Below are positions 1 to 64,000 of a stretch of DNA of 64,000 nucleotides, piece after piece. The stretch lies in NCBI RefSeq assembly GCF_900106645.1, contig NZ_FNMV01000001.1, forward strand, positions 372,001 to 436,000. The letters run 5' to 3'. The notes under the pieces are model-generated. The model searched no databases and was not told the DNA's origin. It worked only from the letters and a program-made list of their open reading frames with translations. Every line of letters starts with the position of its first letter. Position 1 is the first letter of the stretch. The translations under genes were made by a program, and so were the position numbers. The DNA is from Flavobacterium degerlachei. Lineage in GTDB: Bacteria > Bacteroidota > Bacteroidia > Flavobacteriales > Flavobacteriaceae.

Positions 1-709
1 TTTGTCCCATTTCTGGTTTGGGGTCTAAATTTAAAAGGAAGGGGTTCCAAGCATCAATTTCATAGGTATTAGAAATGAGCTTGATTTTTTTGCTTTCGAT
101 GAATTTATGGAAGACAATGCCAAGATGTTCTTTAACTGTCACCATTTCTTGGTAAAAGGCGTTTTTTACTGATTCATTCTCCTCACTAGCATTGCCAACG
201 ATTCTATCTAAACATTCCCAGATTATTAGTGTCCCACTTACTAAGTCATCTAGTTTTTTTAAATACGATTCGTCTGAAACATAATCCAATAAAGTCCATT
301 CTTCTTCTTGATTGATAAAGTCAATATCCCAGCATCTCTTGATAGTATTGAAACCTTCTTTTTTTGTAATAACAGTTAGTCTTTTGCACTGTGAAAAAGA
401 GGCGGTTTTTAAGCCCATTCCAAATCTACCCAAGTCTTTTTCGTCCCTAAAATCTTCTGGGTCTTTACTGCCTGGAGTCATTGCAATAATCAATTCTTCT
501 AAATTCATTCCTTTTCCATTGTCTAAAATGGAGATCAAGGAGTCTTTACCTTTCCATAAATAATCAATTGTAATTATTTTAGATTCTGCAGATATGCTGT
601 TGTCAACAATGTCCGCAATAGCAGTAGATAAATTATATCCAAAACTACGATAGGAATTTATGGTAGATTTTGGATTTGGTTTTGCATTCTCAGCTTTGTA
701 TTGGTGCAT
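1..709 (-). CDS. MORC/MutL-like GHKL ATPase, 3' end beyond window
   Basis: Open frame from ATG at 709 with no stop down to base 1, giving 236 visible residues; the C-terminus lies outside the window. The GHKL (Hsp90/MutL/histidine kinase) ATP-binding motifs are visible: N box IADIVDNSIS at residues 31-40 (Mg-binding Asn37), DNGKGM at 63-68, and the ATP lid GRFGMGLKTAS at 94-104. Families of this type stand beside cytosine methyltransferases in bacterial restriction-modification islands with Z1-domain helicases and PD-(D/E)XK nucleases. The gene follows the methyltransferase on the same strand after 103 bases. ATPase activity is well supported; the role in DNA restriction is inferred from context only. 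A plain Hsp90 or histidine kinase is unlikely, since no chaperone or kinase domain precedes the ATPase fold. Confidence 0.8.
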   Translation of the reverse strand, partial: MHQYKAENAKPNPKSTINSYRSFGYNLSTAIADIVDNSISAESKIITIDYLWKGKDSLISILDNGKGMNLEELIIAMTPGSKDPEDFRDEKDLGRFGMGLKTASFSQCKRLTVITKKEGFNTIKRCWDIDFINQEEEWTLLDYVSDESYLKKLDDLVSGTLIIWECLDRIVGNASEENESVKNAFYQEMVTVKEHLGIVFHKFIESKKIKLISNTYEIDAWNPFLLNLDPKPEMGQ

Positions 710-812
710 AGTATTTCAGAATGAATGCATTACGAAATACATTCGATTAATAGATTATTTTCATTTTTGTGTGGTATTTAAAAATGTTCTTAGTACTATT
801 TTTTTATAGAGT

Positions 813-2048
813 TTATATTAACTCTTTAATTTTTTTTGCAATTCCTTCGGCCATAAGCACTGGTACTGCATTTCCAATTTGTTTGAAAGCCGTAGTTCTA
901 CTTTTTTCAAAAAAATAATCATCTGGAAAAGATTGAATTCTAGCAGCTTCTCTAACTGTAATTGATCTGTTTTGAGATATATCTGGATGAATATAATAAT
1001 GTCCGTCAGCACATATGTGTGCAACTACTGTATGAGATATACCCGCATGGTTTACAACCTGAAATCTATTTGTAAAAGACTTGGTGTTTTTATGTTTTAT
1101 TAATCTTTCAGGTAATTCAGAATAATTTAATCTTTTGTTTTCATTAACCCATTTATTAACAGCTATCTTATAGATTTCTAGATCATTTTCGTTGTTTGGT
1201 CTGGCAATATGCTGTGTCGTGAAGTCAATACCGTTACGAATATTAGTACTTTCTAGATATTTATTTGATTTCTTTACGTATTTTGAAATACCCCATTCAC
1301 CTTGACCATTTTGAATTTTAGGTAGGTCTGCAAATAAGTCTTTAAGAATTTGAAATTCGTTTAATTTTTCTTCAAATTCAGGGTATTTCAATTTTAAGCT
1401 CTTCTTCCAGCCGATAATTATTACTCTTTTTCGGTCTTGTAAAACACCAAAATTCTTTGAGTTTAATACTTTTTTATCTAATTGATAACCAGCTTCTTGC
1501 ACGGCATCAAAAATCAAATCTAGATACATGCCGTTATTTGCAGAAAGTATTCCAGGAACGTTTTCAAATACAAACATTTTAGGTTTATACCTTTTCAAAA
1601 ACTCAACATAGTATTTGTATAAATGATTCCTTGGATCTTCCGACATTCCCTTAGGGTCTCTTGCTCTGCCCGCTACAGAATAAGCTTGACAAGGTGGTCC
1701 TCCAATAACCAAATCAACTTTGTCATCACCTAATTCCATATCGATTTTATCGAAAATAAATGGTAAAGTGTCAGATGAAATTTCAGTGTTTATAACTGAA
1801 TTAATTAAATTATTAGGTATTCTTGACCAGAACTCATCCCTTGAAATATTACCCTTTAAGTAATCATGATATTCTGATATTCTATTATTTTCTTGTAGGT
1901 AATGAAATGCAGTTCTAGTTTTCAATGTGTCACAAGCATCTTTATTCATCTCAACGTGTGCAATAGGGGAAAATCCTGCTCTAACAAAACCTTCTGATAG
2001 TCCACCTGCACCAGCAAAAAGGTCTATATATTTTAACTTATTCTTCAT
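813..2048 (-). CDS. DNA (cytosine-5-)-methyltransferase
   Basis: A 411-residue C5-cytosine methyltransferase with the family motifs in order: FAGAGG (I, residues 11-16), PPCQ (IV, catalytic Cys120), ENVPG (VI, about 162-166), QDRKR (VIII, about 204-208), then a target-recognition region of roughly 150 residues, VREAARIQSFP (IX) and QIGNAVP (X) near the end. It transfers a methyl group from SAM to cytosine in a specific site. I place the start at ATG 2048, where the coding sequence overlaps the end of the upstream XRE gene by 11 bases, which suggests translational coupling. An in-frame ATG at 2078 would add ten poorly conserved residues. Context with an XRE regulator and a GHKL ATPase points to a defence methyltransferase rather than an orphan Dcm; the specificity cannot be read. 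Confidence 0.93.
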   Translation of the reverse strand: MKNKLKYIDLFAGAGGLSEGFVRAGFSPIAHVEMNKDACDTLKTRTAFHYLQENNRISEYHDYLKGNISRDEFWSRIPNNLINSVINTEISSDTLPFIFDKIDMELGDDKVDLVIGGPPCQAYSVAGRARDPKGMSEDPRNHLYKYYVEFLKRYKPKMFVFENVPGILSANNGMYLDLIFDAVQEAGYQLDKKVLNSKNFGVLQDRKRVIIIGWKKSLKLKYPEFEEKLNEFQILKDLFADLPKIQNGQGEWGISKYVKKSNKYLESTNIRNGIDFTTQHIARPNNENDLEIYKIAVNKWVNENKRLNYSELPERLIKHKNTKSFTNRFQVVNHAGISHTVVAHICADGHYYIHPDISQNRSITVREAARIQSFPDDYFFEKSRTTAFKQIGNAVPVLMAEGIAKKIKELI

Positions 2049-2250
2049 AATTAAATAATTCTTGAACTTTAACTTCAAGACCTTTTGAAAGTTTTTCTAT
2101 TATTGTAATTGACACGTTTCTTTTACCTTTCTCTATATCAGAGATATAATTCCTGTCTACATTTGAAATATTAGCTAAGTGTTCAATTGAGATTCCTTTT
2201 TGCTCTCTCAATGATTTTATTTTTTGGCCAAATTTTTCTTTAATATTCAT
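2038..2250 (-). CDS. XRE-family helix-turn-helix regulator
   Basis: A 70-residue protein that is essentially one HTH_XRE domain, with the helix-turn-helix around residues 19-40 (LANISNVDRNYISDIEKGKR). It is the first gene of the minus-strand island and overlaps the methyltransferase start by 11 bases. Size and position match controller (C) proteins of restriction-modification systems, which delay nuclease expression until the host DNA is methylated. Control of this operon is an inference; I saw no clear operator palindrome upstream. Confidence 0.85.
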   Translation of the reverse strand: MNIKEKFGQKIKSLREQKGISIEHLANISNVDRNYISDIEKGKRNVSITIIEKLSKGLEVKVQELFNYEE

Positions 2251-2867
2251 AGTTTATAAAATTAGATTGGCAGTTTAAAAGAACCCGCCTACTATTGTAT
2301 GCGTCTGTAGTGTTTTTGTGAACAACTTGTTATAATATTGAAAATGAGAAAAAAAAAACATTGAGTCTTTCAATGTGTATTTTTTGATTATCAAAAAATA
2401 TCTCATCAAATTAACTATCTCCTAGCCCTGACTGCAATGGAATTCCTAATGCAAGAGGCTGCTGTTTTTCTAGGGATAAAAGAGCGACTGCAAGAAGCTA
2501 CTTTTATGCCGTAGAAAAGCAAAGCCTATAAATAAGAATGAAATGTAAGCCAGGAATAGCTCCTAAAATAAGGCGTAATTTAAAAAAAGGAGGGGTAAAT
2601 GGAATTATTGTCGTGAATTGCTTTTTAGGCAGTTTTAAGCGCTTGTAAATGTGTTTAGCTGTAATTGTGGGAATTGTAGATTTTGACTTCTTGTACCGTG
2701 TCCAGATGTAGTTGTAAAATAAAAGGTTTCTAAAACGCGAGCTTCTGTCAAATACGAAAGTAGTAAAAACAAAAAAGAGCTTACATTATTGTAAAGTCTT
2801 TTTAAAATGGTGTTGTAGAAAACTAACGCGACTTTGACTTGAAGTAAGACATACCACTATGGGTATT
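2251..2867. other. Intergenic stretch with decayed repeat sequence
   Basis: There is no convincing gene in these 617 bases. Positions about 2423-2575 resemble a degenerate member of the dispersed element seen at 53442-53551: it begins with TAGCCCTGACTGCAATGG and ends with GGAATAGCTCC. Positions about 2713-2810 repeat the leader that precedes the GIY-YIG genes further right. The rest is AT-rich and featureless to me. Confidence 0.6.
2713..2810 (-). repeat. Orphan copy of the GIY-YIG leader
   Basis: Near-identical to the segments before the GIY-YIG genes at about 3463-3555 and 4150-4240. It carries the shared words GGTTTCTAAAACGCGAGCTT and TACGAAAGTAGTAAAAACAA, followed by the attenuated hairpin around TTACATTATTGTAAAG. 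Here no GIY-YIG coding sequence follows, so this is a residual unit of the array. Confidence 0.75.
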
Positions 2868-3080
2868 TTAGTTGTTTCTTATTTGTTGAATTTTTGTGCT
2901 GTCTATTAATTTGCCAATTTGACCTGGGTCGTAATCACAAGGAACCTCACGTTCTTGTGCAGGATAATAACCACCACCAATATGGTATGCTGGTGTTGTA
3001 ATTGTTTTTAAACATTCGTTAGAGGAGCATCTTGATAATAGTAAAATTAGTATAATGCCGAATATAAATTGTTTGCCCAA
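2868..3080 (-). CDS. Small putative lipoprotein, function unknown
   Basis: A 70-residue ORF with an N-terminal hydrophobic segment (about residues 5-16) ending in LLSRCSS. This resembles a lipoprotein signal, but Arg at -1 of the lipobox is unusual. The mature part is short and polar, with Cys29 and Cys49 and a GGGYYP segment, and shows no family I recognise. It stands alone between two repeat tracts. It may be a young or decaying gene. Confidence 0.45.
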   Translation of the reverse strand: MGKQFIFGIILILLLSRCSSNECLKTITTPAYHIGGGYYPAQEREVPCDYDPGQIGKLIDSTKIQQIRNN

Positions 3081-3148
3081 AGTTGTTGTATTAAAAATTT
3101 ATAATAAAAGATGTTTATTTTAAATCGAAATTATTAAATAATCCTCAC

Positions 3149-3447
3149 TTAAGTTATTTTATTCAATCTTTTTTTTAACAAAGAATTCTCCGTGATTTTA
3201 GGATATCGTATTAGGTTTTCGATATAAATTTTACTTTTCATTTTCTTGATATGCTTCTCGATTGCTAAAGCTTGTGTTTTGGTGTCACATTCAATTTAAA
3301 ATAGATTTCTCAATCTGTAGCTTTACTCGTAAATTTTCTAGTTTCGTTTGAATTTAAATGAAATTCCAATCGTAGATCCAAATCAGAAGTATAGCCAATG
3401 TAAAATCGATTTAATGTGGCGGAGTGAAGAATGTAAACTAAATCCAT
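3149..3447 (-). pseudogene. GIY-YIG nuclease pseudogene (array copy 1)
   Basis: The first 45 codons match the intact gene at 3842-4132 almost exactly, starting MDLVYILHSATLNRFYIG. Relative to that copy, the TGG codon after Ala-Lys/Thr-Asp has become TGA near 3310, and one A is missing in the following AAAATTG run, shifting the frame. The remaining codons (IEKHIKKMKSKIYIENLIRYP) are still readable. After that the tail differs from all other copies and ends about 3149. The lesions are visible directly against the neighbour copy, so inactivation is firm. Confidence 0.85.
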
Positions 3448-3540
3448 TTTTGTAGCTTTTATAAAATGAAAGGTTTCTAAAACGCGAGCTTTGTCAAATA
3501 CGAAAGTAGTAAAAACAAAAAAGACCTTACATTGCTGTAA

Positions 3541-3626
3541 AGTCTTTTTAAAAAGTTGCTCCTGATAATAATTGGGATGGGCTCCAACCAACCCCGAAAG
3601 CTTTCGGGGCTATGATTAACAGTCTT
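3541..3626 (-). repeat. Degenerate tRNA-Asn 3'-half copy 1
   Basis: On the minus strand it carries the anticodon-arm word GACTGTTAATCA, a perfect palindrome CCCCGAAAGCTTTCGGGG in the variable-loop position, then TTGGTTGGAGCCCA (tRNA: TTGGTTCGAGCCCA) and GGAGC followed by CTTTTTAAAAAG as in the real tRNA 3' end. The T-loop C is replaced by G and there is no 5' half, so it cannot be a working tRNA. Confidence 0.75.
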
Positions 3627-3696
3627 TGTGTTTTTCAAGTAATTTGATGGTGATTTCAAGAAATCGTATTAAGTTTTCAATATAAATTTTACTTTT
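3616..3696 (-). pseudogene. GIY-YIG C-terminal tail fragment
   Basis: About 26 codons matching the C-terminus of the GIY-YIG gene at 3842-4132 (SKIYIENLIRF...EKHKDC then stop). The catalytic N-terminal half is absent and is replaced upstream by terminator and spacer sequence. The last codons and the stop (GAC TGT TAA) coincide with the tRNA-like anticodon word. Confidence 0.7.
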
Positions 3697-3775
3697 TCCA
3701 CTAAACCGAGAGCTACATAAGAACTTCGTTGAGTTTATTGCAAAAAAAAAGCCCGACATTGCTGTCAGGCTTTTT

Positions 3776-3852
3776 AAAAAGTTGCTCCCGATAATTATTG
3801 GGATGGGCTCCAACCAACCCCGAAAGCTTTCGGGGCTATGATTAACAGTCCT
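3776..3852 (-). repeat. Degenerate tRNA-Asn 3'-half copy 2
   Basis: Same structure as the copy at 3541-3626: GACTGTTAATCA, the palindrome CCCCGAAAGCTTTCGGGG, TTGGTTGGAGCCCA, an imperfect inverted repeat TCCCAATAATTATCGGGA, and a terminator. It directly follows the intact GIY-YIG gene, whose stop codon lies in it. Confidence 0.75.
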
Positions 3853-4132
3853 TATATTTTTCAATTAATTTGATTGAAATTTCAGGATATCGTATTAGGT
3901 TTTCAATATAGATTTTACTTTTCATTTCCTTGATATGCTTCTCGATTGCTAAAGCTTGTGTTTTGGTGTCACATTCAATTTTAAAGTAGATTTCCCAATC
4001 TTTAGCTTTACTCGTAAATTTTCTAGTTTCGTTTGAATTTAAATGAAATTCCAATCGTAGATCCAAATCAGAAGTATAGCCAATGTAAAATCGATTTAAT
4101 GTGGCGGAGTGAAGAATGTAAACTAAATCCAT
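3842..4132 (-). CDS. Small GIY-YIG nuclease-family protein
   Basis: A 96-residue single-domain GIY-YIG protein of the UvrC/UPF0213-like type. The hallmark strands are VYIL (residues 4-7) and FYIGYT (16-21), followed by the expected Arg in LRLEFH (26-31). The ATG at 4132 aligns with the family start; a longer frame reads through repeat DNA. The family comprises metal-dependent nucleases, and the role of these short bacterial members is not established. It is preceded by a terminator-like hairpin and a possible promoter (TACTTTCG). Its final codons GAC TGT and stop TAA lie within a copy of the tRNA-Asn anticodon arm. This is the only intact member of the array. Confidence 0.85.
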   Translation of the reverse strand: MDLVYILHSATLNRFYIGYTSDLDLRLEFHLNSNETRKFTSKAKDWEIYFKIECDTKTQALAIEKHIKEMKSKIYIENLIRYPEISIKLIEKYKDC

Positions 4133-4226
4133 TTTTGTAGCTTTTATAAAATGAAAGGTTTCTAAAACGCGAGCTTTCATCAAATACGAAAGTAGTAAAA
4201 ACAAAAAAGACCTTACATTGCTGTAA

Positions 4227-4312
4227 AGTCTTTTTAAAAAGTTGCTCCTGATAATAATTGGGATGGGCTCCAACCAACCCCGAAAGCTTTCGGGGTTATG
4301 ATTAACAGTCCT
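4227..4312 (-). repeat. Degenerate tRNA-Asn 3'-half copy 3
   Basis: Third copy of the tRNA-like module, next to the full tRNA. GACTGTTAATCA is followed by AACCCCGAAAGCTTTCGGGG, TTGGTTGGAGCCCA, and GGAGC with CTTTTTAAAAAG. Base-by-base it parallels the tRNA-Asn sequence from the anticodon stem to beyond the acceptor, with the palindrome inserted. Confidence 0.75.
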
Positions 4313-4382
4313 TATATTTTTCAATTAATTTGATTGAAATTTCAGGATATCGTATTAGGTTTTCAATATAGATTTTACTTTT
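4302..4382 (-). pseudogene. GIY-YIG C-terminal tail fragment
   Basis: Encodes SKIYIENLIRYPEISIKLIE and the final KYKDC, identical in protein sequence to the tail of the intact gene at 3842-4132, but joined upstream to GTTTAGTGGAAAAAG and the tRNA terminator rather than to a catalytic domain. It is a non-functional remnant that marks one array unit. Confidence 0.7.
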
Positions 4383-4427
4383 TCCACTAAACCGCGAGCT
4401 ACATAAGAACTTCGTTGAGTTTATTGC

Positions 4428-4460
4428 AAAAAAAAAGCCCGACATTGCTGTCAGGCTTTT
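4428..4460 (-). terminator. Terminator downstream of tRNA-Asn
   Basis: On the minus strand, an AAGCC-TGACA stem with GCAA loop and TGTC-GGGCTT, followed by nine T residues. The same hairpin recurs at about 3747-3775 within the array. Confidence 0.85.
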
Positions 4461-4466
4461 AAAAAG

Positions 4467-4540
4467 CTCCCTCTCTTGGGCTCGAACCAAGGACCCTCTG
4501 ATTAACAGTCAGATGCTCTAACCAACTGAGCTAAGAAGGA
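4467..4540 (-). tRNA. tRNA-Asn (anticodon GTT)
   Basis: A 74-nt cloverleaf: acceptor TCCTTCT paired with AGAGGGA, D arm GCTC/GAGC, anticodon stem TCTGA/TCAGA with loop CTGTTAA (anticodon GTT), T stem CTTGG/CCAAG with loop TTCGAGC, discriminator G. CCA is not encoded. A strong terminator follows and a good promoter match lies upstream. It decodes AAC/AAU. The adjacent array contains degraded copies of its 3' half. Confidence 0.97.
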
Positions 4541-4622
4541 AACTGTATATTTTATATTCTGGTAATGAATGAACGTTTTTTTGTTGCTTTATGATGATGT
4601 GCGTTTCAGCGGTAAAGCGGTG

Positions 4623-4657
4623 CAAAGATAGGGGTAAATTTGATATCTGCAAGCAAA
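4623..4657 (-). promoter_or_regulatory. Promoter for tRNA-Asn
   Basis: On the minus strand, TATCTTTG (4630-4623) matches the Bacteroidota -7 consensus TAnnTTTG. A TTTTG/TTG -33 element sits at 4658-4650, giving spacing of 19-23. The predicted start lies about 75 bases before the mature tRNA. Confidence 0.55.
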
Positions 4658-4681
4658 AATTAAATTTTTTTTACTTTTTTT

Positions 4682-6025
4682 TTACTTGCCTACAATTGCT
4701 TTATAAATGTCGTTTCCGTTAGCAAATAGTAGTAGTGTTATAAGTAATACGAAACCAACCATTTGTGCGTTCTCTAGGAATTTATCACTTGGTTTTTTAC
4801 CTGAAATTATTTCGTATAATAAAAACATTACATGACCACCATCAAGTGCCGGAATAGGCAATAAGTTCATAACACCAAGCATAATTGATAATAATGCCGT
4901 GATGGTCCAAAAAGTTTCCCAGCTCCATGTACTTGGAAAAATATCAAATATGGCTTTAAATCCACCTACTTGTTTGTATGCACCTGTACTTGGACTAAAA
5001 ATCATCTTTAGTTGTTTTCCGTAACCTACTAATTGGTCTTTTCCTTTTGTGATTCCAACAGGAATTGATTCCATGAAAGTGAATTCTTGTGTGCTCACCT
5101 TGTAGTATCCTAGTTTTTCTAGGTTGGCTATACTTAAACCTCCTACACCTACGCCTAGTTTTCCTTCTTTGTCAACCGTTACTGGAACTTGTGTTTCTTT
5201 TTGATCTCTTAAAACCGTCGTTGAAATCGTTTTTCCTTTGTTGTTGTCTAAAATAGTTTTTGCCTCATCAAAGTATTTAATTTTTTGACCATTAAGAGCA
5301 AGAACTAAATCTTTTGGCTGTAAAGCAGTATTTAATGATCCTTCTGCAACACCGCTAATTACAAATGGCATTCTGATGCCTACAAGAGTACTTTTTTCAA
5401 ACTTCGACAATTGATCGATAAAATCAATAGGCATTTGTATTTCTTGTTCGCTTCCGTTTCTTTCGATCAACACTTTTTTAGACATGATGATTTTCATGTT
5501 GATGTCATTGTCAAACCTTGCTATTTTTTGACCATCTGCTGAGATGATTTTATCTCCAGTTTTAAAACCTGCATTTCGCATGGCTTGATTCTCGATCAAT
5601 ACACCGTCTTGAAAGTCAGAGTTAGCAATATAAGTATCACCGTAGGCAAATGCCATCCCGATGTAAATGATGAATGCCAAGATGAAATTTACCGTAACAC
5701 CACCAAGCATGATGATCAAACGTTGATAGGCTGGTTTAGATCTGAATTCCCATGGTTGAGGTGGCAAAGCCATTTGTTCCTTGTCCATACTCTCATCGAT
5801 CATTCCAGAAATTTTTACATATCCACCCAAAGGCAACCATCCGATACCGTATTCAGTTTCGCCGATTTTCTTTTTGATAAGGGAATATTTGACGTCAAAA
5901 AACAAATAGAATTTTTCTACTCTGGTTTTAAACAATTTAGCAGGAATAAAATGTCCTAATTCGTGCAGTATAATAAGTAATGATAAGCTCAATAGGAATT
6001 GAGAAAGCTTGATAAATATGTCCAT
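4682..6025 (-). CDS. rseP: RIP metalloprotease RseP (site-2 protease)
   Basis: A 447-residue inner-membrane zinc protease. The HELGH zinc motif is at residues 21-25 in the first membrane helix, and the third zinc ligand lies in PALDGGH near residue 395. PDZ-like sequence fills the middle (roughly residues 130-300), and there are hydrophobic helices near 100-120, 370 and the C-terminus. The family cleaves transmembrane substrates such as anti-sigma factors after a first periplasmic cut. The length is typical for Bacteroidota. It is monocistronic, with a TACTTTTG promoter box upstream and the tRNA-Asn region downstream. I see no anomalies. Confidence 0.96.
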   Translation of the reverse strand: MDIFIKLSQFLLSLSLLIILHELGHFIPAKLFKTRVEKFYLFFDVKYSLIKKKIGETEYGIGWLPLGGYVKISGMIDESMDKEQMALPPQPWEFRSKPAYQRLIIMLGGVTVNFILAFIIYIGMAFAYGDTYIANSDFQDGVLIENQAMRNAGFKTGDKIISADGQKIARFDNDINMKIIMSKKVLIERNGSEQEIQMPIDFIDQLSKFEKSTLVGIRMPFVISGVAEGSLNTALQPKDLVLALNGQKIKYFDEAKTILDNNKGKTISTTVLRDQKETQVPVTVDKEGKLGVGVGGLSIANLEKLGYYKVSTQEFTFMESIPVGITKGKDQLVGYGKQLKMIFSPSTGAYKQVGGFKAIFDIFPSTWSWETFWTITALLSIMLGVMNLLPIPALDGGHVMFLLYEIISGKKPSDKFLENAQMVGFVLLITLLLFANGNDIYKAIVGK

Positions 6026-6054
6026 TTTTTAATTTTAATTCTTTAAGTGATGCG

Positions 6055-6085
6055 CAAAAGTAAGGTTTTCTAAGTTATCTTGAAA
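6055..6085 (-). promoter_or_regulatory. Promoter for rseP
   Basis: The minus-strand -7 box TACTTTTG (6062-6055) is a perfect TAnnTTTG match, with TTTC at 6085-6082 as the -33 element 19 bases upstream. The start codon follows about 30 bases after the box. Confidence 0.5.
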
Positions 6086-6225
6086 GGTTTAGAATTCACC
6101 AATATAATAAATGGTTTGTCAACAATTGTGCCATTAGATTTTTTAGTTAGGCGCAGCTCTCGTAACTTTACGTGTTATATGTGAATTTTATTTATGGTTC
6201 ACTAAAACATTTCAAAATCAAATAT

Positions 6226-7293
6226 ATGTCAACTATACTATTCAGTCCGCTTCAAATAAAAAGTATTACGCTAAAAAACAGAATCGCCATTTCTCCAATG
6301 TGTCAATATTCAGCCACAGATGGCTTTGCCAATGATTGGCATCTTGTACACTTGGGCAGTCGTGCCAGTGGTGGTGCGGGACTGATCATTCAGGAAGCGA
6401 CTTCGGTTTCTCCGGAAGGCCGAATCTCTCCAGGAGATTTGGGACTTTGGAAAGACGAACAAATGGATAAGATGAAAGTTATAAATCAATTCATCATCGG
6501 TCAAAACGCAGTTCCCGGAATACAGTTAGCACATGCCGGCCGAAAAGCCAGTGCAGCATCACCATGGCAAGGCAGTAAGAAAATCTTTCCTGCTGATGGT
6601 GGATGGGAAACTGTAGCGCCAAGTGCAATAGGGTATCATGATGATGAGACGCCAATAGCCTTAGATAAAACAGGAATTCAAAAAGTGATTTCCGACTTTA
6701 AATCAGCTACCAAAAGATCCGTTGTAGCAGGTTTTCAAGTAATGGAAATTCATGCAGCACATGGTTATTTATTACATCAGTTTTTATCGCCATTATCTAA
6801 CTTAAGAACGGACGAATATGGAGGAAGTTTTGAGAATAGAGCTCGCTTAACGATGCAAGTACTGGAAGCAGTTCAGTCAGAATGGCCAAAAGAGCTTCCG
6901 TTATTTGTGAGAATTTCTGCCAGCGATTGGGCTGAGGGCGGATGGAATATTGAAGAGTCGATACAACTTTCGAAAATACTAAAAGAAAAAGGCGTTGATT
7001 TAATCGATGTCTCTTCAGGGGGATTAGTTTCTCACCAACAGATTCCGTTGGGGCCTAACTACCAAGTGCCTTTTGCCGAAAGCATAAAAAAAGAAACCGG
7101 AATTATGACTGGCGCCGTAGGTTTAATCACCGAAGCCAAGCAAGCAGAAGAAATTTTGACTTCTGGAAAAGCTGATTTGGTGTTGTTTGCTAGGGAGTCA
7201 TTGAGAGATCCTAATTTAGGATTGACATTTGCGCATGATTTACAGGCAGAAATTGCATGGCCAAAACAATACGAACGAGCGAAAATCAGATAA
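6226..7293 (+). CDS. NADH:flavin oxidoreductase, old yellow enzyme (YqjM-like)
   Basis: A 355-residue TIM-barrel flavoenzyme that reduces activated C=C bonds with NAD(P)H and FMN. YqjM-class features are visible: PMCQYSA near residue 24 (the redox-tuning Cys), HAGRKAS near 105, the HAAHGYLLHQFLSP substrate-binding segment near 180, and YGGSFENR. I choose ATG 6226 because family members begin just before FSPLQIKS, and because a TAACTTTA box at 6163-6170 would put transcription start near 6177, after the alternative ATG at 6172. It is a single gene; its physiological substrate is unknown. Confidence 0.93.
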   Translation: MSTILFSPLQIKSITLKNRIAISPMCQYSATDGFANDWHLVHLGSRASGGAGLIIQEATSVSPEGRISPGDLGLWKDEQMDKMKVINQFIIGQNAVPGIQLAHAGRKASAASPWQGSKKIFPADGGWETVAPSAIGYHDDETPIALDKTGIQKVISDFKSATKRSVVAGFQVMEIHAAHGYLLHQFLSPLSNLRTDEYGGSFENRARLTMQVLEAVQSEWPKELPLFVRISASDWAEGGWNIEESIQLSKILKEKGVDLIDVSSGGLVSHQQIPLGPNYQVPFAESIKKETGIMTGAVGLITEAKQAEEILTSGKADLVLFARESLRDPNLGLTFAHDLQAEIAWPKQYERAKIR

Positions 7294-8024
7294 TTTTTTT
7301 TGAAACATATATGTCATATAAGTTTTTTTAACTGCTGGTTTTTTGCAACATATAAGTCATATAAGTTTTTTTCTCGATGCTGATAAAGTTTAGAATTGAA
7401 AGCTCATATAACATGGAGTGTTTAGTTTGCGGATAATTTTTTTAAAGATATAAGTCATGTAAGTTTTATATAGTGTAAAATAGTAACGAGTCAGCTTTTT
7501 CTATTTCTTATATGTTTAATTTTAAAGACAAAGAATTAAAAATAAAAAACCCGCGATAATCTATTATAATCCGTTTCATCCGCTTTCCATAAGACAATAC
7601 AGAGTAAGCGCATTCTAATTCTTATATGACTTATATGTTTAATTTTGAGAATCCGTAAAGATCAGTTTCATCCGCGTTCTATAAGACAATACAGTGTAAG
7701 CTCATTCTATTTCTTATATGACTTATATGTTTAAAATTTAGAGACAAAGAATTAAAAATCCGCGATAATCTATTAAAATCCGATTCATCCGCGTTCCATA
7801 AAACAATACAGAGTAAGCGCAAACTATTTCTTATATGACTTATATGTTTAATTTTAAAGACAAAGAATTTAAAAAAAATCCGCGATAATCTGTTAAAATC
7901 CGATTCATCCGCGTCCCATAAGACAATACAGAGTAAACGCAAACTATTTCTTATATGACTTATATGTTATAAATTAAAGAATAAAAACGCGATTAATCCG
8001 CGTTCCATAAAAACACAACAACCT
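7294..8024. repeat. Tandem repeat block with CATATAAGTCATATAAG motif
   Basis: No gene. About 7540-7990 holds four imperfect tandem units of roughly 110-120 bases. Each contains ATCCGCG, CATAAGACAATACAGAGTAA and CTTATATGACTTATATG. In front, at 7301-7320, 7348-7368 and 7443-7460, the same motif appears in the opposite orientation (CATATAAGTCATATAAG), so transcripts could form large hairpins. The ORF that can be read on the minus strand (7679-7942) is just repeat translation. A related hairpin lies at 28316-28355. Confidence 0.8.
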
Positions 8025-9065
8025 ATGAAAAAAATAAAAACAGCTTTGCTTTCCTACGGTATGTCAGGAAAAGTGTTTCATGCACCATTTCTGGAATTTC
8101 ACCCTGGATTTGAATTGCTTGGATCTTGGGAAAGAAGCAAGCAATTGATACAAGAAGATTATCCTAATACGAAAAGTTATCCCACTCTAGAATCAGTTCT
8201 CGAAGAGGATGTTGATTTGGTAGTAGTTAATACGCCAGTGGGAACTCATTTTGAATATGCCAAACAAGTATTGCTAGCGGGAAAACATGCCATAGTAGAA
8301 AAAGCATTTACTACCACTGTGGCCGAAGCGCAGGAACTAGCTGCTTTGGCCAAAGAAAAAGGCGTGAAACTGTCGGTTTTCCAAAACAGAAGATGGGATA
8401 GTGACCTCAAAACGGTACGACAAGTCCTTTCGGATGGTGTTTTGGGTGATATTGTGGAAGCCGAATTTCATTTTGACCGCTACAATCCTAACTTGAGTCC
8501 AAAGCAACATAAGGAAACTGCTAATGACGGAGCAGGGATTCTGAAAGATTTAGGTCCGCATTTAATAGATCAAGCGCTATATTTATTCGGATTCCCGAAG
8601 TCTGTTATGAGTGATATCAGAATTACTCGAGAACATTCCTTGGTAGACGATTGGATCGATATCGTTTTGTATTATGATACTTTTAGAGTGAGACTGAAAG
8701 CTGGTTTTTTTGTCAGAGAAGCCATTCCGGCCTATCAGCTTCATGGAAAAAAAGGTTCGTTCTTGAAACCACGCGGAGACGTACAGGAAGACGATTTGAA
8801 ATTAGCTAAAAAACCAAACTTAGACACATGGGGAAAAGAACCCATAGAACTAGAGGGAGTGTTGCATACTAATATAGACGGAGTAACCATGCATGGAAAA
8901 ATCCCAACATTGCAAGGGAACTATTATGCGTTTTTTGATGGCGTTTACAATTCAATTGCTAATGATACTGTTGAACCAGTAACTGCCCAAGATGGTGTTA
9001 GGGTAATGCAAATTATTGAAGCTGCAATTCAAAGTAGCGCTCAGAAAAAAGTAATCGATTTGTAG
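8025..9065 (+). CDS. Gfo/Idh/MocA-family oxidoreductase
   Basis: A 346-residue NAD(P)-dependent dehydrogenase. The N-terminal Rossmann fold starts with a YGMSGKVFHAP loop (residues 11-21). The family EKP-like position reads VEKAFTTT (about residue 97), and a C-terminal alpha/beta substrate domain begins near residue 125. The family oxidises sugars, polyols or related cyclic compounds. FHAP in the nucleotide loop is typical of the YvaA/YdgJ subgroup. ATG 8025 is the clear start. A strong hairpin terminator follows, and the MFS gene downstream appears to be a separate unit. Confidence 0.9.
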   Translation: MKKIKTALLSYGMSGKVFHAPFLEFHPGFELLGSWERSKQLIQEDYPNTKSYPTLESVLEEDVDLVVVNTPVGTHFEYAKQVLLAGKHAIVEKAFTTTVAEAQELAALAKEKGVKLSVFQNRRWDSDLKTVRQVLSDGVLGDIVEAEFHFDRYNPNLSPKQHKETANDGAGILKDLGPHLIDQALYLFGFPKSVMSDIRITREHSLVDDWIDIVLYYDTFRVRLKAGFFVREAIPAYQLHGKKGSFLKPRGDVQEDDLKLAKKPNLDTWGKEPIELEGVLHTNIDGVTMHGKIPTLQGNYYAFFDGVYNSIANDTVEPVTAQDGVRVMQIIEAAIQSSAQKKVIDL

Positions 9066-9092
9066 TTTTTAAACAATAAGCATAGAAATTTT

Positions 9093-9150
9093 ACCGCAGA
9101 TTCGCAGATTTTATTAATTTATAAAATCTGCGAATCTGCGGTCTTTTTTT
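9093..9150. terminator. Long hairpin terminator with CGCAGATT repeats
   Basis: The arms ACCGCAGATTCGCAGATTTT and AAAATCTGCGAATCTGCGGT are perfect inverted repeats around TTAATTTAT, followed by seven T residues. It ends the Gfo/Idh gene. The sequence is also a member of a CGCAGATT/AATCTGCG repeat theme seen at 20640-20740. Confidence 0.85.
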
Positions 9151-9243
9151 ATAAATCTGATTTCAAAAGGCTCTATTTATAAACAATAACGTTGTAATTA
9201 TTGCGACAAATTTTATTTAATGACTACGGCTGATTGCTTTTTG

Positions 9244-9251
9244 TATTTTTG
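9244..9251 (+). promoter_or_regulatory. Possible -7 box before MFS gene
   Basis: TATTTTTG matches TAnnTTTG, but no good -33 element is visible. If it is real, transcription starts near 9257 and translation must begin downstream of the TTG at 9234. Confidence 0.3.
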
Positions 9252-9278
9252 CCGCTCAAATTATTAAAGTCCGTTATT

Positions 9279-10490
9279 TTGATAGATATAAAATTTATTG
9301 CCAAGTTTAAAGCAAAAGGAAAGTATAAGAAAACCTACGAAAACGCTAAGATTTCCTATCTCAACAGAATCCGTTGGGCGGTTTCCTCTTTTTATTTTGG
9401 TATGGGATTGTGTTTCGCTACATGGGCAAGCCGAATTCCAGATATTAAAACAACTCTAGATTTAGGATCGGCAGAGCTAGGAAGTATTTTGTTTGCAGTT
9501 CCTGTAGGGCAATTGTTAATTATGCCTTTTTCAGGGAAATTGGTAACCCGTTACGGGAGCCACCGCATCCTGATATTCGCCTCTTTATTATATGTTTTAA
9601 GTCTCGTTAATCTTGGACTGGCAACTACGGCCTGGCAATTGTCCTTCGCATTATTTTTGTTTGGACTATTTGGAAACCTAAACAATATTGCAGTAAACAC
9701 ACAAGGTGTTTATACCGAAGTACTTTTCAAGAAAACGATCATGTCTTCTTTTCATGGTATGTGGAGTTTTGCAGGATTTACCGGAGCTTTGGTAGGACTC
9801 GGAATGTTGGCTTTGCAACTTTCGCCATTCCATCATTTTCTGATCGTTGGAGCCATTGTGGTTTTGATGATGGCATTCAATTATAAATTCCTGATCAAGG
9901 CCAAAGAAATACCTAAAGCCGAAAAGAAAAAATTATTCTCAAAACCAGACAGTGCCTTAATATATCTAGGTTTGATCGGTTTTTGCTGCATGGCCAGCGA
10001 AGGAGTAATGTTTGACTGGAGCGGTGTTTATTTTAAGGATGTCATCCAAGCGCCGGGACCTTTAGTGATTTTGGGATATACTTCCTTTATGATTATGATG
10101 GCTGGAGGCCGCTTTTTTGGCGACGGTCTGATACTTAAATTTGGTAGGAAAACAGTCATGCAAATCAGCGGTGTTTTAATTTCGGCAGGACTTTTCACAT
10201 CGGTATTTTTCCCATACATTATCCCATCTACGATCGCCTTTATGTTCGTCGGTTTAGGAGTTTCTACAATTGTACCTACACTTTATAGTATTGCGGGAAA
10301 AAATCCAAATGTTCCACCAGGCGAGGCTTTAACGATTGTTTCAAGCGTGAGTTTCCTTGGTTTTTTAATGGGTCCGCCCGTAATTGGTTACATCGCTGAA
10401 TTGTCAAGTTTGCGGTTTTCTTTCGCTTTTATAGGGCTTTTCGGGGTTTTGATTGCCATTATGGTTTCTAGAATCAAAGCGATTCAGTAA
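9279..10490 (+). CDS. MFS transporter (YbjJ-like)
   Basis: An approximately 403-residue major facilitator with about twelve hydrophobic helices. The N-terminal segment FYFGMGLCFATWASRIPDIK matches the YbjJ-type group (loop 1 SRIPDIK), and GGRFFGDGLILKFGRK is the loop 8-9 signature with Arg-Phe-Gly-Asp. The start is uncertain: the longest frame begins with TTG at 9234, but a possible promoter box at 9244-9251 favours the TTG at 9279 or a later non-ATG codon. The conserved part begins at YLNRIRWAVS. Substrate unknown; sugars are plausible for the family. It stands downstream of a sugar-dehydrogenase-like gene but behind a terminator. Confidence 0.88.
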   Translation: MIDIKFIAKFKAKGKYKKTYENAKISYLNRIRWAVSSFYFGMGLCFATWASRIPDIKTTLDLGSAELGSILFAVPVGQLLIMPFSGKLVTRYGSHRILIFASLLYVLSLVNLGLATTAWQLSFALFLFGLFGNLNNIAVNTQGVYTEVLFKKTIMSSFHGMWSFAGFTGALVGLGMLALQLSPFHHFLIVGAIVVLMMAFNYKFLIKAKEIPKAEKKKLFSKPDSALIYLGLIGFCCMASEGVMFDWSGVYFKDVIQAPGPLVILGYTSFMIMMAGGRFFGDGLILKFGRKTVMQISGVLISAGLFTSVFFPYIIPSTIAFMFVGLGVSTIVPTLYSIAGKNPNVPPGEALTIVSSVSFLGFLMGPPVIGYIAELSSLRFSFAFIGLFGVLIAIMVSRIKAIQ

Positions 10491-11302
10491 TTTTTTTAGG
10501 AGCACAAATATTCATTTTCATACTACATTTAGTCCCGCTGTACGCAGTATCTTTATTGCCGCCCCAAAATTTTGGGTCTGGCAATAAAGGATACTTGCTT
10601 CCATCGCGGCTATGCATCACTTTTTGTGGGTTTCATTTCTTTCGATATTAAGGCGTCCTTAGCTTCCGCAGTCGAGCGTCAAATGTTTGAAGAAGTCGTA
10701 AAAACAAAAACTGTTTGAGCGGAGCGAGTTTTTTTTGTTTTAGACTTCGAAAACTAATTTGACCGACGAGGGAGCTGTGACTTGATTTTTTTGTTTCTTT
10801 TTTGATCAAGCAAAAAAGAAAATTAGTAAAACACAATTTTTACTTTCAACCAAACGGTTTTCCATACATTTTTGCTTAGATTTTACTGCATATCAAACAC
10901 TATCATTGACGTTTTTGAATAATTGTACCACTGTTTAGTTTTGTGTAGATTCCTGCAACATTTCATTCGATACAAAAAAACCAACCTCAATATATCATCC
11001 CAAGAACGATAAATCCCAAAATAAAAAACAAATTTTATTTTCACTGAAAATCAACAACTTATAGATATTTTAATTACATTTAATTAATAATTTCAGATAA
11101 TAAAATTGACTGGCCTTCTCAATACCACTGTTTTATAGCATTCTTTTAAATTTTCCAAAAACATTTTTTATTGATTTCCATTATTTCTCCCTTGGAGATG
11201 TTTTTATATGGTCCAAAATCGAAAGTTTTCAAATTTATTTAGAATTAAAATTCCCAAGTCTCATAAAGGGAATTAGTTAGCCTATAAAACAGAAATACAT
11301 CT
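10491..11302. other. Intergenic region with dispersed repeat and AT-rich tract
   Basis: No credible gene in 812 bases. 10531-10612 is a dispersed repeat, annotated separately. About 10640-10840 contains low-complexity sequence with matching ends (an AAAAACAAAAA-rich stretch, then TTTTTTGTTTCTTTTTTGATC), whose minus-strand 62-codon frame looks non-coding. The rest, to the TonB receptor start, is AT-rich; I found no convincing promoter there. Confidence 0.6.
10531..10612 (-). repeat. Dispersed hairpin element, copy A
   Basis: On the minus strand it starts AGCCGCGATGGAAG and ends GCGTACAGCGGGACT. The centre forms a stem GTATCCTTTATTGCC / GGCAATAAAGATAC with an inner CCCAAAATTTTGGG palindrome. 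The ends match the element at 32810-32885, while the central stem is different. Confidence 0.75.
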
Positions 11303-14140
11303 ATGAAAAACGTTTTCCTGACTCTTTTGCTACTATTCCAGTTGGGATTAGCTTTTGCGCAAAATGAAACTGGGATTAAGGGAATGGTTTTGGAATCCAA
11401 AACCCAGAAGCCACTTGCCTTTGTTGTCGTTTCAATCCAGAATACCACCTTAATGCAATTGACCACAACAGACGGGGAATTTGCTTTTGAGAACTTAACC
11501 GAAGGTGATTATTTAATCCTTTTACACAGTCAAGGATTCAAGGACGCCTTGATTCCTGTTTCAATAATTTCAGGTCAAATTCTTGACCTAGGAACTATTA
11601 TGCTCGAAGAGGACCAAATTTCAGAAGTACAAACAAGCATAATCCGTCTGTTTGATAATGACTTAAGCGAGGACAATAGCGGTTCAGAAAGTACTTCGGG
11701 ACTTTTACAATCCTCTAAAGATGCTTTTCAGCAAGCCGCCGCTTTCAATTGGGGGCAGGCACGGTTCAGGATTCGGGGACTCGATAGTGAGAACGCCACC
11801 ACAATGATAAATGGAATTGCCATGAATAAATTATATGATGGCAGACCGCAATGGAGCAATTGGGGCGGTCTCAATGACGCCACCCGAAATCAGGAATTTT
11901 CTATAGGAACAGCTCCTTCTGATTATACTTTTGGGGGAATTCTTGGAACCCAAGAAATCAATACCCGCGCTTCAACTTATCGAACCGGTTCAAGAATCAC
12001 GGTTTCGGGAACGAATACTAATTACAGTTGGCGTACGATGGGAACTTATGCTTCAGGAATGGGAAATAGCGGTTGGGCTTTTGTCGTTTCGGCAGGAAAA
12101 AGATTGGCACAAGAAGGTCATTTTGAAGGTACAACTTATGATGCAAGCTCTCTTTTTATGAGTGTCGAAAAGAAATTAACCGACAGTCATTCGCTCAATT
12201 TTACTGGATTTTATACGCCTAATACCAGAGGAAAAAATTCTCCAAATACAGATGAGGTAACGCAACTCACTTCTGTAAATTATAATTCTTATTGGGGGTA
12301 TCAAGACGGAAAGAAAAGAAATGCCAGAAATAAAACCATCGAAGAACCGATCTTGATGCTCAATCATTTTTTCAAAATAAACGATCATACTAATCTGAAT
12401 TCGGGTTTGATGTATCAATTTGGTAAAATTGGAAATAGTAACATCGATTATCAAAGTGCAAATAGTCCTGATCCAACCTATTTCAGAAAATTACCATCGT
12501 ATTACACCTCACTTTATGCTCGGGATAACGGAGAATATTCTGGAGAATTTACGCCTGATTATGAGAATGCAGAGAAAAGCAGAATTCTATTTCTGGCAAA
12601 TCAGCAGATTGATTGGAATGCTATGTATCAAGCCAATCAAAATCCAATTCTAGATGGCAACGGAAATATATCAGGATATGAAGCGGCTATAAGTCATTAC
12701 GTTTTATACGAAGACCGTACCGATGATAAAACAATGGTGGCGAGTTCCATTTTCAATACGCAACTGAATGAAAATTTGATTGTGAATGCAGGAGCCTCGT
12801 TCCGGAATTTAAAATCACACAATTACCAGAAACTACTGGATTTATTGGGCGGTGCTTATTTTGAAGATATCGACGGTTTCTATAGCGGAAATCAGGCGCA
12901 ATCAGATTTAAATAATCCAAACAGACAAGTGGCGGGGGGAGATGCTTATGGCTACAATTATAATTATGTTGCGAATACGCTGGATGCTTTTAGCCAATTC
13001 AAATTTTCATACGACAAAGTCGATTTCTACTTGGCACAATCCTTTACTAGTACAAATTATCAAAGGGAAGGATTGTATAAAAACGGAATTTATGAAACGA
13101 TTTCTTTTGGTAAAAGCGAGAAACTTCAATTTGAGAATTTTGGTTTCAAAGGAGGACTGACTTATAAATTATCAGGAAAACAATTGTTGACTTTTAACGG
13201 AGCTCATTTGACCAAAGCACCTACGATTAGGAACAGTTTTCCTAATTCACGATTAAATAATTCTATTGTAAATGGGCTACAAAGTGAGAATATAAATAGT
13301 CTTGATGCAAGCTATATATATCGTGCTCCAAAACTCAAAGCGCGACTGACAGCCTACTACACTACCATAAAAGATGCAACTAAAACTTCCTTTTTTTATG
13401 CCGAAGGGATTTTTGATAATGGCGCGGGATATACAAACACGAATGCATTTGTGAGTCAAACATTAACCCATTTAGACAAAAAGAATATGGGGGCTGAACT
13501 CAGTTTTGAATACCAATGGAGCGCCACAATTAAAAGCAGTTTTTCAGCGGCTTATGGACAACATACCTATGATAGCAATCCTGATTTAAGTATAAACAAT
13601 GATGCCGTTGCTACAGTTGAAAACACCAATCCGTCCTTTGATTTTGGAACCACTTTGCTCAAAAATTACAAGCAAGCCGGAATGCCACAGCAAGCGTATG
13701 CTTTAGGAATCGAATACCGAGATCCAAAATACTGGTGGATTAGCTCTAACATAAATTATCTGGCAGATAACTATATTGATGTGTCGCCTATTTCCAGAAC
13801 GAGTCACTTTTATACAAATCCCGCTAGCGGATTCCCATTTCCCGAAGCAACAGAAGAAAGAGCCGCTGAATTACTAAAACAGCAACAATTTGATGCCGTT
13901 GTACTACTGAATATTATTGGAGGTAAATCATGGCGCATTCGAGGAAAATATTTAGGCCTTTTTGTGAGCATTAATAATGTCTTGGACACTAAATATAAAA
14001 CTGGTGGATATGAACAAGCGCGAAATGCGAATTTCAGACAACTCAATCAAGATGTTTCCAGCGGAACGCCGTCTTTTGGCAACAAATATTTTTATGGTTA
14101 CGGCAGAACTTATTTTGTAAATCTCAGTTTCAATTTGTAA
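11303..14140 (+). CDS. TonB-dependent outer-membrane receptor
   Basis: A 945-residue receptor with a signal peptide (about residues 1-19, ending FAQ), an N-terminal carboxypeptidase-regulatory-like beta-sandwich (about 23-105, GMVLESKTQKPLAFV start), a plug domain (about 115-230), then a long beta-barrel ending in aromatic FNL. It imports a large or scarce ligand across the outer membrane using TonB energy. The following gene, 17 bases after the stop, encodes a surface-type lipoprotein, so the pair probably forms one uptake unit. The partner is not SusD, so this is not a standard SusCD pair, and the ligand cannot be deduced. Confidence 0.93.
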   Translation: MKNVFLTLLLLFQLGLAFAQNETGIKGMVLESKTQKPLAFVVVSIQNTTLMQLTTTDGEFAFENLTEGDYLILLHSQGFKDALIPVSIISGQILDLGTIMLEEDQISEVQTSIIRLFDNDLSEDNSGSESTSGLLQSSKDAFQQAAAFNWGQARFRIRGLDSENATTMINGIAMNKLYDGRPQWSNWGGLNDATRNQEFSIGTAPSDYTFGGILGTQEINTRASTYRTGSRITVSGTNTNYSWRTMGTYASGMGNSGWAFVVSAGKRLAQEGHFEGTTYDASSLFMSVEKKLTDSHSLNFTGFYTPNTRGKNSPNTDEVTQLTSVNYNSYWGYQDGKKRNARNKTIEEPILMLNHFFKINDHTNLNSGLMYQFGKIGNSNIDYQSANSPDPTYFRKLPSYYTSLYARDNGEYSGEFTPDYENAEKSRILFLANQQIDWNAMYQANQNPILDGNGNISGYEAAISHYVLYEDRTDDKTMVASSIFNTQLNENLIVNAGASFRNLKSHNYQKLLDLLGGAYFEDIDGFYSGNQAQSDLNNPNRQVAGGDAYGYNYNYVANTLDAFSQFKFSYDKVDFYLAQSFTSTNYQREGLYKNGIYETISFGKSEKLQFENFGFKGGLTYKLSGKQLLTFNGAHLTKAPTIRNSFPNSRLNNSIVNGLQSENINSLDASYIYRAPKLKARLTAYYTTIKDATKTSFFYAEGIFDNGAGYTNTNAFVSQTLTHLDKKNMGAELSFEYQWSATIKSSFSAAYGQHTYDSNPDLSINNDAVATVENTNPSFDFGTTLLKNYKQAGMPQQAYALGIEYRDPKYWWISSNINYLADNYIDVSPISRTSHFYTNPASGFPFPEATEERAAELLKQQQFDAVVLLNIIGGKSWRIRGKYLGLFVSINNVLDTKYKTGGYEQARNANFRQLNQDVSSGTPSFGNKYFYGYGRTYFVNLSFNL

Positions 14141-14157
14141 ATAAATAACTATCTATT

Positions 14158-15510
14158 ATGAAAGCTACTTCCTTTAAAATGATTCCCTTGCTGCTTTCGG
14201 CATTCTATTTTTCAAGCTGTGTCAATGATGAGGTTGAGGTTCCTAAACTGAGCTGCAATCAGCCTGATTTGTCAGTAAATAAAACGGTTGCAGATGTTCA
14301 TGCTAAATCAGGAGCAATAGTTTCTCAATACAAATACGATGATATTATTGAAGCCTATGTGGTTTCAACAGATGAATACGGTAATTTCTTTAAGAGTATT
14401 TCGTTTCAAACTTTGGCAACAGCCACAACGCCAGCGATAGGGTTTAGCGTTCCAGTAGATGCAACCAATATCTATGTTGATTTTAGATTTGGAAATAAAG
14501 TGTACATAAAACTGAAAGACCAATATACTGATATTAATTACGGAAGTCTGCGAATAGGAGGGATTTATGTCAATTCCTATAATGAAGGTGCTGTGGGCAG
14601 GCTGTCGCAAAATGAGTACAAAAAAGTATTGCACGCTTCCTGCACGACTTTAACAGACGACCAACTAGTGCGAAAAATCACAATTGCCGATTTACAGAAT
14701 GATTCAAACTTGAATACGCTTGTGGAGTTGTCAGAGGTACAATTTGCTGAAGCTGCTATAGGCCGTCATTATTTTGAAGAAAGTAATAATATTGGCGGAG
14801 CGACAAATTGGAACTTAATAGACAAAAAAGGAAATCAAATTATTTTTAGAACCAGTAGTTATGCTGATTTTTCAGGCAAATTAGTGCCTGACGGTAGCGG
14901 TAAAGTAAGAGGGGTTTTGACTAAATTTGGTTCTGATTATCAGTTAGTCGCACGTTCTGAAAGTGATGTTGCAATTTCAGGAGTACGGGCAGTTCCCTTC
15001 TTTTCGGAAGATTTTAGTAGAGTTGTTGATAAGTCAAATTTAAGCCTTCCGGGTTGGGCAAACATCGTTCAGAGCGGTACACTATTTTGGAAAGGAACCG
15101 TTTATTCAGGTAATGGATATGCCGAGTTTAATATTAGTGGGACAAAAGTAATTTCTAATATCGCTTGGTTGATTTCGCCCAAAATTGATATGGATACACA
15201 TACTAATGAGATATTGACTTTTAGAACTGCCCAGCACCACCTAGATGTGGACTCACCACTAAATACTATTGAGGTTTATGTTTCTACTAATTTTGATGGT
15301 TTGAATGTGACTAAGGCAACTTGGATTCCAGTTCAGGTTATTTTGCCAAAGCAAGCCACACCATGGTATCAGTTTGTGGGAAGTGGAGGAGTAGATTTAT
15401 CCTCTTACAAAGGAAAAATAAATATTGCTTTTAAATATATTGGCTCTGGAAAAAACCTTGCGCTGGATGGGGCTTTTCAGATAGATGATGTTCAGGTTTT
15501 TGGGGATTGA
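14158..15510 (+). CDS. DUF5689 / choice-of-anchor J lipoprotein
   Basis: A 450-residue lipoprotein with signal peptide and lipobox ending at Cys21 (FSSC). An N-terminal DUF5689-like segment (about residues 40-280) contains the typical YVVSTDEYGNFFKSISFQ pattern. A C-terminal jelly-roll of the choice-of-anchor J type (about 285-450, FSEDFSR ... IDDVQVFG) suggests glycan or surface-ligand binding. It lies 17 bases after the TonB receptor and is probably co-transcribed. Proteins with this layout are common partners of TonB receptors in flavobacteria; the ligand is unknown. Confidence 0.85.
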   Translation: MKATSFKMIPLLLSAFYFSSCVNDEVEVPKLSCNQPDLSVNKTVADVHAKSGAIVSQYKYDDIIEAYVVSTDEYGNFFKSISFQTLATATTPAIGFSVPVDATNIYVDFRFGNKVYIKLKDQYTDINYGSLRIGGIYVNSYNEGAVGRLSQNEYKKVLHASCTTLTDDQLVRKITIADLQNDSNLNTLVELSEVQFAEAAIGRHYFEESNNIGGATNWNLIDKKGNQIIFRTSSYADFSGKLVPDGSGKVRGVLTKFGSDYQLVARSESDVAISGVRAVPFFSEDFSRVVDKSNLSLPGWANIVQSGTLFWKGTVYSGNGYAEFNISGTKVISNIAWLISPKIDMDTHTNEILTFRTAQHHLDVDSPLNTIEVYVSTNFDGLNVTKATWIPVQVILPKQATPWYQFVGSGGVDLSSYKGKINIAFKYIGSGKNLALDGAFQIDDVQVFGD

Positions 15511-15559
15511 TTTTAGTTATATAGTAGTAAAAAATATAATTTATGTAGGCTGTATTTTA

Positions 15560-15567
15560 TATATTTG
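15560..15567 (+). promoter_or_regulatory. Promoter -7 box for FKBP gene
   Basis: TATATTTG matches the Bacteroidota -7 consensus and lies 26 bases before the ATG. A -33 element is weak (TTTATG about 20 bases upstream). Confidence 0.4.
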
Positions 15568-15592
15568 CGAGCTTATCAATTAAATTATTATT

Positions 15593-16054
15593 ATGAAATC
15601 TATTTTATTAGCATTAGTTTCTATACTATTTGTTTCTTGCTTATCAGAAGGTGATGCAGCGAAAACTGTTGATTATACAGTTGAAAACGAAAAAGAAATT
15701 GTCGATTACATCGCGGCAAACAAATTAACAGCTACAAAAACTGATTCAGGTTTGTATTATGTTGTTAATGAAGCAGGAACAGGAACACAACCTACAGCTT
15801 CTTCTAATGTTACAGTAGCTTACAAAGGATATTTTACCAATGGAAATGTATTTGATAAAAGTACTGATCAAGGTATATCCTTTGGATTGAATCAAGTTAT
15901 AAAAGGTTGGACAGAAGGAATTCCTTATTTTAAAGAAGGCGGTAACGGTATTCTTTTAATTCCATCTCATTTAGGTTATGGAAGCAATGGTAGCGGACCA
16001 ATTCCTGGAGGTTCTGTACTAGTTTTTGATGTTAAACTGATCAAAGTAAATTAG
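15593..16054 (+). CDS. FKBP-type peptidyl-prolyl isomerase lipoprotein
   Basis: A 153-residue lipoprotein with signal peptide and lipobox FVSC at Cys16. The FKBP domain covers about residues 62-152, with VTVAYKGYFTNGNVFDKS, GLNQVIKGWTEGI and the LGYGSNGSGPIPGGSVLVFD core, including the Tyr, Phe-Asp, Ile-Trp and Tyr pocket residues. It accelerates proline isomerisation in exported proteins, probably at the inner face of the outer membrane. It is a single gene with its own -7 box and a terminator shared with the convergent GH97 gene. Confidence 0.94.
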   Translation: MKSILLALVSILFVSCLSEGDAAKTVDYTVENEKEIVDYIAANKLTATKTDSGLYYVVNEAGTGTQPTASSNVTVAYKGYFTNGNVFDKSTDQGISFGLNQVIKGWTEGIPYFKEGGNGILLIPSHLGYGSNGSGPIPGGSVLVFDVKLIKVN

Positions 16055-16068
16055 TTTTAAACTATTAT

Positions 16069-16110
16069 AAACAACAAAAGGCTGTCCGAGAAGACAGCCT
16101 TTTGTTGTTT
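16069..16110. terminator. Bidirectional terminator, FKBP / GH97
   Basis: The arms AAACAACAAAAGGCTGTC and GACAGCCTTTTGTTGTTT are perfect inverted repeats around CGAGAA. The position between convergent genes and the A/T runs on both sides suit termination in both directions. Confidence 0.85.
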
Positions 16111-16150
16111 ATAAATCCTATATCCTTTTTCTTGGAATAGTTATTTTAAA

Positions 16151-18653
<2,503 letters not shown>

Positions 18654-20300
18654 TCATTTTATGTCCTTTCCTATCGCCATCACATTTGATTCAAAGGCAT
18701 CACGTGGACCTACAGCTTTGTTCTTGATTTGGGATCTGTAATTGTAAATTGTCGATACAGAATAGCGAAGGAAAACAGATATTTTGGCGCTATCTTTTAT
18801 GCCTAAACGGATCAATGCAAAGATGCGAAGTTCAGTATTAAGCAATTCGCCTTCCTTTAATTGAATGGCATCTTCATCAACTAATAGGGCTGCAAATTCT
18901 TCGATAAAGGTGGGAAACAGTTGTAAAAAAGTTTGGTCAAAATTAGTGTAGAATTCTTTCAGCTCATTTTCGATAAACTGTTTTGACTTAACAGCAGTCA
19001 CCAAATCATTCATTTTTCCAGTTGTTACCATTACATTTAGTTTGCGTCGGTATCCCTCAAGTTTTCCTATATAATCCGAACATTGATCCATATAACGCCC
19101 AATATATATTTCTTTTAGTAGGTTGGCTTCAGTCAACGTGAAATTAGCTTCGTTTAACTTCTCGTTAAAAAAAGAGAGTTCTTTATTCAATTCAGAAAGC
19201 TGAATATTGGCCAAATAGATGTCTTGTTTCGCTCTATTCAATTTCTTCATTTGTTTGAAAAGCATAAATAATATGACCAATAAAACAAGCGAGAGCAGAC
19301 TGGCGCTGACTAGAAAAAGCACTATTTGAAAGCGGTTTGTTTCATTTTGCTGTTGGTAGGCTTCATTGATGATGGGCATCATCTTCGAAATTTCATAGGT
19401 TCTTAAACGGGCATTACAAAAAAGTGCATCTTCAAGAGATCGTTTCATGTATTTGTACGCTCGGTCTATGTCGCCATCTTCATACATCATAAAAGCGAGT
19501 GATCGAAGCGAAATGTATTCTTTTTTGGCCAATTGTAAGTCGGAGATAGCTGATATTGTCAACCATTTTTTTTCCTGTTCATGGTCCTTTTTTCCATGAT
19601 AGGATTGTGAAATCAAATAAGCTACAACTGCTTGTTCTGGATTATCATTAGATATATTAGGGAAATAATCAAGCAATAAATCTAACGATTCCTCATGTTT
19701 TTTGTCCCCAAGGAGTTTGCTGGCTTGGTCAATAAATTTTAAGTTAGATTGGGATGGATAAGACTGCATGGTGGAGTCCCGATACTGTCTAGTCAATAAA
19801 TCGTATTTCTTTTGTTCCTGAAGTGAGGCTGCATAATCAGACATAGAGCCATAAATAGTAGTATTGACACGGTAAAAATAACTGTATAGATCAGCCGAAG
19901 ATTTGATGTCAATTTTATGGAGAACATCAGTGGCTTCTTTATACATTCCTAATGTTCCCATTATGGAAGCTAGATTTAATTTGGCCGAATTGATTTTTGT
20001 AATATCCTTTAAAACAGTGGCTATTTGAAGATTTTTTCTGGCATACCCTAAAGCGGAATCCGACTGATAGAGTTTGTACTCATCGAATAAGTTTTGACCA
20101 ATTTCATATTTTTGAAGATCGCTAGAAGATTGTTTCAGCAAAACTTTCAGTTGTTTTATTTTATCCTCTTTGCGATTGGAATAAATCTGGTAATTATCAA
20201 CTGTTGTATCCAACTCATTCAACAAAGTGTCAAAATCATTTTGCGCCATAAGTAGTACAGGAAAGAGCAATACAACAACAAAATTCAAAAGTCGATTCAT
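18654..20300 (-). CDS. DUF6377 membrane-bound sensor-regulator
   Basis: A 548-residue protein with a signal peptide (about 1-19, LMAQ), helical TPR-like repeats in the exported part (about 60-300), a transmembrane helix near 325-347, a coiled coil (about 350-400), and a C-terminal LuxR-like region (about 470-545) with the helix-turn-helix KDSAKISVFLRYSVSTIYNY. The design resembles sensor-regulators that read a periplasmic signal and act on DNA directly. It lies upstream of a GH97 glycosidase on the same strand, so carbohydrate control is a reasonable inference. A direct DNA-binding role has not been shown by anything visible beyond the HTH pattern. Confidence 0.82.
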   Translation of the reverse strand: MNRLLNFVVVLLFPVLLMAQNDFDTLLNELDTTVDNYQIYSNRKEDKIKQLKVLLKQSSSDLQKYEIGQNLFDEYKLYQSDSALGYARKNLQIATVLKDITKINSAKLNLASIMGTLGMYKEATDVLHKIDIKSSADLYSYFYRVNTTIYGSMSDYAASLQEQKKYDLLTRQYRDSTMQSYPSQSNLKFIDQASKLLGDKKHEESLDLLLDYFPNISNDNPEQAVVAYLISQSYHGKKDHEQEKKWLTISAISDLQLAKKEYISLRSLAFMMYEDGDIDRAYKYMKRSLEDALFCNARLRTYEISKMMPIINEAYQQQNETNRFQIVLFLVSASLLSLVLLVILFMLFKQMKKLNRAKQDIYLANIQLSELNKELSFFNEKLNEANFTLTEANLLKEIYIGRYMDQCSDYIGKLEGYRRKLNVMVTTGKMNDLVTAVKSKQFIENELKEFYTNFDQTFLQLFPTFIEEFAALLVDEDAIQLKEGELLNTELRIFALIRLGIKDSAKISVFLRYSVSTIYNYRSQIKNKAVGPRDAFESNVMAIGKDIK

Positions 20301-20506
20301 TCAAATGGGATTAAATTGGGGTAAAAATAATTAAAATAACCTATTGCAGCGGGAGTATTTATTTTTTTACCACATAGAGATATAAATAAGGTTGTTTTTG
20401 AGAAGACGTTTTACTTTTTTAAAGAAAACATAGCTTTTGGAGCTTAATGAAAACAGCAATTCCTATTTATGAAAGCATTCGAAAAAAAAGATCTCTTTGC
20501 AACTAT

Positions 20507-20648
20507 GCTATGTGACAAGTAAAATTTCTATCTAATTCTTTTTAAAGACAAATAATTCTATGGCTCTATGTAGTAAAAGAGATTCAGAAGTCAAAAGCTT
20601 CCCCAATAAATAACCTGTAAAAATCTGTGAAATCAGCGGTAAAAAAAA
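20507..20648 (+). repeat. CTATGT-family repeat, copy 1
   Basis: Starts GCTATGTGACAAGTAAAA and includes GGCTCTATGTAGTAAAAGAG and ATTCAGAAGTCAAAAGCTT. It is about 90% identical by eye to the copy 247 bases downstream. The CTATGT...CTATGTAGTAAAA frame links it to copies at 53658 and 61891. Confidence 0.75.
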
Positions 20649-20753
20649 ATAACCGCAGAGTAGAATGATTCGCGCAGATTTCTTTCAGTAGTTTAGTCAA
20701 AAAAATAATCTGCGAAAATCTGTGGAATTAGCGGTGAAAATATTTTACAGTTT

Positions 20754-20894
20754 GCTATGTGACAAGTAAAACTTCTATCTAACTCTTTTTAAAGACAATT
20801 AACTCTATGTCTCTATGTAGTAAAAGAGATTCAGAAGTCAAAAGCTTTTCCGATAAATTATCTACGATAATCTTTGAAATCAGCGGCTAAAACA
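20754..20894 (+). repeat. CTATGT-family repeat, copy 2
   Basis: Direct repeat of 20507-20648, with CTATGTCTCTATGTAGTAAA and the same following segment down to AAATCAGCGG. It ends about 120 bases before the hflX start. Confidence 0.75.
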
Positions 20895-20989
20895 CACTAT
20901 TGTTAAATAACAGCAGTGCTCAAAGTATCAATTTTCACAGCTATTGTTTATTATGAAGGGATAAATTCCATAAGTCGCTGACAAATGAT

Positions 20990-20997
20990 TAAATTTG
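20990..20997 (+). promoter_or_regulatory. Promoter -7 box for hflX
   Basis: TAAATTTG matches TAnnTTTG and lies 16 bases before the ATG at 21014, implying a very short leader. A -33 TTTG is not evident. Confidence 0.4.
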
Positions 20998-21013
20998 TGA
21001 CTTATTCAAAGTT

Positions 21014-22273
21014 ATGTTAGAAAAAGAAACAATAAATTTCGAAAAAACGGCCATTGTCGGTATTGTAACCCAAAACCAAAGCGAAGAGAAATTAAAAGAA
21101 TATCTCGACGAATTGGAGTTTTTGACTTACACAGCAGGTGGAGAAGTGGTAAAACGTTTTTCACAAAAGATGGAGCGTCCTAATCCCAAAACTTTCGTTG
21201 GAACCGGAAAAATTGATGAAATTCATTCGTATGTAAAAGAGAATGGAATTTCAACATTGATTTTTGATGATGAATTGACTCCTTCACAACAAAAAAATAT
21301 TGCCAAAATAATTGAGGAATGTAAGATTCTAGATAGAACTCACCTTATCCTTGACATTTTTGCACAACGTGCCGAAACTTCTTATGCAAGAACACAGGTA
21401 GAACTGGCGCAGTGCCAATATTTGCTGCCTAGACTTTCTGGAATGTGGACTCACCTTGAGCGTCAAAAAGGGGGAATTGGAATGCGTGGACCTGGGGAAA
21501 CCGAGATTGAAACAGACAGACGTATTGTTCGCGACAGGATAGCGTTATTAAAAGATAAAATTAAAGCCATTGACAAGCAAATGGGCACGCAACGCGGGAA
21601 TCGTGGCGCCATGGTTCGTGTTGCTTTGGTTGGTTATACTAATGTTGGAAAATCGACATTGATGAATGCCGTAGGGAAAAGTGACGTTTTTGTCGAAAAC
21701 AAACTTTTTGCGACTTTGGACACCACCGTTCGAAAAGTAGTCATCAAAAACCTCCCTTTCTTGCTTTCTGACACCGTAGGTTTCATCAGGAAACTGCCAA
21801 CACAACTAGTCGATTCTTTCAAAAGTACGCTTGATGAGGTTCGTGAAGCTGATTTGTTGTTGCACGTGGTTGATATTTCACATCCTGAATTTGAAGATCA
21901 TATCGCATCTGTAAACCAGACTTTATTAGACATCAAAGCTAATGATAAGCCGGTAATAATGGTTTTCAATAAGATTGATTCTTTCAAACATTTGACCATT
22001 GATGAAGATGATCTTATGACCGAAAAAACACCAAGACACTTCACGCTTGAAGAGTGGAAATCTACATGGATGAGTCGTGTAGGAGAAGAAAATGCTTTGT
22101 TTATTTCGGCAACCAACAGAGAGAATTTCGAGGAATTCAGAGAGCGTGTATATGAAGCGGTAAGACATATTCACATTACCCGTTTTCCTTACAATAAGTT
22201 TCTATACCCAGACTATAAAGACGCTGTGGAGAAAGAAGACAAAGACGAGCAAGAAGAGGAAACAATTGATTAA
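21014..22273 (+). CDS. hflX: Ribosome-associated GTPase HflX
   Basis: A 419-residue Obg-HflX superfamily GTPase. The N-terminal HflX domain (about 1-190) contains FVGTGKIDEI and the GMWTHLERQKGGIGMRGPGE linker. The G domain has GYTNVGKSTL (P loop, near residue 207), TTVRK (switch I), DTVGFI (G3) and NKID (G4). It ends in an acidic tail. HflX splits stalled or stress-arrested 70S ribosomes. The length is typical, and it is a single gene. Confidence 0.96.
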   Translation: MLEKETINFEKTAIVGIVTQNQSEEKLKEYLDELEFLTYTAGGEVVKRFSQKMERPNPKTFVGTGKIDEIHSYVKENGISTLIFDDELTPSQQKNIAKIIEECKILDRTHLILDIFAQRAETSYARTQVELAQCQYLLPRLSGMWTHLERQKGGIGMRGPGETEIETDRRIVRDRIALLKDKIKAIDKQMGTQRGNRGAMVRVALVGYTNVGKSTLMNAVGKSDVFVENKLFATLDTTVRKVVIKNLPFLLSDTVGFIRKLPTQLVDSFKSTLDEVREADLLLHVVDISHPEFEDHIASVNQTLLDIKANDKPVIMVFNKIDSFKHLTIDEDDLMTEKTPRHFTLEEWKSTWMSRVGEENALFISATNRENFEEFRERVYEAVRHIHITRFPYNKFLYPDYKDAVEKEDKDEQEEETID

Positions 22274-22616
22274 TTCATAGTTTCCCAAAAACATAAAATA
22301 CCCCAATCCCTTTTGAATTTTCATTAGGGATTTTTTTTGGGCATGCCCCAGCTTCCACTACGTTACAGCTGCGTCAGGCTGTACGCTGCAATCTCCCGAA
22401 GAAAAATCTGGAGGATTTCCGCTGCCATCCTTCATGCGAAGCTACAGTAGTAATTGCTAGTGCGCTTCTTTTGATGTGTTGTAAGATATAAAAACATTTG
22501 AATAAAAAAACGGTGAAAAGTAGGACGCCATTGCACATATATACAGTTTTATAACGATAATATTTGCACTACTCGAGAAACAAAACTACTTTTGATAATA
22601 TCAAATGATAGTATCG
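22274..22616. other. Spacer hflX-fic with dispersed repeat
   Basis: About 22340-22445 is a member of the dispersed hairpin family. On the minus strand GGCAGCGGAAATCCTCC pairs partly with GGGAGATTGCAGCG around TTTTTCTTC. Before the fic gene there is AATATTTG at about 22558, one base off the -7 consensus. Confidence 0.5.
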
Positions 22617-23576
22617 ATGAAACCACCGTATGAGATTACACCAAATATTTTAAAACTAATTAGCGCTATTTCTGAAAAACTTGGAGAAGTTAACGCAAAC
22701 TTTTTAAACAGACAATCTCCACAACTTAGAAAACAAAATATAATAAAAACAATTCATTCTTCTTTGCAAATTGAGGGCAATACATTAACAGAAGAACAGA
22801 TTACTGCGTTAATTGAAAACAAAAGAGTTATCGGGCCTGAAAAAGACGTTTTGGAGGTTTTGAATGCAATTAAAGTGTATGAAAGCCTAAAAGAATTTAA
22901 CTTTTCATCTGATAAGAGTTTTTTGAAAGCACATTCGGAATTGATGGCCGGTTTAATAGAAAACGCAGGGAAATATAGAAGAAAAGGAGTAGGAATAGTT
23001 AAAGGAACTAAAGTCGAGCATGTTGCTCCGCCTTATGAAAATGTTCCATATTTAATGAATGACTTATTTGAATATCTTAAGAATTCAGATGAATTGGTTC
23101 TTATAAAAAGTTGTGTCTTTCATTATGAAATGGAGTTTATTCATCCATTTCTAGACGGAAATGGTAGGATGGGTAGATTATGGCAAACTTTAATTTTAAT
23201 GTCAGAATACCCAGTATTCGAGTTTTTACCTTTTGAAACACTCATTAGTAAAACTCAGAATGAATATTACAAGTCATTGGCTATGAGTGACAAATCAGGA
23301 GAATTAACTTTTTTTATTGAGTACATGCTTGGGGTGATTAATGAATCCCTAAGTTCTTTACTCTCTTATAATAACAGAGTTTTAAAAGATATTGATAGAT
23401 TAGACTATTTTTTAAATCTTGGTTTAAACGAATTCACAAGAAAGGATTATATGAACATTTTTAAAGATTTGTCATCGGCAACAGCAAGTAGAGACTTAAA
23501 AAAAGGAATGCAACTAAATTTATTTAAAAGTGAAGGCAGTCTTAATAAAACTAAATATATTGTAAGTAAAAACTAG
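22617..23576 (+). CDS. Fic family AMP-transferase-like protein
   Basis: A 319-residue Fic protein. The catalytic loop HPFLDGNGRMGR (about residues 176-187) is a full match to HxFx(D/E)GNGRxxR. The inhibitory helix motif SLQIEG (about 49-54, Glu53) lies N-terminal to the Fic fold, so this is a class II, self-inhibited enzyme. The C-terminal part (about 255-319) looks like a winged helix. Such enzymes transfer AMP to hydroxyl side chains; the target is unknown. I take ATG 22617 because family members begin MKPPYEIT; an ATG four codons upstream is possible. It is a single gene between two repeats. Confidence 0.93.
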   Translation: MKPPYEITPNILKLISAISEKLGEVNANFLNRQSPQLRKQNIIKTIHSSLQIEGNTLTEEQITALIENKRVIGPEKDVLEVLNAIKVYESLKEFNFSSDKSFLKAHSELMAGLIENAGKYRRKGVGIVKGTKVEHVAPPYENVPYLMNDLFEYLKNSDELVLIKSCVFHYEMEFIHPFLDGNGRMGRLWQTLILMSEYPVFEFLPFETLISKTQNEYYKSLAMSDKSGELTFFIEYMLGVINESLSSLLSYNNRVLKDIDRLDYFLNLGLNEFTRKDYMNIFKDLSSATASRDLKKGMQLNLFKSEGSLNKTKYIVSKN

Positions 23577-23766
23577 GGTTCGCAATGCCGGATTATTAAA
23601 AGATAATCTTCATGAGATTGCTTCGGCAGTTCGCTATCGCTATAATCCCATCTGGAGCTCGTCTGCGACGAGTACCTACTTAAATTTAAAGATAAAACGT
23701 AGCGTTTGCAACGAGGTTAACTACATATAATGCCGCAACAAAATAGCTACAATAAATAGAAAAACT
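23577..23766. repeat. Possible decayed dispersed element
   Basis: Contains GATTATTAAAAGATAATC (a hairpin), followed by GAGATTGCTTCGGCAG and TTCGCTATCGCTATAATCCC. These words recall the ends of the family at 32810 and 53442, but no full copy can be aligned. Confidence 0.4.
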
Positions 23767-24720
23767 ATGATAGAGGTTTATGTAAATGGATTAGTAAAAA
23801 AAGTCACAGGAATCAAAGATATAATTGGATTCGAAAAGGAAGATATTATTTACATCAAATTAATTGGCAATGAAGAAAAAAAATTAAATGAAATCGCTGA
23901 AAAATGGAATATAAATTTAGAACCATTTCAAAATAGAGAAGATATTGAAATTAGTTCTCATTATATAGATGTTTCCAACCAACTTACCTTAAACCTATCT
24001 ATTCCTATTAATATCTCAGAGGGAACAACCAAAGAGGAGAGTATTCATATCGTCATTAAGGAAAATATACTTTTTCTATTTTTATCCGAAAACATGAACA
24101 AAACACTAAACCAGTTGATTAATTTAAGATATGACATTGAAAACCTAAAATTAGAAACACATTTAGACTTTTTAGCTTTCCAGATCGGAATCTTATCTGA
24201 TTATTTTGCAGACATTGTAGAATTAAACTCGAACAAAATCCGAGACACATACTATAAGGCAATGAGCTTTACAAAAGTATCTGATGATATTTTAGACATA
24301 CTTACAAAGTACAATTTTAATAATTTTATACTAAGAGATTCAGTTTCGGAATTTCAAAGAGTAATTTTATTGCTAAGAAAGAAGTACTCAGGAAACAAAA
24401 TTATTAATGAAAAATTAGAGATAGAAATAAACGATTTAAATGTAGTTTCGGAGCATATTCAATATAACTTTGAGAGAGTAAATGACTTGAAAACAAACAT
24501 AAATAGTAAAATTGAATTAGAGCAAAACAAAATCTTCAAGACTTTGACAATTATTACAGTTTGTGTATCAATTCCATCATTAATAGCTGGGATTTATGGG
24601 ATGAATTTTAAAAACATGCCTGAATTGAATTATTACTACAGCTATCCAATTGTAGTAGTTGTAATTATTTTAAGTTGTTTGGTACCTCTAATCTATTTTA
24701 AAAGAAACAAATGGTTTTGA
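23767..24720 (+). CDS. CorA-type divalent cation transporter
   Basis: A 317-residue protein with a soluble N-terminal domain, a long helical stalk (about 110-250), and two C-terminal membrane helices (about 255-277 and 290-310). The signature GMNFKNMPEL follows the first helix (GMN about 278-280, with the periplasmic MPEL loop). It probably forms a pentameric Mg2+ channel; Ni2+ and Co2+ transport is also known for the family. The basic tail KRNKWF is typical. It is a single gene, and I see no Mg-responsive leader. Confidence 0.92.
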   Translation: MIEVYVNGLVKKVTGIKDIIGFEKEDIIYIKLIGNEEKKLNEIAEKWNINLEPFQNREDIEISSHYIDVSNQLTLNLSIPINISEGTTKEESIHIVIKENILFLFLSENMNKTLNQLINLRYDIENLKLETHLDFLAFQIGILSDYFADIVELNSNKIRDTYYKAMSFTKVSDDILDILTKYNFNNFILRDSVSEFQRVILLLRKKYSGNKIINEKLEIEINDLNVVSEHIQYNFERVNDLKTNINSKIELEQNKIFKTLTIITVCVSIPSLIAGIYGMNFKNMPELNYYYSYPIVVVVIILSCLVPLIYFKRNKWF

Positions 24721-24917
24721 GAAATAGTAAAGCTAATAATGTATAAAACCTGTATTGACAGCAAAAGATGGCAGTGTCATTTACAAGAAACCGCTTGGTA
24801 TCATTGCTCGCAAATTGAGGTAAAATGAATCTTTCTAAGCATTTCCATTTGGTTAATAATAATGTTAGCGAGGGTAAAGTTTTTGTATCATCGAATATAG
24901 TAAAAGTCTATTTGTAA

Positions 24918-25244
24918 TTAACTTTCGAGTGGTTCAAGACTATTTTCAAAAATCAATCCTGCTTTGTACATTCCTTTTAAAACGGGATGTATTTCTTGTC
25001 CCATTTTTGTTAAGCTATATTCGACCCTAAGCGGAACTTCAGGAAATACAGTCCTGTTAATTAAACTATCCTGCTCTAACTCTTTAAGTTGTTTTGTCAT
25101 CATACGCTCACTAATATCAGGTATTAGTTTTACTAATTCACCATATCTTTTATTCCCTTGAAAGAGGTGCAAAATAATGGTGCCTTTTCTTTTTCCTTTT
25201 ATAGAATTTATAAATGTATCAATAGGACAATAACTTTTTTTCAT
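24918..25244 (-). CDS. HxlR-family transcriptional regulator
   Basis: A 108-residue winged-helix protein of the HxlR/MarR-like group, with the N-terminal Cys in SYCPIDTFI (residues 4-12), the recognition segment ISERMMTKQLKELEQD and the wing PLRVEYSLT. Family members sense reactive electrophiles or redox change, often through the N-terminal cysteine. I use the Met at 25244; the ATG at 25277 would add eleven residues. It is divergent from the quinone oxidoreductase with a 139-base shared spacer, so local control of that gene is likely. Confidence 0.9.
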   Translation of the reverse strand: MKKSYCPIDTFINSIKGKRKGTIILHLFQGNKRYGELVKLIPDISERMMTKQLKELEQDSLINRTVFPEVPLRVEYSLTKMGQEIHPVLKGMYKAGLIFENSLEPLES

Positions 25245-25383
25245 CTTTTTTGGGTTGGGAACGCAGTAAATACACAAAATAGCACAAAATGTTCGTAATG
25301 GAATATTTTGTAAGCTATTGTTTATCAGTATATTTTAGTCGAAATTTGATGTAAAAGTAATCAAATCATATAAAATAGCAACA

Positions 25384-26382
25384 ATGAATAGTAAATCAAC
25401 ATACAAGGCCTTTAGAGTAGAAGAAAAAGACGGAAAATACATTTCGACAATAAAAGAAATGCCATTTGAATCTTTGTCCAAAGGAGAATTATTAATCAAA
25501 GTACACTATAGTTCATTAAACTACAAAGATGCTTTATCAGCTAGCGGTAATAAAGGGGTAACGAGAAATTATCCGCATACACCAGGTATTGATGCTGTTG
25601 GAACAATTGTTTCATCTGAATCAGGTAAATTTAAAGTAGAGGATACTGTTATTGTAACCAGCTACGATTTAGGAATGAATACAAATGGAGGTTTTGGTCA
25701 ATACATCAAAGTTCCTGAAGACTGGGCTGTTAAATTACCGGAAAAGCTATCTATGAAAGAAGCTATGATAATAGGAACAGCTGGATTGACAGCTGGTATG
25801 TCAGTATTAAGACTTACTGAAACAGTTAAACCTGAAGATGGAGTGATAGTTGTCTCAGGTGCTACTGGAGGTGTAGGGTCTTTAAGTGTCGCTATTTTAA
25901 GTAAGCTTGGATATAAAGTGTCAGCAATAACAGGGAAAGAAACTGAAATTGAATTTTTAAAGAAACTAGGAGCAGACAACATTATTATGCGTACAGACTT
26001 TGAGGAAATGGATAAAAAGCCACTTTTAAAACCAGCTTTTGCTGGAGCTATTGACACTGTAGGAGGAGTAATTCTTGAAAACATTATTAAATCCGTAAGT
26101 CCAATGGGAGTTGTTACTTGTTGTGGTAATGTAGCGTCTCCAAAACTTGATTTAACGGTGTTTCCTTTCATATTAAGAGGAATTAGCCTTATAGGTATAG
26201 ACTCTCAAAATTACCCAATGAAATACAGAGAGATAGTCTGGAGTAAATTAGCAAATGAATGGAAAATGGATAATTTAAATGAAACATGTACTGAAATAAG
26301 TTTAAATGAATTAGACGAAAAAATAGATTTAATGCTTAAAGGAAAATTGAAAGGAAGAACAGTGGTGAAAATGGAGATGTAA
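25384..26382 (+). CDS. YhdH/YhfP-type quinone or acryloyl-CoA reductase
   Basis: A 332-residue zinc-free medium-chain dehydrogenase/reductase. The N-terminal GroES-like domain has NYKDALSASG and HTPGIDAVG; the nucleotide-binding loop GATGGVGSLS is near residues 160-170. It matches the YhdH/AcuI subgroup, which reduces acryloyl-CoA or quinone-like electrophiles with NADPH. It is divergent from an HxlR regulator, a common arrangement for electrophile-inducible reductases. The terminator downstream is shared with the convergent SUF-linked genes. Confidence 0.9.
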   Translation: MNSKSTYKAFRVEEKDGKYISTIKEMPFESLSKGELLIKVHYSSLNYKDALSASGNKGVTRNYPHTPGIDAVGTIVSSESGKFKVEDTVIVTSYDLGMNTNGGFGQYIKVPEDWAVKLPEKLSMKEAMIIGTAGLTAGMSVLRLTETVKPEDGVIVVSGATGGVGSLSVAILSKLGYKVSAITGKETEIEFLKKLGADNIIMRTDFEEMDKKPLLKPAFAGAIDTVGGVILENIIKSVSPMGVVTCCGNVASPKLDLTVFPFILRGISLIGIDSQNYPMKYREIVWSKLANEWKMDNLNETCTEISLNELDEKIDLMLKGKLKGRTVVKMEM

Positions 26383-26443
26383 AACCATACTTACTTCGAT
26401 TTTTCTTTTGGAAATAGGATATATTGACTGAATAAAACCGAAA

Positions 26444-26483
26444 ATAAAAAGCCCTTTTGATGAATTTCAAAAGGGCTTTTTAT
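26444..26483. terminator. Bidirectional terminator
   Basis: The arms ATAAAAAGCCCTTTTGA and TCAAAAGGGCTTTTTAT are perfect inverted repeats around TGAATT, lying between the reductase gene and the convergent DUF3078 gene. Confidence 0.88.
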
Positions 26484-26503
26484 ATACTTATTTTTGTTGG
26501 TTT

Positions 26504-27352
26504 CTAGAAACCATAATTCACTCCAATTCCAAAAACTTCACTTACCTGAACGGCTTGTATAGAGTTGTCATCGTATATTGTTCGTAAAGCCACGTTAGCC
26601 GAAAGGTATTTGTTGATTTTCATAACCAAATTCATTTGGTAATCGATATCTACATTTTGCGGATTGTCCAAATAGTTGGAATACAAATTCAAACGGTTCT
26701 CAATCGAGACATTTGCCATCACGTTAAACTTGTAATTAGCCGAAATACTGGCTCCAAACTCAAAACGAGAACTGTCACCCTGCAATACACCAAACGACGG
26801 TCCAAATTCAGTGAAATGGTCGTGAACAAGGATCAGTTTTGCGGTAGCGGGAGAAAAGTTGACACTTAAATTATTGCTTTTTTTCCATAACATTCCAGGT
26901 CCAAATTGAGTATAGGCAGGTGAGAAAAAGTGCGAGATTTTTAAGTCGTCTTTATCATAACCTGAATCCATTTGAGTTTTAAAATTGAAGAACAACGAAT
27001 AGTACCAATCGCCTTTTGCTTTTTTACCCCAAAGTGAATTTAATTCCAATCGGTCGTCAGTTTTGGCAATTTGATTATCTCCTTTAATTTTGGTCAACCC
27101 ATAAGCGGCGATAAGTTTGTTATCCCAAACAACATCTCCTTTTTTATAATTGAAATCATAATTCAAGTTAAAGTTTCCAGCAATGTTTGAGGTTCCGCCA
27201 CCAAGCCACTGCTTGTTATAAGCAGATTGGTTAAAAAGTAAGGAGATATTCCCTTTTTTTGTCCAAAGTTTTGTGGTGTCTTTTGAGACTTCCTGAGCAT
27301 TTACAGTTACTAAAGCCAAAAGGAATACGAAAGAAAGTAGTATTTTTTTCAT
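26504..27352 (-). CDS. DUF3078 outer-membrane beta-barrel-like protein
   Basis: A 282-residue exported protein with a signal peptide (about 1-19, VNAQ). The mature part is an alternation of polar and aromatic strands typical of DUF3078 (KGNISLLFNQSAYNKQWLGG, then repeated amphipathic strands) and ends in Phe. The function of the family is unknown. ATG 27352 begins the signal peptide; an upstream in-frame ATG at 27409 overlaps the DUF2480 gene and is rejected. It is the last gene of the sufS-side operon. Confidence 0.88.
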   Translation of the reverse strand: MKKILLSFVFLLALVTVNAQEVSKDTTKLWTKKGNISLLFNQSAYNKQWLGGGTSNIAGNFNLNYDFNYKKGDVVWDNKLIAAYGLTKIKGDNQIAKTDDRLELNSLWGKKAKGDWYYSLFFNFKTQMDSGYDKDDLKISHFFSPAYTQFGPGMLWKKSNNLSVNFSPATAKLILVHDHFTEFGPSFGVLQGDSSRFEFGASISANYKFNVMANVSIENRLNLYSNYLDNPQNVDIDYQMNLVMKINKYLSANVALRTIYDDNSIQAVQVSEVFGIGVNYGF

Positions 27353-27372
27353 GTTCTTGTATATTAAGGAAT

Positions 27373-27879
27373 TTATTTTTTCGCCTTGTACAAGGGAACT
27401 GCTGAACAAGCTTCGCCATACATTATGCTTCTAGCAAAGGGTTGCAAATTGCTTGCTGCCAAAACATATGCACGCATGGGTACTGGTTTTCTAGAACAGC
27501 CTTTTATAATAATCGCTTTATTGGCATAGACAGAATAGTCAATTTTAGCTAGTAATTCCTCATAAAGGGAGGCGTCTAAATCTTCGATGTTTCCGTTAAC
27601 CACTTTCTTCGCAAATGGAGCCACTTGAATGGTGACCAAAATGCTAGCCCAGGCTGGAACTATTGCATCCGTACTGCAATTGATAGCCACAAATTGATCT
27701 TGGTATTGTGTCCAGTCATGATTTTTAAGATGTTCCCTAAAGTCTTTTTCTTTCAACAAAAAACCTTCCAAAAGCCATTGCGAAATATCTATTTGCGCAC
27801 GAACACCCTTTGGATAGTAATCTTCAAGATCGAATACTTCCAGAGCACTGGTGGCTACTTTATTTATAATTTCTTCCAT
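27373..27879 (-). CDS. DUF2480 family protein
   Basis: A 168-residue cytosolic protein of the Bacteroidota-specific DUF2480 family (MEEIINKVATSALEVFDLED start; VPAWASILV near the middle; GCSRKPVP near residue 130). Function unknown. It occurs here with SUF genes, which suggests a link to iron-sulfur metabolism by context alone. It is followed after 20 bases by DUF3078 and preceded by a TTTAAAG hairpin. Confidence 0.88.
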   Translation of the reverse strand: MEEIINKVATSALEVFDLEDYYPKGVRAQIDISQWLLEGFLLKEKDFREHLKNHDWTQYQDQFVAINCSTDAIVPAWASILVTIQVAPFAKKVVNGNIEDLDASLYEELLAKIDYSVYANKAIIIKGCSRKPVPMRAYVLAASNLQPFARSIMYGEACSAVPLYKAKK

Positions 27880-27893
27880 GTTTCTCGTTTATA

Positions 27894-27953
27894 GTTTAAA
27901 AGTTTAAGGTTTAAAGTTAGTTAGACAACTTTAAACCATTAAACTTTAAACAA
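27894..27953. repeat. TTTAAAG hairpin, between sufT-like and DUF2480
   Basis: The left arm AGTTTAAGGTTTAAAGTT pairs with AACTTTAAACCATTAAACTT across about 10 bases. It is one of four related hairpins in the SUF spacers. Confidence 0.75.
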
Positions 27954-27956
27954 TTT

Positions 27957-28280
27957 TTAAAGCATTCCCAATTCTAACTTCGCTTCCTCGCTCATTAGAT
28001 CTTTACTCCATGGTGGATCAAAAGTGATTTCTACTTCAGCATCTTTTATGTGCTCAATTGATCTCACTTTTTCTTCTACTTCTCTTGGCAAACTTTCCGC
28101 TACCGGACAGTTAGGAGAAGTTAAAGTCATCAGGATTTTCACCTCGTAATCTGTGTTGACCATAACGTCATATATCAATCCTAATTCGTATATATCAACA
28201 GGGATTTCAGGATCATAAATTGTTTTTAATTTTTTTACAATTGCTTCCCCTAAATCATTAGTGTCTATTTCTTGTGTCAT
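27957..28280 (-). CDS. SufT-like DUF59/MIP18 iron-sulfur assembly factor
   Basis: A 107-residue DUF59 domain protein. The DPEIPVDIYELGLIYD segment (about 19-34) and the SPNCPVAESLP motif with its conserved Cys (about 61) are family signatures, as is the Trp-containing FDPPWSKDLM end. SufT-type proteins help deliver or mature Fe-S clusters. It is in the sufS-sufE operon. A PaaD-type role in phenylacetate oxidation is excluded by context. Confidence 0.92.
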   Translation of the reverse strand: MTQEIDTNDLGEAIVKKLKTIYDPEIPVDIYELGLIYDVMVNTDYEVKILMTLTSPNCPVAESLPREVEEKVRSIEHIKDAEVEITFDPPWSKDLMSEEAKLELGML

Positions 28281-28315
28281 TTTTATTTTAGTTTTATTCT
28301 GTTATTGTATTTTTA

Positions 28316-28355
28316 AACATATAAGTCATGTAAGTTTTTAGTGTACTTATATGTT
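28316..28355. repeat. Hairpin with CATATAAGT motif
   Basis: The arms AACATATAAGT and ACTTATATGTT are perfect inverted repeats around CATGTAAGTTTTTAGTGT. The motif also occurs in the repeat block at 7301-7970. It sits between sufE and the DUF59 gene, so it may shape the operon mRNA. Confidence 0.7.
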
Positions 28356-28359
28356 AAAA

Positions 28360-28779
28360 CTAATTCTTTGCATTGAATGCCAAAGCATACATTTTAATGT
28401 TTTTTATCATCGATACCAATCCGTTTGCACGTGTTGGTGATAAATGCTCTTTCAGTCCTATTTCATCAATAAAATTCATGTCAGCTTCAAGGATATCTGT
28501 AGCGCTTTGATTGGAGAAAGTCCGAATCAAAATGGCGATAATACCTTTGGTTAATATCGCATCGCTATCGGCGGTAAAGACTATTTTGTCTTCGCTTTGT
28601 TCGCCTTGCAACCAGACTTTCGATTGGCAACCTTTAATCAGCTTATCTTCTGTTTTGAATTCTTCTTGTATTAAAGGTAAATTCTTCCCTAATTCGATGA
28701 TGTATTCATAACGTTCCATCCAGTCATCAAACATGGAGAATTCGTCTACGATTTCTTCTTGTATGTCTTTAATTTTCAT
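28360..28779 (-). CDS. sufE: SufE sulfur acceptor
   Basis: A 139-residue SufE. The active Cys51 lies in KGCQSKVWL, and the N-terminal EFSMFDDWMERYEYIIELG region is typical. It accepts persulfide sulfur from SufS and passes it to SufB. I choose ATG 28779; it overlaps the upstream lipoprotein gene by 11 bases, indicating coupling. It is in one operon with sufS and the DUF59 gene. Confidence 0.95.
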   Translation of the reverse strand: MKIKDIQEEIVDEFSMFDDWMERYEYIIELGKNLPLIQEEFKTEDKLIKGCQSKVWLQGEQSEDKIVFTADSDAILTKGIIAILIRTFSNQSATDILEADMNFIDEIGLKEHLSPTRANGLVSMIKNIKMYALAFNAKN

Positions 28780-29212
28780 TATTTTGTTTTGCAAATGATG
28801 TTATTTTATTTACGAATTTCTTAATTTTTTTTGGTGGAAAACCGTTATCAAAACTAGTAGTTTCGTATGCTTTGTCTTTATAGGTGATTTTTAAATTGGC
28901 AATTGCCGCTCCGTCATAAAATCGCTTTTCTGTAGGTGCTTTTAATTTTGCCAAACTATCCAACTCTACTGTTTGGAAACAATTCACCAATTCTTTCCAG
29001 TCGGCATCTGAAATTTTTGTGGGAACAGTTTTCTCTTTTCCACTGCGGTCTGAAGAAATTGTAACCATTTGTTTCTCGACCGTTATTTTTTGATAAAATC
29101 CCCTCGAATTGGCCACATATTCAATTACAGCTGTTTCGATGTCCTGTTTTTGTTGATCGTCGCAACTTTTTCCCAGAAAAAGGGTTAAGAACAATAAGGA
29201 TAGTATTTTCAT
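28769..29212 (-). CDS. Putative lipoprotein in the SUF operon
   Basis: A 147-residue protein with a hydrophobic signal and lipobox-like FLGKSC (Cys17, with Ser at -1). The mature part has no motif I know; the segment KRFYDGAAIANLKITYKDKA suggests a small beta-rich domain. It is placed between sufS (10-base gap) and sufE (11-base overlap), which ties its expression to Fe-S biogenesis. A role in it would be surprising for an exported protein, so it may be a passenger. Confidence 0.75.
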   Translation of the reverse strand: MKILSLLFLTLFLGKSCDDQQKQDIETAVIEYVANSRGFYQKITVEKQMVTISSDRSGKEKTVPTKISDADWKELVNCFQTVELDSLAKLKAPTEKRFYDGAAIANLKITYKDKAYETTSFDNGFPPKKIKKFVNKITSFAKQNNEN

Positions 29213-29222
29213 ATTTTAGGTA

Positions 29223-30437
29223 TTAGGATAACATTGTTTTTGCTCTCTTAATGGCTTCTACCATCGCATCAATTTCCTCTTTGGTATTGTAAAAAGAGAA
29301 CGAGGCTCTTATAGTTCCTGGAATCTTGAAGTAATTCATGATTGGTTGTGCACAATGGTGCCCAGTTCGTACCGCTATCCCTAATTTGTCAATAATAGTG
29401 CCAATATCATAAGGATGAATTCCCTCAATATTAAACGAAATTACAGATGTTTTTGTTGCTGCCGTGCCATATATTTTCAAACCTTCAATTTCAAGTAAGC
29501 GTTGTGTTCCATATTCCAACAATTCTAGTTCTTGTTTCTGAATATTTTCAAAACCAATAGAATTCATATAGTCAACTGCTGCTCCTAGAACGATTCCTCC
29601 AGCAATATTAGGCGTTCCAGCTTCAAACTTATGAGGTAATTCAGCATAAGTAGTTTTTTCGAAAGTTACTTCTTTGATCATTTCGCCACCACCTTGATAA
29701 GGAGGTAATTTATTTAACCATGCTTCTTTTCCGTATAGAATTCCAATTCCTGTAGGTCCACACATTTTGTGTCCAGAAAAAACATAAAAATCACAATCAA
29801 GTGCTTGAACATCAGGTTTAACATGCGGAACGGCTTGAGCACCATCAATTAAAACTGCAGCACCAAACTCATGTGCTTTGTCAATCATGTATTTAATGGG
29901 ATTGACTGTTCCAAGTGCATTTGAAATATGGTTTACGGTTACGATTTTTGTTTTATCCGATAGTAATTTGTCAAACGCTTCCATAATCAATTCGCCATTG
30001 TCATTCATAGGAATCACTTTTAGCGTAGCACCCGTTTTCTCGCATAGCATTTGCCAAGGCACAATATTACTGTGATGTTCTAATGAAGAAACTAAAACTT
30101 CATCGCCTGGTTTTAAAATTGAAGCAAAACCATTTGCGACTAAATTAATTCCAAAAGTGGTTCCTGAAGTAAAAAGCACTTCATGCGTAAATTCAGCGTT
30201 GATGTGATCCTGAATCTTCCCACGGGAAAGTTCATAGGCATCAGTTGCCAATTGGCTCAAAGTGTGAACACCACGATGAATGTTAGCATTAATTTCTTGG
30301 TAATATTTTGAAATCGCATCAATAACGACTTGTGGTTTTTGTGAAGTAGCTCCATTGTCGAAATAAACCAATGGTTTTCCGTTTACTTTCTGGGTTAGAA
30401 TGGGGAAATCAGCTCTAATTTTATTTATATCTAACAT
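29223..30437 (-). CDS. sufS: Cysteine desulfurase SufS
   Basis: A 404-residue PLP enzyme of the SufS/CsdA group. The PLP lysine is Lys224 in FSGHKMCGP, the PLP-phosphate site is SGTTFGIN (about 91-98), DGAQAVPH is near 198, and the active-site Cys362 lies in RTGHHCAQP. It removes sulfur from L-cysteine and hands it to SufE, encoded downstream. A TACTTTTG -7 box about 115 bases upstream indicates its own promoter, needed here because a plus-strand gene pair separates it from sufD. Confidence 0.96.
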   Translation of the reverse strand: MLDINKIRADFPILTQKVNGKPLVYFDNGATSQKPQVVIDAISKYYQEINANIHRGVHTLSQLATDAYELSRGKIQDHINAEFTHEVLFTSGTTFGINLVANGFASILKPGDEVLVSSLEHHSNIVPWQMLCEKTGATLKVIPMNDNGELIMEAFDKLLSDKTKIVTVNHISNALGTVNPIKYMIDKAHEFGAAVLIDGAQAVPHVKPDVQALDCDFYVFSGHKMCGPTGIGILYGKEAWLNKLPPYQGGGEMIKEVTFEKTTYAELPHKFEAGTPNIAGGIVLGAAVDYMNSIGFENIQKQELELLEYGTQRLLEIEGLKIYGTAATKTSVISFNIEGIHPYDIGTIIDKLGIAVRTGHHCAQPIMNYFKIPGTIRASFSFYNTKEEIDAMVEAIKRAKTMLS

Positions 30438-30776
30438 TTTAGCTACGTGTTTTTATAGTTTTTTATTGGTCAGATAGTACGCCAATAATCGACATTTTTT
30501 AAACAATCCAAGTTGTAATTGGGGCTTGTTTATTTAGAATTTTTCTAAATACAAAAGTAAGAAAAACTAAATTGTTTTAGGCATTAATTCACCAATTTAC
30601 TTGTGTTAATTTCGCTTTTTTATGAAATGAAATCAATGAATTATTAATTTAAAAATAATTATATTGCATTGTTTTACAATTAACTACTATGAAATGCGCA
30701 TAGTTAAAACTCGAGATGAAAACCGATGGAGATATTCGAATTCCATAGTCTGATAAAAAACAAATAGTAACTAGGT
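30438..30776. other. Divergent spacer sufS / serine hydrolase
   Basis: An AT-rich spacer with a minus-strand -7 box for sufS (30552-30559). No gene is visible. The plus-strand promoter for the serine hydrolase is not clear. Confidence 0.5.
30552..30559 (-). promoter_or_regulatory. Promoter -7 box for sufS
   Basis: On the minus strand, TACTTTTG is a perfect TAnnTTTG match; the -33 element is weak. It gives a leader of about 110 bases. Confidence 0.45.
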
Positions 30777-32123
30777 ATGAAAAAATTCTTTAAACTTCTG
30801 GGATTAGCTGTATTTATCTTAATTTTTTATTTAGGATTCACCACCTGTCCAAAACTTGATTTGATTTCTGGCTTTTCGGCTAAAAGTGTCGCTTCCGGTC
30901 ATTTTATTGATAATCGTTCACAAGAAATGATTGAAAAAGGGGACAATGATATCGATATGATTGACTTGGCTACCAACACTATTTTCGAAAAGGGAAGTTT
31001 TGCAACGGCATCAGTATATGGCTTGAAGGAACGAAAAGCGATTTATCGAAAAGGCTTGGGTGTAACTTTGGTTGACAGTGATTTTGACGAGACAAAACCC
31101 TATGAAGTTCCTAATAGAACAATCGTGAAGAGTAATTTGACGTTTCCTTATGGGAATAATGAGCCAATGGATACTGTTTTTAGTAACGTTGATTATGGCA
31201 AATTAAATTCGGCTGTAGCCAATGCATTTGATATTAATGGACAAAAGGTTAAAAGGACGCGTTCTTTATTAGTGATTTATAAAGACAAAATCATTGCCGA
31301 AAAATACGATACGGGATTCAATAAAGACAGTAAAATTCTGGGATGGTCGATGACCAAAAGTATTACTGCTACAATTTTTGGAATCCTAGAAAAACAAGGG
31401 AAATATGATATTAACAGACCGGCACCAATACCAGAATGGAAAAACGACGAGCGCAAAATCATTACCACAAATGATTTGCTACACATGAATTCTGGTTTAG
31501 CTTGGGAGGAAAATTACAGTACAATTTGCGATGCAACGCAAATGCTTTTTCAGGCAGAGAATATGGGAAAAGTGCAACTAGAAAAAGAAGCGGCTTTTAA
31601 ACCAAATACACATTGGAACTACTCATCAGGAACTACTAATTTGCTGTCTTATATTTTAAGAAATCAGTTTAAGACGCATCAAGAATATTTAGATTTTTGG
31701 TATTCTGCTTTGATAGATAAAATAGGAATGAACTCTATGGTTTTAGAAACAGATATGGCGGGTAATTATGTAGGCTCTTCTTATGGTTGGGCTACGACAA
31801 GGGATTGGGCAAAATTTGGTTTGCTTTATTTGCACGAAGGGAATTGGAATGGCGAGCAGCTATTTAATAAGAGCTGGGCTAAATATGTGGCAACGCCAAC
31901 AAATGGTTCAAATGGGGATTATGGGGGACATTTTTGGTTGAATGCCGGTGGAAGATATCCTGATGTGCCAAAGGATTTGTACTCGGCTAATGGTTTTCAA
32001 GGACAAAAAGTATTTATTATTCCGTCGCACGATTTAGTTATTGTGAGAATGGGTTTAACAGAAGATGCTAAGTTTGATGTAAACGGAATGTTGAAAGGGA
32101 TTCTTGGGAGTTTTAAGAAGTAA
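30777..32123 (+). CDS. Serine hydrolase (beta-lactamase class C-like)
   Basis: A 448-residue exported or membrane-anchored protein with an N-terminal hydrophobic segment (about 5-22). The beta-lactamase/transpeptidase fold follows from about 160: Ser-x-x-Lys as SMTK in GWSMTKS (near residue 191), Tyr in NYSSGT near 282, and a GQKVF-type strand near the end in place of KTG. Members include esterases, amide hydrolases (NylB-like) and peptidases; lactam resistance is not implied. It lies on the plus strand inside the SUF gene cluster, 3 bases before an unknown gene. Confidence 0.88.
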   Translation: MKKFFKLLGLAVFILIFYLGFTTCPKLDLISGFSAKSVASGHFIDNRSQEMIEKGDNDIDMIDLATNTIFEKGSFATASVYGLKERKAIYRKGLGVTLVDSDFDETKPYEVPNRTIVKSNLTFPYGNNEPMDTVFSNVDYGKLNSAVANAFDINGQKVKRTRSLLVIYKDKIIAEKYDTGFNKDSKILGWSMTKSITATIFGILEKQGKYDINRPAPIPEWKNDERKIITTNDLLHMNSGLAWEENYSTICDATQMLFQAENMGKVQLEKEAAFKPNTHWNYSSGTTNLLSYILRNQFKTHQEYLDFWYSALIDKIGMNSMVLETDMAGNYVGSSYGWATTRDWAKFGLLYLHEGNWNGEQLFNKSWAKYVATPTNGSNGDYGGHFWLNAGGRYPDVPKDLYSANGFQGQKVFIIPSHDLVIVRMGLTEDAKFDVNGMLKGILGSFKK

Positions 32124-32126
32124 GTT

Positions 32127-32801
32127 ATGATAGATGAAAAGTATCCGTTAATTGAGGCTTTAAAGAAGTATAAAGCAAACTTTAATAAATCGCAATTTAT
32201 TAGTTTACCAACTAATACTAATTTTGGGAATTTAAATATCATTTGGATGCAAATTGTTGTTAGAACCGAAAGTTGCAATAGTGAAATTATAAATATATAT
32301 GATGATTTTTATAATTCGAAAAAGGAATTAGTGCTAAATGGAACTGTTGATGTAAGTCTTGAAATAGGTTATAAAGAAATAATGAAAATTGAACAGCTTT
32401 TTTATTGGTTAAGAAAGACGTCGGATGAATTAATATCTTTAATTTTTATATTGAGTTATTTTAAAGAAAATACTAGATACCCGCTAAAAATTAAAGTGAG
32501 TTCAATTGGCGAGTTTCTTAATAAGGAAAAATGTTTTGATGGAGGATTTGATAAGTTTAAAAGTATTTTACTAACATTAAATGAAATTTCTAATGGTTAT
32601 AAACATTCCTTTATTAATTCTCAGCTTAATTCTTATAGTGGTTCTGTGCATCCAGTTGTTTTTGCATATTTAATGAAATATAATGATTCAAAGAATTCTG
32701 CAGAATTTCGTTCGATTGATTTAAAAGTATTTCTAAAGGAGTATGATGATTTTTTAAAATTCACTAAAAAGTATATTGAGTTAATGTATGTAAATGAATA
32801 A
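32127..32801 (+). CDS. Hypothetical protein, helical, possibly HEPN-like
   Basis: A 224-residue protein with no signal peptide. It begins 3 bases after the serine hydrolase stop and is probably co-transcribed. Predicted mostly helical: FYWLRKTSDELISLIFILSY (about 91-110) is a long amphipathic helix, and EISNGYKHSF (about 152-161) has the N-x-x-K-H pattern seen in some HEPN-like proteins. That resemblance is weak and I do not assign a function. The base composition is somewhat more AT-rich than the neighbours, compatible with acquisition. Confidence 0.7.
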   Translation: MIDEKYPLIEALKKYKANFNKSQFISLPTNTNFGNLNIIWMQIVVRTESCNSEIINIYDDFYNSKKELVLNGTVDVSLEIGYKEIMKIEQLFYWLRKTSDELISLIFILSYFKENTRYPLKIKVSSIGEFLNKEKCFDGGFDKFKSILLTLNEISNGYKHSFINSQLNSYSGSVHPVVFAYLMKYNDSKNSAEFRSIDLKVFLKEYDDFLKFTKKYIELMYVNE

Positions 32802-32809
32802 TATTTTTT

Positions 32810-32885
32810 AGCCGCGATAGAAGTGAAAATCTTTTTTAAGGTTTTTACCGAAAAAAGATTGTAGCGGATAGCGGGAAATAGCTTC
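32810..32885 (+). repeat. Dispersed hairpin element, copy B
   Basis: Starts AGCCGCGATAGAAG, has the stem AATCTTTTTT / AAAAAAGATT around AAGGTTTTTACCG, and ends GTAGCGGATAGCGGGAAATA. It sits right after the unknown gene. The ends match copies at 10531 and 53442, but the stem sequence does not. Confidence 0.8.
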
Positions 32886-32892
32886 AAAAAAA

Positions 32893-32927
32893 TAACCCTT
32901 TCAGAGTTTTGAACTTTGAAAGGGTTA
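32893..32927. terminator. Bidirectional terminator between inserted pair and sufD
   Basis: TAACCCTTTCA and TTTGAAAGGGTTA pair around GAGTTTTGAAC. It separates the plus-strand pair from the convergent end of sufD and would stop the sufABCD transcript before sufS. Confidence 0.75.
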
Positions 32928-32948
32928 AATGTTTTAAGTCCTTAATTA

Positions 32949-34265
32949 TTACAAATCAAAACCTATTTTCACGCCTAATTTGTTAGCGATGATTTTGGTA
33001 ATTCTTTGTTTTAATTCAGGTATTTTGATGTTTTCGATAACTGCATTCGAGAACGCATACATCAATAACGCTTTTGCTTCTTTTTTAGGAATTCCACGTG
33101 CTTGCATATAGAACATTGCCGTTTCGTCTAATTGTCCGATGGTACAACCATGAGAACATTTTACGTCATCAGCAAAAATTTCTAATTGCGGTTTTGCATT
33201 TATTGTAGCTTTGTCACTCAATAAAATGTTATTGCTTTTTTGGAATGCATTCGTTTTTTGCGCTTCTCTCTCTACATACACTTTTCCGTTGAAAACACCT
33301 GTAGAACGATCAGAATAGATTCCTTTGTAGTCCTGAAAGCTTTCGCAATTTGGAGTGGAATGTTTCACTAATGTGTAGTGATCTACGTGCTGTTTCTCAC
33401 CAATAATCGTGATTCCGTTTAAGGTACTTGTCAATCTTTCGCCAAAGTGATAGAAATTCAAGTTGTTTCTCGTTAAGTTTCCTCCAAAAGAGAAGGTATG
33501 AACAGCTACATGACTTTCTTGTTTTTGGGAAACATAAGTGTTGTCTATAAGATTAGCAGTGAGGTTGTCATTTTGAATTTTGTAGAAATCTACAATCGCA
33601 CGTTTTTGTGCAAAAATCTCTGTAACCGAATTGGTTAAAACAGGATTATCATTCAAACTCTGGTGACGCTCGATAATTTGTACATGAGAATTCTCACCTA
33701 CAATCACCAAGTTTCTTGGTTGTGTCATCAAAGCAGCTTCGTTTCCAGTAGAGAAATACATGATTTCAATAGGTTTGTCAGCGACTTTACTTTTTGGGAT
33801 GTTGATGTATGCTCCTTCAATAGCGAAAGCCGTATTCAACGAAGTCAAGCTATCGTCTTTATTGGCAATCTGGTTGAAGTAAGTATCAATAATCATTTTG
33901 TACTTTGGTTTCGTCAATGCCGACGCCATTAAGCAAACATCAATCCCTTCATGCGTTGTTGATGATAAATGAGAACTGAAAACACCATCAATAAACACTA
34001 CTTTGTAGGTGTCTACTTCGTGTAAAAAATATTTTTTTACATCAGAATACTGAATGTTACTATCTGTTTTTGGAAAAACGGTAAAGTCATTTTTTAGAAT
34101 GGCGTTTAGCGAAGTGTATTTCCAAGCTTCATCTTTTTTGGTTGGGAAACCTTTATTTTCAAAGTTTTTTATGGCTGAAGTTCTCACATCATGAAGTTCA
34201 GAGTGAACATCGATGCGCTCTTCAAAAGCCATAAAAGACGATACTAATTTTTCTTTTAAATCCAT
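32949..34265 (-). CDS. sufD: Fe-S scaffold subunit SufD
   Basis: A 438-residue SufD. The N-terminal helical part (about 1-70, with KKDEAWKYTSL) is followed by the parallel beta-helix core, and the C-terminal segment has CSHGCTIGQLDETAMFYMQA (near residues 362-382) with the conserved His. It forms the SufBC2D scaffold with SufB and SufC. It is the last gene of the sufA-side unit, where a terminator follows. In typical flavobacterial clusters sufS comes directly next, but here two unrelated plus-strand genes intervene. Confidence 0.95.
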   Translation of the reverse strand: MDLKEKLVSSFMAFEERIDVHSELHDVRTSAIKNFENKGFPTKKDEAWKYTSLNAILKNDFTVFPKTDSNIQYSDVKKYFLHEVDTYKVVFIDGVFSSHLSSTTHEGIDVCLMASALTKPKYKMIIDTYFNQIANKDDSLTSLNTAFAIEGAYINIPKSKVADKPIEIMYFSTGNEAALMTQPRNLVIVGENSHVQIIERHQSLNDNPVLTNSVTEIFAQKRAIVDFYKIQNDNLTANLIDNTYVSQKQESHVAVHTFSFGGNLTRNNLNFYHFGERLTSTLNGITIIGEKQHVDHYTLVKHSTPNCESFQDYKGIYSDRSTGVFNGKVYVEREAQKTNAFQKSNNILLSDKATINAKPQLEIFADDVKCSHGCTIGQLDETAMFYMQARGIPKKEAKALLMYAFSNAVIENIKIPELKQRITKIIANKLGVKIGFDL

Positions 34266-34278
34266 TTTTATAGTTTTT

Positions 34279-34344
34279 GTTTAAAGTTTAAGGTTTAAAA
34301 GCTTAAAGTTATTTTGAGGTAACTTTAAACTATAGACTTTAAAC
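34279..34344. repeat. TTTAAAG hairpin between sufC and sufD
   Basis: GTTTAAAGTTTAAGGTTTAA on one side and AACTTTAAACTATAGACTTT plus AAAC on the other, with a short spacer. Both arms are present. Confidence 0.75.
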
Positions 34345-34349
34345 AAATT

Positions 34350-35102
34350 TTATACTTCTTGTTCTTGTTTGATCCAGTCGTATCCTCTTTCTTCAAGCTC
34401 TAAAGCTAAAGAAGCGTCTCCAGATTTTACAATTTTACCGTTAAGTAAAACATGAACGAAATCAGGAACGATATAATCTAATAAACGTTGGTAGTGCGTA
34501 ATTACTACAATTGCGTTTTTGTCGCTTTTTAATTTATTAACTCCGTTAGCTACGATACGTAATGCATCAATATCTAATCCAGAATCAGTTTCATCAAGAA
34601 TAGCCAATTTTGGTTCTAACATCGCCATTTGAAAAATTTCGTTACGTTTTTTCTCTCCACCAGAAAATCCTTCATTTAATGAACGAGATAAAAACTTACG
34701 GTCGATTTCTAATAATTCTGATTTCTCACGAATCACTTTTAGCATTTCATTAGCAGGCATTTCTTCCTTACCGTTTGCTTTGCGAGTTTCGTTGATGGCT
34801 GTTCTAATGAAGTTTGTTACTGAAACTCCAGGAATTTCAACTGGATATTGAAACGACAAGAATACACCCTTATGTGCTCTTTCTTCTGGAGCTAAATCAG
34901 AAAGGTCTTCACCATCTAATTCGATTTCTCCTTCAGTCACTTCGTAAGTTTCGTTTCCTGCAATGATTGAAGCAAGTGTACTTTTTCCGGCACCGTTAGG
35001 TCCCATTATTGCGTGAATTTCTCCTGCTTTTACTTCAAGATTAATTCCTTTTAATATTTCTTTGCCATCGATTGAGGCATGTAAATTTTTTATGCTTAAC
35101 AT
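34350..35102 (-). CDS. sufC: Fe-S assembly ATPase SufC
   Basis: A 250-residue ABC-type ATPase with Walker [10 protein letters not shown] (34-42), signature [12 protein letters not shown] (about 142-153), and Walker [13 protein letters not shown] (about 166-177). It powers cluster assembly on SufB-SufD. The length is normal. It is separated from sufB by a four-helix-bundle gene, which is not part of the canonical order. Confidence 0.96.
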
Positions 35103-35113
35103 CTGTTTTCGTT

Positions 35114-35137
35114 GTTTAAAGTTTAAAGTTTAAAGTT
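35114..35137. repeat. Half TTTAAAG element after four-helix-bundle gene
   Basis: GTTTAAAGTTTAAAGTTTAA and AGTT form three head-to-tail copies of one arm with no partner arm nearby. It differs from the complete hairpins at 27894, 34279 and 35542. Confidence 0.7.
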
Positions 35138-35144
35138 CTCGTGT

Positions 35145-35534
35145 TTACTGAAACTTCGTGCCTTTAAAATCTTTCTTGTTTAAATATGATATAAAATTAT
35201 TTATTTTCCCGCTTAAATTTTCGAAGTCAGTTTTTAAAAATTCAAACTTTTCTACGTTAATATAATTGTAATCTAGTGCTCTGTATAATTGAGACCTTGT
35301 TTCTCCAGCGGATCCTTTTGCAATAGACAAAAATTGTCTAAATTCTAAATTTCCATTTCTTTCAAATCCTTCGGCAATATTATCCATTACTGAACCAGAT
35401 GATGCTTTTATTTGATCTCTAAATCTAAAATCATTTTTTAAATCTGTTTCTGCAGAAATAATATGAATCTCCTTAGCTAGTCGTCTGGCTTCTTTCCAGA
35501 TCTCTAAATCTTCAAATTTTGTAATTGTAGCCAT
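35145..35534 (-). CDS. Four-helix-bundle protein (23S rRNA intervening-sequence type)
   Basis: A 129-residue protein matching the short four-helix-bundle family first noted in rRNA intervening sequences: [15 protein letters not shown] near the N-terminus, [21 protein letters not shown] (about 42-62), and [17 protein letters not shown] (about 67-83). These proteins form pentamers and often accompany repeats or retroelements; their activity is unclear. It lies inside the suf operon between sufB and sufC, bordered by arms of the TTTAAAG element, so it looks like an inserted gene that keeps the operon orientation. Confidence 0.9.
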
Positions 35535-35541
35535 AAAATTT

Positions 35542-35611
35542 GTTTAAAGTTTTCTAGTTTAAAATTACTCAACTATTACGTATCCACAACTTTAAACCTT
35601 AAGCTTTAAAC
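35542..35611. repeat. TTTAAAG hairpin between sufB and four-helix-bundle gene
   Basis: GTTTAAAGTTTTCTAGTTTA and AACTTTAAACCTTAAGCTTT plus AAAC form the two arms, with a spacer of about 25 bases. Compare the single-arm copy on the other side of the inserted gene. Confidence 0.72.
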
Positions 35612-35616
35612 TTTTT

Positions 35617-37065
35617 TTATCCTACCGATCCTTCTAACGAAATTTCTAATAATTTTTGTGCTTCTACTGCAAATTCCATTGGCAACTTGTTCAAAACTTC
35701 TTTACTGAAACCGTTAACGATTAAAGCAATTGCTTTTTCAGTTGGAATTCCACGTTGGTTACAATAGAAAACTTGGTCTTCACCAATTTTACTTGTCGTA
35801 GCCTCATGTTCCACTTTAGCTGTTGGATTTTTACTTTCGATGTAAGGGAAAGTATGCGCTCCACAATTGTTCCCCATTAATAAGGAATCACACTGTGAAA
35901 AATTACGAGCATTTTCAGCAGTTGCTCCAATTTTAACTAAACCACGGTAGCTATTCTGTGATTTTCCAGCAGAAATACCTTTGGAAATAATGGTCGACTT
36001 AGAGTTTTTCCCAATGTGGATCATTTTTGTTCCTGTATCGGCTTGTTGGAAATTATTCGTTACAGCGATAGAATAAAATTCTCCTACTGAATTATCTCCT
36101 TTTAAAATAACCGATGGATATTTCCAAGTTACTGCAGAACCAGTTTCTACCTGTGTCCAAGAAATTTTAGCGTTTTTCTCGCAGATTCCTCTTTTAGTCA
36201 CAAAGTTGAAAACTCCACCTTTACCTTCTTTGTTTCCAGGGTACCAGTTTTGTACTGTTGAATATTTTATTTCGGCATCATCAAGTGCGATTAGCTCAAC
36301 TACAGCAGCGTGTAATTGGTTTTCATCACGACTTGGGGCCGTGCAACCTTCTAGGTAACTTACATAACTACCTTCGTCAGCAACAAGTAATGTTCTTTCG
36401 AACTGTCCTGTTCCTGCTTGATTGATTCTAAAGTAGGTCGAAAGTTCCATTGGACAACGAACTCCTTTTGGAATATAACAAAAAGAACCATCAGAAAATA
36501 CTGCAGAATTCAAAGCAGCATAAAAATTGTCTTTTTGTGGAACAACTGTTCCTAAATATTTACGAACTAATTCTGGATGCTCTTTAATAGCTTCAGAAAT
36601 ACTCATAAAGATAATTCCTTTTTCTCCTAATGTTTTCTTGAATGTTGTTGCTACTGAAACAGAGTCAACTACAATATCCATAGCGACATTATTCATCATT
36701 TTTTGTTCGTCAACAGAGATACCTAACTTTTTGTACATTTCTAAAAGTTCAGGATCTACGTCGTCTAATGTTTTATTAGGGTCAACCGCTTTTGGGGCTG
36801 AATAATAAGAGATAGCCTGAAAGTCAGGTTTTGTATAATGTACATTTGCCCATTCTGGTTCAGTCATTTCTTGCCAAGCACGAAATGCCTCAATGCGCCA
36901 GTCGGTCATCCATTGTGGTTCTTCTTTTCTGTGGGAAATGGCACGAACTATATCTTCGTTTAACCCAATAGGAAACGTATCCGATTCCAATTCGGTATAA
37001 AATCCGTACTCGTATTCTTTAGTTTCGAGTTCGATTTTTAAGTCGTCTTCTGTATATTTACTCAT
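35617..37065 (-). CDS. sufB: Fe-S scaffold subunit SufB
   Basis: A 482-residue SufB: the N-terminal part with [14 protein letters not shown], the conserved [35 protein letters not shown], then the beta-helix and the C-terminal [20 protein letters not shown] and RGIPTEKA, with the cluster-related Cys in [14 protein letters not shown] (about 391-404). It is the main scaffold for nascent Fe-S clusters. It follows sufA after 69 bases and shares its promoter. Confidence 0.97.
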
Positions 37066-37134
37066 TCTTGTAAAGATTTAAAGATTTAAAGATTCAAAAA
37101 TTGAATATTAAACTTTATTATTTGTGTCTAAATT

Positions 37135-37464
37135 TTAAAGAGAGAAACTCTCTCCACAACCACAGGTTCTGCTTGCATTAGGATTATTGAAAACAAATCC
37201 TTTTCCGTTTATCCCGCCTGAAAATTCCAGGATGGTTCCCGCTAAATAGAGAAAAGATTTTTTCTCTACAGCGATTGTTATGTCGTTGTCTATGAAAATC
37301 TTATCTTCTTCGTTTTTGGTTTTGTCAAATTTCAAATCATAAGACAAACCAGAGCATCCGCCACTTTTTACACCTACTCTTACATAGTCTGTAGCAGCGT
37401 CAAAACCGTCCTCTTTCATCAAATCGACGATTTTCTTTTTGGCAGTATCAGAAACCTTTATCAT
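37135..37464 (-). CDS. sufA: Fe-S carrier SufA/IscA
   Basis: A 109-residue A-type carrier with the three invariant cysteines: Cys37 in SGGCSGLSY, and Cys101 and Cys103 in TCGCGES. It moves clusters from SufBCD to target proteins. ATG 37464 is the start; the in-frame ATG at 37593 lies upstream of a very good promoter box, so the longer form is rejected. It is the first gene of the operon. Confidence 0.95.
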   Translation of the reverse strand: MIKVSDTAKKKIVDLMKEDGFDAATDYVRVGVKSGGCSGLSYDLKFDKTKNEEDKIFIDNDITIAVEKKSFLYLAGTILEFSGGINGKGFVFNNPNASRTCGCGESFSL

Positions 37465-37493
37465 TGTTATATTGATTTTGTCTAAATTAACCA

Positions 37494-37523
37494 CAAAGGT
37501 AGTGTATAAAAACCTTTTTCCAT
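37494..37523 (-). promoter_or_regulatory. Promoter of the sufA operon
   Basis: On the minus strand, TACCTTTG (37501-37494) is a perfect -7 box and TATG at 37523-37520 is a one-mismatch -33 element with an 18-base spacer. The leader is about 25 bases. I see no IscR-like palindrome. Confidence 0.55.
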
Positions 37524-37723
37524 AATTGATAACATTTTTATAACTAATGATAAAATAGAAAAAGTCTATATGATTTCTTTTAAAGCAGATCAATTTTCAT
37601 AAATTGCAATCTATTACGGAAAAAGCAAAAGATTCTAAACGTTTTCTTTTATCTATATGAGGTGATGAGGATCTAAACTAGATCGTTTTATCCTTCAATT
37701 TTTTAATCTTTCAATTCAAAAAA

Positions 37724-38584
37724 ATGAAACTATATCCTATTGAAACCGGTAATTTTAAACTTGATGGTGGCGCAATGTTTGGCGTGGTGCCCAAAACAAT
37801 TTGGAACAGAACCAATCCCGCAGATGAAAATAATTTAATTGATATTGCAGCTAGATGCTTGTTGATAGAAGATGGCAACCGACTGATTTTGATCGATACT
37901 GGAATGGGTAACAAGCAATCAGAAAAGTTTTTTGGCTATTATTCTCTTTGGGGATCTCATTCTATGGATAAGTCCTTAGCTAAATATGGTTTTCACCGTG
38001 ACGATGTTACTGATGTTTTTATGACGCATCTGCATTTTGACCATTGTGGTGGTAGCGTGCAATGGAATGCAGACAAAACGGGGTATGAACCTGCTTTTAA
38101 AAATGCTAAATTCTGGAGTAATGAAAATCATTGGGAATGGGCTACAAAACCGAACCCTAGGGAGAAAGCCTCTTTCCTGTCTGAAAATATTCTACCTATG
38201 CAAGAAAGTGGTCAATTGAATTTTATAAAAAGACCTGAAGGGGATTTCTTGGAATCATCAGAACTAGGTTTTGGCATCTTTTTTGCGGATGGACATACTG
38301 AAAAACAGATGATTCCACATATTAAGTATAAAGATAAAACAATCGTTTTTTGTGCTGATTTATTGGCGACAGCCGGACATATTCCAATTCCTTACGTAAT
38401 GGGATATGATACGAGACCATTGTTGACCATGCCTGAGAAAACTAAATTTCTTACATCCGCAGCTGATAATGATTACTATTTATTCTTGGAACATGATGCA
38501 CACAATCAAATTATAACTGTGCAACATACTGAGAAAGGCGTTCGACTAAAAGACGTTTATACGGCTGAAGAAATCTTAACGTAG
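37724..38584 (+). CDS. MBL-fold metallo-hydrolase
   Basis: A 286-residue metallo-beta-lactamase-fold enzyme. The metal-binding motif HLHFDHCGG (near residues 105-113) matches HxHxDH, and further ligands are FFADGHTE (about 190) and LEHDAH (about 262). It resembles the N-acyl homoserine lactonase/quorum-quenching-like branch of MBL hydrolases in size and layout, but the substrate cannot be determined. No signal peptide. It is followed by a protease gene after 72 bases. Confidence 0.87.
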   Translation: MKLYPIETGNFKLDGGAMFGVVPKTIWNRTNPADENNLIDIAARCLLIEDGNRLILIDTGMGNKQSEKFFGYYSLWGSHSMDKSLAKYGFHRDDVTDVFMTHLHFDHCGGSVQWNADKTGYEPAFKNAKFWSNENHWEWATKPNPREKASFLSENILPMQESGQLNFIKRPEGDFLESSELGFGIFFADGHTEKQMIPHIKYKDKTIVFCADLLATAGHIPIPYVMGYDTRPLLTMPEKTKFLTSAADNDYYLFLEHDAHNQIITVQHTEKGVRLKDVYTAEEILT

Positions 38585-38656
38585 TGTTAATACTGCTTTT
38601 ATTTGTAACAAAATAAATTATTTTCGACAAATATTTAAAACATAAATTAAATTTCC

Positions 38657-40279
38657 ATGAATATTATTAAACCCATTTGCCTTTCTACTTTTGCCGTTTT
38701 GGTTTTAGCAGGATGTGGAGCTCAAAAGCAAGTTTCAACAACTGCTTCGTTAGCTCAAATTAGCGCTCCTTTAAACATAAAAAAAGTTGCTCCTTTAAAA
38801 GAAAATGAATTAAAACGTTGGAGTCATTTAGACATTGTAAATGATACAATCCCTGGAATGAGCGTTGACAGAGCGTATTCAGAATTATTAAAAAATAAAA
38901 CTGGAGTAAAAGTTATTGTTGGAATTGTAGATTCTGGTGTTGATATTGAACATGAAGATTTAAAAGATGTTGTTTGGACCAATACAAAGGAAATTCCTGG
39001 AAACGGAATTGACGATGATAAAAATGGTTATGTAGATGATATTCACGGTTGGAATTTTCTTGGAGATATTACCAAAGAGAATTTGGAGTATGAAAGAATC
39101 ATCAAAAATAAAGACTTAGTTGATGAGTTAACGTATCAAGCTGCAAAAGCATTAAATGATAAAAAAATTGCGGATGCGACAGTAGGAAAAGCGCGTACAG
39201 AGCAAATGATTGCGGATTTAAACGAAAGTGATGCCGCTTTAGCAAAGCATTTCGGAAAACCGGTTTACACAATTGACGAAGTAAAAGCAATTGTTTCAGA
39301 AGAACCAGCCATGCAAAAAAGCAAAGCTTCAATGCAAAGAATGCTTTCTTTTAATTTGCCAATAGCAGATTTGAAAGTGGCTATTCAAAAGCAATTAGAT
39401 GGTATGAATGCGATTTTAAAAGGAGACAACCTAACAACTGATTATAGAAAAGTTGTAGGAGATAATCCTAATGATATCACAGATACAAAATACGGGAATA
39501 ACAATGTTATGGGACCAGACAAGAATGAAATTCTTCATGGAACTCACGTTGCTGGTATCGTTGCTCAAGTGAGAAACAACAATATTGGAGGTGACGGAGT
39601 TGCTAACAATGTTCAAATCTTGACTGTTCGTGCAGTACCAGATGGTGATGAGTACGATAAAGATATTGCGTTAGGAATTCGCTACGCAGTTGATAATGGT
39701 GCAAAAGTGATTAACGGAAGTTTTGGAAAAAGCTTTTCTCCTCACAAACAATGGGTTTATGACGCTATTAAATATGCTGAAAAGAAAGACGTATTAATTG
39801 TTCATGCTGCAGGAAATAGTGCTGAAGACATTGATAGTTATGATAACTTTCCGAATGATTCTGATGACAAAAAAACGGAATTCGCTGACAATATGATTAC
39901 TATTGGAGCTTTGAATTATGAATATGGGGATAAAGTGGTTGCTCGTTTCTCAAATATTGGGAAAGTGAATGTTGATGTTTTTGCTCCTGGAGTGAAGATA
40001 TATGCTACAACGCCAAATGATACTTACAAGTATTTACAAGGAACTTCAATGGCTTCACCAAATGTTGCAGGTGTTGCTGCTTTAATACGTTCTTATTATC
40101 CAAAATTATCTGCCTCTCAGGTAAAACATATCTTGATGGATTCAGGAGTAGCGATTTCTACTGATGTAGTTGTTGGAGGGAAACCTACTGATGTGCGTTC
40201 TTTTACTGCGCTATCTCAATCAGGAAAAATAGTGAATGCTTACAATGCTTTACTGATGGCTGAAAAAATGTCAAAATAA
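38657..40279 (+). CDS. Subtilisin-like (S8) protease lipoprotein, copy 1
   Basis: A 540-residue lipoprotein with signal peptide and lipobox LAGC at Cys20. The S8 catalytic triad is visible: Asp92 in VDSGVD, His near 296 in HGTHVAG, and Ser near 464 in GTSMASPN. An insert of about 140 residues between Asp and His is predicted helical. It probably cleaves proteins at the cell surface or periplasm. Its tandem neighbour is similar over the full length, so the pair arose by duplication. A terminator lies between them. Confidence 0.93.
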   Translation: MNIIKPICLSTFAVLVLAGCGAQKQVSTTASLAQISAPLNIKKVAPLKENELKRWSHLDIVNDTIPGMSVDRAYSELLKNKTGVKVIVGIVDSGVDIEHEDLKDVVWTNTKEIPGNGIDDDKNGYVDDIHGWNFLGDITKENLEYERIIKNKDLVDELTYQAAKALNDKKIADATVGKARTEQMIADLNESDAALAKHFGKPVYTIDEVKAIVSEEPAMQKSKASMQRMLSFNLPIADLKVAIQKQLDGMNAILKGDNLTTDYRKVVGDNPNDITDTKYGNNNVMGPDKNEILHGTHVAGIVAQVRNNNIGGDGVANNVQILTVRAVPDGDEYDKDIALGIRYAVDNGAKVINGSFGKSFSPHKQWVYDAIKYAEKKDVLIVHAAGNSAEDIDSYDNFPNDSDDKKTEFADNMITIGALNYEYGDKVVARFSNIGKVNVDVFAPGVKIYATTPNDTYKYLQGTSMASPNVAGVAALIRSYYPKLSASQVKHILMDSGVAISTDVVVGGKPTDVRSFTALSQSGKIVNAYNALLMAEKMSK

Positions 40280-40295
40280 TATTTATCAAATATTT

Positions 40296-40329
40296 AAAAA
40301 TGGAAGGGCAATTTGTCCTTCCATTTTTT
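40296..40329 (+). terminator. Terminator after protease copy 1
   Basis: AAAAATGGAAGGGCAATTTG and the pairing arm TCCTTCCATTTTT form a hairpin with a T-rich tail. Confidence 0.82.
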
Positions 40330-40458
40330 ATTTTAAGCAATTTGAAAACCTTCATTTATTTTTTTACTTTCGTCAAATCTTAACATAGTGTTAATCCATT
40401 TATAGTCTGTTGTAAAAAGACATAATTTAGGCCCACATTTAATTTTAAAAATTTATAA

Positions 40459-42078
40459 ATGAACACGATTAAACCTATCTATTATTCTGCCTTTGCATTT
40501 TTTGCATTAGTAGGATGTAGCGCTCAAAAACAGCTTACTAAGACTAGTGCACCTATAACGATAAGTTCGCCTTTGATTATTAAAAAAGTGGCGCCTATTA
40601 GTGATGCTGATTTAAAACGTTGGAGTCATTTAGATTTAGTTAACGATACAATCCCCGGAATGAGTGTTGATAAAGCCTATTCTGAATTGTTGAAAAACAG
40701 AAAAGGAGTAAAAGTTATCGTAGGAGTTGTAGATTCAGGAGTTGACATTGAGCACGAGGATTTAAAAGATGTTGTTTGGACCAATGCAAAAGAAATTGCT
40801 GACAACGGAATTGACGATGATAACAATGGGTTTGTTGATGATATTCACGGTTGGAATTTTCTTGGTAATTCAGGATTCGAAAATTTAGAGATGACCCGTA
40901 TTCTGAAAAAAGCAGATGATGGATCAGTGACCTATAAAAATGCAAAAGCAGAATATGAAAAAAAGTACAATGAGGCATTGGAAGGAAAACAGCAAGTAGA
41001 TTTTCTTTTAAACACTAATAAAACGATTCAAACGTATTTAAAGAAAGACGATTATACGCTTGAGGAATTGAATGCAATTGTGACTACTAATGAAGATTTG
41101 AGTAAAAGTAAAATGATTATGACTAGCGTTATTGGGCAGTCAGGTCCTACATTCAACGCTGATATCGAAGAATATAGAAAATACGTTTACGACCAATTGA
41201 ATTATAATTTGAATAAGGATTTTAATGGCAGGGAATCAGTTGGTGATAATCCAGATGATATAAGTGACAACAAATACGGTAATAATGTAGTTTTTGGGCC
41301 TGATAAGGAAGAGGCATTGCACGGCACTCATGTTGCGGGAATCATTGCCCAAGTTAGAGGCAACAGTATTGGAGGCGATGGAATTGCAAATAATGTTGAA
41401 ATTATGGCAATAAGAGCTGTTCCTAATGGTGACGAATACGATAAAGATATCGCTTTGGCGATTCGTTATGCTGTTGATAATGGCGCGAAAGTAATTAATG
41501 GGAGTTTTGGAAAAAGCTATTCTCCACACAAACAATGGGTTTTTGACGCCATTAAATATGCTGAAGCAAAAGATGTTTTGTTTGTACATGCCGCTGGAAA
41601 CGACGGAAACAATATTGATTTAGAAAAAAATATTAATTTTCCAAATGATTCTGAAGACAACAAAAAAGAGTTTGCTAGCAATGTTCTTACTGTTGGTGCG
41701 ATAAACAATATTTATGGTTCTACTGTTGTTGCTCCATTTTCTAATTACGGCACTATTAATGTGGATGTATATGCGCCGGGAATGGAGATTTACGCTTCTG
41801 TTCCAAACAACAAATATAAATACGAACAGGGAACATCTATGGCTTCGCCAAATGCAGCCGGGGTTGCAGCATTAGTACGCTCGTATTACCCTAAATTATC
41901 TGCTAAGCAGGTAAAGCAAATTCTAATGGATTCTGGAACACCACTTCCAACTTCAGTAGAATTAGGAGAGCAAAACGATAAAAAATCGGCAGCTGATACG
42001 TCAAAATCTGGAAAAATGATCAATGCGTATAATGCACTGATTTTTGCAGCTGCGTTATCTGAAAATATTCAAAAATAA
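40459..42078 (+). CDS. Subtilisin-like (S8) protease lipoprotein, copy 2
   Basis: A 539-residue paralogue of the preceding gene, with lipobox LVGC at Cys20 and the triad in VDSGVD, HGTHVAG and GTSMASPN. The catalytic halves are close; the helical insert between Asp and His (about residues 135-265) differs strongly from copy 1, which suggests divergent partner or substrate recognition. The M1 peptidase follows 48 bases downstream. Confidence 0.93.
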   Translation: MNTIKPIYYSAFAFFALVGCSAQKQLTKTSAPITISSPLIIKKVAPISDADLKRWSHLDLVNDTIPGMSVDKAYSELLKNRKGVKVIVGVVDSGVDIEHEDLKDVVWTNAKEIADNGIDDDNNGFVDDIHGWNFLGNSGFENLEMTRILKKADDGSVTYKNAKAEYEKKYNEALEGKQQVDFLLNTNKTIQTYLKKDDYTLEELNAIVTTNEDLSKSKMIMTSVIGQSGPTFNADIEEYRKYVYDQLNYNLNKDFNGRESVGDNPDDISDNKYGNNVVFGPDKEEALHGTHVAGIIAQVRGNSIGGDGIANNVEIMAIRAVPNGDEYDKDIALAIRYAVDNGAKVINGSFGKSYSPHKQWVFDAIKYAEAKDVLFVHAAGNDGNNIDLEKNINFPNDSEDNKKEFASNVLTVGAINNIYGSTVVAPFSNYGTINVDVYAPGMEIYASVPNNKYKYEQGTSMASPNAAGVAALVRSYYPKLSAKQVKQILMDSGTPLPTSVELGEQNDKKSAADTSKSGKMINAYNALIFAAALSENIQK

Positions 42079-42126
42079 ATTTACTAATCCAAGGACATGA
42101 GTCCTTCCATTTTTCAATTAAATACC

Positions 42127-44001
42127 ATGAGAAAACTTATTTTACTTTCAATTATCACGCTCAGTTTTGGGTCTGTTTATGCACAAAGTGCCACATACTG
42201 GCAACAACATGTTGATTACAAAATGGATGTTACCATGGATGTAAAAAACTATCAATATAAAGGAAAGCAGGAATTGGTTTACACCAATAATTCTTCTGAT
42301 ACTTTAAGAAAAGTATATTATCATTTGTTCAATAACGCATTCCAACCAGGAAGCGAGATGGATGCAAGACTACATAGCATCAAAGATCCTGACGGAAGAA
42401 TGGTGAACAAAGTAAAAGTAGATGGAAAAGAAGTTAAAGTAAGCCGAATCGAGAGCTTGAAGCCTAACGAAATTGGCTACTTAAAAATTACTAATTTCAA
42501 GCAAGATGGAGTTGATGCTGTTGCAAAAACGGTAGGAACAATACTTATTGTTGATTTAGTAAAACCAATTTTACCTAACTCTAAAACTACTTTTACCCTA
42601 GATTTTGATGGTCAAGTGCCAGTTCAAATTCGCCGTTCTGGTAGAAACAATTCTGAAGGAGTTGAATTGTCAATGGCACAATGGTACCCAAAAATGGCCG
42701 AATTTGATTTCGAAGGATGGCATGCTGATCCTTATATCGCAAGAGAATTTCACGGTGTTTGGGGGAATTTTGACGTAAATATCACTATCGATAAGGACTA
42801 TACAATAGGAGGTTCTGGGTACTTGCAAAATCAAAACGAAATAGGACACGGATACGAAGATGCTGGTGTTAACGTAAACTATCCAAAGAAACTGAAAACA
42901 TTGACTTGGCATTTTGTTGCGCCAATGGTTCATGATTTTACTTGGGCTGCTGATAAAAACTACATTCACAATGTGGTAAAAGGGCCTAATGATGTCGCTA
43001 TACACTTTTTATACAAAAACTATCCAAAGACAGTAGAGAACTGGAAAAAGCTACAACCAATGATGGTGAATGTAATGGATTTTTACAATAAAAACATTGG
43101 AGACTATCCTTATAAACAATACTCTTTTATACAAGGTGGTGATGGAGGAATGGAGTATGCGATGTGTACTTTAATGCTAGGAAACGGAACTCTGGAAGGA
43201 ATTTACGGTACGGCTACACATGAGTTAGGACACTCTTGGTTTCAACATATTTTAGCTTCTAATGAATCTAAGCACCCTTGGATGGATGAAGGATTTACGA
43301 CTTATATTGAAGATTTGGCTATCAACGAACTATCTGGTAAAAAAGTAGAAAACCCTTTCAAAGGGAATTATAACGCTTACTATAAGTTAGTGGAATCAGG
43401 GAAAGAACAAGCACAAACGACACATGGTGATCGTTATGATGAAAATAGACCTTACAGCATTTCGTCTTACGTAAAAGGAAGTATCTTCTTATCTCAATTG
43501 GGTTATGTAATAGGACAAGACAATCTTGCTAAAACGGTAAAAAGATATTACCAAGATTTTAAATTCAAGCATCCTACGCCAAATGATATCAAAAGAACGG
43601 CAGAACGTGTTTCAGGTGCTAACTTAGACTGGTATTTAGTTGATTGGGCAGAAACTGCTAATACAATTGATTATGGAATTAAAGAAGTGAAAGAAAATGG
43701 AGAGTCAACTACAGTTAGTCTAGAGAGAATTGGAAGAATGCCAATGCCTATTGACTTAACAGTAGAATATGTTGATGGAACAACAGAGAGTTTCTATGTT
43801 CCGTTGCGCATGATGAGTTTTGAGAAAGAAAACCCGAATCCATCCGTAAGAAGAACAGTTTTAAACGACTGGACTTGGGCTGCATCTGACTATGACTTTA
43901 CTATCGCTAAAGCAAAAAGCACAATCAAGAAAATCACTATTGACCCAAGCGGATTAATGGCTGACGTGAAACAAGCGAATAACGTTTATGAAATGAAGTA
44001 A
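42127..44001 (+). CDS. M1-family zinc aminopeptidase, exported
   Basis: A 624-residue M1 peptidase with a signal peptide (about 1-18, VYAQ). The zinc motif HELGH (near residue 365), followed by 18 residues and Glu in WMDEGF, is the exact gluzincin HExxH-x18-E spacing. The exopeptidase motif appears as GGDGGMEYAM. It removes N-terminal residues from peptides in the envelope. I choose ATG 42127 since it starts the signal peptide; ATG 42097 lies inside a small hairpin. Placement after two S8 proteases suggests a shared protein-degrading role. Confidence 0.93.
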   Translation: MRKLILLSIITLSFGSVYAQSATYWQQHVDYKMDVTMDVKNYQYKGKQELVYTNNSSDTLRKVYYHLFNNAFQPGSEMDARLHSIKDPDGRMVNKVKVDGKEVKVSRIESLKPNEIGYLKITNFKQDGVDAVAKTVGTILIVDLVKPILPNSKTTFTLDFDGQVPVQIRRSGRNNSEGVELSMAQWYPKMAEFDFEGWHADPYIAREFHGVWGNFDVNITIDKDYTIGGSGYLQNQNEIGHGYEDAGVNVNYPKKLKTLTWHFVAPMVHDFTWAADKNYIHNVVKGPNDVAIHFLYKNYPKTVENWKKLQPMMVNVMDFYNKNIGDYPYKQYSFIQGGDGGMEYAMCTLMLGNGTLEGIYGTATHELGHSWFQHILASNESKHPWMDEGFTTYIEDLAINELSGKKVENPFKGNYNAYYKLVESGKEQAQTTHGDRYDENRPYSISSYVKGSIFLSQLGYVIGQDNLAKTVKRYYQDFKFKHPTPNDIKRTAERVSGANLDWYLVDWAETANTIDYGIKEVKENGESTTVSLERIGRMPMPIDLTVEYVDGTTESFYVPLRMMSFEKENPNPSVRRTVLNDWTWAASDYDFTIAKAKSTIKKITIDPSGLMADVKQANNVYEMK

Positions 44002-44014
44002 TATTTCTTATAAA

Positions 44015-44055
44015 GCAAAAAAAAGTCTAGTTGTGAAACTAGACTTTTTTTTTGC
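44015..44055. terminator. Bidirectional terminator
   Basis: GCAAAAAAAAGTCTAG and CTAGACTTTTTTTTTGC pair around TTGTGAAA, between the M1 peptidase and the convergent threonine dehydrogenase. Confidence 0.88.
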
Positions 44056-44057
44056 TT

Positions 44058-45011
44058 TTATATTTCTTCTGATTTACTTAGATTTTCTAACATGTCTTTG
44101 GTCATGGTTTCTAAGTCATATTTATGTTTCCAGCCCCAATCTTCTCTCGCTTGGTGGTCATCTATACTTGCAGGCCAACTGTCCGCAATTTTCTGGCGGA
44201 AGTCAGGTTCATAAGTAATCGTGAATTCTGGAATGTGTTTCTTAATTTCTGCAGCAATTTCTGTTGGCGTAAAACTCATTGCAGCCAAATTGTATGAAGA
44301 ATGAATTTTGATTTCATCTTGTGGTGCTTGCATAATATTTATGGTCGCAGCAATTGCGTCATCCATATACATCATTGGCATTTTAGTTTCTGATGAAAGG
44401 AAACATTCGTAAGTTTTATCAGAAAGTGCTTTATGAAAAATATCAACTGCATAATCTGTAGTTCCACCACCTGGAGGTGAAGAATAGCTTATTAAACCAG
44501 GATAACGGATGCTTCGCACATCAACACCAAAAATATTATGGTAATATTCGCACCATCTTTCACCAGATTGTTTGCTGATTCCATAAACGGTAGAAGGTTC
44601 CATTATGGTATATTGTGGGGTATTCTCTTTAGGAGTTGTAGGTCCAAAAACAGCAATGCTAGAAGGCCAGAATATTTTTTTTATTTTTCCGGCTTTCGCC
44701 AAATTCAAAACGTGAAATAATGAATTCATGTTGAGGTCCCAAGCAAAAGCAGGGTTTTTCTCAGCTGTCGCTGATAGCAATGCAGCCATCAGATAGATTT
44801 CGTCAATCTTATGTACTTCTACAAGATGCTCAATTTGATTGAAATCTAAGGCGTTAATTACCTCAAATGGACCTGAGTTGACAACGTCATTGTTCAGTTT
44901 ACGAATGTCAGAAGCGATAACATTATCAGTTCCGTATATTTTTCGTAATGAATGGGTTAGCTCGGTTCCAATTTGACCACAAGCGCCAATAATTAATATT
45001 TTCGTACTCAT
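44058..45011 (-). CDS. L-threonine 3-dehydrogenase, SDR type
   Basis: A 317-residue extended short-chain dehydrogenase. The NAD-binding GACGQIG is at residues 9-15, the catalytic Ser/Tyr/Lys in WPSSIAVFG and VYGISKQSGE (about 112-148), and the RYPGLISYSSPPGGGTTDYA segment is characteristic of SDR-type threonine dehydrogenases. It oxidises L-threonine to 2-amino-3-oxobutyrate. ATG 45011 is used because a perfect -7 box (TACCTTTG, 45031-45038) lies just upstream, which excludes the in-frame ATG at 45092. The UDP-glucose epimerase alternative is less likely given the PGGGTTDYA segment. Confidence 0.9.
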   Translation of the reverse strand: MSTKILIIGACGQIGTELTHSLRKIYGTDNVIASDIRKLNNDVVNSGPFEVINALDFNQIEHLVEVHKIDEIYLMAALLSATAEKNPAFAWDLNMNSLFHVLNLAKAGKIKKIFWPSSIAVFGPTTPKENTPQYTIMEPSTVYGISKQSGERWCEYYHNIFGVDVRSIRYPGLISYSSPPGGGTTDYAVDIFHKALSDKTYECFLSSETKMPMMYMDDAIAATINIMQAPQDEIKIHSSYNLAAMSFTPTEIAAEIKKHIPEFTITYEPDFRQKIADSWPASIDDHQAREDWGWKHKYDLETMTKDMLENLSKSEEI

Positions 45012-45030
45012 TTTGATAGGTTTTGAATGG

Positions 45031-45038
45031 CAAAGGTA
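45031..45038 (-). promoter_or_regulatory. Promoter -7 box for threonine dehydrogenase
   Basis: On the minus strand, TACCTTTG is a perfect TAnnTTTG match about 20 bases before ATG 45011. The -33 element is unclear. Confidence 0.45.
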
Positions 45039-45210
45039 ACGTTTTCGTAAATATTTTCGCGCTAGTGAATCAAGATTACAAATACGATACAAAAAGGCTT
45101 AAAAGGATAATTTTCTTTCTGTTTTTTTGGCATATTTAATGCTGAAAATGCAGTGTTTAGAGTGTAATTGTAATTCGCATTTTGGAATCTGTAATTATAA
45201 ATTTACTTTG

Positions 45211-45218
45211 TAACTTTG
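45211..45218 (+). promoter_or_regulatory. Promoter -7 box for lipoprotein-mfd
   Basis: TAACTTTG matches TAnnTTTG. TTTG at 45181-45184 is a candidate -33 element at a long spacing (26). It favours ATG 45237 over ATG 45216. Confidence 0.4.
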
Positions 45219-45236
45219 TGCTTCAATGCAATTACA

Positions 45237-45848
45237 ATGAAATACAAATTATCCTACTTTCTTTTTCTGATTATTTTGCTTTCCTCATGTAAAAATGATG
45301 ATCAAAAACGGATTGCCGAAAATGAAAAAGATGCCCAAAAAAAGGAAGTCATTTTCTTAAACATAGACAAAGGCTGGGTCTTTTATGACACTCCTATTAA
45401 TACCACTTCAGAGGCCAGCATGGCCACTTGGAATGAATTACGATTATTTTTAGCTGAACTGGCAATAAAGCCTAAAAAAACCATTGGCGCTTTTCAGCAA
45501 AAATCGACAGCTATTTCTAAAAAAGTAATGGCGTTGAATGAAAATATACCAAATCAGTTTGACAAGCCTCAGATCAAGAGTAGAATTTCGACTTTGATCA
45601 CTAAGGTGCGCTTGCTGGATTTATATATTCATTTGGACAACATTCCAGAAAAAAAGGTAACTCGCACAATTGCAGAGATCAATAATGAATTGTCCTCCTT
45701 GCAGAGACAAATGGATAAAATTACAGAAAAAAGTAAAATTCCTGTTGAAGCGGGCGAGTCAGAATTAATGAAAATGATGGATGCTTCAAGAGCAATCCCG
45801 AATACACCAACTACACCTATCGATCCAAATACCCCTCAAATTGAGTAA
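45237..45848 (+). CDS. Putative lipoprotein upstream of mfd
   Basis: A 203-residue lipoprotein with lipobox LLSSC (Cys17) and a helical mature region. The central residues (about 60-160) have heptad-like spacing, and the C-terminal stretch is Pro/Thr-rich (TPTTPIDPNTP). I recognise no family with confidence. The gene ends with TAA overlapping the proposed TTG start of mfd by 8 bases, so the two are probably translated together although their products act in different compartments. Confidence 0.8.
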   Translation: MKYKLSYFLFLIILLSSCKNDDQKRIAENEKDAQKKEVIFLNIDKGWVFYDTPINTTSEASMATWNELRLFLAELAIKPKKTIGAFQQKSTAISKKVMALNENIPNQFDKPQIKSRISTLITKVRLLDLYIHLDNIPEKKVTRTIAEINNELSSLQRQMDKITEKSKIPVEAGESELMKMMDASRAIPNTPTTPIDPNTPQIE

Positions 45849-48800
45849 GACAGCCTTATATAACACATACGATAATTCCCCAAAAGTTAAGCAAATTGTA
45901 GAGCAATTGGGCGGATTAAACCCAATAAAGATGCAACTCGACGGTTTGTTGGGCTCTTCTGTTTCATTCGTTATTCGTGCTTTATTTAAAAAGGCGGAGC
46001 GTCCCTTTTTGATAGTTTTAAACAACAAGGAAGAAGCAGCTTATTATTTGAACGATTTAGAACAAATGATTGGTGAACAAGATGTACTGTTTTATCCAGG
46101 ATCTTATCGACGTCCGTACCAAATTGAAGATACAGATAATGCTAATGTTTTGCTACGTGCCGAAGTGCTCAACAGAATTAATTCGCGCAAAAAACCAGCG
46201 GTTATCGTTAGTTATCCAGAAGCGCTATTTGAAAAAGTAGTTACCCGTAAGGATTTGGAAAAAAATACTTTAAAAGTATCTGTTGGAGACAAAATTTCTA
46301 TTGATTTTATCAATGAAGTTTTATTCGAATATGAATTCAAAAGAGTTGATTTTATTACTGAGCCGGGCGAGTTTTCTGTTCGTGGAGGTATTGTCGATGT
46401 TTTTTCTTTTTCAAATGATAATCCATACCGAATCGAGTTTTTTGGAAATGAAGTGGACAGTATTCGTAGTTTTGACGTTGGCACACAATTGTCTATAGAA
46501 ATCCAAAAAAAAATCACCATAATTCCTAATGTGGAGAACAAGGTTTTTCAGGAGAACCGAGAAAGTTTCTTGGATTACATTTCAGAGAAAACGGTAATTT
46601 TCATTCAAAACACTGAGGACCTTTTTTCACAATTAGACAAGCAATTTACAAGAGCAGAAGAGGCTTTCGAAAAACTGTCTAAAGACATAAAACATGCCGC
46701 GCCTGAGCAATTGTTTCTAAATCAATCTGCTTTTATCAAAAGAGCATTGGATTTTTCAATCGTAGAATTGAGTTCCAGACCGATATTTAAAATAGCAAAA
46801 AAATTCGAATTCTATATTCAACCACAGCCATCGTTCAACAAGCAATTTGACCTATTGTTGAATAACCTGAATGAGAATCATTTCAACGGATATAAAAATT
46901 ATTTATTTTGTTCGAATGAAAATCAGGCAAAGCGTTTTCATGATATTTTTGAAACTCTGGACGAAGCTAATTCGGAGAATATTCGAAAACAATATAATAC
47001 TATAGTTTTTCCTTTGTACCAAGGTTTTATTGATGAGGAGAATCAAATTACTTGTTATACGGATCACCAAATTTTTGAGCGCTATCATAAATTTAACATT
47101 AAGAACGGTTATTCTAAAAAGCAAAATATAACTTTAAAGGAACTCACCACTTTGTCTGTTGGGGATTATGTAACGCATATCGACCACGGAATAGGGCGTT
47201 TTGGAGGACTGCAAAAAATACAAGTAGAGAATAGAACACAAGAAGCGATAAAGTTAGTGTATGCGGACAATGATATTGTTTACGTAAGTATTCATTCGCT
47301 GCACAAGATTTCGAAATACGCAGGTAAAGACGGAGCGCCTCCCAAAATATATAAATTGGGTTCGAATGCCTGGAAAGTTTTAAAACAAAAAACTAAGGCA
47401 AGAGTTAAGCATGTTGCGTTTAACTTGATACAATTATACGCCAAAAGAAGATTAGACAAAGGATTTCAGTTTGCCCCCGACAGTTATTTACAAAATGAAT
47501 TAGAAAGTTCATTTATTTATGAAGATACGCCAGACCAAACCAAATCTACCCAGGAAGTAAAGGCCGATATGGAAAGTGACCGTCCTATGGATCGCTTGGT
47601 GTGTGGTGATGTGGGTTTTGGTAAAACTGAGGTTGCAATTCGTGCCGCTTTTAAAGCTGTTGACAATAGCAAACAAGTTGCCATTCTGGTACCAACAACC
47701 ATATTAGCCTACCAACATTACCGTACTTTTACGGAAAGATTGAAGGATATGCCAGTCTCTATTGGCTATTTAAACCGATTCAGATCGGCAAAACAAAAAG
47801 CAGAAACGCTGAAATTATTAGCCGAAGGAAAACTCGATATTGTAATTGGGACACATCAATTGGTTAATAAAAATGTTGTCTTCAAAGATTTAGGATTGCT
47901 GATTGTTGATGAGGAACAAAAATTTGGAGTCAACGTAAAAGACAAATTAAAAACAATAGCAGCGAATGTTGACACACTGACTTTGACTGCAACGCCAATT
48001 CCGCGAACCTTGCAGTTTTCGTTAATGGCAGCAAGAGATTTATCTGTAATTACAACGCCACCACCCAATAGATATCCTATCGAGACGAATGTGGTTGGTT
48101 TTAGCGAAGAGTTAATTCGGGATGCGATTTCATATGAGATTCAGCGTAACGGACAAGTTTTCTTTATCAATAATCGCATTGAGAATATTAAGGAAGTCGC
48201 AGGAATGATTCAGCGATTGGTACCAAATGCCAGAGTGGGAATTGGCCACGGACAGATGGAAGGAAAAAAGCTCGAAGAGTTAATGCTTGCTTTCATGAAT
48301 GGTGAATTTGATGTTTTGGTAGCAACTACCATAATCGAAAGTGGATTGGACGTTCCAAACGCCAATACAATTTTCATTAATAATGCCAATAATTTTGGTC
48401 TGTCTGATTTGCATCAAATGCGGGGACGTGTAGGGCGAAGCAATAAGAAAGCCTTTTGTTATTTTATTTGTCCACCCTATTCGGCGATGACAGAAGATGC
48501 TGGGAAACGAATCCAAGCCTTGGAACAATTCAGTGAGCTAGGAAGCGGATTTAATATTGCCATGAAAGATCTTGAGATTCGCGGTGCCGGAGATTTATTG
48601 GGAGGAGAACAAAGCGGATTTATAAATGAAATTGGTTTTGATACCTATCAAAAAATACTAAACGAAGCCATCGATGAATTGAAGGAACATGAATTCAAAG
48701 ATTTATACCCTGTTGAGAATGATATTGAAACCAAAGAATACGTAAAAGACCTTCAGATTGATACTGATTTTGAGTTGCTATTTTCTGACGAATACATAAA

Positions 48801-49215
48801 TAATGTAAGCGAACGATTGAGTTTATACAATGAGTTGGCTACTGTGAAAAATGAAGAAGAATTACAGCTCTTCCAGAAAAAATTGATCGATAGATTTGGA
48901 CCTATGCCACCACGCGCTATTGCGTTAATGAATAGCATCCGTATTAAATGGATTGCCAGCCGTGTTGGAATTGAGAAATTAGTTATGAAACAAGGAAAAA
49001 TGGTAGGTTACTTTGTGTCCGACCAACAATCTGATTATTACCAGTCCAATCGTTTTACGGATGTTATGCGTTTTGTTCAGAAACGAAGTTCTATTTGTAA
49101 AATAAAAGAAAAAGAAACGAAAAATGGCTTGCGCTTGTTGTTGACTTTTGATAATGTGAAATCAACTAGAAGGGCCTTGGAGTTAATGGAAATGTTGGGC
49201 GGAATAGAAAAATAA
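45841..49215 (+). CDS. mfd: Transcription-repair coupling factor Mfd
   Basis: An approximately 1124-residue translocase with an N-terminal UvrB-like domain (about 25-330), an RNA-polymerase-interaction CarD-like domain (about 450-510, VGDYVTHIDHGIGRFGG), then helicase domains with Walker A GDVGFGKTEV (about 591-600), DEEQ box (VDEEQKFGV), TATPIPRTLQ, QMRGRVGRS and a C-terminal TRCF domain. It removes stalled RNA polymerase and recruits UvrA. I favour TTG 45841 (LSKTALYNTY start), since the conserved region begins there; the ATG at 45781 would lie deep in the upstream gene. A non-ATG start with overlap suggests coupled translation. Confidence 0.95.
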   Translation: MSKTALYNTYDNSPKVKQIVEQLGGLNPIKMQLDGLLGSSVSFVIRALFKKAERPFLIVLNNKEEAAYYLNDLEQMIGEQDVLFYPGSYRRPYQIEDTDNANVLLRAEVLNRINSRKKPAVIVSYPEALFEKVVTRKDLEKNTLKVSVGDKISIDFINEVLFEYEFKRVDFITEPGEFSVRGGIVDVFSFSNDNPYRIEFFGNEVDSIRSFDVGTQLSIEIQKKITIIPNVENKVFQENRESFLDYISEKTVIFIQNTEDLFSQLDKQFTRAEEAFEKLSKDIKHAAPEQLFLNQSAFIKRALDFSIVELSSRPIFKIAKKFEFYIQPQPSFNKQFDLLLNNLNENHFNGYKNYLFCSNENQAKRFHDIFETLDEANSENIRKQYNTIVFPLYQGFIDEENQITCYTDHQIFERYHKFNIKNGYSKKQNITLKELTTLSVGDYVTHIDHGIGRFGGLQKIQVENRTQEAIKLVYADNDIVYVSIHSLHKISKYAGKDGAPPKIYKLGSNAWKVLKQKTKARVKHVAFNLIQLYAKRRLDKGFQFAPDSYLQNELESSFIYEDTPDQTKSTQEVKADMESDRPMDRLVCGDVGFGKTEVAIRAAFKAVDNSKQVAILVPTTILAYQHYRTFTERLKDMPVSIGYLNRFRSAKQKAETLKLLAEGKLDIVIGTHQLVNKNVVFKDLGLLIVDEEQKFGVNVKDKLKTIAANVDTLTLTATPIPRTLQFSLMAARDLSVITTPPPNRYPIETNVVGFSEELIRDAISYEIQRNGQVFFINNRIENIKEVAGMIQRLVPNARVGIGHGQMEGKKLEELMLAFMNGEFDVLVATTIIESGLDVPNANTIFINNANNFGLSDLHQMRGRVGRSNKKAFCYFICPPYSAMTEDAGKRIQALEQFSELGSGFNIAMKDLEIRGAGDLLGGEQSGFINEIGFDTYQKILNEAIDELKEHEFKDLYPVENDIETKEYVKDLQIDTDFELLFSDEYINNVSERLSLYNELATVKNEEELQLFQKKLIDRFGPMPPRAIALMNSIRIKWIASRVGIEKLVMKQGKMVGYFVSDQQSDYYQSNRFTDVMRFVQKRSSICKIKEKETKNGLRLLLTFDNVKSTRRALELMEMLGGIEK

Positions 49216-49238
49216 TTTTTCTATTAGTTTAAATTAAA

Positions 49239-49269
49239 AAGCTTCCAGTCTTTCAAAGACTGGAAGCTT
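49239..49269. terminator. Bidirectional terminator mfd / ACT gene
   Basis: Perfect arms AAGCTTCCAGTCTTT and AAAGACTGGAAGCTT with a single-base loop, between convergent genes. Confidence 0.85.
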
Positions 49270-49290
49270 GAAATATAAGATTTGAAATGT

Positions 49291-49947
49291 TTAATTCTTC
49301 AAATCCTTGATTACTTTAAAAGCAACATCTACCTGCTCTTCACTCACTAATATCGTGAATTCATTAGAAGTTGAAATGACTTCGTTAATTATAATTCCTT
49401 CCCAAGCTAAACGTTGGAAAATGAAATAATAAATACCAGGAATAACAATGTTTTCTTTTGGTAATTTTACTGTTATTGAAGCTAAATCATCCAATTTTTG
49501 AATTAGTTTTTCGTTAGCAAGGTGTTTGTCAACCAATTGGTTTACACTTTTGCTTACCACAATGTTGATTTCATTTACACCTCTTGATGAAGTGTAAAAA
49601 ACATCTGGCATCTCATTGATATCAGATATTAATGCTGCTTGTTTGTTTAAAACAGTTTCTGAAACCGCAAAAGTATAATCAGTCAAGGCAGAACGAACGG
49701 TGATTTCACCTATGTTTTTTATTACCTTATTTATTTTGTGGTTTAGTCTAAAATCAAGCTCTTCAGTAAGTCTTTTTAATGCCATTACAACCGCGCCTTG
49801 TTTCACTTCTTTACCAAACTCACTTTCCAATTCGGACATGATGTTTCTCGATAGTGAAGTCAGGTTGATAATCCCAAGCGATAATGCGTTTAATAAAAAG
49901 GGTTTTGTTTTGATGTAATTTTCTACAATTGAAGAGACGGTTTTCAT
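49291..49947 (-). CDS. ACT-domain-like regulatory protein
   Basis: A 218-residue protein with a winged-helix-like N-terminal part (about 1-75, SLSRNIMSELESEFGKEVKQ) and two ACT-like stretches (about 80-150 and 155-215, the latter with PGIYYFIFQRLAWEGIIINEV). Similar flavobacterial proteins are often named aspartate kinase, but no kinase domain is present here. It is probably an amino-acid-sensing regulator, by inference from the ACT pattern. It has its own consensus promoter and the terminator is shared with mfd. Confidence 0.7.
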   Translation of the reverse strand: MKTVSSIVENYIKTKPFLLNALSLGIINLTSLSRNIMSELESEFGKEVKQGAVVMALKRLTEELDFRLNHKINKVIKNIGEITVRSALTDYTFAVSETVLNKQAALISDINEMPDVFYTSSRGVNEINIVVSKSVNQLVDKHLANEKLIQKLDDLASITVKLPKENIVIPGIYYFIFQRLAWEGIIINEVISTSNEFTILVSEEQVDVAFKVIKDLKN

Positions 49948-50013
49948 AATTTTAGTGTGTTTGTGTTTGGTAAGAACAACAAGGTTGTTTAGTTTGTGTG
50001 TTAAATGTCGCTA

Positions 50014-50044
50014 CAAATATAAATAAAAAACAATTTGTTACAAA
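50014..50044 (-). promoter_or_regulatory. Promoter for ACT-domain gene
   Basis: On the minus strand, TATATTTG (50021-50014) with TTTG (50044-50041) and a spacer of 19 exactly fits the Bacteroidota promoter. It is the clearest promoter in the window. Confidence 0.6.
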
Positions 50045-50064
50045 TATAACATCAAAAAAAACAC

Positions 50065-50424
50065 TTAAAAATGATAAAATGCATCTATAAGGTGCTCAAT
50101 GGCAAAAGCTTTGCCTTCTTTATGAATGGCAATGATGTCAAAACGGACGTTAATGTCCAAATCTTTTTCGATTACATACGCATCTACCGCCTTTACCAGA
50201 AGTTGGATTTTTTTAGGTTTTACAAAATCCTGGGGTAAACCAAAATCTAAAGAAGAACGGGTTTTGACTTCGACAATGGCGAGTATGTTTTCTTTTTTTG
50301 CAATAATATCAACTTCCGCTTTTTGGAAAGTCCAGTTGGTTTCTAAAATAACATAGCCGTCTTTCTGTAGATACTCTACAGCCAACTCTTCCCCTAATTT
50401 CCCTAAATCATTATGTTCAGCCAT
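50065..50424 (-). CDS. YraN/UPF0102 family protein
   Basis: A 119-residue protein of the YraN family, predicted to have a restriction-endonuclease-like fold. The core is GKLGEELAVEYLQKDGY, then EVDIIAKK and VEVKTRSS (about 34-57), the Asp and Glu-x-Lys residues being the putative metal site. Function in the cell is not established, though a nuclease or recombination role is often suggested. It is co-oriented with the LD-carboxypeptidase gene upstream. Confidence 0.9.
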   Translation of the reverse strand: MAEHNDLGKLGEELAVEYLQKDGYVILETNWTFQKAEVDIIAKKENILAIVEVKTRSSLDFGLPQDFVKPKKIQLLVKAVDAYVIEKDLDINVRFDIIAIHKEGKAFAIEHLIDAFYHF

Positions 50425-50493
50425 GAAAAATAGTGTTCAATATTTAGCCGCAGTATGTATAGATCTGCAATCAGAAACCGTTAATCAATTTTG

Positions 50494-51495
50494 TTATTCA
50501 AAAACAACGCTTGAACTATTTTTCCCCACATTTAAGCTTACTTTACTACCTAGTACCAAGGCTCTGTTGTCACGAATATGTCCTGCGGGAAAACTGTAGA
50601 GGACTGGAATATTATATGTTTTAGTCACATCTTCTATGATTTGAACAGCATTTTTTCCCCAAGGAATATCATTGTCTTTCATGTCTGACATGGAGCCCAC
50701 TATAATTCCTTTTATGCTCTCTAGGCAGCCATTGCGTTTTAAATTCATCATCATACGATCCACGTGATATAGATATTCATCTAGATCTTCGATAAACAAG
50801 ATTTTATCTGTGCAATCGATCGCTGACTGAGATCCCAATAAACTATAAAGAATGGATAAGTTTCCACCTACTAATTCGCCTGTTGCAGTCCCCATTCGAT
50901 TCATTGGGTCAGGAGCAACTTGATAAGACAATTGGTTTCCAAATAATGCGATTTTCAAACTTTCAACTGCTTCTTTTGAGGCGCGTGCTGTCGTGACGGG
51001 CATGATTCCGTGTATGGATTTAAAACCCATTGTATTCAAATGATTATGCAATACGGTAACATCACTAAAGCCAATAATCCATTTTGGGTTTTGTTTAAAT
51101 TTGGTAAAATCTAATAAATCTACCATTCTGACCGTACCATATCCTCCTTTTACGCACCAAATTCCTTTGATGTTAGGATTGTCTAATTGCTGCTGGAAAT
51201 CAGCAGCTCTTTGTTCATCCGTTCCTGCAAGTTGGTTTTCATCTAAACCAATTGTACTTCCTATAACGACTTCTAGTCCCCAACTGTGTAATAAATCAAT
51301 TGCTGGTTTAAGATTGTCGTCAAGGTTTTTTCTGGCTGTAGCCAAAATGGCGATGGTGTCTCCTTTTTGTAAAATAGGTGGTGTTGTCATTAGTGTACTA
51401 GCTTGGCTGTTGAAAGATTCTAAAATAAAAAATAAAAACAGGAATTTATATAAACCAAACGTACTGTTTATAGATGAAGATCGAGTAGTGTGCAT
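50494..51495 (-). CDS. LD-carboxypeptidase (S66 family)
   Basis: A 333-residue murein LD-carboxypeptidase-like protein: the Ser nucleophile in GFSDVT (about 143-148), Glu in EDLDEYLYHVDR, and His near the end in SFPAGHI complete the S66 triad. It trims D-alanine from muropeptide tetrapeptides. From ATG 51495 the product has a hydrophobic segment (about 16-28) ending in SQAST, resembling a signal peptide; from ATG 51390 (MTTPPIL) it would be cytosolic, like most family members. A TATCTTTG box at 51551-51558 allows either. Confidence 0.85.
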   Translation of the reverse strand: MHTTRSSSINSTFGLYKFLFLFFILESFNSQASTLMTTPPILQKGDTIAILATARKNLDDNLKPAIDLLHSWGLEVVIGSTIGLDENQLAGTDEQRAADFQQQLDNPNIKGIWCVKGGYGTVRMVDLLDFTKFKQNPKWIIGFSDVTVLHNHLNTMGFKSIHGIMPVTTARASKEAVESLKIALFGNQLSYQVAPDPMNRMGTATGELVGGNLSILYSLLGSQSAIDCTDKILFIEDLDEYLYHVDRMMMNLKRNGCLESIKGIIVGSMSDMKDNDIPWGKNAVQIIEDVTKTYNIPVLYSFPAGHIRDNRALVLGSKVSLNVGKNSSSVVFE

Positions 51496-51550
51496 ATTTT
51501 TGTTTTCCTTATTTATTAATATCAGTGTAGTCTATAATAATAGACAAAAA

Positions 51551-51558
51551 CAAAGATA
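51551..51558 (-). promoter_or_regulatory. Promoter -7 box for LD-carboxypeptidase
   Basis: On the minus strand, TATCTTTG is a perfect TAnnTTTG match. A -33 element is weak. Confidence 0.4.
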
Positions 51559-51669
51559 AGCAAATTGAAAATAAATCTGAGTTTGTTATTCAAATGAAGT
51601 ATTTTTACTAGGAGTTAACATAAGTTTTGAAGTATTTCCTGTTGAGAGTCTATTTTTAATATGTCAGAT

Positions 51670-52779
51670 ATGAGATTTTTACGATTGTTTTCCTGTTTTA
51701 TTTTACTCTTTTCATTGACAAATACTTTTGCTCAGCAAAAAAATTACGCCATACATACATTGGCATTTTATAATTTTGAAAATCTTTTCGATACCATCAA
51801 TGACCCCAATACTAATGATGATGAATGGACGCCAAAAGGAGCGCAGCATTGGACTTCCAAAAAGTACCAGCAAAAACTGCTGAATCTTTCGAGGGTTTTA
51901 CTCGAAATTGGTTCTTCTGAAAATACCAATTCGCCGACTTTTATAGGTTGCTCTGAAATTGAAAATAGGGGTGTCTTAGAGGATTTGATTAAAGAACCCA
52001 AACTGATCAATAAAGAATACGGAATTATTCACTTTGATTCTCCTGATAAGCGGGGTATTGATGTGGCCTTATTGTATCAGAAGAAATATTTCCGACCAAC
52101 CACTTACACCAATATACCTTTGAATGTATATCGAAAGGAAACCCCAATTAAAGCGGTAACAAAAGTGGAAGCGAATGAAAGAAGTGATGATAGTTTGGTT
52201 GTGAGCGACCAAAACAATCGTGTATTTACGCGTGACCAATTGCTGGTTACTGGTTTTCTGGATGGTGAGGAAATTAATATTATTGTCAATCACTGGCCTT
52301 CTCGTTCTGGTGGTGAAAAAAAGTCTAGCCCTTTTAGGGAAGCTGCAGGGGCACTAAATCGAAAAATTATCGATTCCTTACAACGAATCAATCCAAATGC
52401 AAAAGTGATTACTTTAGGAGATTTAAATGACGGACCTTTTAATAAAAGCGTGAAACTTGCTCTGGGCGCCAAAGCCAATAAGGCAGATGTTCTTCCTTTT
52501 GGAGTATTCAACCCATTCGAAGATATGGCTAAAAAAGGATTGGGAACCATAGCATACCGAGATTCGTGGGATATTTTTGACCAAATCATGGTGTCTCAAT
52601 CATTAATTGAAAATGACTTCAGTTCTTTTCGATATTGGAAAGCTGGGATTTACAACAAATCTTTTTTGATACAAACTTCCGGCCAATACATAGGTTATCC
52701 GAAACGACACTCCGCAACTGAAGTTGGTTTTAGTGATCACTTTCCCGTTTATATCTATCTGATTAAAGAAATGAAGTAG
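51670..52779 (+). CDS. Exported endonuclease/exonuclease/phosphatase-family protein
   Basis: An approximately 369-residue exported protein with a signal peptide ending FAQ (about residue 21). The EEP fold signatures are FYNFENLFD (with Asn), GCSEIENR (Glu), IIVNHWPSR (His), TLGDLND (Asp, Asn) and SDHFPVYI at the end (Asp-His). The family includes nucleases and phosphodiesterases; the exact substrate is not clear. ATG 51670 or 51661 are both possible. The terminal Asp-His pair shows it is full length. Confidence 0.9.
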   Translation: MRFLRLFSCFILLFSLTNTFAQQKNYAIHTLAFYNFENLFDTINDPNTNDDEWTPKGAQHWTSKKYQQKLLNLSRVLLEIGSSENTNSPTFIGCSEIENRGVLEDLIKEPKLINKEYGIIHFDSPDKRGIDVALLYQKKYFRPTTYTNIPLNVYRKETPIKAVTKVEANERSDDSLVVSDQNNRVFTRDQLLVTGFLDGEEINIIVNHWPSRSGGEKKSSPFREAAGALNRKIIDSLQRINPNAKVITLGDLNDGPFNKSVKLALGAKANKADVLPFGVFNPFEDMAKKGLGTIAYRDSWDIFDQIMVSQSLIENDFSSFRYWKAGIYNKSFLIQTSGQYIGYPKRHSATEVGFSDHFPVYIYLIKEMK

Positions 52780-52894
52780 AAGTAAGTCAAAGAAAGAAGT
52801 AGAGAAAACCCATAGCGTAGATAATAATTTATAAAATTTAAGGCATCCTACTTTTTAGTAACTTAGCAACTCATAAATTAAACACACAGTCAAG

Positions 52895-53434
52895 ATGTCC
52901 ATAGCAAAACCGTTCAACCTAAATAAATGGATTGATGAAAACCGTCATTTATTAAAACCACCAGTTGGTAATCGTAATTTATACAGAGAATCAGGGGATT
53001 ATATTGTCATGATTGTTGCGGGACCTAATGCCCGTAAAGATTATCATTACAACGAAACCGAAGAGTTATTCTATCAGTTAGAAGGGTCGATAAAAGTAGT
53101 CATTCAAGAGGATGGGGAGCGCAAAGAAATGGAACTAAATCCTGGTGATATGTACTTGCATCCTGCTAATGTTCCTCATTCTCCAGTACGTTCAGAAGGC
53201 TCAATAGGATTAGTAATTGAACGCAAAAGAGTAGGGAAGGGATTCACTGACGGACTGCAATGGTATTGCGACAATTGCAATCATAAATTGCACGAAGTAC
53301 GTTTTGAACTTCATAATATCGAGAAAGATTTCTTACCTCACTTTGAACATTTCTATGCTTCAGAGGAATTAAGAACCTGTGATAAATGCGGTACAGTTAT
53401 GGAAGTTGACCCTCGATTTGTTGCCAAAAAATAG
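52895..53434 (+). CDS. 3-hydroxyanthranilate 3,4-dioxygenase
   Basis: A 179-residue cupin dioxygenase of the bacterial type. The active-site region RKDYHYNETEELFYQLEG has the His and Glu iron ligands, and NVPHSPVR supplies the second His. Two CxxC pairs in the C-terminal part (CDNC near 126, CDKC near 167) form the rubredoxin-like iron site typical of bacterial enzymes. It cleaves 3-hydroxyanthranilate in the kynurenine route from tryptophan. No other kynurenine gene is adjacent in the window. Confidence 0.95.
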   Translation: MSIAKPFNLNKWIDENRHLLKPPVGNRNLYRESGDYIVMIVAGPNARKDYHYNETEELFYQLEGSIKVVIQEDGERKEMELNPGDMYLHPANVPHSPVRSEGSIGLVIERKRVGKGFTDGLQWYCDNCNHKLHEVRFELHNIEKDFLPHFEHFYASEELRTCDKCGTVMEVDPRFVAKK

Positions 53435-53441
53435 TTTTTTC

Positions 53442-53551
53442 AGGAGCTATTTCCCGTCATCCGCTGTATTCCCGATTAATAAAAACTACGGCTTGAAAAA
53501 AAGCCTTGTTTTTCTAAATCGGGAGATGCCGCTTCTACCGGGGCTAGGGCT
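53442..53551 (-). repeat. Dispersed hairpin element, copy C
   Basis: On the minus strand it starts AGCCCTAGCCCCGGTAGAAG and ends ACGGGAAATAGCTCCTG. The stem is CCCGATTTAGAAAAAC / GTTTTTATTAATCGGG. The end words match the copies at 10531 and 32810 with their own stems, and it lies directly after the dioxygenase gene. Confidence 0.78.
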
Positions 53552-53657
53552 GATTAAGTACGATTATAATCTGTAGATAAGTTTAAGCGTTTAAGAAATA
53601 TAAGATTTTTACCAAAGAGAAAAATGGAAGTTAGCGATTAATTTTTGCTTACATAAC

Positions 53658-53730
53658 GCTATGTATTCTTTTTAAAAAGTGTAACGCCTTTTAGCGACAA
53701 CACTATCTATGTCTCTATGTGGTAAAAAAA
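53658..53730 (+). repeat. CTATGT-family repeat, copy 3
   Basis: GCTATGTATTC ... CTATCTATGTCTCTATGTGG then TAAAAAAA. It shares both ends with the repeats at 20507 and 20754. Confidence 0.65.
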
Positions 53731-53752
53731 AATAATAAACTCAAGGTGTTAA

Positions 53753-54712
53753 TCACAGTTCAAATCGCTTTCCTTGTTCAGGGAAAATAAATTCCAGACC
53801 CAAATCATTTTGCTTTTTCAATTGTGCTTTAATTTTCGCGAAATTCTCAGTTGGAGGTTTCATGTGTGTAATGATAATTTTAAAGCCTTTCAAAGCACCT
53901 TTTCCTGCAAGATCACTTAGAGTATGAAGCTCTTTCATGAGATATTTTGGAGTTAAATGCCCAAATAATTGCGAGTCGGATTGCTCATTAGGAAATGAAA
54001 CTTCAATAAAAATTCCTTTTAATGTTCTGTTTTTAATTAAAGGAGCTATTTCCGTCCATAGCAAACTCAACTTATTGCTTTTCTCAATTTGATCCGCACC
54101 AGTATCACCTAAATATAAAGCGTAGGCATTGTCATTTTTAATTAAAAAAGCAGTGCTTTCAAAAGGGTTCACATGACTTAGTGGAAACGCTTTTACAGTC
54201 ATTGTCGTATTTGTAATTGGAGTTTGTTCTTTAGGGTTTAATGTCTGAAAATGGTATTTTTTTATTTGATAGCCAGTTCCTTGATCTCCAAAATTAGCCC
54301 AAGTTTCGCCATTAAAATAATGTTTTTGCATCATTTCCATACAATCTTTGGTTGCGTAAATGGTTTTTGATGAATCGGCAGGTGAATTAATAATCAAACC
54401 CGCAACATGATCTAAATGCGCATGGGATATTAAATAGCCTTTGATGTATTTTTTTAAAACAGCTTCAGACGAAATTTTAAAAACATTGTTCTCAATCGCT
54501 TTTTCAATTCCAGCATGTATTGTTCCTGCATCAAGACAAATAAAATCGTTGGTGTTTAAAGGTGCTATTAAGTAGGCTGAAAGATTTTTTTCATCAATTC
54601 CACCTTTTACACCTAAATGGACAATTTGGAAATTTGTTTTTTGTACCTTTTGAGAAAAGCTATTCATCGAGATTAGAATCAAGCAAATCCAGAAATTTTT
54701 TAAAAGTGCCAT
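53753..54712 (-). CDS. Exported MBL-fold class II cyclic-nucleotide phosphodiesterase
   Basis: A 319-residue exported protein with a signal peptide (about 1-21, MNSFSQ). The metal motif SHAHLDHVAG (near residues 95-104) matches HxHxDH. Other family landmarks are LGDTGADQ (about 197), GIFIEVSFPNEQSD and THMKPP near the end. The class II PDE family hydrolyses cyclic nucleotides. Periplasmic cAMP is an unusual substrate for this phylum, so the true substrate is open. Confidence 0.88.
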   Translation of the reverse strand: MALLKNFWICLILISMNSFSQKVQKTNFQIVHLGVKGGIDEKNLSAYLIAPLNTNDFICLDAGTIHAGIEKAIENNVFKISSEAVLKKYIKGYLISHAHLDHVAGLIINSPADSSKTIYATKDCMEMMQKHYFNGETWANFGDQGTGYQIKKYHFQTLNPKEQTPITNTTMTVKAFPLSHVNPFESTAFLIKNDNAYALYLGDTGADQIEKSNKLSLLWTEIAPLIKNRTLKGIFIEVSFPNEQSDSQLFGHLTPKYLMKELHTLSDLAGKGALKGFKIIITHMKPPTENFAKIKAQLKKQNDLGLEFIFPEQGKRFEL

Positions 54713-54917
54713 GCTTTATTGTGTGTAATTAGGAATTAATTTTCAGTCTATAAAATTAGGTTCTTCTTTCCAAATAGAAGCTTTTTTTAGTAAATCAATT
54801 TTAAATCGTCAAATTGGTCTAATTTTACTTAGATTTTAACAATTTAATTCGAGAGAAATTCAACTCGAAATAATATCTTTACAAAATAATATAACAATTT
54901 TAACTAAAAAAGTTACA

Positions 54918-56471
54918 ATGACAACAATAGCAAATCAATTCGGAATGAAAGAAGCTTTGGCACAATTGGGCATAAAGGACATAAATGAAGGTACTTCAAC
55001 AGGTTTAAATCATTTTTCAAATGGAGAAATCCTGGAAAGTTATTCTCCTGTAGACGGACAATTGATAGCGAAAGTGAAAATGTCAACTGCTGCTGATTAC
55101 GAAAAGGTAATGCAAACAGCAACAGAGGCTTTCAAAACATTCAGAACGATGCCAGCTCCACAACGTGGTGAAATCGTGCGTCAGTTTGGAGAGAAATTAC
55201 GTAAAAACAAAGAAGCTTTAGGTAAATTGGTTTCTTACGAAATGGGGAAATCATTACAAGAAGGATACGGAGAAGTTCAGGAAATGATTGATATCTGTGA
55301 TTTTGCAGTGGGTCTTTCGCGTCAATTGCATGGTCTGACAATGCATTCTGAACGTCCAGGACATAGAATGTACGAACAATATCACCCAATGGGAGTTGTT
55401 GGGATTATTTCAGCTTTCAACTTTCCAGTAGCTGTTTGGGCTTGGAATACAGCCTTGGCTTGGATTTGTGGTGATGTTTGCGTTTGGAAACCATCAGAAA
55501 AAACACCTTTATGTGGAATTGCCTGTCAGAATATTATTGCTGAGGTGATTAAAGAAAATAACCTTCCAGAAGGGATCTCTTGTTTAATCAATGGAGATTA
55601 TAAAGTGGGAGAAATGATGACTAACGATAAACGTGTTCCTTTAATTTCTGCAACGGGTTCAACTCGTATGGGGAAAATTGTGGCGCAAACCGTTGCTGGA
55701 CGTTTAGGTAGATCATTATTAGAGTTAGGTGGAAACAATGCAATCATTGTGACTCCGGATGCTGATATTAAAATGACGGTTATTGGAGCTGTTTTTGGAG
55801 CAGTAGGAACAGCAGGACAACGTTGTACTTCAACTCGTCGTTTGATCATTCACGAAAGTATTTACGATAAAGTAAAAGAAGCGATTGTATCAGCATACAA
55901 ACAATTACGCATAGGAAACCCATTAGATGAAAACAACCATGTAGGTCCCGTAATCGATAAGCATGCAGTGGAGATGTACAACAAAGCTTTAACAAAAGTA
56001 GTTGCCGAAGGAGGGAAAATCCTTGTTGAAGGTGGTGTTCTTTCTGGTGAAGGTTACGAAAGTGGCTGTTATGTTAAACCAGCAATTGCTGAAGCAGAAA
56101 ACTCATTCGAAATCGTACAACACGAAACTTTTGCACCGGTATTGTATTTGCTGAAATATTCTGGGGACGTTATGGATGCCATCGCAATCCAAAACGGAGT
56201 GGCTCAAGGATTATCTTCTGCAATCATGACTAATAACTTACGTGAAGCAGAATTATTCTTATCAGTTGTAGGTTCAGACTGTGGAATTGCCAATGTAAAT
56301 ATCGGAACTTCTGGTGCTGAAATTGGTGGTGCTTTTGGTGGAGAAAAAGAAACTGGTGGCGGACGTGAGTCTGGATCTGATGCTTGGAAAGTGTACATGA
56401 GAAGACAAACCAATACAATTAACTACACAACAAGTTTACCTTTGTCACAAGGGATAAAATTTGATTTGTAA
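54918..56471 (+). CDS. ALDH7-family aldehyde dehydrogenase
   Basis: A 517-residue aldehyde dehydrogenase. The catalytic Glu lies in LELGGNNA (about residue 274), the nucleophile Cys in GTAGQRCTSTRR (about 308), and the Asn in SAFNFP (about 171). The motifs and length fit the ALDH7 family (alpha-aminoadipate semialdehyde / L-piperidine-6-carboxylate dehydrogenase), which acts in lysine breakdown. A related aldehyde, such as betaine aldehyde, cannot be excluded. A TATCTTTA box (54874-54881) is one base from consensus. It is a single gene with a shared terminator. Confidence 0.9.
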   Translation: MTTIANQFGMKEALAQLGIKDINEGTSTGLNHFSNGEILESYSPVDGQLIAKVKMSTAADYEKVMQTATEAFKTFRTMPAPQRGEIVRQFGEKLRKNKEALGKLVSYEMGKSLQEGYGEVQEMIDICDFAVGLSRQLHGLTMHSERPGHRMYEQYHPMGVVGIISAFNFPVAVWAWNTALAWICGDVCVWKPSEKTPLCGIACQNIIAEVIKENNLPEGISCLINGDYKVGEMMTNDKRVPLISATGSTRMGKIVAQTVAGRLGRSLLELGGNNAIIVTPDADIKMTVIGAVFGAVGTAGQRCTSTRRLIIHESIYDKVKEAIVSAYKQLRIGNPLDENNHVGPVIDKHAVEMYNKALTKVVAEGGKILVEGGVLSGEGYESGCYVKPAIAEAENSFEIVQHETFAPVLYLLKYSGDVMDAIAIQNGVAQGLSSAIMTNNLREAELFLSVVGSDCGIANVNIGTSGAEIGGAFGGEKETGGGRESGSDAWKVYMRRQTNTINYTTSLPLSQGIKFDL

Positions 56472-56486
56472 GAAGTAGTTATAATA

Positions 56487-56530
56487 AATAAAAAAAGGCA
56501 ATTTGAGTTTTCAAATTGCCTTTTTTTATT
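56487..56530. terminator. Bidirectional terminator
   Basis: AATAAAAAAAGGCAATTTGA and TCAAATTGCCTTTTTTTATT are perfect inverted repeats around GTTT. Confidence 0.9.
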
Positions 56531-56587
56531 TCTGGATCTTTCGTAATCTTCAAAAGAATCGTTCTACTTTTATGATTTTAATTTGAT

Positions 56588-57091
56588 CTATAAATTAAAA
56601 GAAGCACCAATGTTTAATGTAAACTGATTGTTTAAGTTATGTCCAAAATCAGTACTATTTTTGTCATATTTTGCAATAGGCACTCCAGCCTCTCCAAACA
56701 ATCCAAAACCGTCAGTAAAGAAATAACGGAAACCTAAATGGGCACCAAAATTTTTCAATCCTAAGTCTAATCCTGGATAGATATCCATATTTGGCTCCAA
56801 TTGCATAACACTTCCTAGGTGCGCATTAAATCTAGCTTTTAGATCAACACGATCTCCAAAAGAAGGATTCTCATCATTCAATGGGTTTGTACGTACTGAT
56901 AACAAGTAATTAGCGGTAAGTCCTAAAGACATATTTTCCCCAATCCCAAAATCAGACGATAAAAAAATACCAGTTCCGCCGTCTTGTAGATTAAGACCAA
57001 CTTGTCCTTTAACATCTCCGTTTCCTTTGAAGGCTTGAGCATTAATTAGACCAAAACATAATAGTAATGATAATGTAATAATTTTTTTCAT
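56588..57091 (-). CDS. DUF6646 small outer-membrane beta-barrel
   Basis: A 167-residue exported protein with a signal peptide (about 1-18, INAQ) and strongly alternating amphipathic strands, ending in the outer-membrane-type ASFNL. It has the FKGNGDVKGQVGLNLQDGG start and GLNLQDGGTGIFLSSDFG pattern of DUF6646. It is probably a small beta-barrel; the role is unknown. Its promoter box TAATTTTG overlaps the end of the phosphatase gene upstream. Confidence 0.85.
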   Translation of the reverse strand: MKKIITLSLLLCFGLINAQAFKGNGDVKGQVGLNLQDGGTGIFLSSDFGIGENMSLGLTANYLLSVRTNPLNDENPSFGDRVDLKARFNAHLGSVMQLEPNMDIYPGLDLGLKNFGAHLGFRYFFTDGFGLFGEAGVPIAKYDKNSTDFGHNLNNQFTLNIGASFNL

Positions 57092-57118
57092 AATTCATGG
57101 AAGTTATAAATTCCGGGG

Positions 57119-57126
57119 CAAAATTA
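57119..57126 (-). promoter_or_regulatory. Promoter -7 box for DUF6646 gene
   Basis: On the minus strand, TAATTTTG is a perfect -7 match about 28 bases before the start codon. The -33 element would lie within the phosphatase coding end and is not obvious. Confidence 0.4.
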
Positions 57127-57138
57127 GTTTAATAAATT

Positions 57139-57864
57139 CTAATTACGGCCTTTTTCATCGAAATACAGTGCGTTCAACGGTTCGCTTTGCCAGAATTCTT
57201 TAGTGTTGATATCCATAATGGTCAAAGGTCCTTTGAAAGCAGCTCCGGTGTCTACGTTCCAAACGCAAGCCATTTGCACAGGAACAGTTTTTCCGATGCG
57301 TGTAACAGGGGTGTGTCCTATATAAATTTCATCATAAAGTGTTAAGCGTTTAGGGTACAATAAATCATTGGGTTTGATGCTTCGGTCTAGTGCTAGAGCA
57401 GTTTCCCATAGGGTTCTATCCCAGTAAAATAATTTTGGGTAGAACTCATAAGCAACGCCATTCATATTTGTAAACCCCGCATGAACAAATAGACGGTTTT
57501 TTTCGTCAAGATGATAATCTTGTAAGGATTCCAAGAAGTCAATATGCAATTTCTTCCTTCTTGAGTCTACCTCTTCATAAGCCATGACTGTCGCTTCTCC
57601 ACCATGTTTGTACCACAATGGGTTGTCTTTGTTGTCTTTAAGCCAATGAAGCAGGAGTTCATCGTGATTCCCACGAATGAAAATACAGTTGTTTGTAGTG
57701 TTCAATTCGATTAAGAAATCGATAACCTGCGGAGATTGGCTCCAGCCATCTACATAGTCTCCTAAAAAAATTAAGCTATCTTGTGGAGTTACCTTCGCTC
57801 GTTCCATTATTTGGTGCAGCGCGCGCAAACCGCCGTGTATGTCGCCTATGACTAATGTTCTCAT
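57139..57864 (-). CDS. Metallophosphoesterase, Ser/Thr phosphatase-like
   Basis: A 241-residue metallophosphoesterase of the PPP/ApaH-like group: GDIHG (7-11), GDYVDGW (36-42) and RGNHDE (68-73) supply the dimetal ligands, with His in FVHAGF and IGHTP later. It could be a protein phosphatase or a nucleotide phosphatase; the sequence does not decide this. It is immediately upstream of DUF6646 on the same strand but with a promoter box between. Confidence 0.92.
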   Translation of the reverse strand: MRTLVIGDIHGGLRALHQIMERAKVTPQDSLIFLGDYVDGWSQSPQVIDFLIELNTTNNCIFIRGNHDELLLHWLKDNKDNPLWYKHGGEATVMAYEEVDSRRKKLHIDFLESLQDYHLDEKNRLFVHAGFTNMNGVAYEFYPKLFYWDRTLWETALALDRSIKPNDLLYPKRLTLYDEIYIGHTPVTRIGKTVPVQMACVWNVDTGAAFKGPLTIMDINTKEFWQSEPLNALYFDEKGRN

Positions 57865-58434
57865 TTAGTGTGTTCTCAATGTGGTTTTCTAAAACAGTAG
57901 AAATACCGTTTTTTATAATTTATAAAAATAGGTAAAAGAGTTTGTACCAAAGAATTTTTAACTGTTTTTTTCGATATTATAGAAGCTAAAGTAGCTCAAT
58001 TGGTGCTGTAATTTATTACTTATTTGTTGAAAATTCTATTGGATTAGGATTTTTGAGGCTACTCATTTTAAAAAGCAATTAATTTTATTTGCCCAAATTG
58101 CAAAATATTAGTTTAAAAACGACTGTTTTTAACCGCATTAAAATATACCCACTTTTAATGATTGATTAGAATGAAAATTAAAGCTAACTTTATAAAAAAT
58201 TTAAAACGCCAGATAAATGAATGCAATTATCGCTTTTTCACTTTTAATTATAGAAATGATATGCAGTTTTATAAATGACCTCTTATTTGGTTAAAAACAT
58301 CACTTCATGGCTTTTTTTGGTGTAATTAGGAGATTAGTCTTAGCTCTTCTCAATCTAATTATTGTCTTAAGTCTACTGCTATAGTAATTTTTGGTTTAGA
58401 GTTCTTTCAGTGTGCTTTAAAAGCATTTGGCTAC
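57865..58434. other. Intergenic, 570 bases without clear content
   Basis: An AT-rich spacer with no gene, tRNA or strong hairpin that I can see. The last 20 or so bases (from about 58413) are homologous to sequence at 59855, being the flank of the duplicated AlbA_2 fragment. Confidence 0.6.
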
Positions 58435-58689
58435 TTACTGCATGTCATATTTCATCTTCCTCAAAATCCGCATGGCTTCTTTAAAGGACAAATATATTTG
58501 TCTATAGGGTTTCAAAAGCGGTTTGGCTTCAATTAGCTTTTCTTTGGCATCATCAAATCCGTTGAGGTAGCAAATCATGAACGTAGAAGGCAAGTTTTCA
58601 AGATCTTTACGTTCCCTTTCTGTCAATGGCTGCTCTTTTTTCAATTTTTTTAATAAGGCAATATTCGAGTTGTAAATGTGGTAAAGCAT
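58435..58689 (-). pseudogene. C-terminal fragment of an AlbA_2-domain protein
   Basis: 84 codons that match the last 84 residues of the gene at 59877-61016 with only a few differences (for example KKEQ for KKGQ, RERK for REHK, DMQ for DVQ). The similarity runs from about 58413 to 58715 and stops sharply, so the DNA-binding AlbA_2 domain is missing. The frame is open, but without that domain it is a relic of duplication. Confidence 0.8.
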
Positions 58690-58731
58690 TTTACGGTTGA
58701 ACCCGATGGCTCAAACTTGTCCTCAAACGTT

Positions 58732-58760
58732 AGCGCAGGTATTTACCTGTGCCCGCAAAG
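58732..58760 (+). repeat. REP hairpin, left of RAYT
   Basis: AGCGCAGGTATTTACCTGTG and CCCGCAAAG form a palindromic REP-like unit. Its reverse complement matches the right copy (59389-59417) at 26 of 29 bases. Confidence 0.8.
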
Positions 58761-59384
58761 GTGAGGAAATACAGTAAAAAGTTGTGGCAATTAAAATGCT
58801 CCATTTTTTTGTTTAATTTTAAAATAAAAAGGTCAACAAAATACAAAGCAACAACTACTGAAGAAGCTTATTTTGTAACTATAACAACTGTGGGTTGGGT
58901 AGATGTATTTACAAGATTGAGTCAAAAAAATAATATTATTCGTGCCTTGCAGTATTGTCAAGAAAATAAAGGCTTGGAGATATATGGTTATTGCATTATG
59001 TCTTCTCATATTCATTTGCTTTGTAAAGCCACTAACAATTTTATTTTGTCGGATGTAATGCGGGATTTGAAGAGATTTACTTCTATAAAAATCATACAAA
59101 CAATTCAGGAAGAGCCAGAGAGTAGAAGAGAATGGATGCTGGAATATTTTAGAAAAGCATGCGAACATTTAAAAAAAGAACAAAAATATAAAGTATGGCA
59201 AAACGGCTATCATGCAGAACATATTTATAGTAACAAATTCATACGTCAAAAACTAGATTACATACACAACAATCCTGTAAAAGATAGAATTGTTACTTTA
59301 GCAGAAGATTATTATTTCAGTTCTGCTAGAAATTATGCCAGTTTAGATAACGATTTAAAGGTGATTTTGTTAGATTTGTTTTGA
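58749..59384 (+). mobile_element. REP-associated tyrosine transposase (RAYT, Y1_Tnp)
   Basis: An up to 211-residue IS200-like transposase: the HUH motif HIHLL in MSSHIHLLC, and LDYIHNNPVKDR with the conserved Tyr near the end. RAYTs cut and join REP hairpin ends. The gene lies between two REP hairpins. The start is odd. Family members usually begin MSTKYKATT, but here the codon before STKYKATT is AGG. The longest frame therefore begins with GTG inside the left REP, adding 28 residues that look random. The start may have been lost by a single-base change. Confidence 0.85.
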
Positions 59385-59388
59385 CAAT

Positions 59389-59417
59389 CTTTGTGGGCAC
59401 AGGCAAATGCCTGCGCT
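59389..59417 (-). repeat. REP hairpin, right of RAYT
   Basis: CTTTGTGGGCACAGGCAAAT followed by GCCTGCGCT. It is the inverted partner of the left REP and contains the same central palindrome with compensating changes (GGC-AAA-GCC in place of GGT-AAA-TACC type pairing). Confidence 0.8.
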
Positions 59418-59600
59418 AAAGATTATAGGATTTATACTATGTAATGGGACATGCTTTTAAAAGTGGTGTACCGCAAAAAAAGTTGAAAAATGCTTTCACG
59501 GCGTTTCAATCTTGTTTTTTAACTTATGTAATTCCTGTCTTTGAACATAGTTGTAATAAATTTAGCACTCCACAAACATCCAAGAAAGCAAGAAGATAAA

Positions 59601-59831
59601 ATGGAAAAAATTACACCTATGATGCCGTTGTTTATTGTGGCTTTATTTATATTTTTCACAGCAAATTATTTTTTAAAAAAAGATAAAAGAGATAATTTAG
59701 GTAAAACCAATTCTGGATCCGAAATGGATTTTAATAAATATATAAATATTAAAACTAAATATGCTAAAATATTTTCTCTAGTCATTATTATTTTTATAAT
59801 ATCAAAAATATTTTTTATTCTGTTTGTATAA
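59601..59831 (+). CDS. Small putative membrane protein
   Basis: A 76-residue ORF with two hydrophobic segments (about 7-21 MPLFIVALFIFFTAN and 56-75 FSLVIIIFIISKIFF) linked by a charged loop. ATG 59601 is chosen; a longer frame would start at TTG 59541. It has no family that I recognise and sits between the RAYT element and the AlbA_2 gene. It could be a genuine small membrane protein. Confidence 0.5.
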   Translation: MEKITPMMPLFIVALFIFFTANYFLKKDKRDNLGKTNSGSEMDFNKYINIKTKYAKIFSLVIIIFIISKIFFILFV

Positions 59832-59876
59832 TCGAAAAAAAACGCGCTATCGGGTACTTTAAAAGAATTTGGCCGT

Positions 59877-61016
59877 TTACTGCACGTCATATTTCATCTT
59901 CCTCAAAATCCGCATGGCTTCTTTAAAGGACAAATATATTTGTCGGTAGGGTTTCAAAAGCGGTTTGGCTTCAATCAGCTTTTCTTTGGCATCATCAAAT
60001 CCGTTGAGGTAGCAAATCATAAACGTAGAAGGCAAGTTTTCAAGATCTTTATGTTCCCTTTCTGTCAATGGCTGCCCTTTTTTCAACTTTTTTAATAAGG
60101 CGATATTCGAGTTGTAAATGTGGTAAAGCATTTTACGGTTGAATTCCGGTGGCTGAAAAAGCATTTCGCTTTCTATCTTATAATAGCCATTCTCGTAAAA
60201 AAAGATGGTTTGTTTCTCTAATGGGTAATAGCTAGTCTTGTCGTTCAATCCCAGCGGTACATATTCAATAATCGTAAAATAATCATCGTCATAAGATATC
60301 GTGACCACGTCTTGTGCCGAATAAAACAACTTTACTTGTTCATTGATAAGCTCAATATCAACACGTGACAAATAGATTTTATCACGCACCTTTTTTGGGA
60401 TTCCAGCCCAGCAAATGATGAATAACTCCTTAAACACTTTGTATTTTGGCGCCATGTCCTTGTGGCGAAAATTCATGAAATCAAAAACACCGTCAAGGGT
60501 GTGTTCTATGTTGTTTCTGGAGCCGTTTTCAATGCCGATGACTGTTTCGGCGTTTTGATAACTCCTTTCAACTTTAGCTACTGTTGGTGTCGTATTGCTT
60601 CCTATTCTTATAAAAACGCTACCAGCAGGGATGGTATGAATCCCTTTTTTAAAAAACGAACTGTTTTTTTTGGGTTTTATTGTGACTAGTCCTACGACCT
60701 TATCTTTGGGTAAACTTGGGAAGGGGACATTCTCATATTGAATTTTAGGCGGGTTTTCAAGATAGGCATTTACTAAATTCTGGATGTGACTGTCGTCAAA
60801 AAAGTCATCACCCACAATTTCGTTATCTTGATCTTCAACTCCCACAACAATATAAGAGTTGTTTGTGGGATTCGAATTTGACAATGCGCATATATGCTTC
60901 AAAAACTTCGCTTTTCCCTCACGAGTATGCAAATTCAACTGGCGTTTTTTATCATAAAAACTGCACTCATCATTATAGGCGAGCAGGTTTTTGATTAAAA
61001 GACGTTTGTTGATCAT
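59877..61016 (-). CDS. AlbA_2 (Schlafen-like) DNA-binding domain protein
   Basis: A 379-residue protein. The N-terminal AlbA_2/Schlafen-type domain (about 20-145) has FLKHICALSNSNPTNNSYIVVG, VGVEDQDNEIVGDDFF, and GSVFIRIGSNTTP. The C-terminal half (about 180-379) has no family I know and is duplicated in the fragment at 58435. AlbA_2 proteins include transcriptional regulators and putative ATP-binding helicase-like proteins; the role here is open. It is 8 bases downstream of an SDR gene on the same strand. Confidence 0.8.
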   Translation of the reverse strand: MINKRLLIKNLLAYNDECSFYDKKRQLNLHTREGKAKFLKHICALSNSNPTNNSYIVVGVEDQDNEIVGDDFFDDSHIQNLVNAYLENPPKIQYENVPFPSLPKDKVVGLVTIKPKKNSSFFKKGIHTIPAGSVFIRIGSNTTPTVAKVERSYQNAETVIGIENGSRNNIEHTLDGVFDFMNFRHKDMAPKYKVFKELFIICWAGIPKKVRDKIYLSRVDIELINEQVKLFYSAQDVVTISYDDDYFTIIEYVPLGLNDKTSYYPLEKQTIFFYENGYYKIESEMLFQPPEFNRKMLYHIYNSNIALLKKLKKGQPLTEREHKDLENLPSTFMICYLNGFDDAKEKLIEAKPLLKPYRQIYLSFKEAMRILRKMKYDVQ

Positions 61017-61024
61017 TGATTAAA

Positions 61025-61777
61025 TTAATTTTTATTGACAATTGTCGATGATGCTTGGGCTGTACTCATAACTACTAGATCGGCAATATTAATATGGTAA
61101 GGTCTGGAAACTACGAAATGAATAATGTCAGCAATATCTTCAGCTTGCAAGGGCTCAAAACCTTTGTATACATTTGATGCTCTTTCAGAATCTCCTTTGA
61201 AACGTACTTCACTAAATTCGGTTTGTACCATTCCGGGATGAATGGCTCCGACCCTTATTCCGAATTGGTTTAAGTCCATGCGCATTCCTTGGTTTAAAGC
61301 ATCAACGGCATGTTTTGTGGCACAATAGACATTTCCGTTTGGATATACTTCTTTTGCGGCAGTAGAACCAATATTGATAATATGACCAGATTTTCTTTCA
61401 ATCATTTGTGGAATTATTGCTTTCGAAACATACAAAAGTCCTTTTACATTAATGTCTATCATGGCGTCCCAATCGTCTATATCTCCAGTTTGAATTGGAT
61501 CTAAACCATGGGCGTTACCTGCATTGTTAATCAGAATGTCAATTTTAGAAAAAGCTTCAGGTAAAGAATTGATTTGCTCTGAAACAGCTTTTTTATCCCG
61601 AACATCAAAATGCAGGGTGTGCACTTCAGTCAATTTAGAAAGTTCCGTTTCTAGCTCGGCCAATCGGTCTTCTCGTCTTCCGCAAAGGACTATTTTATAG
61701 TTATTTTTAGCTAATAGTTCAGCTGTGGCTTTACCTATTCCGCTGGTGGCACCAGTTATTAGTACTGTCTTATTCAT
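61025..61777 (-). CDS. Short-chain dehydrogenase/reductase (YdfG-like)
   Basis: A 250-residue classical SDR: TGATSGIGKA (7-16), NNAGNAHG (about 87-94), the Ser/Tyr/Lys triad in INIGSTAAK and YCATKHA (about 140-160), and PGMVQTEF. It resembles YdfG-type 3-hydroxy acid / serine dehydrogenases. The NADP-specific RRED segment at 38-41 suggests NADPH use. No promoter of consensus quality is visible. Confidence 0.92.
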   Translation of the reverse strand: MNKTVLITGATSGIGKATAELLAKNNYKIVLCGRREDRLAELETELSKLTEVHTLHFDVRDKKAVSEQINSLPEAFSKIDILINNAGNAHGLDPIQTGDIDDWDAMIDINVKGLLYVSKAIIPQMIERKSGHIINIGSTAAKEVYPNGNVYCATKHAVDALNQGMRMDLNQFGIRVGAIHPGMVQTEFSEVRFKGDSERASNVYKGFEPLQAEDIADIIHFVVSRPYHINIADLVVMSTAQASSTIVNKN

Positions 61778-62072
61778 AATTTGTATTTCTATTTAGTTCG
61801 TATATAGGTCCCTGGGGGAGACTAAAAAAAAAGAATCAACAACACAGAAACATAGAAAGAAAAGAGCTGGAGAGTCCAATTCTTGGATTCACATAGCTAT
61901 TGTTTTCTCTAATCGAGTCAAACGCCTTCCTAATTTTATAAAATCTATGTTTCTATGTGGTTAAAAAATTAAACAAATTGAACTACACCCACCGATTATA
62001 CATATAAAAATATATACGTTAGAGGAAAAGGGAATAATTTGAAATTTGTAAGTGGGTAACTATAAGCCTGAT
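61778..62072. other. Spacer with CTATGT-family repeat
   Basis: Contains the repeat at 61891-61968 and no gene; the minus-strand 76-codon frame at 61996-62226 is a shadow of the aldo-keto reductase. Confidence 0.6.
61891..61968 (+). repeat. CTATGT-family repeat, copy 4
   Basis: Begins ACATAGCTATTG and ends TCTATGTTTCTATGTGGTTA then AAAAAA. It shares the end pattern with copies at 20507, 20754 and 53658. Confidence 0.6.
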
Positions 62073-62945
62073 TTAAGGCACATCTTCTCCCATACTTTCT
62101 GACCAAATGGCAAACCAATCTTCTTTTTCGAGTTCGAGTTCGACCGCTTTCATCAAAGACTGAATTCGGGCTACATTTACAGTTCCGGCAATCGGAATCA
62201 CTTTTGACGGATGTTTCAAAACCCAAGAAAGCAAAATTGTGTCAGAGCCTAAATGGTATTTCGAAACTAATGTAGCTAGTAATTTTTTCAATTTATGTGT
62301 TTGAGGAATGTCTTTTCTGAAAACACAACCTAGTGGATTCCATGACATAGGGCGAATATTATGCATTTGCATATAATCAAAGCTACCGTCAAGCATTGGT
62401 TCAAAATTAGTGGCCGAAAATTGAACTTGGTTATAACTAATTTCCGTTTTCTGACGAATCAATTCTGTTTGTGAAGAAGTAAAATTCGAAAGTCCAAAAT
62501 CGATTATTTTTCCCTCAGATTTTAGTTTTTCAACTGCTTCAGCAATTTCATCAGCTTGCATCAATGGGCTGGGTCTGTGTAGCAAAAATACATCTAGATA
62601 ATCAGTTTGCAGGTTTTTTAACGATTGTTCAACGGAACTAATAATATGCGCTGTAGAATAATCATAATGTTTGACAGTGTTGTCTCTGTTTTCTGACAGC
62701 ATCTGAATTCCGCATTTAGAAATTAATTGCATTTTTTCTCTCGCTATTTTGCTAGAAGAAAATGCTTTTCCAAAGTCGGCTTCCGTGGTGTATGAACCAT
62801 AAATATCGGCATGATCAAAAGTCGTGATTTTGTTTTCAAGGCATACGTGAATCATGTTTTCCATTTCCTTTGAAGTGAGGTTTTTATCCCAAACTCCCCA
62901 ATTCATAGTACCCGCAATTATAGGTGATAATGTTGTTTTATTCAT
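62073..62945 (-). CDS. Aldo/keto reductase (YdhF-like)
   Basis: A 290-residue aldo-keto reductase: the catalytic Asp and Tyr in FDHADIYGSY (about 39-48), Lys in LISKCGIQ (about 73-80), and LLHRPSPL (about 118-125) with the His. NADPH binding is in the C-terminal PIAGTVN segment. It reduces aldehydes or sugars; the substrate is not determined. It is a single gene, with the MoxR gene divergent upstream. Confidence 0.92.
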   Translation of the reverse strand: MNKTTLSPIIAGTMNWGVWDKNLTSKEMENMIHVCLENKITTFDHADIYGSYTTEADFGKAFSSSKIAREKMQLISKCGIQMLSENRDNTVKHYDYSTAHIISSVEQSLKNLQTDYLDVFLLHRPSPLMQADEIAEAVEKLKSEGKIIDFGLSNFTSSQTELIRQKTEISYNQVQFSATNFEPMLDGSFDYMQMHNIRPMSWNPLGCVFRKDIPQTHKLKKLLATLVSKYHLGSDTILLSWVLKHPSKVIPIAGTVNVARIQSLMKAVELELEKEDWFAIWSESMGEDVP

Positions 62946-63157
62946 GGTTTTATTGTTTTAGTAAAATCTGCATTTATGCGATTCCGAAGTATATTTTTCA
63001 AAGTTCTTAAAAATATAAAAATTGTATCATAATTCGACCTTAAAATTAGGGCATTTGTCGAAGTTTTAACCATTTTTTAACATCTTACCTCTAAAAAATA
63101 ATTCAATTTGCACTCTCAAAAGTAAGGCATTAAATTCAAGGTTTTAAAAATATCAAT

Positions 63158-64000
63158 ATGGAAGAAAATACATCGACTTTAGACATAAGAGCAATCAATG
63201 AAAAAATAGAAAGAGAGAGCGCTTTTATCGACCTTCTGACTATGGAAATGAATAAAGTGATTGTGGGTCAAAAGCACATGATCGAACGATTGTTAATTGG
63301 ACTTTTAGGTCAGGGACATATTTTATTAGAAGGTGTTCCGGGATTAGCAAAAACGCTTGCTATAAACACACTTTCACAAGCAGTTCATGGTTCATTTAGC
63401 AGAATCCAGTTTACACCAGATTTATTACCTGCAGATGTTGTAGGAACCATGATATACAACATTAAACAAAATGAATTCTCTATTAAAAAGGGACCTATTT
63501 TTGCAAATTTTGTTCTAGCGGATGAGATTAACCGTGCGCCAGCCAAAGTGCAATCAGCATTATTAGAGGCGATGCAGGAAAAACAAGTGACTATTGGTGA
63601 TACCACTTTTAAGTTAGAGAGACCTTTCTTAGTTTTGGCTACTCAAAATCCAATTGAACAAGAAGGAACGTACCAACTTCCAGAAGCACAAGTCGATCGT
63701 TTTATGTTGAAAACGGTTATTGACTATCCTAAAATGGACGAAGAGCGTTTAGTTATTCGCCAAAATCTAAAAGGAAGCTATGAGAAAGTGAATCAAGTTG
63801 TTTCTGTGGAGCAGATTTTACGTGCACAAGAAGCGGTTCGTGAAGTATACATGGACGAAAAAATAGAAAAATACATTCTTGATATTGTTTTTGCCAGCCG
63901 TTTCCCTGAGAAATATAAATTAGCAGATTTGAAACCATTAATCAGTTTTGGAGCTTCGCCACGTGGAAGTATTAATTTAGCTAATGCGGCCAAATGTTAC
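63158..64000 (+). CDS. MoxR-family AAA+ ATPase, 3' end beyond window
   Basis: 281 codons from ATG 63158, open to the right edge. It is a MoxR ATPase: Walker A variant GVPGLAKT (about 66-73), Walker B FVLADEINRAP (about 120-130), sensor 1 ATQNP, and the arginine-finger region YQLPEAQVDRF. The typical length is about 330 residues, so roughly 50 are missing. MoxR proteins act as chaperones for metal insertion and usually precede a DUF58 and von Willebrand A gene cluster. That cluster would be expected just past the edge. The region upstream has a TCAATTTG box (63103-63110), one base from consensus. Confidence 0.95.
   Translation, partial: MEENTSTLDIRAINEKIERESAFIDLLTMEMNKVIVGQKHMIERLLIGLLGQGHILLEGVPGLAKTLAINTLSQAVHGSFSRIQFTPDLLPADVVGTMIYNIKQNEFSIKKGPIFANFVLADEINRAPAKVQSALLEAMQEKQVTIGDTTFKLERPFLVLATQNPIEQEGTYQLPEAQVDRFMLKTVIDYPKMDEERLVIRQNLKGSYEKVNQVVSVEQILRAQEAVREVYMDEKIEKYILDIVFASRFPEKYKLADLKPLISFGASPRGSINLANAAKCY

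Follow-up and report, generated by a model that had tools for sequence, protein, structure and literature searches.

The window, a 64-kb stretch of the Flavobacterium degerlachei genome, contains an intact tRNA-Asn gene followed by an array in which three degenerate tRNA copies alternate with one intact GIY-YIG nuclease gene, two tails and one decayed copy (Table 1). The array has a period of ~686 bp and represents a tandem duplication. The word GACTGTTAATCA occurs four times in the window, in tRNA-Asn and the three copies (0.01 expected), and TTGGTT[C/G]GAGCCCA is found in the same four places (0.03 expected with one mismatch allowed). Because the local-alignment score of the window pseudo-tRNA (25) is below that of the highest shuffle (30), its significance is judged from these exact-word counts. 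By reading of the sequence, the 3' acceptor part of the pseudo-tRNA is replaced by a second, degenerate palindrome. A preliminary description of this DNA had proposed that an intact tRNA-Asn is followed by degenerate tRNA copies, which ARAGORN, Rfam and the word counts bear out, and that the copied anticodon arm itself supplies the nuclease stop codon, in agreement with the word positions: the intact gene ends GAC TGT TAA inside that arm. The perfect palindrome described for each copy is the same 18-nt sequence, CCCCGAAAGCTTTCGGGG, in 3 of 3 copies, with no other site in the window even at three mismatches. The copies do alternate with GIY-YIG sequences as described, although a single gene is intact and the others are tails or decayed. 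The array is best read as a decaying example of stacked tandem insertions.

Table 1. Features of the tRNA-Asn array (positions within the window)
Feature	Position	Strand	Evidence
Intact tRNA-Asn (GTT), host gene of the array	4466..4540	-	ARAGORN; Rfam RF00005, 66.8 bits
Type T2 terminator immediately 3' of tRNA-Asn	4433..4460	-	terminator scan
GIY-YIG C-terminal tail, 27 codons + stop	4302..4385	-	96% identity with intact-gene residues 70-96
Copy 1 of pseudo-tRNA-Asn: word from the anticodon arm, palindrome (4278-4295), word from the T arm, second palindrome (degenerate)	4244..4310	-	sequence reading, word counts
Terminator T1	4204..4235	-	terminator scan
Intact GIY-YIG nuclease gene, 96 aa, stop in copied anticodon arm	3842..4132	-	PF01541
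Pseudo-tRNA-Asn copy 2, palindrome 3818-3835	3784..3850	-	sequence reading, word counts
T2 terminator, second copy	3742..3779	-	sequence reading; repeat family D1; absent from terminator-scan list
Second GIY-YIG C-terminal tail	3616..3699	-	78% identity with intact-gene residues 70-96
Pseudo-tRNA-Asn copy 3, palindrome 3592-3609	3558..3624	-	sequence reading, word counts
T1 terminator, second copy	3518..3549	-	terminator scan
Decayed GIY-YIG gene, internal stops	3185..3447	-	C33:375185-375447

The intact window protein matches PF01541 with an E-value of 1.8e-13 (51 bits, compared to a cut-off of 22.6). Y5, Y16, R26 and E64, which we take to be the GIY-YIG catalytic positions (two Tyr, Arg and Glu), are the same in all 16 aligned members, and purifying selection acts on the nuclease (median dN/dS, 0.15 across 59 pairs). 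TIGR01453 is matched by eight of the 16 family members, with no match by the window protein at E 0.001. The nearest solved relatives by sequence are the UPF0213 proteins 1zg2 (E 7e-12) and 1ywl (E 2e-10), which are similar in size to the cassette nuclease. The ORF lies outside any intron or intein, and none of the 12 Rfam matches (E up to 1) at window positions 2000-5400 is to an intron family. The catalytic family is shared with I-TevI-type group I intron endonucleases; group I introns, however, spare their host genes by splicing, whereas here there is no intron and the tRNA is preserved by duplication. A site-specific homing enzyme would be expected to be larger than this ~90-residue protein, which has little besides the catalytic domain; its size counts against homing.

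The association with tRNA genes was explored at 112 loci of the genus, including that of the window genome, picked solely by GIY-YIG protein similarity; further listed places (G018, G024, G042, G109, G110, G141, G149 and two in G091) and weaker matches lie outside this sample. At 90 loci an intact tRNA on the same strand lies no more than 1,100 nt upstream, at a median distance of 56 nt, with the first ORF starting <100 nt past the tRNA at 79 and 100-1100 nt past it at 11. Four loci lie directly upstream of an intact tRNA. The remaining 18 have no intact tRNA within the fetched stretch; eight of these begin <500 nt from a contig or stretch end, and 13 still bear a tRNA-type match above all shuffles. 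GIY-YIG genes with identical tails far from tRNA genes and devoid of any tRNA-like word, named in the preliminary description as evidence against a tRNA anchor, are thus largely wanting, as only 5 of 112 loci have neither an intact tRNA nor a match above shuffle scores. Elsewhere in Bacteroidota, an upstream tRNA was found at 14 of 16 loci, and the system spans the phylum with at least 12 anticodons.

Cassette lineages are faithful to tRNA type. Among 110 ORFs examined, with tandem copies counted singly, the pseudo-tRNA type was that of the adjacent tRNA in 80 of the 80 that scored above every one of five letter shuffles per ORF; the other 30 comparisons, including that of the window, did not beat the shuffles. 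The pseudo-tRNA library omitted Lys-ttt, Phe-aaa and Ile-tat as suspect calls, together with tRNAs of ≥96 nt. In a tree of 103 proteins labeled by the adjacent tRNA or, failing that, by a pseudo-tRNA score ≥45, tRNA type changes 12 times when the four unlabeled rows are treated as a group of their own (minimum possible, 9) and eight times when they are omitted. Shuffled labels required a mean of 69.2 changes, and none of 200 shuffles was as low as observed. ORFs of <75 residues were excluded from this tree and from the palindrome count below, and overlapping duplicate rows (L002, L003, L005, L006 and L007) were dropped. One nuclease lineage per tRNA type would also fit a guard of tRNA sites that cuts incoming elements using tRNA 3' ends as attachment sites, and a few of the 16 members weakly match the PADLOC models PDC-S14 (three) and UzuA (two). 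Such a guard would need to spare the identical chromosomal tRNA and predicts neither terminator displacement nor decaying arrays; we regard it as scarcely credible.

A GC-rich palindrome was present in 89 of 98 pseudo-tRNA windows (restricted to pseudo-tRNA scores ≥36), compared to 43 of 1,095 control windows. Its position is largely fixed within each tRNA type: it replaces the anticodon stem-loop in the displaced copies of Ala, Arg, Val and Pro and another part in the others. The palindromes are closely similar between tRNA types and share a TCCCG..CGGGA core that recurs throughout the phylum. They recall the REPs of REP/RAYT elements, for which a partner Y1 transposase would be expected in the genome. 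A genome-wide repeat was considered and rejected: the palindrome is enriched at arrays without being exclusive to them, because 100 of 131 sites of similar pattern in 320 kb of loci lie <200 nt from a GIY ORF, while the other sites scanned in the window genome have no tRNA nearby. That genome contains 20 sites of the pattern (compared to two control sites), four of them in GIY arrays, and 13 of the 16 non-array sites were scanned and have no tRNA within ~1.5 kb.

The enrichment, the type-fixed positions and the phylum-wide core could also be expected of an SLX1-like structure-specific nuclease acting on palindromes or tRNA-arm cruciforms, with array growth and movement as by-products of cutting the pseudo-tRNA palindrome. 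Of the four relatives with solved structures that were identified by sequence, two are SLX1 chains, with weak E-values. The scanned palindromes without a tRNA argue against this explanation, as does the pairing of each nuclease clade with one tRNA type, which it leaves unexplained given how alike the palindromes are between types. We consider it unlikely, although it deserves more weight than the other alternatives.

The preliminary description had suggested looking for relatives with an empty tRNA-Asn 3' flank, and one was found. The orthologous site in G060 (L333) is empty compared to the occupied L166; both flanks are collinear, and the ~0.4-kb insertion in L166 contains the GIY-YIG ORF only, with no integrase. 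Among 30 unselected tRNA-Asn loci, five have a GIY-YIG match, one of them a fragment. tRNA genes are the best-known landing sites of large integrase-driven islands, and the cassettes could be scars of such islands or of prophages, the nuclease being leftover cargo; restoration of the tRNA and the classic use of tRNA 3' ends for attachment accord with that origin. The small insert holding nothing but the nuclease ORF does not, nor do a mirror layout on the 5' side, duplications extending as far as the anticodon or D arm or the tracking of tRNA type by nuclease clade, making this origin very improbable.

Comparison of terminators indicates which end is new. At 9 of 12 occupied orthologous tRNA-Asn loci, a cassette-type terminator (E) lies beside the tRNA, and at eight of these nine the resident-type terminator (R) is found before the shared flank; in empty loci, R follows the tRNA in 5 of 5. 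Three of the 12 occupied loci (L163, L166 and L168) have an R-type terminator beside the tRNA, which counts against displacement. In these counts identical sequence pairs were taken once, loci with a flank match of <160 nt (for example, L179, L183, L187 and L280) were excluded, and occupancy was taken from the locus-retrieving searches plus a scan with a 900-nt limit, which misses L010 and L170. L303 shares no downstream flank with empty orthologues, so its right edge is unseen there. In the window, T2 beside tRNA-Asn is unlike the terminator that follows tRNA-Asn in G007 and G019, two relatives with an empty site, and the T1-containing stretch matches the one downstream of tRNA-Asn in G007 at 44 of 44 bases; among the five nearest relatives of the window locus, T1 follows tRNA-Asn in these two only. 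Displacement of the native gene end downstream of the cassette is well supported by these comparisons. The preliminary view that the cassette copies the tRNA 3' half on insertion needs refinement accordingly: the end beside the tRNA would be the one that came in, with the old 3' end pushed downstream. The extent of that half holds at the window, but some Val and Arg copies comprise most of the tRNA and the mirror layout a 5' part. The one variable acceptor pair of tRNA-Asn is matched in 100 of 100 rows, and the tRNA is too conserved to reveal a chimera. Self-protection through a base change in the tRNA of cassette carriers was considered and rejected, as this pair is always matched and the tRNA-Val sequence is identical in occupied and empty alleles. 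That identity counts against homing, because the carrier's own tRNA should then be open to cutting as well.

Movement of the cassette was assessed against its flanks. In four Flavobacterium species, nuclease genes are 95-97% identical and the flanks 80-92%. Across L163, L165, L166 and L168, GIY dS is 0.10-0.14 compared to an rseP pS of 0.46-0.65, where comparisons with L163 and L165 have inflated pN, probably from misaligned ends, and L166-L168 is the clean pair; the block of high identity in L166-L168 ends at the tRNA on one side and at the pseudo-tRNA on the other. Recent transfer within this one species group appears established at the sequence level. Upstream contexts without a common ORF number four for Val, five for Pro and three for Met cassettes, counts that may be too high where the upstream sequence was short. 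Cassette mobility is well supported by these comparisons.

Other observations would suit a locus-bound host gene that arose long ago through local duplication of tRNA ends and has since been passed on vertically, with frequent loss. Cassettes of the Asn, Ala, Phe, Asp and Arg types have a single upstream context per type in the genus, as would also be expected from long vertical descent, and there is synteny with rseP at tRNA-Asn. Among 40 listed pairs, only 7 have a nuclease clearly less diverged than rseP. Synonymous divergence of the nuclease is as high as that of rseP or higher in 28 of the remaining 33, and the L171-L172 cassette shows less similarity than its upstream flank. Terminator displacement, high identity confined to the cassette, the multiple contexts for Val, Pro and Met and the patchy occupancy of orthologous sites all speak against such a gene, which we consider improbable.

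The anatomy of the cassette, its fidelity to tRNA type, the empty site and terminator displacement can be taken as established as far as sequence comparison reaches. We consider it probable that the cassette is an intronless, homing-type selfish element that enters a tRNA gene, bringing a new 3' end and terminator and displacing the old ones. The mobile, tRNA-anchored and tRNA-sparing GIY-YIG cassette of the preliminary description is thereby upheld by the concordance of clades with tRNAs, pseudo-tRNA identity and the empty site, and further by terminator displacement and, in one species group, high cassette identity between diverged flanks. The proposed cassette would consist of one GIY-YIG gene flanked on one side by a complete tRNA 3' end and the terminator belonging to it, and on the other by a damaged copy of the tRNA; each cassette would enter one particular kind of tRNA gene. 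The nuclease would cut a cassette-free tRNA gene, and repair would copy the cassette in, using the conserved tRNA as homology, intronless homing being the most likely route. The incoming DNA would provide the 3' part and terminator, so the tRNA would remain functional, while the resident 3' end and terminator would be moved beyond the nuclease gene and kept as a palindrome-interrupted pseudo-tRNA. Tandem arrays could build up because every insertion leaves the tRNA intact; the tRNA-Arg array L042 has seven copies. A fuller version of this homing scheme, in which ~0.4-kb self-restoring elements across the phylum are each tuned by lineage to one tRNA gene, is offered tentatively: the nuclease would read the tRNA gene, the palindrome would mark the cut site and shield the displaced copy from cutting or recombination, and arrays would accumulate with the functional tRNA as the sole live target.

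The closest analogues appear to be mobile ORFs of fungal mitochondria and phage SegB. In the available part of one report (PMC3630166), ORFs in Allomyces atp6 and Glomus atp6, atp9, cox2 and nad3 replace gene ends. Like the cassettes, these are free-standing endonuclease ORFs that sit in a host gene and carry a replacement 3' end, with the native end displaced downstream and resembling that of close relatives (PMC3630166). They differ in occupying mitochondrial protein genes and in being mostly LAGLIDADG, with GIY-YIG at atp9, whereas the cassettes occupy tRNA genes of bacterial chromosomes; the cassettes further stand apart from the ORFs as described there in forming tandem arrays, in having a palindrome within the displaced end and in keeping one nuclease lineage to each tRNA type. 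SegB of T-even phages is a free-standing GIY-YIG homing endonuclease encoded between tRNA genes and, according to the available text of two reports, is implicated in cutting tRNA-containing DNA and drives tandem amplification, probably via recombination between tRNA and segB ends (PMC13096335, PMC2988022). For the cassettes such cutting would be an extrapolation; SegB, moreover, is phage-encoded, and that text reports neither a tRNA-specific clade series nor a palindromic pseudo-tRNA (PMC13096335, PMC2988022). The available part of a GIY-YIG superfamily survey (PMC1564403) contains no word starting Bacteroid or Flavobact and mentions tRNA three times, never as genes serving as insertion sites. 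A literature search, with most subscription papers outside its scope, found no title or abstract on tRNA-linked GIY-YIG cassettes in bacterial chromosomes, and the cassettes seem not to have been described before as a type of selfish mobile element.

A single nuclease of 80-100 residues is seemingly enough to colonize tRNA genes, with neither integrase nor intron and with the tRNA still functional. If homing is correct, the cassette would be a chromosomal selfish element of very small size, extending the mitochondrial mechanism of gene-end replacement to bacterial chromosomes. It would then account for GIY-YIG nuclease genes present in several copies and for some of the false tRNA calls made in Bacteroidota genomes, and would offer a ready collection of small nucleases specific to different tRNA genes. 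Expression of the nuclease may be low and driven by read-through from the tRNA. A promoter scan gave two sites, below the shuffle level (5.9); sigma-70 scans are ill-suited to Bacteroidota. Folding of four pseudo-tRNA RNAs gave modest z-scores of -1.4 to -2.4.

The array opens with an intact tRNA-Asn gene (Table). Read along the minus strand, the order is tRNA-Asn, terminator T2, a GIY-YIG tail, pseudo-tRNA copy 1, terminator T1, the intact GIY-YIG gene, copy 2, T2, a second tail, copy 3, T1 and a decayed GIY-YIG gene. The pseudo-tRNAs are degenerate tRNA copies interrupted by a palindrome, which occurs three times in the window, each time inside a copy. Across the 64-kb window the anticodon-arm word and the T-arm word each have exactly four occurrences, one in the tRNA and one in each of the copies, against expectations of 0.01 and 0.03, respectively. 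The copied anticodon arm contains the stop codon of the intact GIY-YIG gene.

Table. Locations of features in the window, of further cassettes in the same genome and of two repeat arrays elsewhere
Feature	Location	Strand	Remarks
Intact tRNA-Asn	4540-4466	minus	first element of the array
Intact GIY-YIG gene	4132-3842	minus	96 aa
Flavo-1 sRNA match	2420-2561	plus	below threshold (37 bits versus gathering 42)
Putative cytosine-5 DNA methyltransferase gene and adjoining small XRE-type regulator	813-2250	minus	translation read by eye
Cassette pair, own genome	C15:103-646		placed in Met clade
Cassette, own genome	C36:56346-56591		Ala-type pseudo-tRNA ends on both sides; no intact tRNA nearby
GIY-YIG array, locus L042	G138:C1:1849300-1854500		
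Palindrome-bearing units, locus L010	2024-2790		

The tRNA-linked GIY-YIG loci are a family and not an accident. A protein-only search of 150 same-genus genomes gave matches in 83. In the genus set of 112 loci and 152 ORFs, which includes the window's own genome and leaves out nine further listed places, the first ORF lay less than 100 nt downstream of an intact same-strand tRNA at 79 loci and 100-1,100 nt downstream at 11. An intact tRNA was found directly 3' of the ORF at four loci, and the stretch held none at 18, eight of which had a contig or stretch end no more than 500 nt away; the tRNA pseudo-copy score exceeded all shuffles in 13 of these 18 and did not in five. Cassettes in the genus are hosted by tRNAs for Asn, Phe, Ala, Val, Arg, Pro, Met and Asp. 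Mapped on a protein tree of 103 rows and 85 columns, many of whose forks are open, tRNA type changed 12 times with unlabelled rows as their own group (minimum 9, shuffled mean 69.2, 0 of 200 shuffles as low) and eight times with those rows omitted. When sequence around and after the ORF end was compared with a tRNA library for the 110 ORFs with an adjacent tRNA, the pseudo-tRNA matched the type of the adjacent tRNA in all 80 ORFs scoring above the highest shuffle; 30, the window's own included, did not score above it. The presumed active-site residues of the nuclease show no variation among 16 members, and median dN/dS is 0.15 (59 pairs). Among solved structures its closest relatives are the UPF0213 proteins, with SLX1 a weak match, and eight of the 16 members match TIGR01453, a group I intron endonuclease model.

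As judged by sequence comparison, the cassette is mobile and faithful to its tRNA type, and it leaves a complete tRNA gene after displacing the resident end. Among 30 tRNA-Asn loci fetched regardless of nuclease, five had a GIY-YIG match downstream, one of them a fragment. An orthologous tRNA-Val locus carries one copy in genome G079, two in G015 and none in G006 and G008, with upstream flanks 83-85% identical. The cleanest pair consists of the occupied locus L166 (Flavobacterium pectinovorum strain 9) and the empty locus L333 (genome G060), which have both tRNA-Asn genes in common and are 82% and 87% identical in the upstream and downstream flanks; the last tRNA is separated from the shared flank by 442 nt in L166 versus 48 nt in L333.

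Terminators were compared across 17 distinct two-tRNA-Asn loci with a common downstream gene, 12 occupied and five empty. The resident-type terminator R (GAC[T/G]ATC...) follows the tRNA in all five empty loci, and the cassette-type terminator E (ATACCACTTAC...GTAAGTGGTAT) follows it in nine of the 12 occupied loci; in eight of those nine, R lies directly before the shared flank, and one is unclassifiable. The tRNA-side terminator is R-type in three occupied loci (L163, L166 and L168). In single pairs the displaced terminator is near-identical, for example between L182 and the empty L336 or L199 and the empty L339, and L163 shares its terminator distal to the cassette with the empty L333 and its tRNA-side terminator with L166. 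In the window, T1 stands 3' of copies 1 and 3 and T2 3' of the tRNA; the T1 stretch is identical at 44 of 44 bases to the post-tRNA stretch of the empty genome G007, and the five nearest relatives of the locus have T1 in two cases (G007 and G019) and other terminators in three. Together, the E/R pattern and the T1/T2 pattern of the window argue that the tRNA-side end comes with the cassette and that the resident end shifts downstream. In loci L279 and L282 an E terminator is present and no GIY-YIG match lies within 900 nt, the pattern expected of lost cassettes.

Recent movement was seen most clearly among L163, L165, L166 and L168, from four Flavobacterium species, whose nuclease genes are 95.5-96.9% identical (dS 0.10-0.14), with pS of 0.46-0.65 in rseP just upstream and flanks 80-92% identical where aligned. 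Between L166 and L168, identity is 78-90% upstream, 91-100% from the tRNA to the gene end, 87% in the segment with the pseudo-tRNA end and 77-97% downstream. A second, weaker case is the pair L183-L187, with a GIY dS of 0.08 and an rseP pS of 0.31. Because nuclease synonymous divergence equals or exceeds that of rseP in 28 of the other 33 pairs (40 listed), and the cassette is less similar in L171-L172, the demonstration of recent transfer is confined to one group. Distinct upstream contexts, linked on the basis of shared ORFs, numbered four for Val (18 loci), five for Pro (13), three for Met (5) and one each for Asn, Ala, Phe, Asp and Arg; the counts may be too high where upstream sequence is short.

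We propose that the nuclease would cut a cassette-free tRNA gene and that the cassette would be copied in by repair. The carrier's tRNA is identical to that of the cassette-free allele; possible explanations of its escape from cutting are tolerance coupled to repair from the sister copy, weak expression downstream of the tRNA terminator, and recognition extending into the 3' flank. Fungal mitochondrial mobile ORFs substitute a new gene end for the native one, which is displaced (PMC3630166), and SegB, a free-standing GIY-YIG homing enzyme of a phage tRNA cluster, amplifies tRNA segments, probably via recombination between tRNA and segB ends (PMC13096335, PMC2988022); on these accounts, the tRNA cassettes have logic in common with both. 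Within the accessible text, literature searches returned no description of such cassettes with bacterial-chromosome tRNA genes as hosts, one lineage per tRNA or palindrome-bearing pseudo-tRNAs.

The palindrome was found in 89 of 98 pseudo-tRNA windows versus 43 of 1,095 control windows; its position is largely constant within each tRNA type. The commonest placement replaces the anticodon stem-loop in Ala and Arg (bases 28-44) and in Val and Pro (29-45); the bases replaced in the other types are 46-50 for Asn, 57-61 for Phe, 39-50 for Asp and 38-47 for Met. Rarer placements occur in Asn (53-57) and Pro (from base 13), and in this placement analysis many Val windows were scored on the natural T-arm hairpin rather than the palindrome. 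The core TCCCG...CGGGA was found again in loci across the phylum. Our preferred guess is that the palindrome removes from the displaced copy the site that the nuclease would target. ARAGORN calls of tRNA-Lys, tRNA-Ile or tRNA-SeC overlap the GIY-YIG ORF end at L039, L042, L055, L070 and L138, where they fall on pseudo-tRNAs with the palindrome replacing the anticodon arm; such calls are probably misannotations in public genomes. At L042, seven GIY-YIG copies encoding nearly identical proteins follow tRNA-Arg(TCT) at 374-bp spacing, a recent tandem amplification. At L010, the region between tRNA-Asn and the GIY-YIG gene contains eight units with the palindrome, mostly spaced at 93-96 bp with one double gap; they are apparently repeats of pseudo-tRNA and terminator without nuclease.

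The tRNA linkage extends beyond the genus. An order search gave 29 loci, including same-genus ones and two overlapping loci counted before, with an upstream tRNA at 26 and a downstream tRNA at one; elsewhere in the phylum, a tRNA lay upstream at 14 of 16 loci, adding Thr(TGT), Arg(ACG) and Pro(CGG). Family matches occur in at least 107 of 296 order genomes and at least 250 of 395 phylum genomes, tRNA linkage being checked for fetched loci only. A protein-only search over 84,980 species confirmed 125 places, and the best 80 of these were analyzed: all are named as Bacteroidota groups but one, labelled Rickettsiales. A tRNA lies at most 150 nt upstream in 49 of the 80 (29 Asn, 8 Met, 7 Leu-CAA, 3 Phe and 2 Leu-TAA); the upstream tRNA is further off in ten, six meet a contig end and 15 have no upstream tRNA. 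Six of these 15 have a downstream tRNA at 10-392 nt (Asn at L203, L218, L226 and L236; Arg-CCT at L235 and L240), with a pseudo 5' part across the gene from the tRNA and the palindrome in or beside the D arm, and at least six others (L164, L192, L193, L202, L204 and L217) hold tRNA 3' remains and no intact tRNA. A mirror layout, in which the pseudo-tRNA 5' part and palindrome precede the GIY-YIG gene and the intact tRNA, was observed at L089, L112, L116, L117, L203, L226, L236 and L235, on Pro, Arg-TCG, Asn and Arg-CCT tRNAs.
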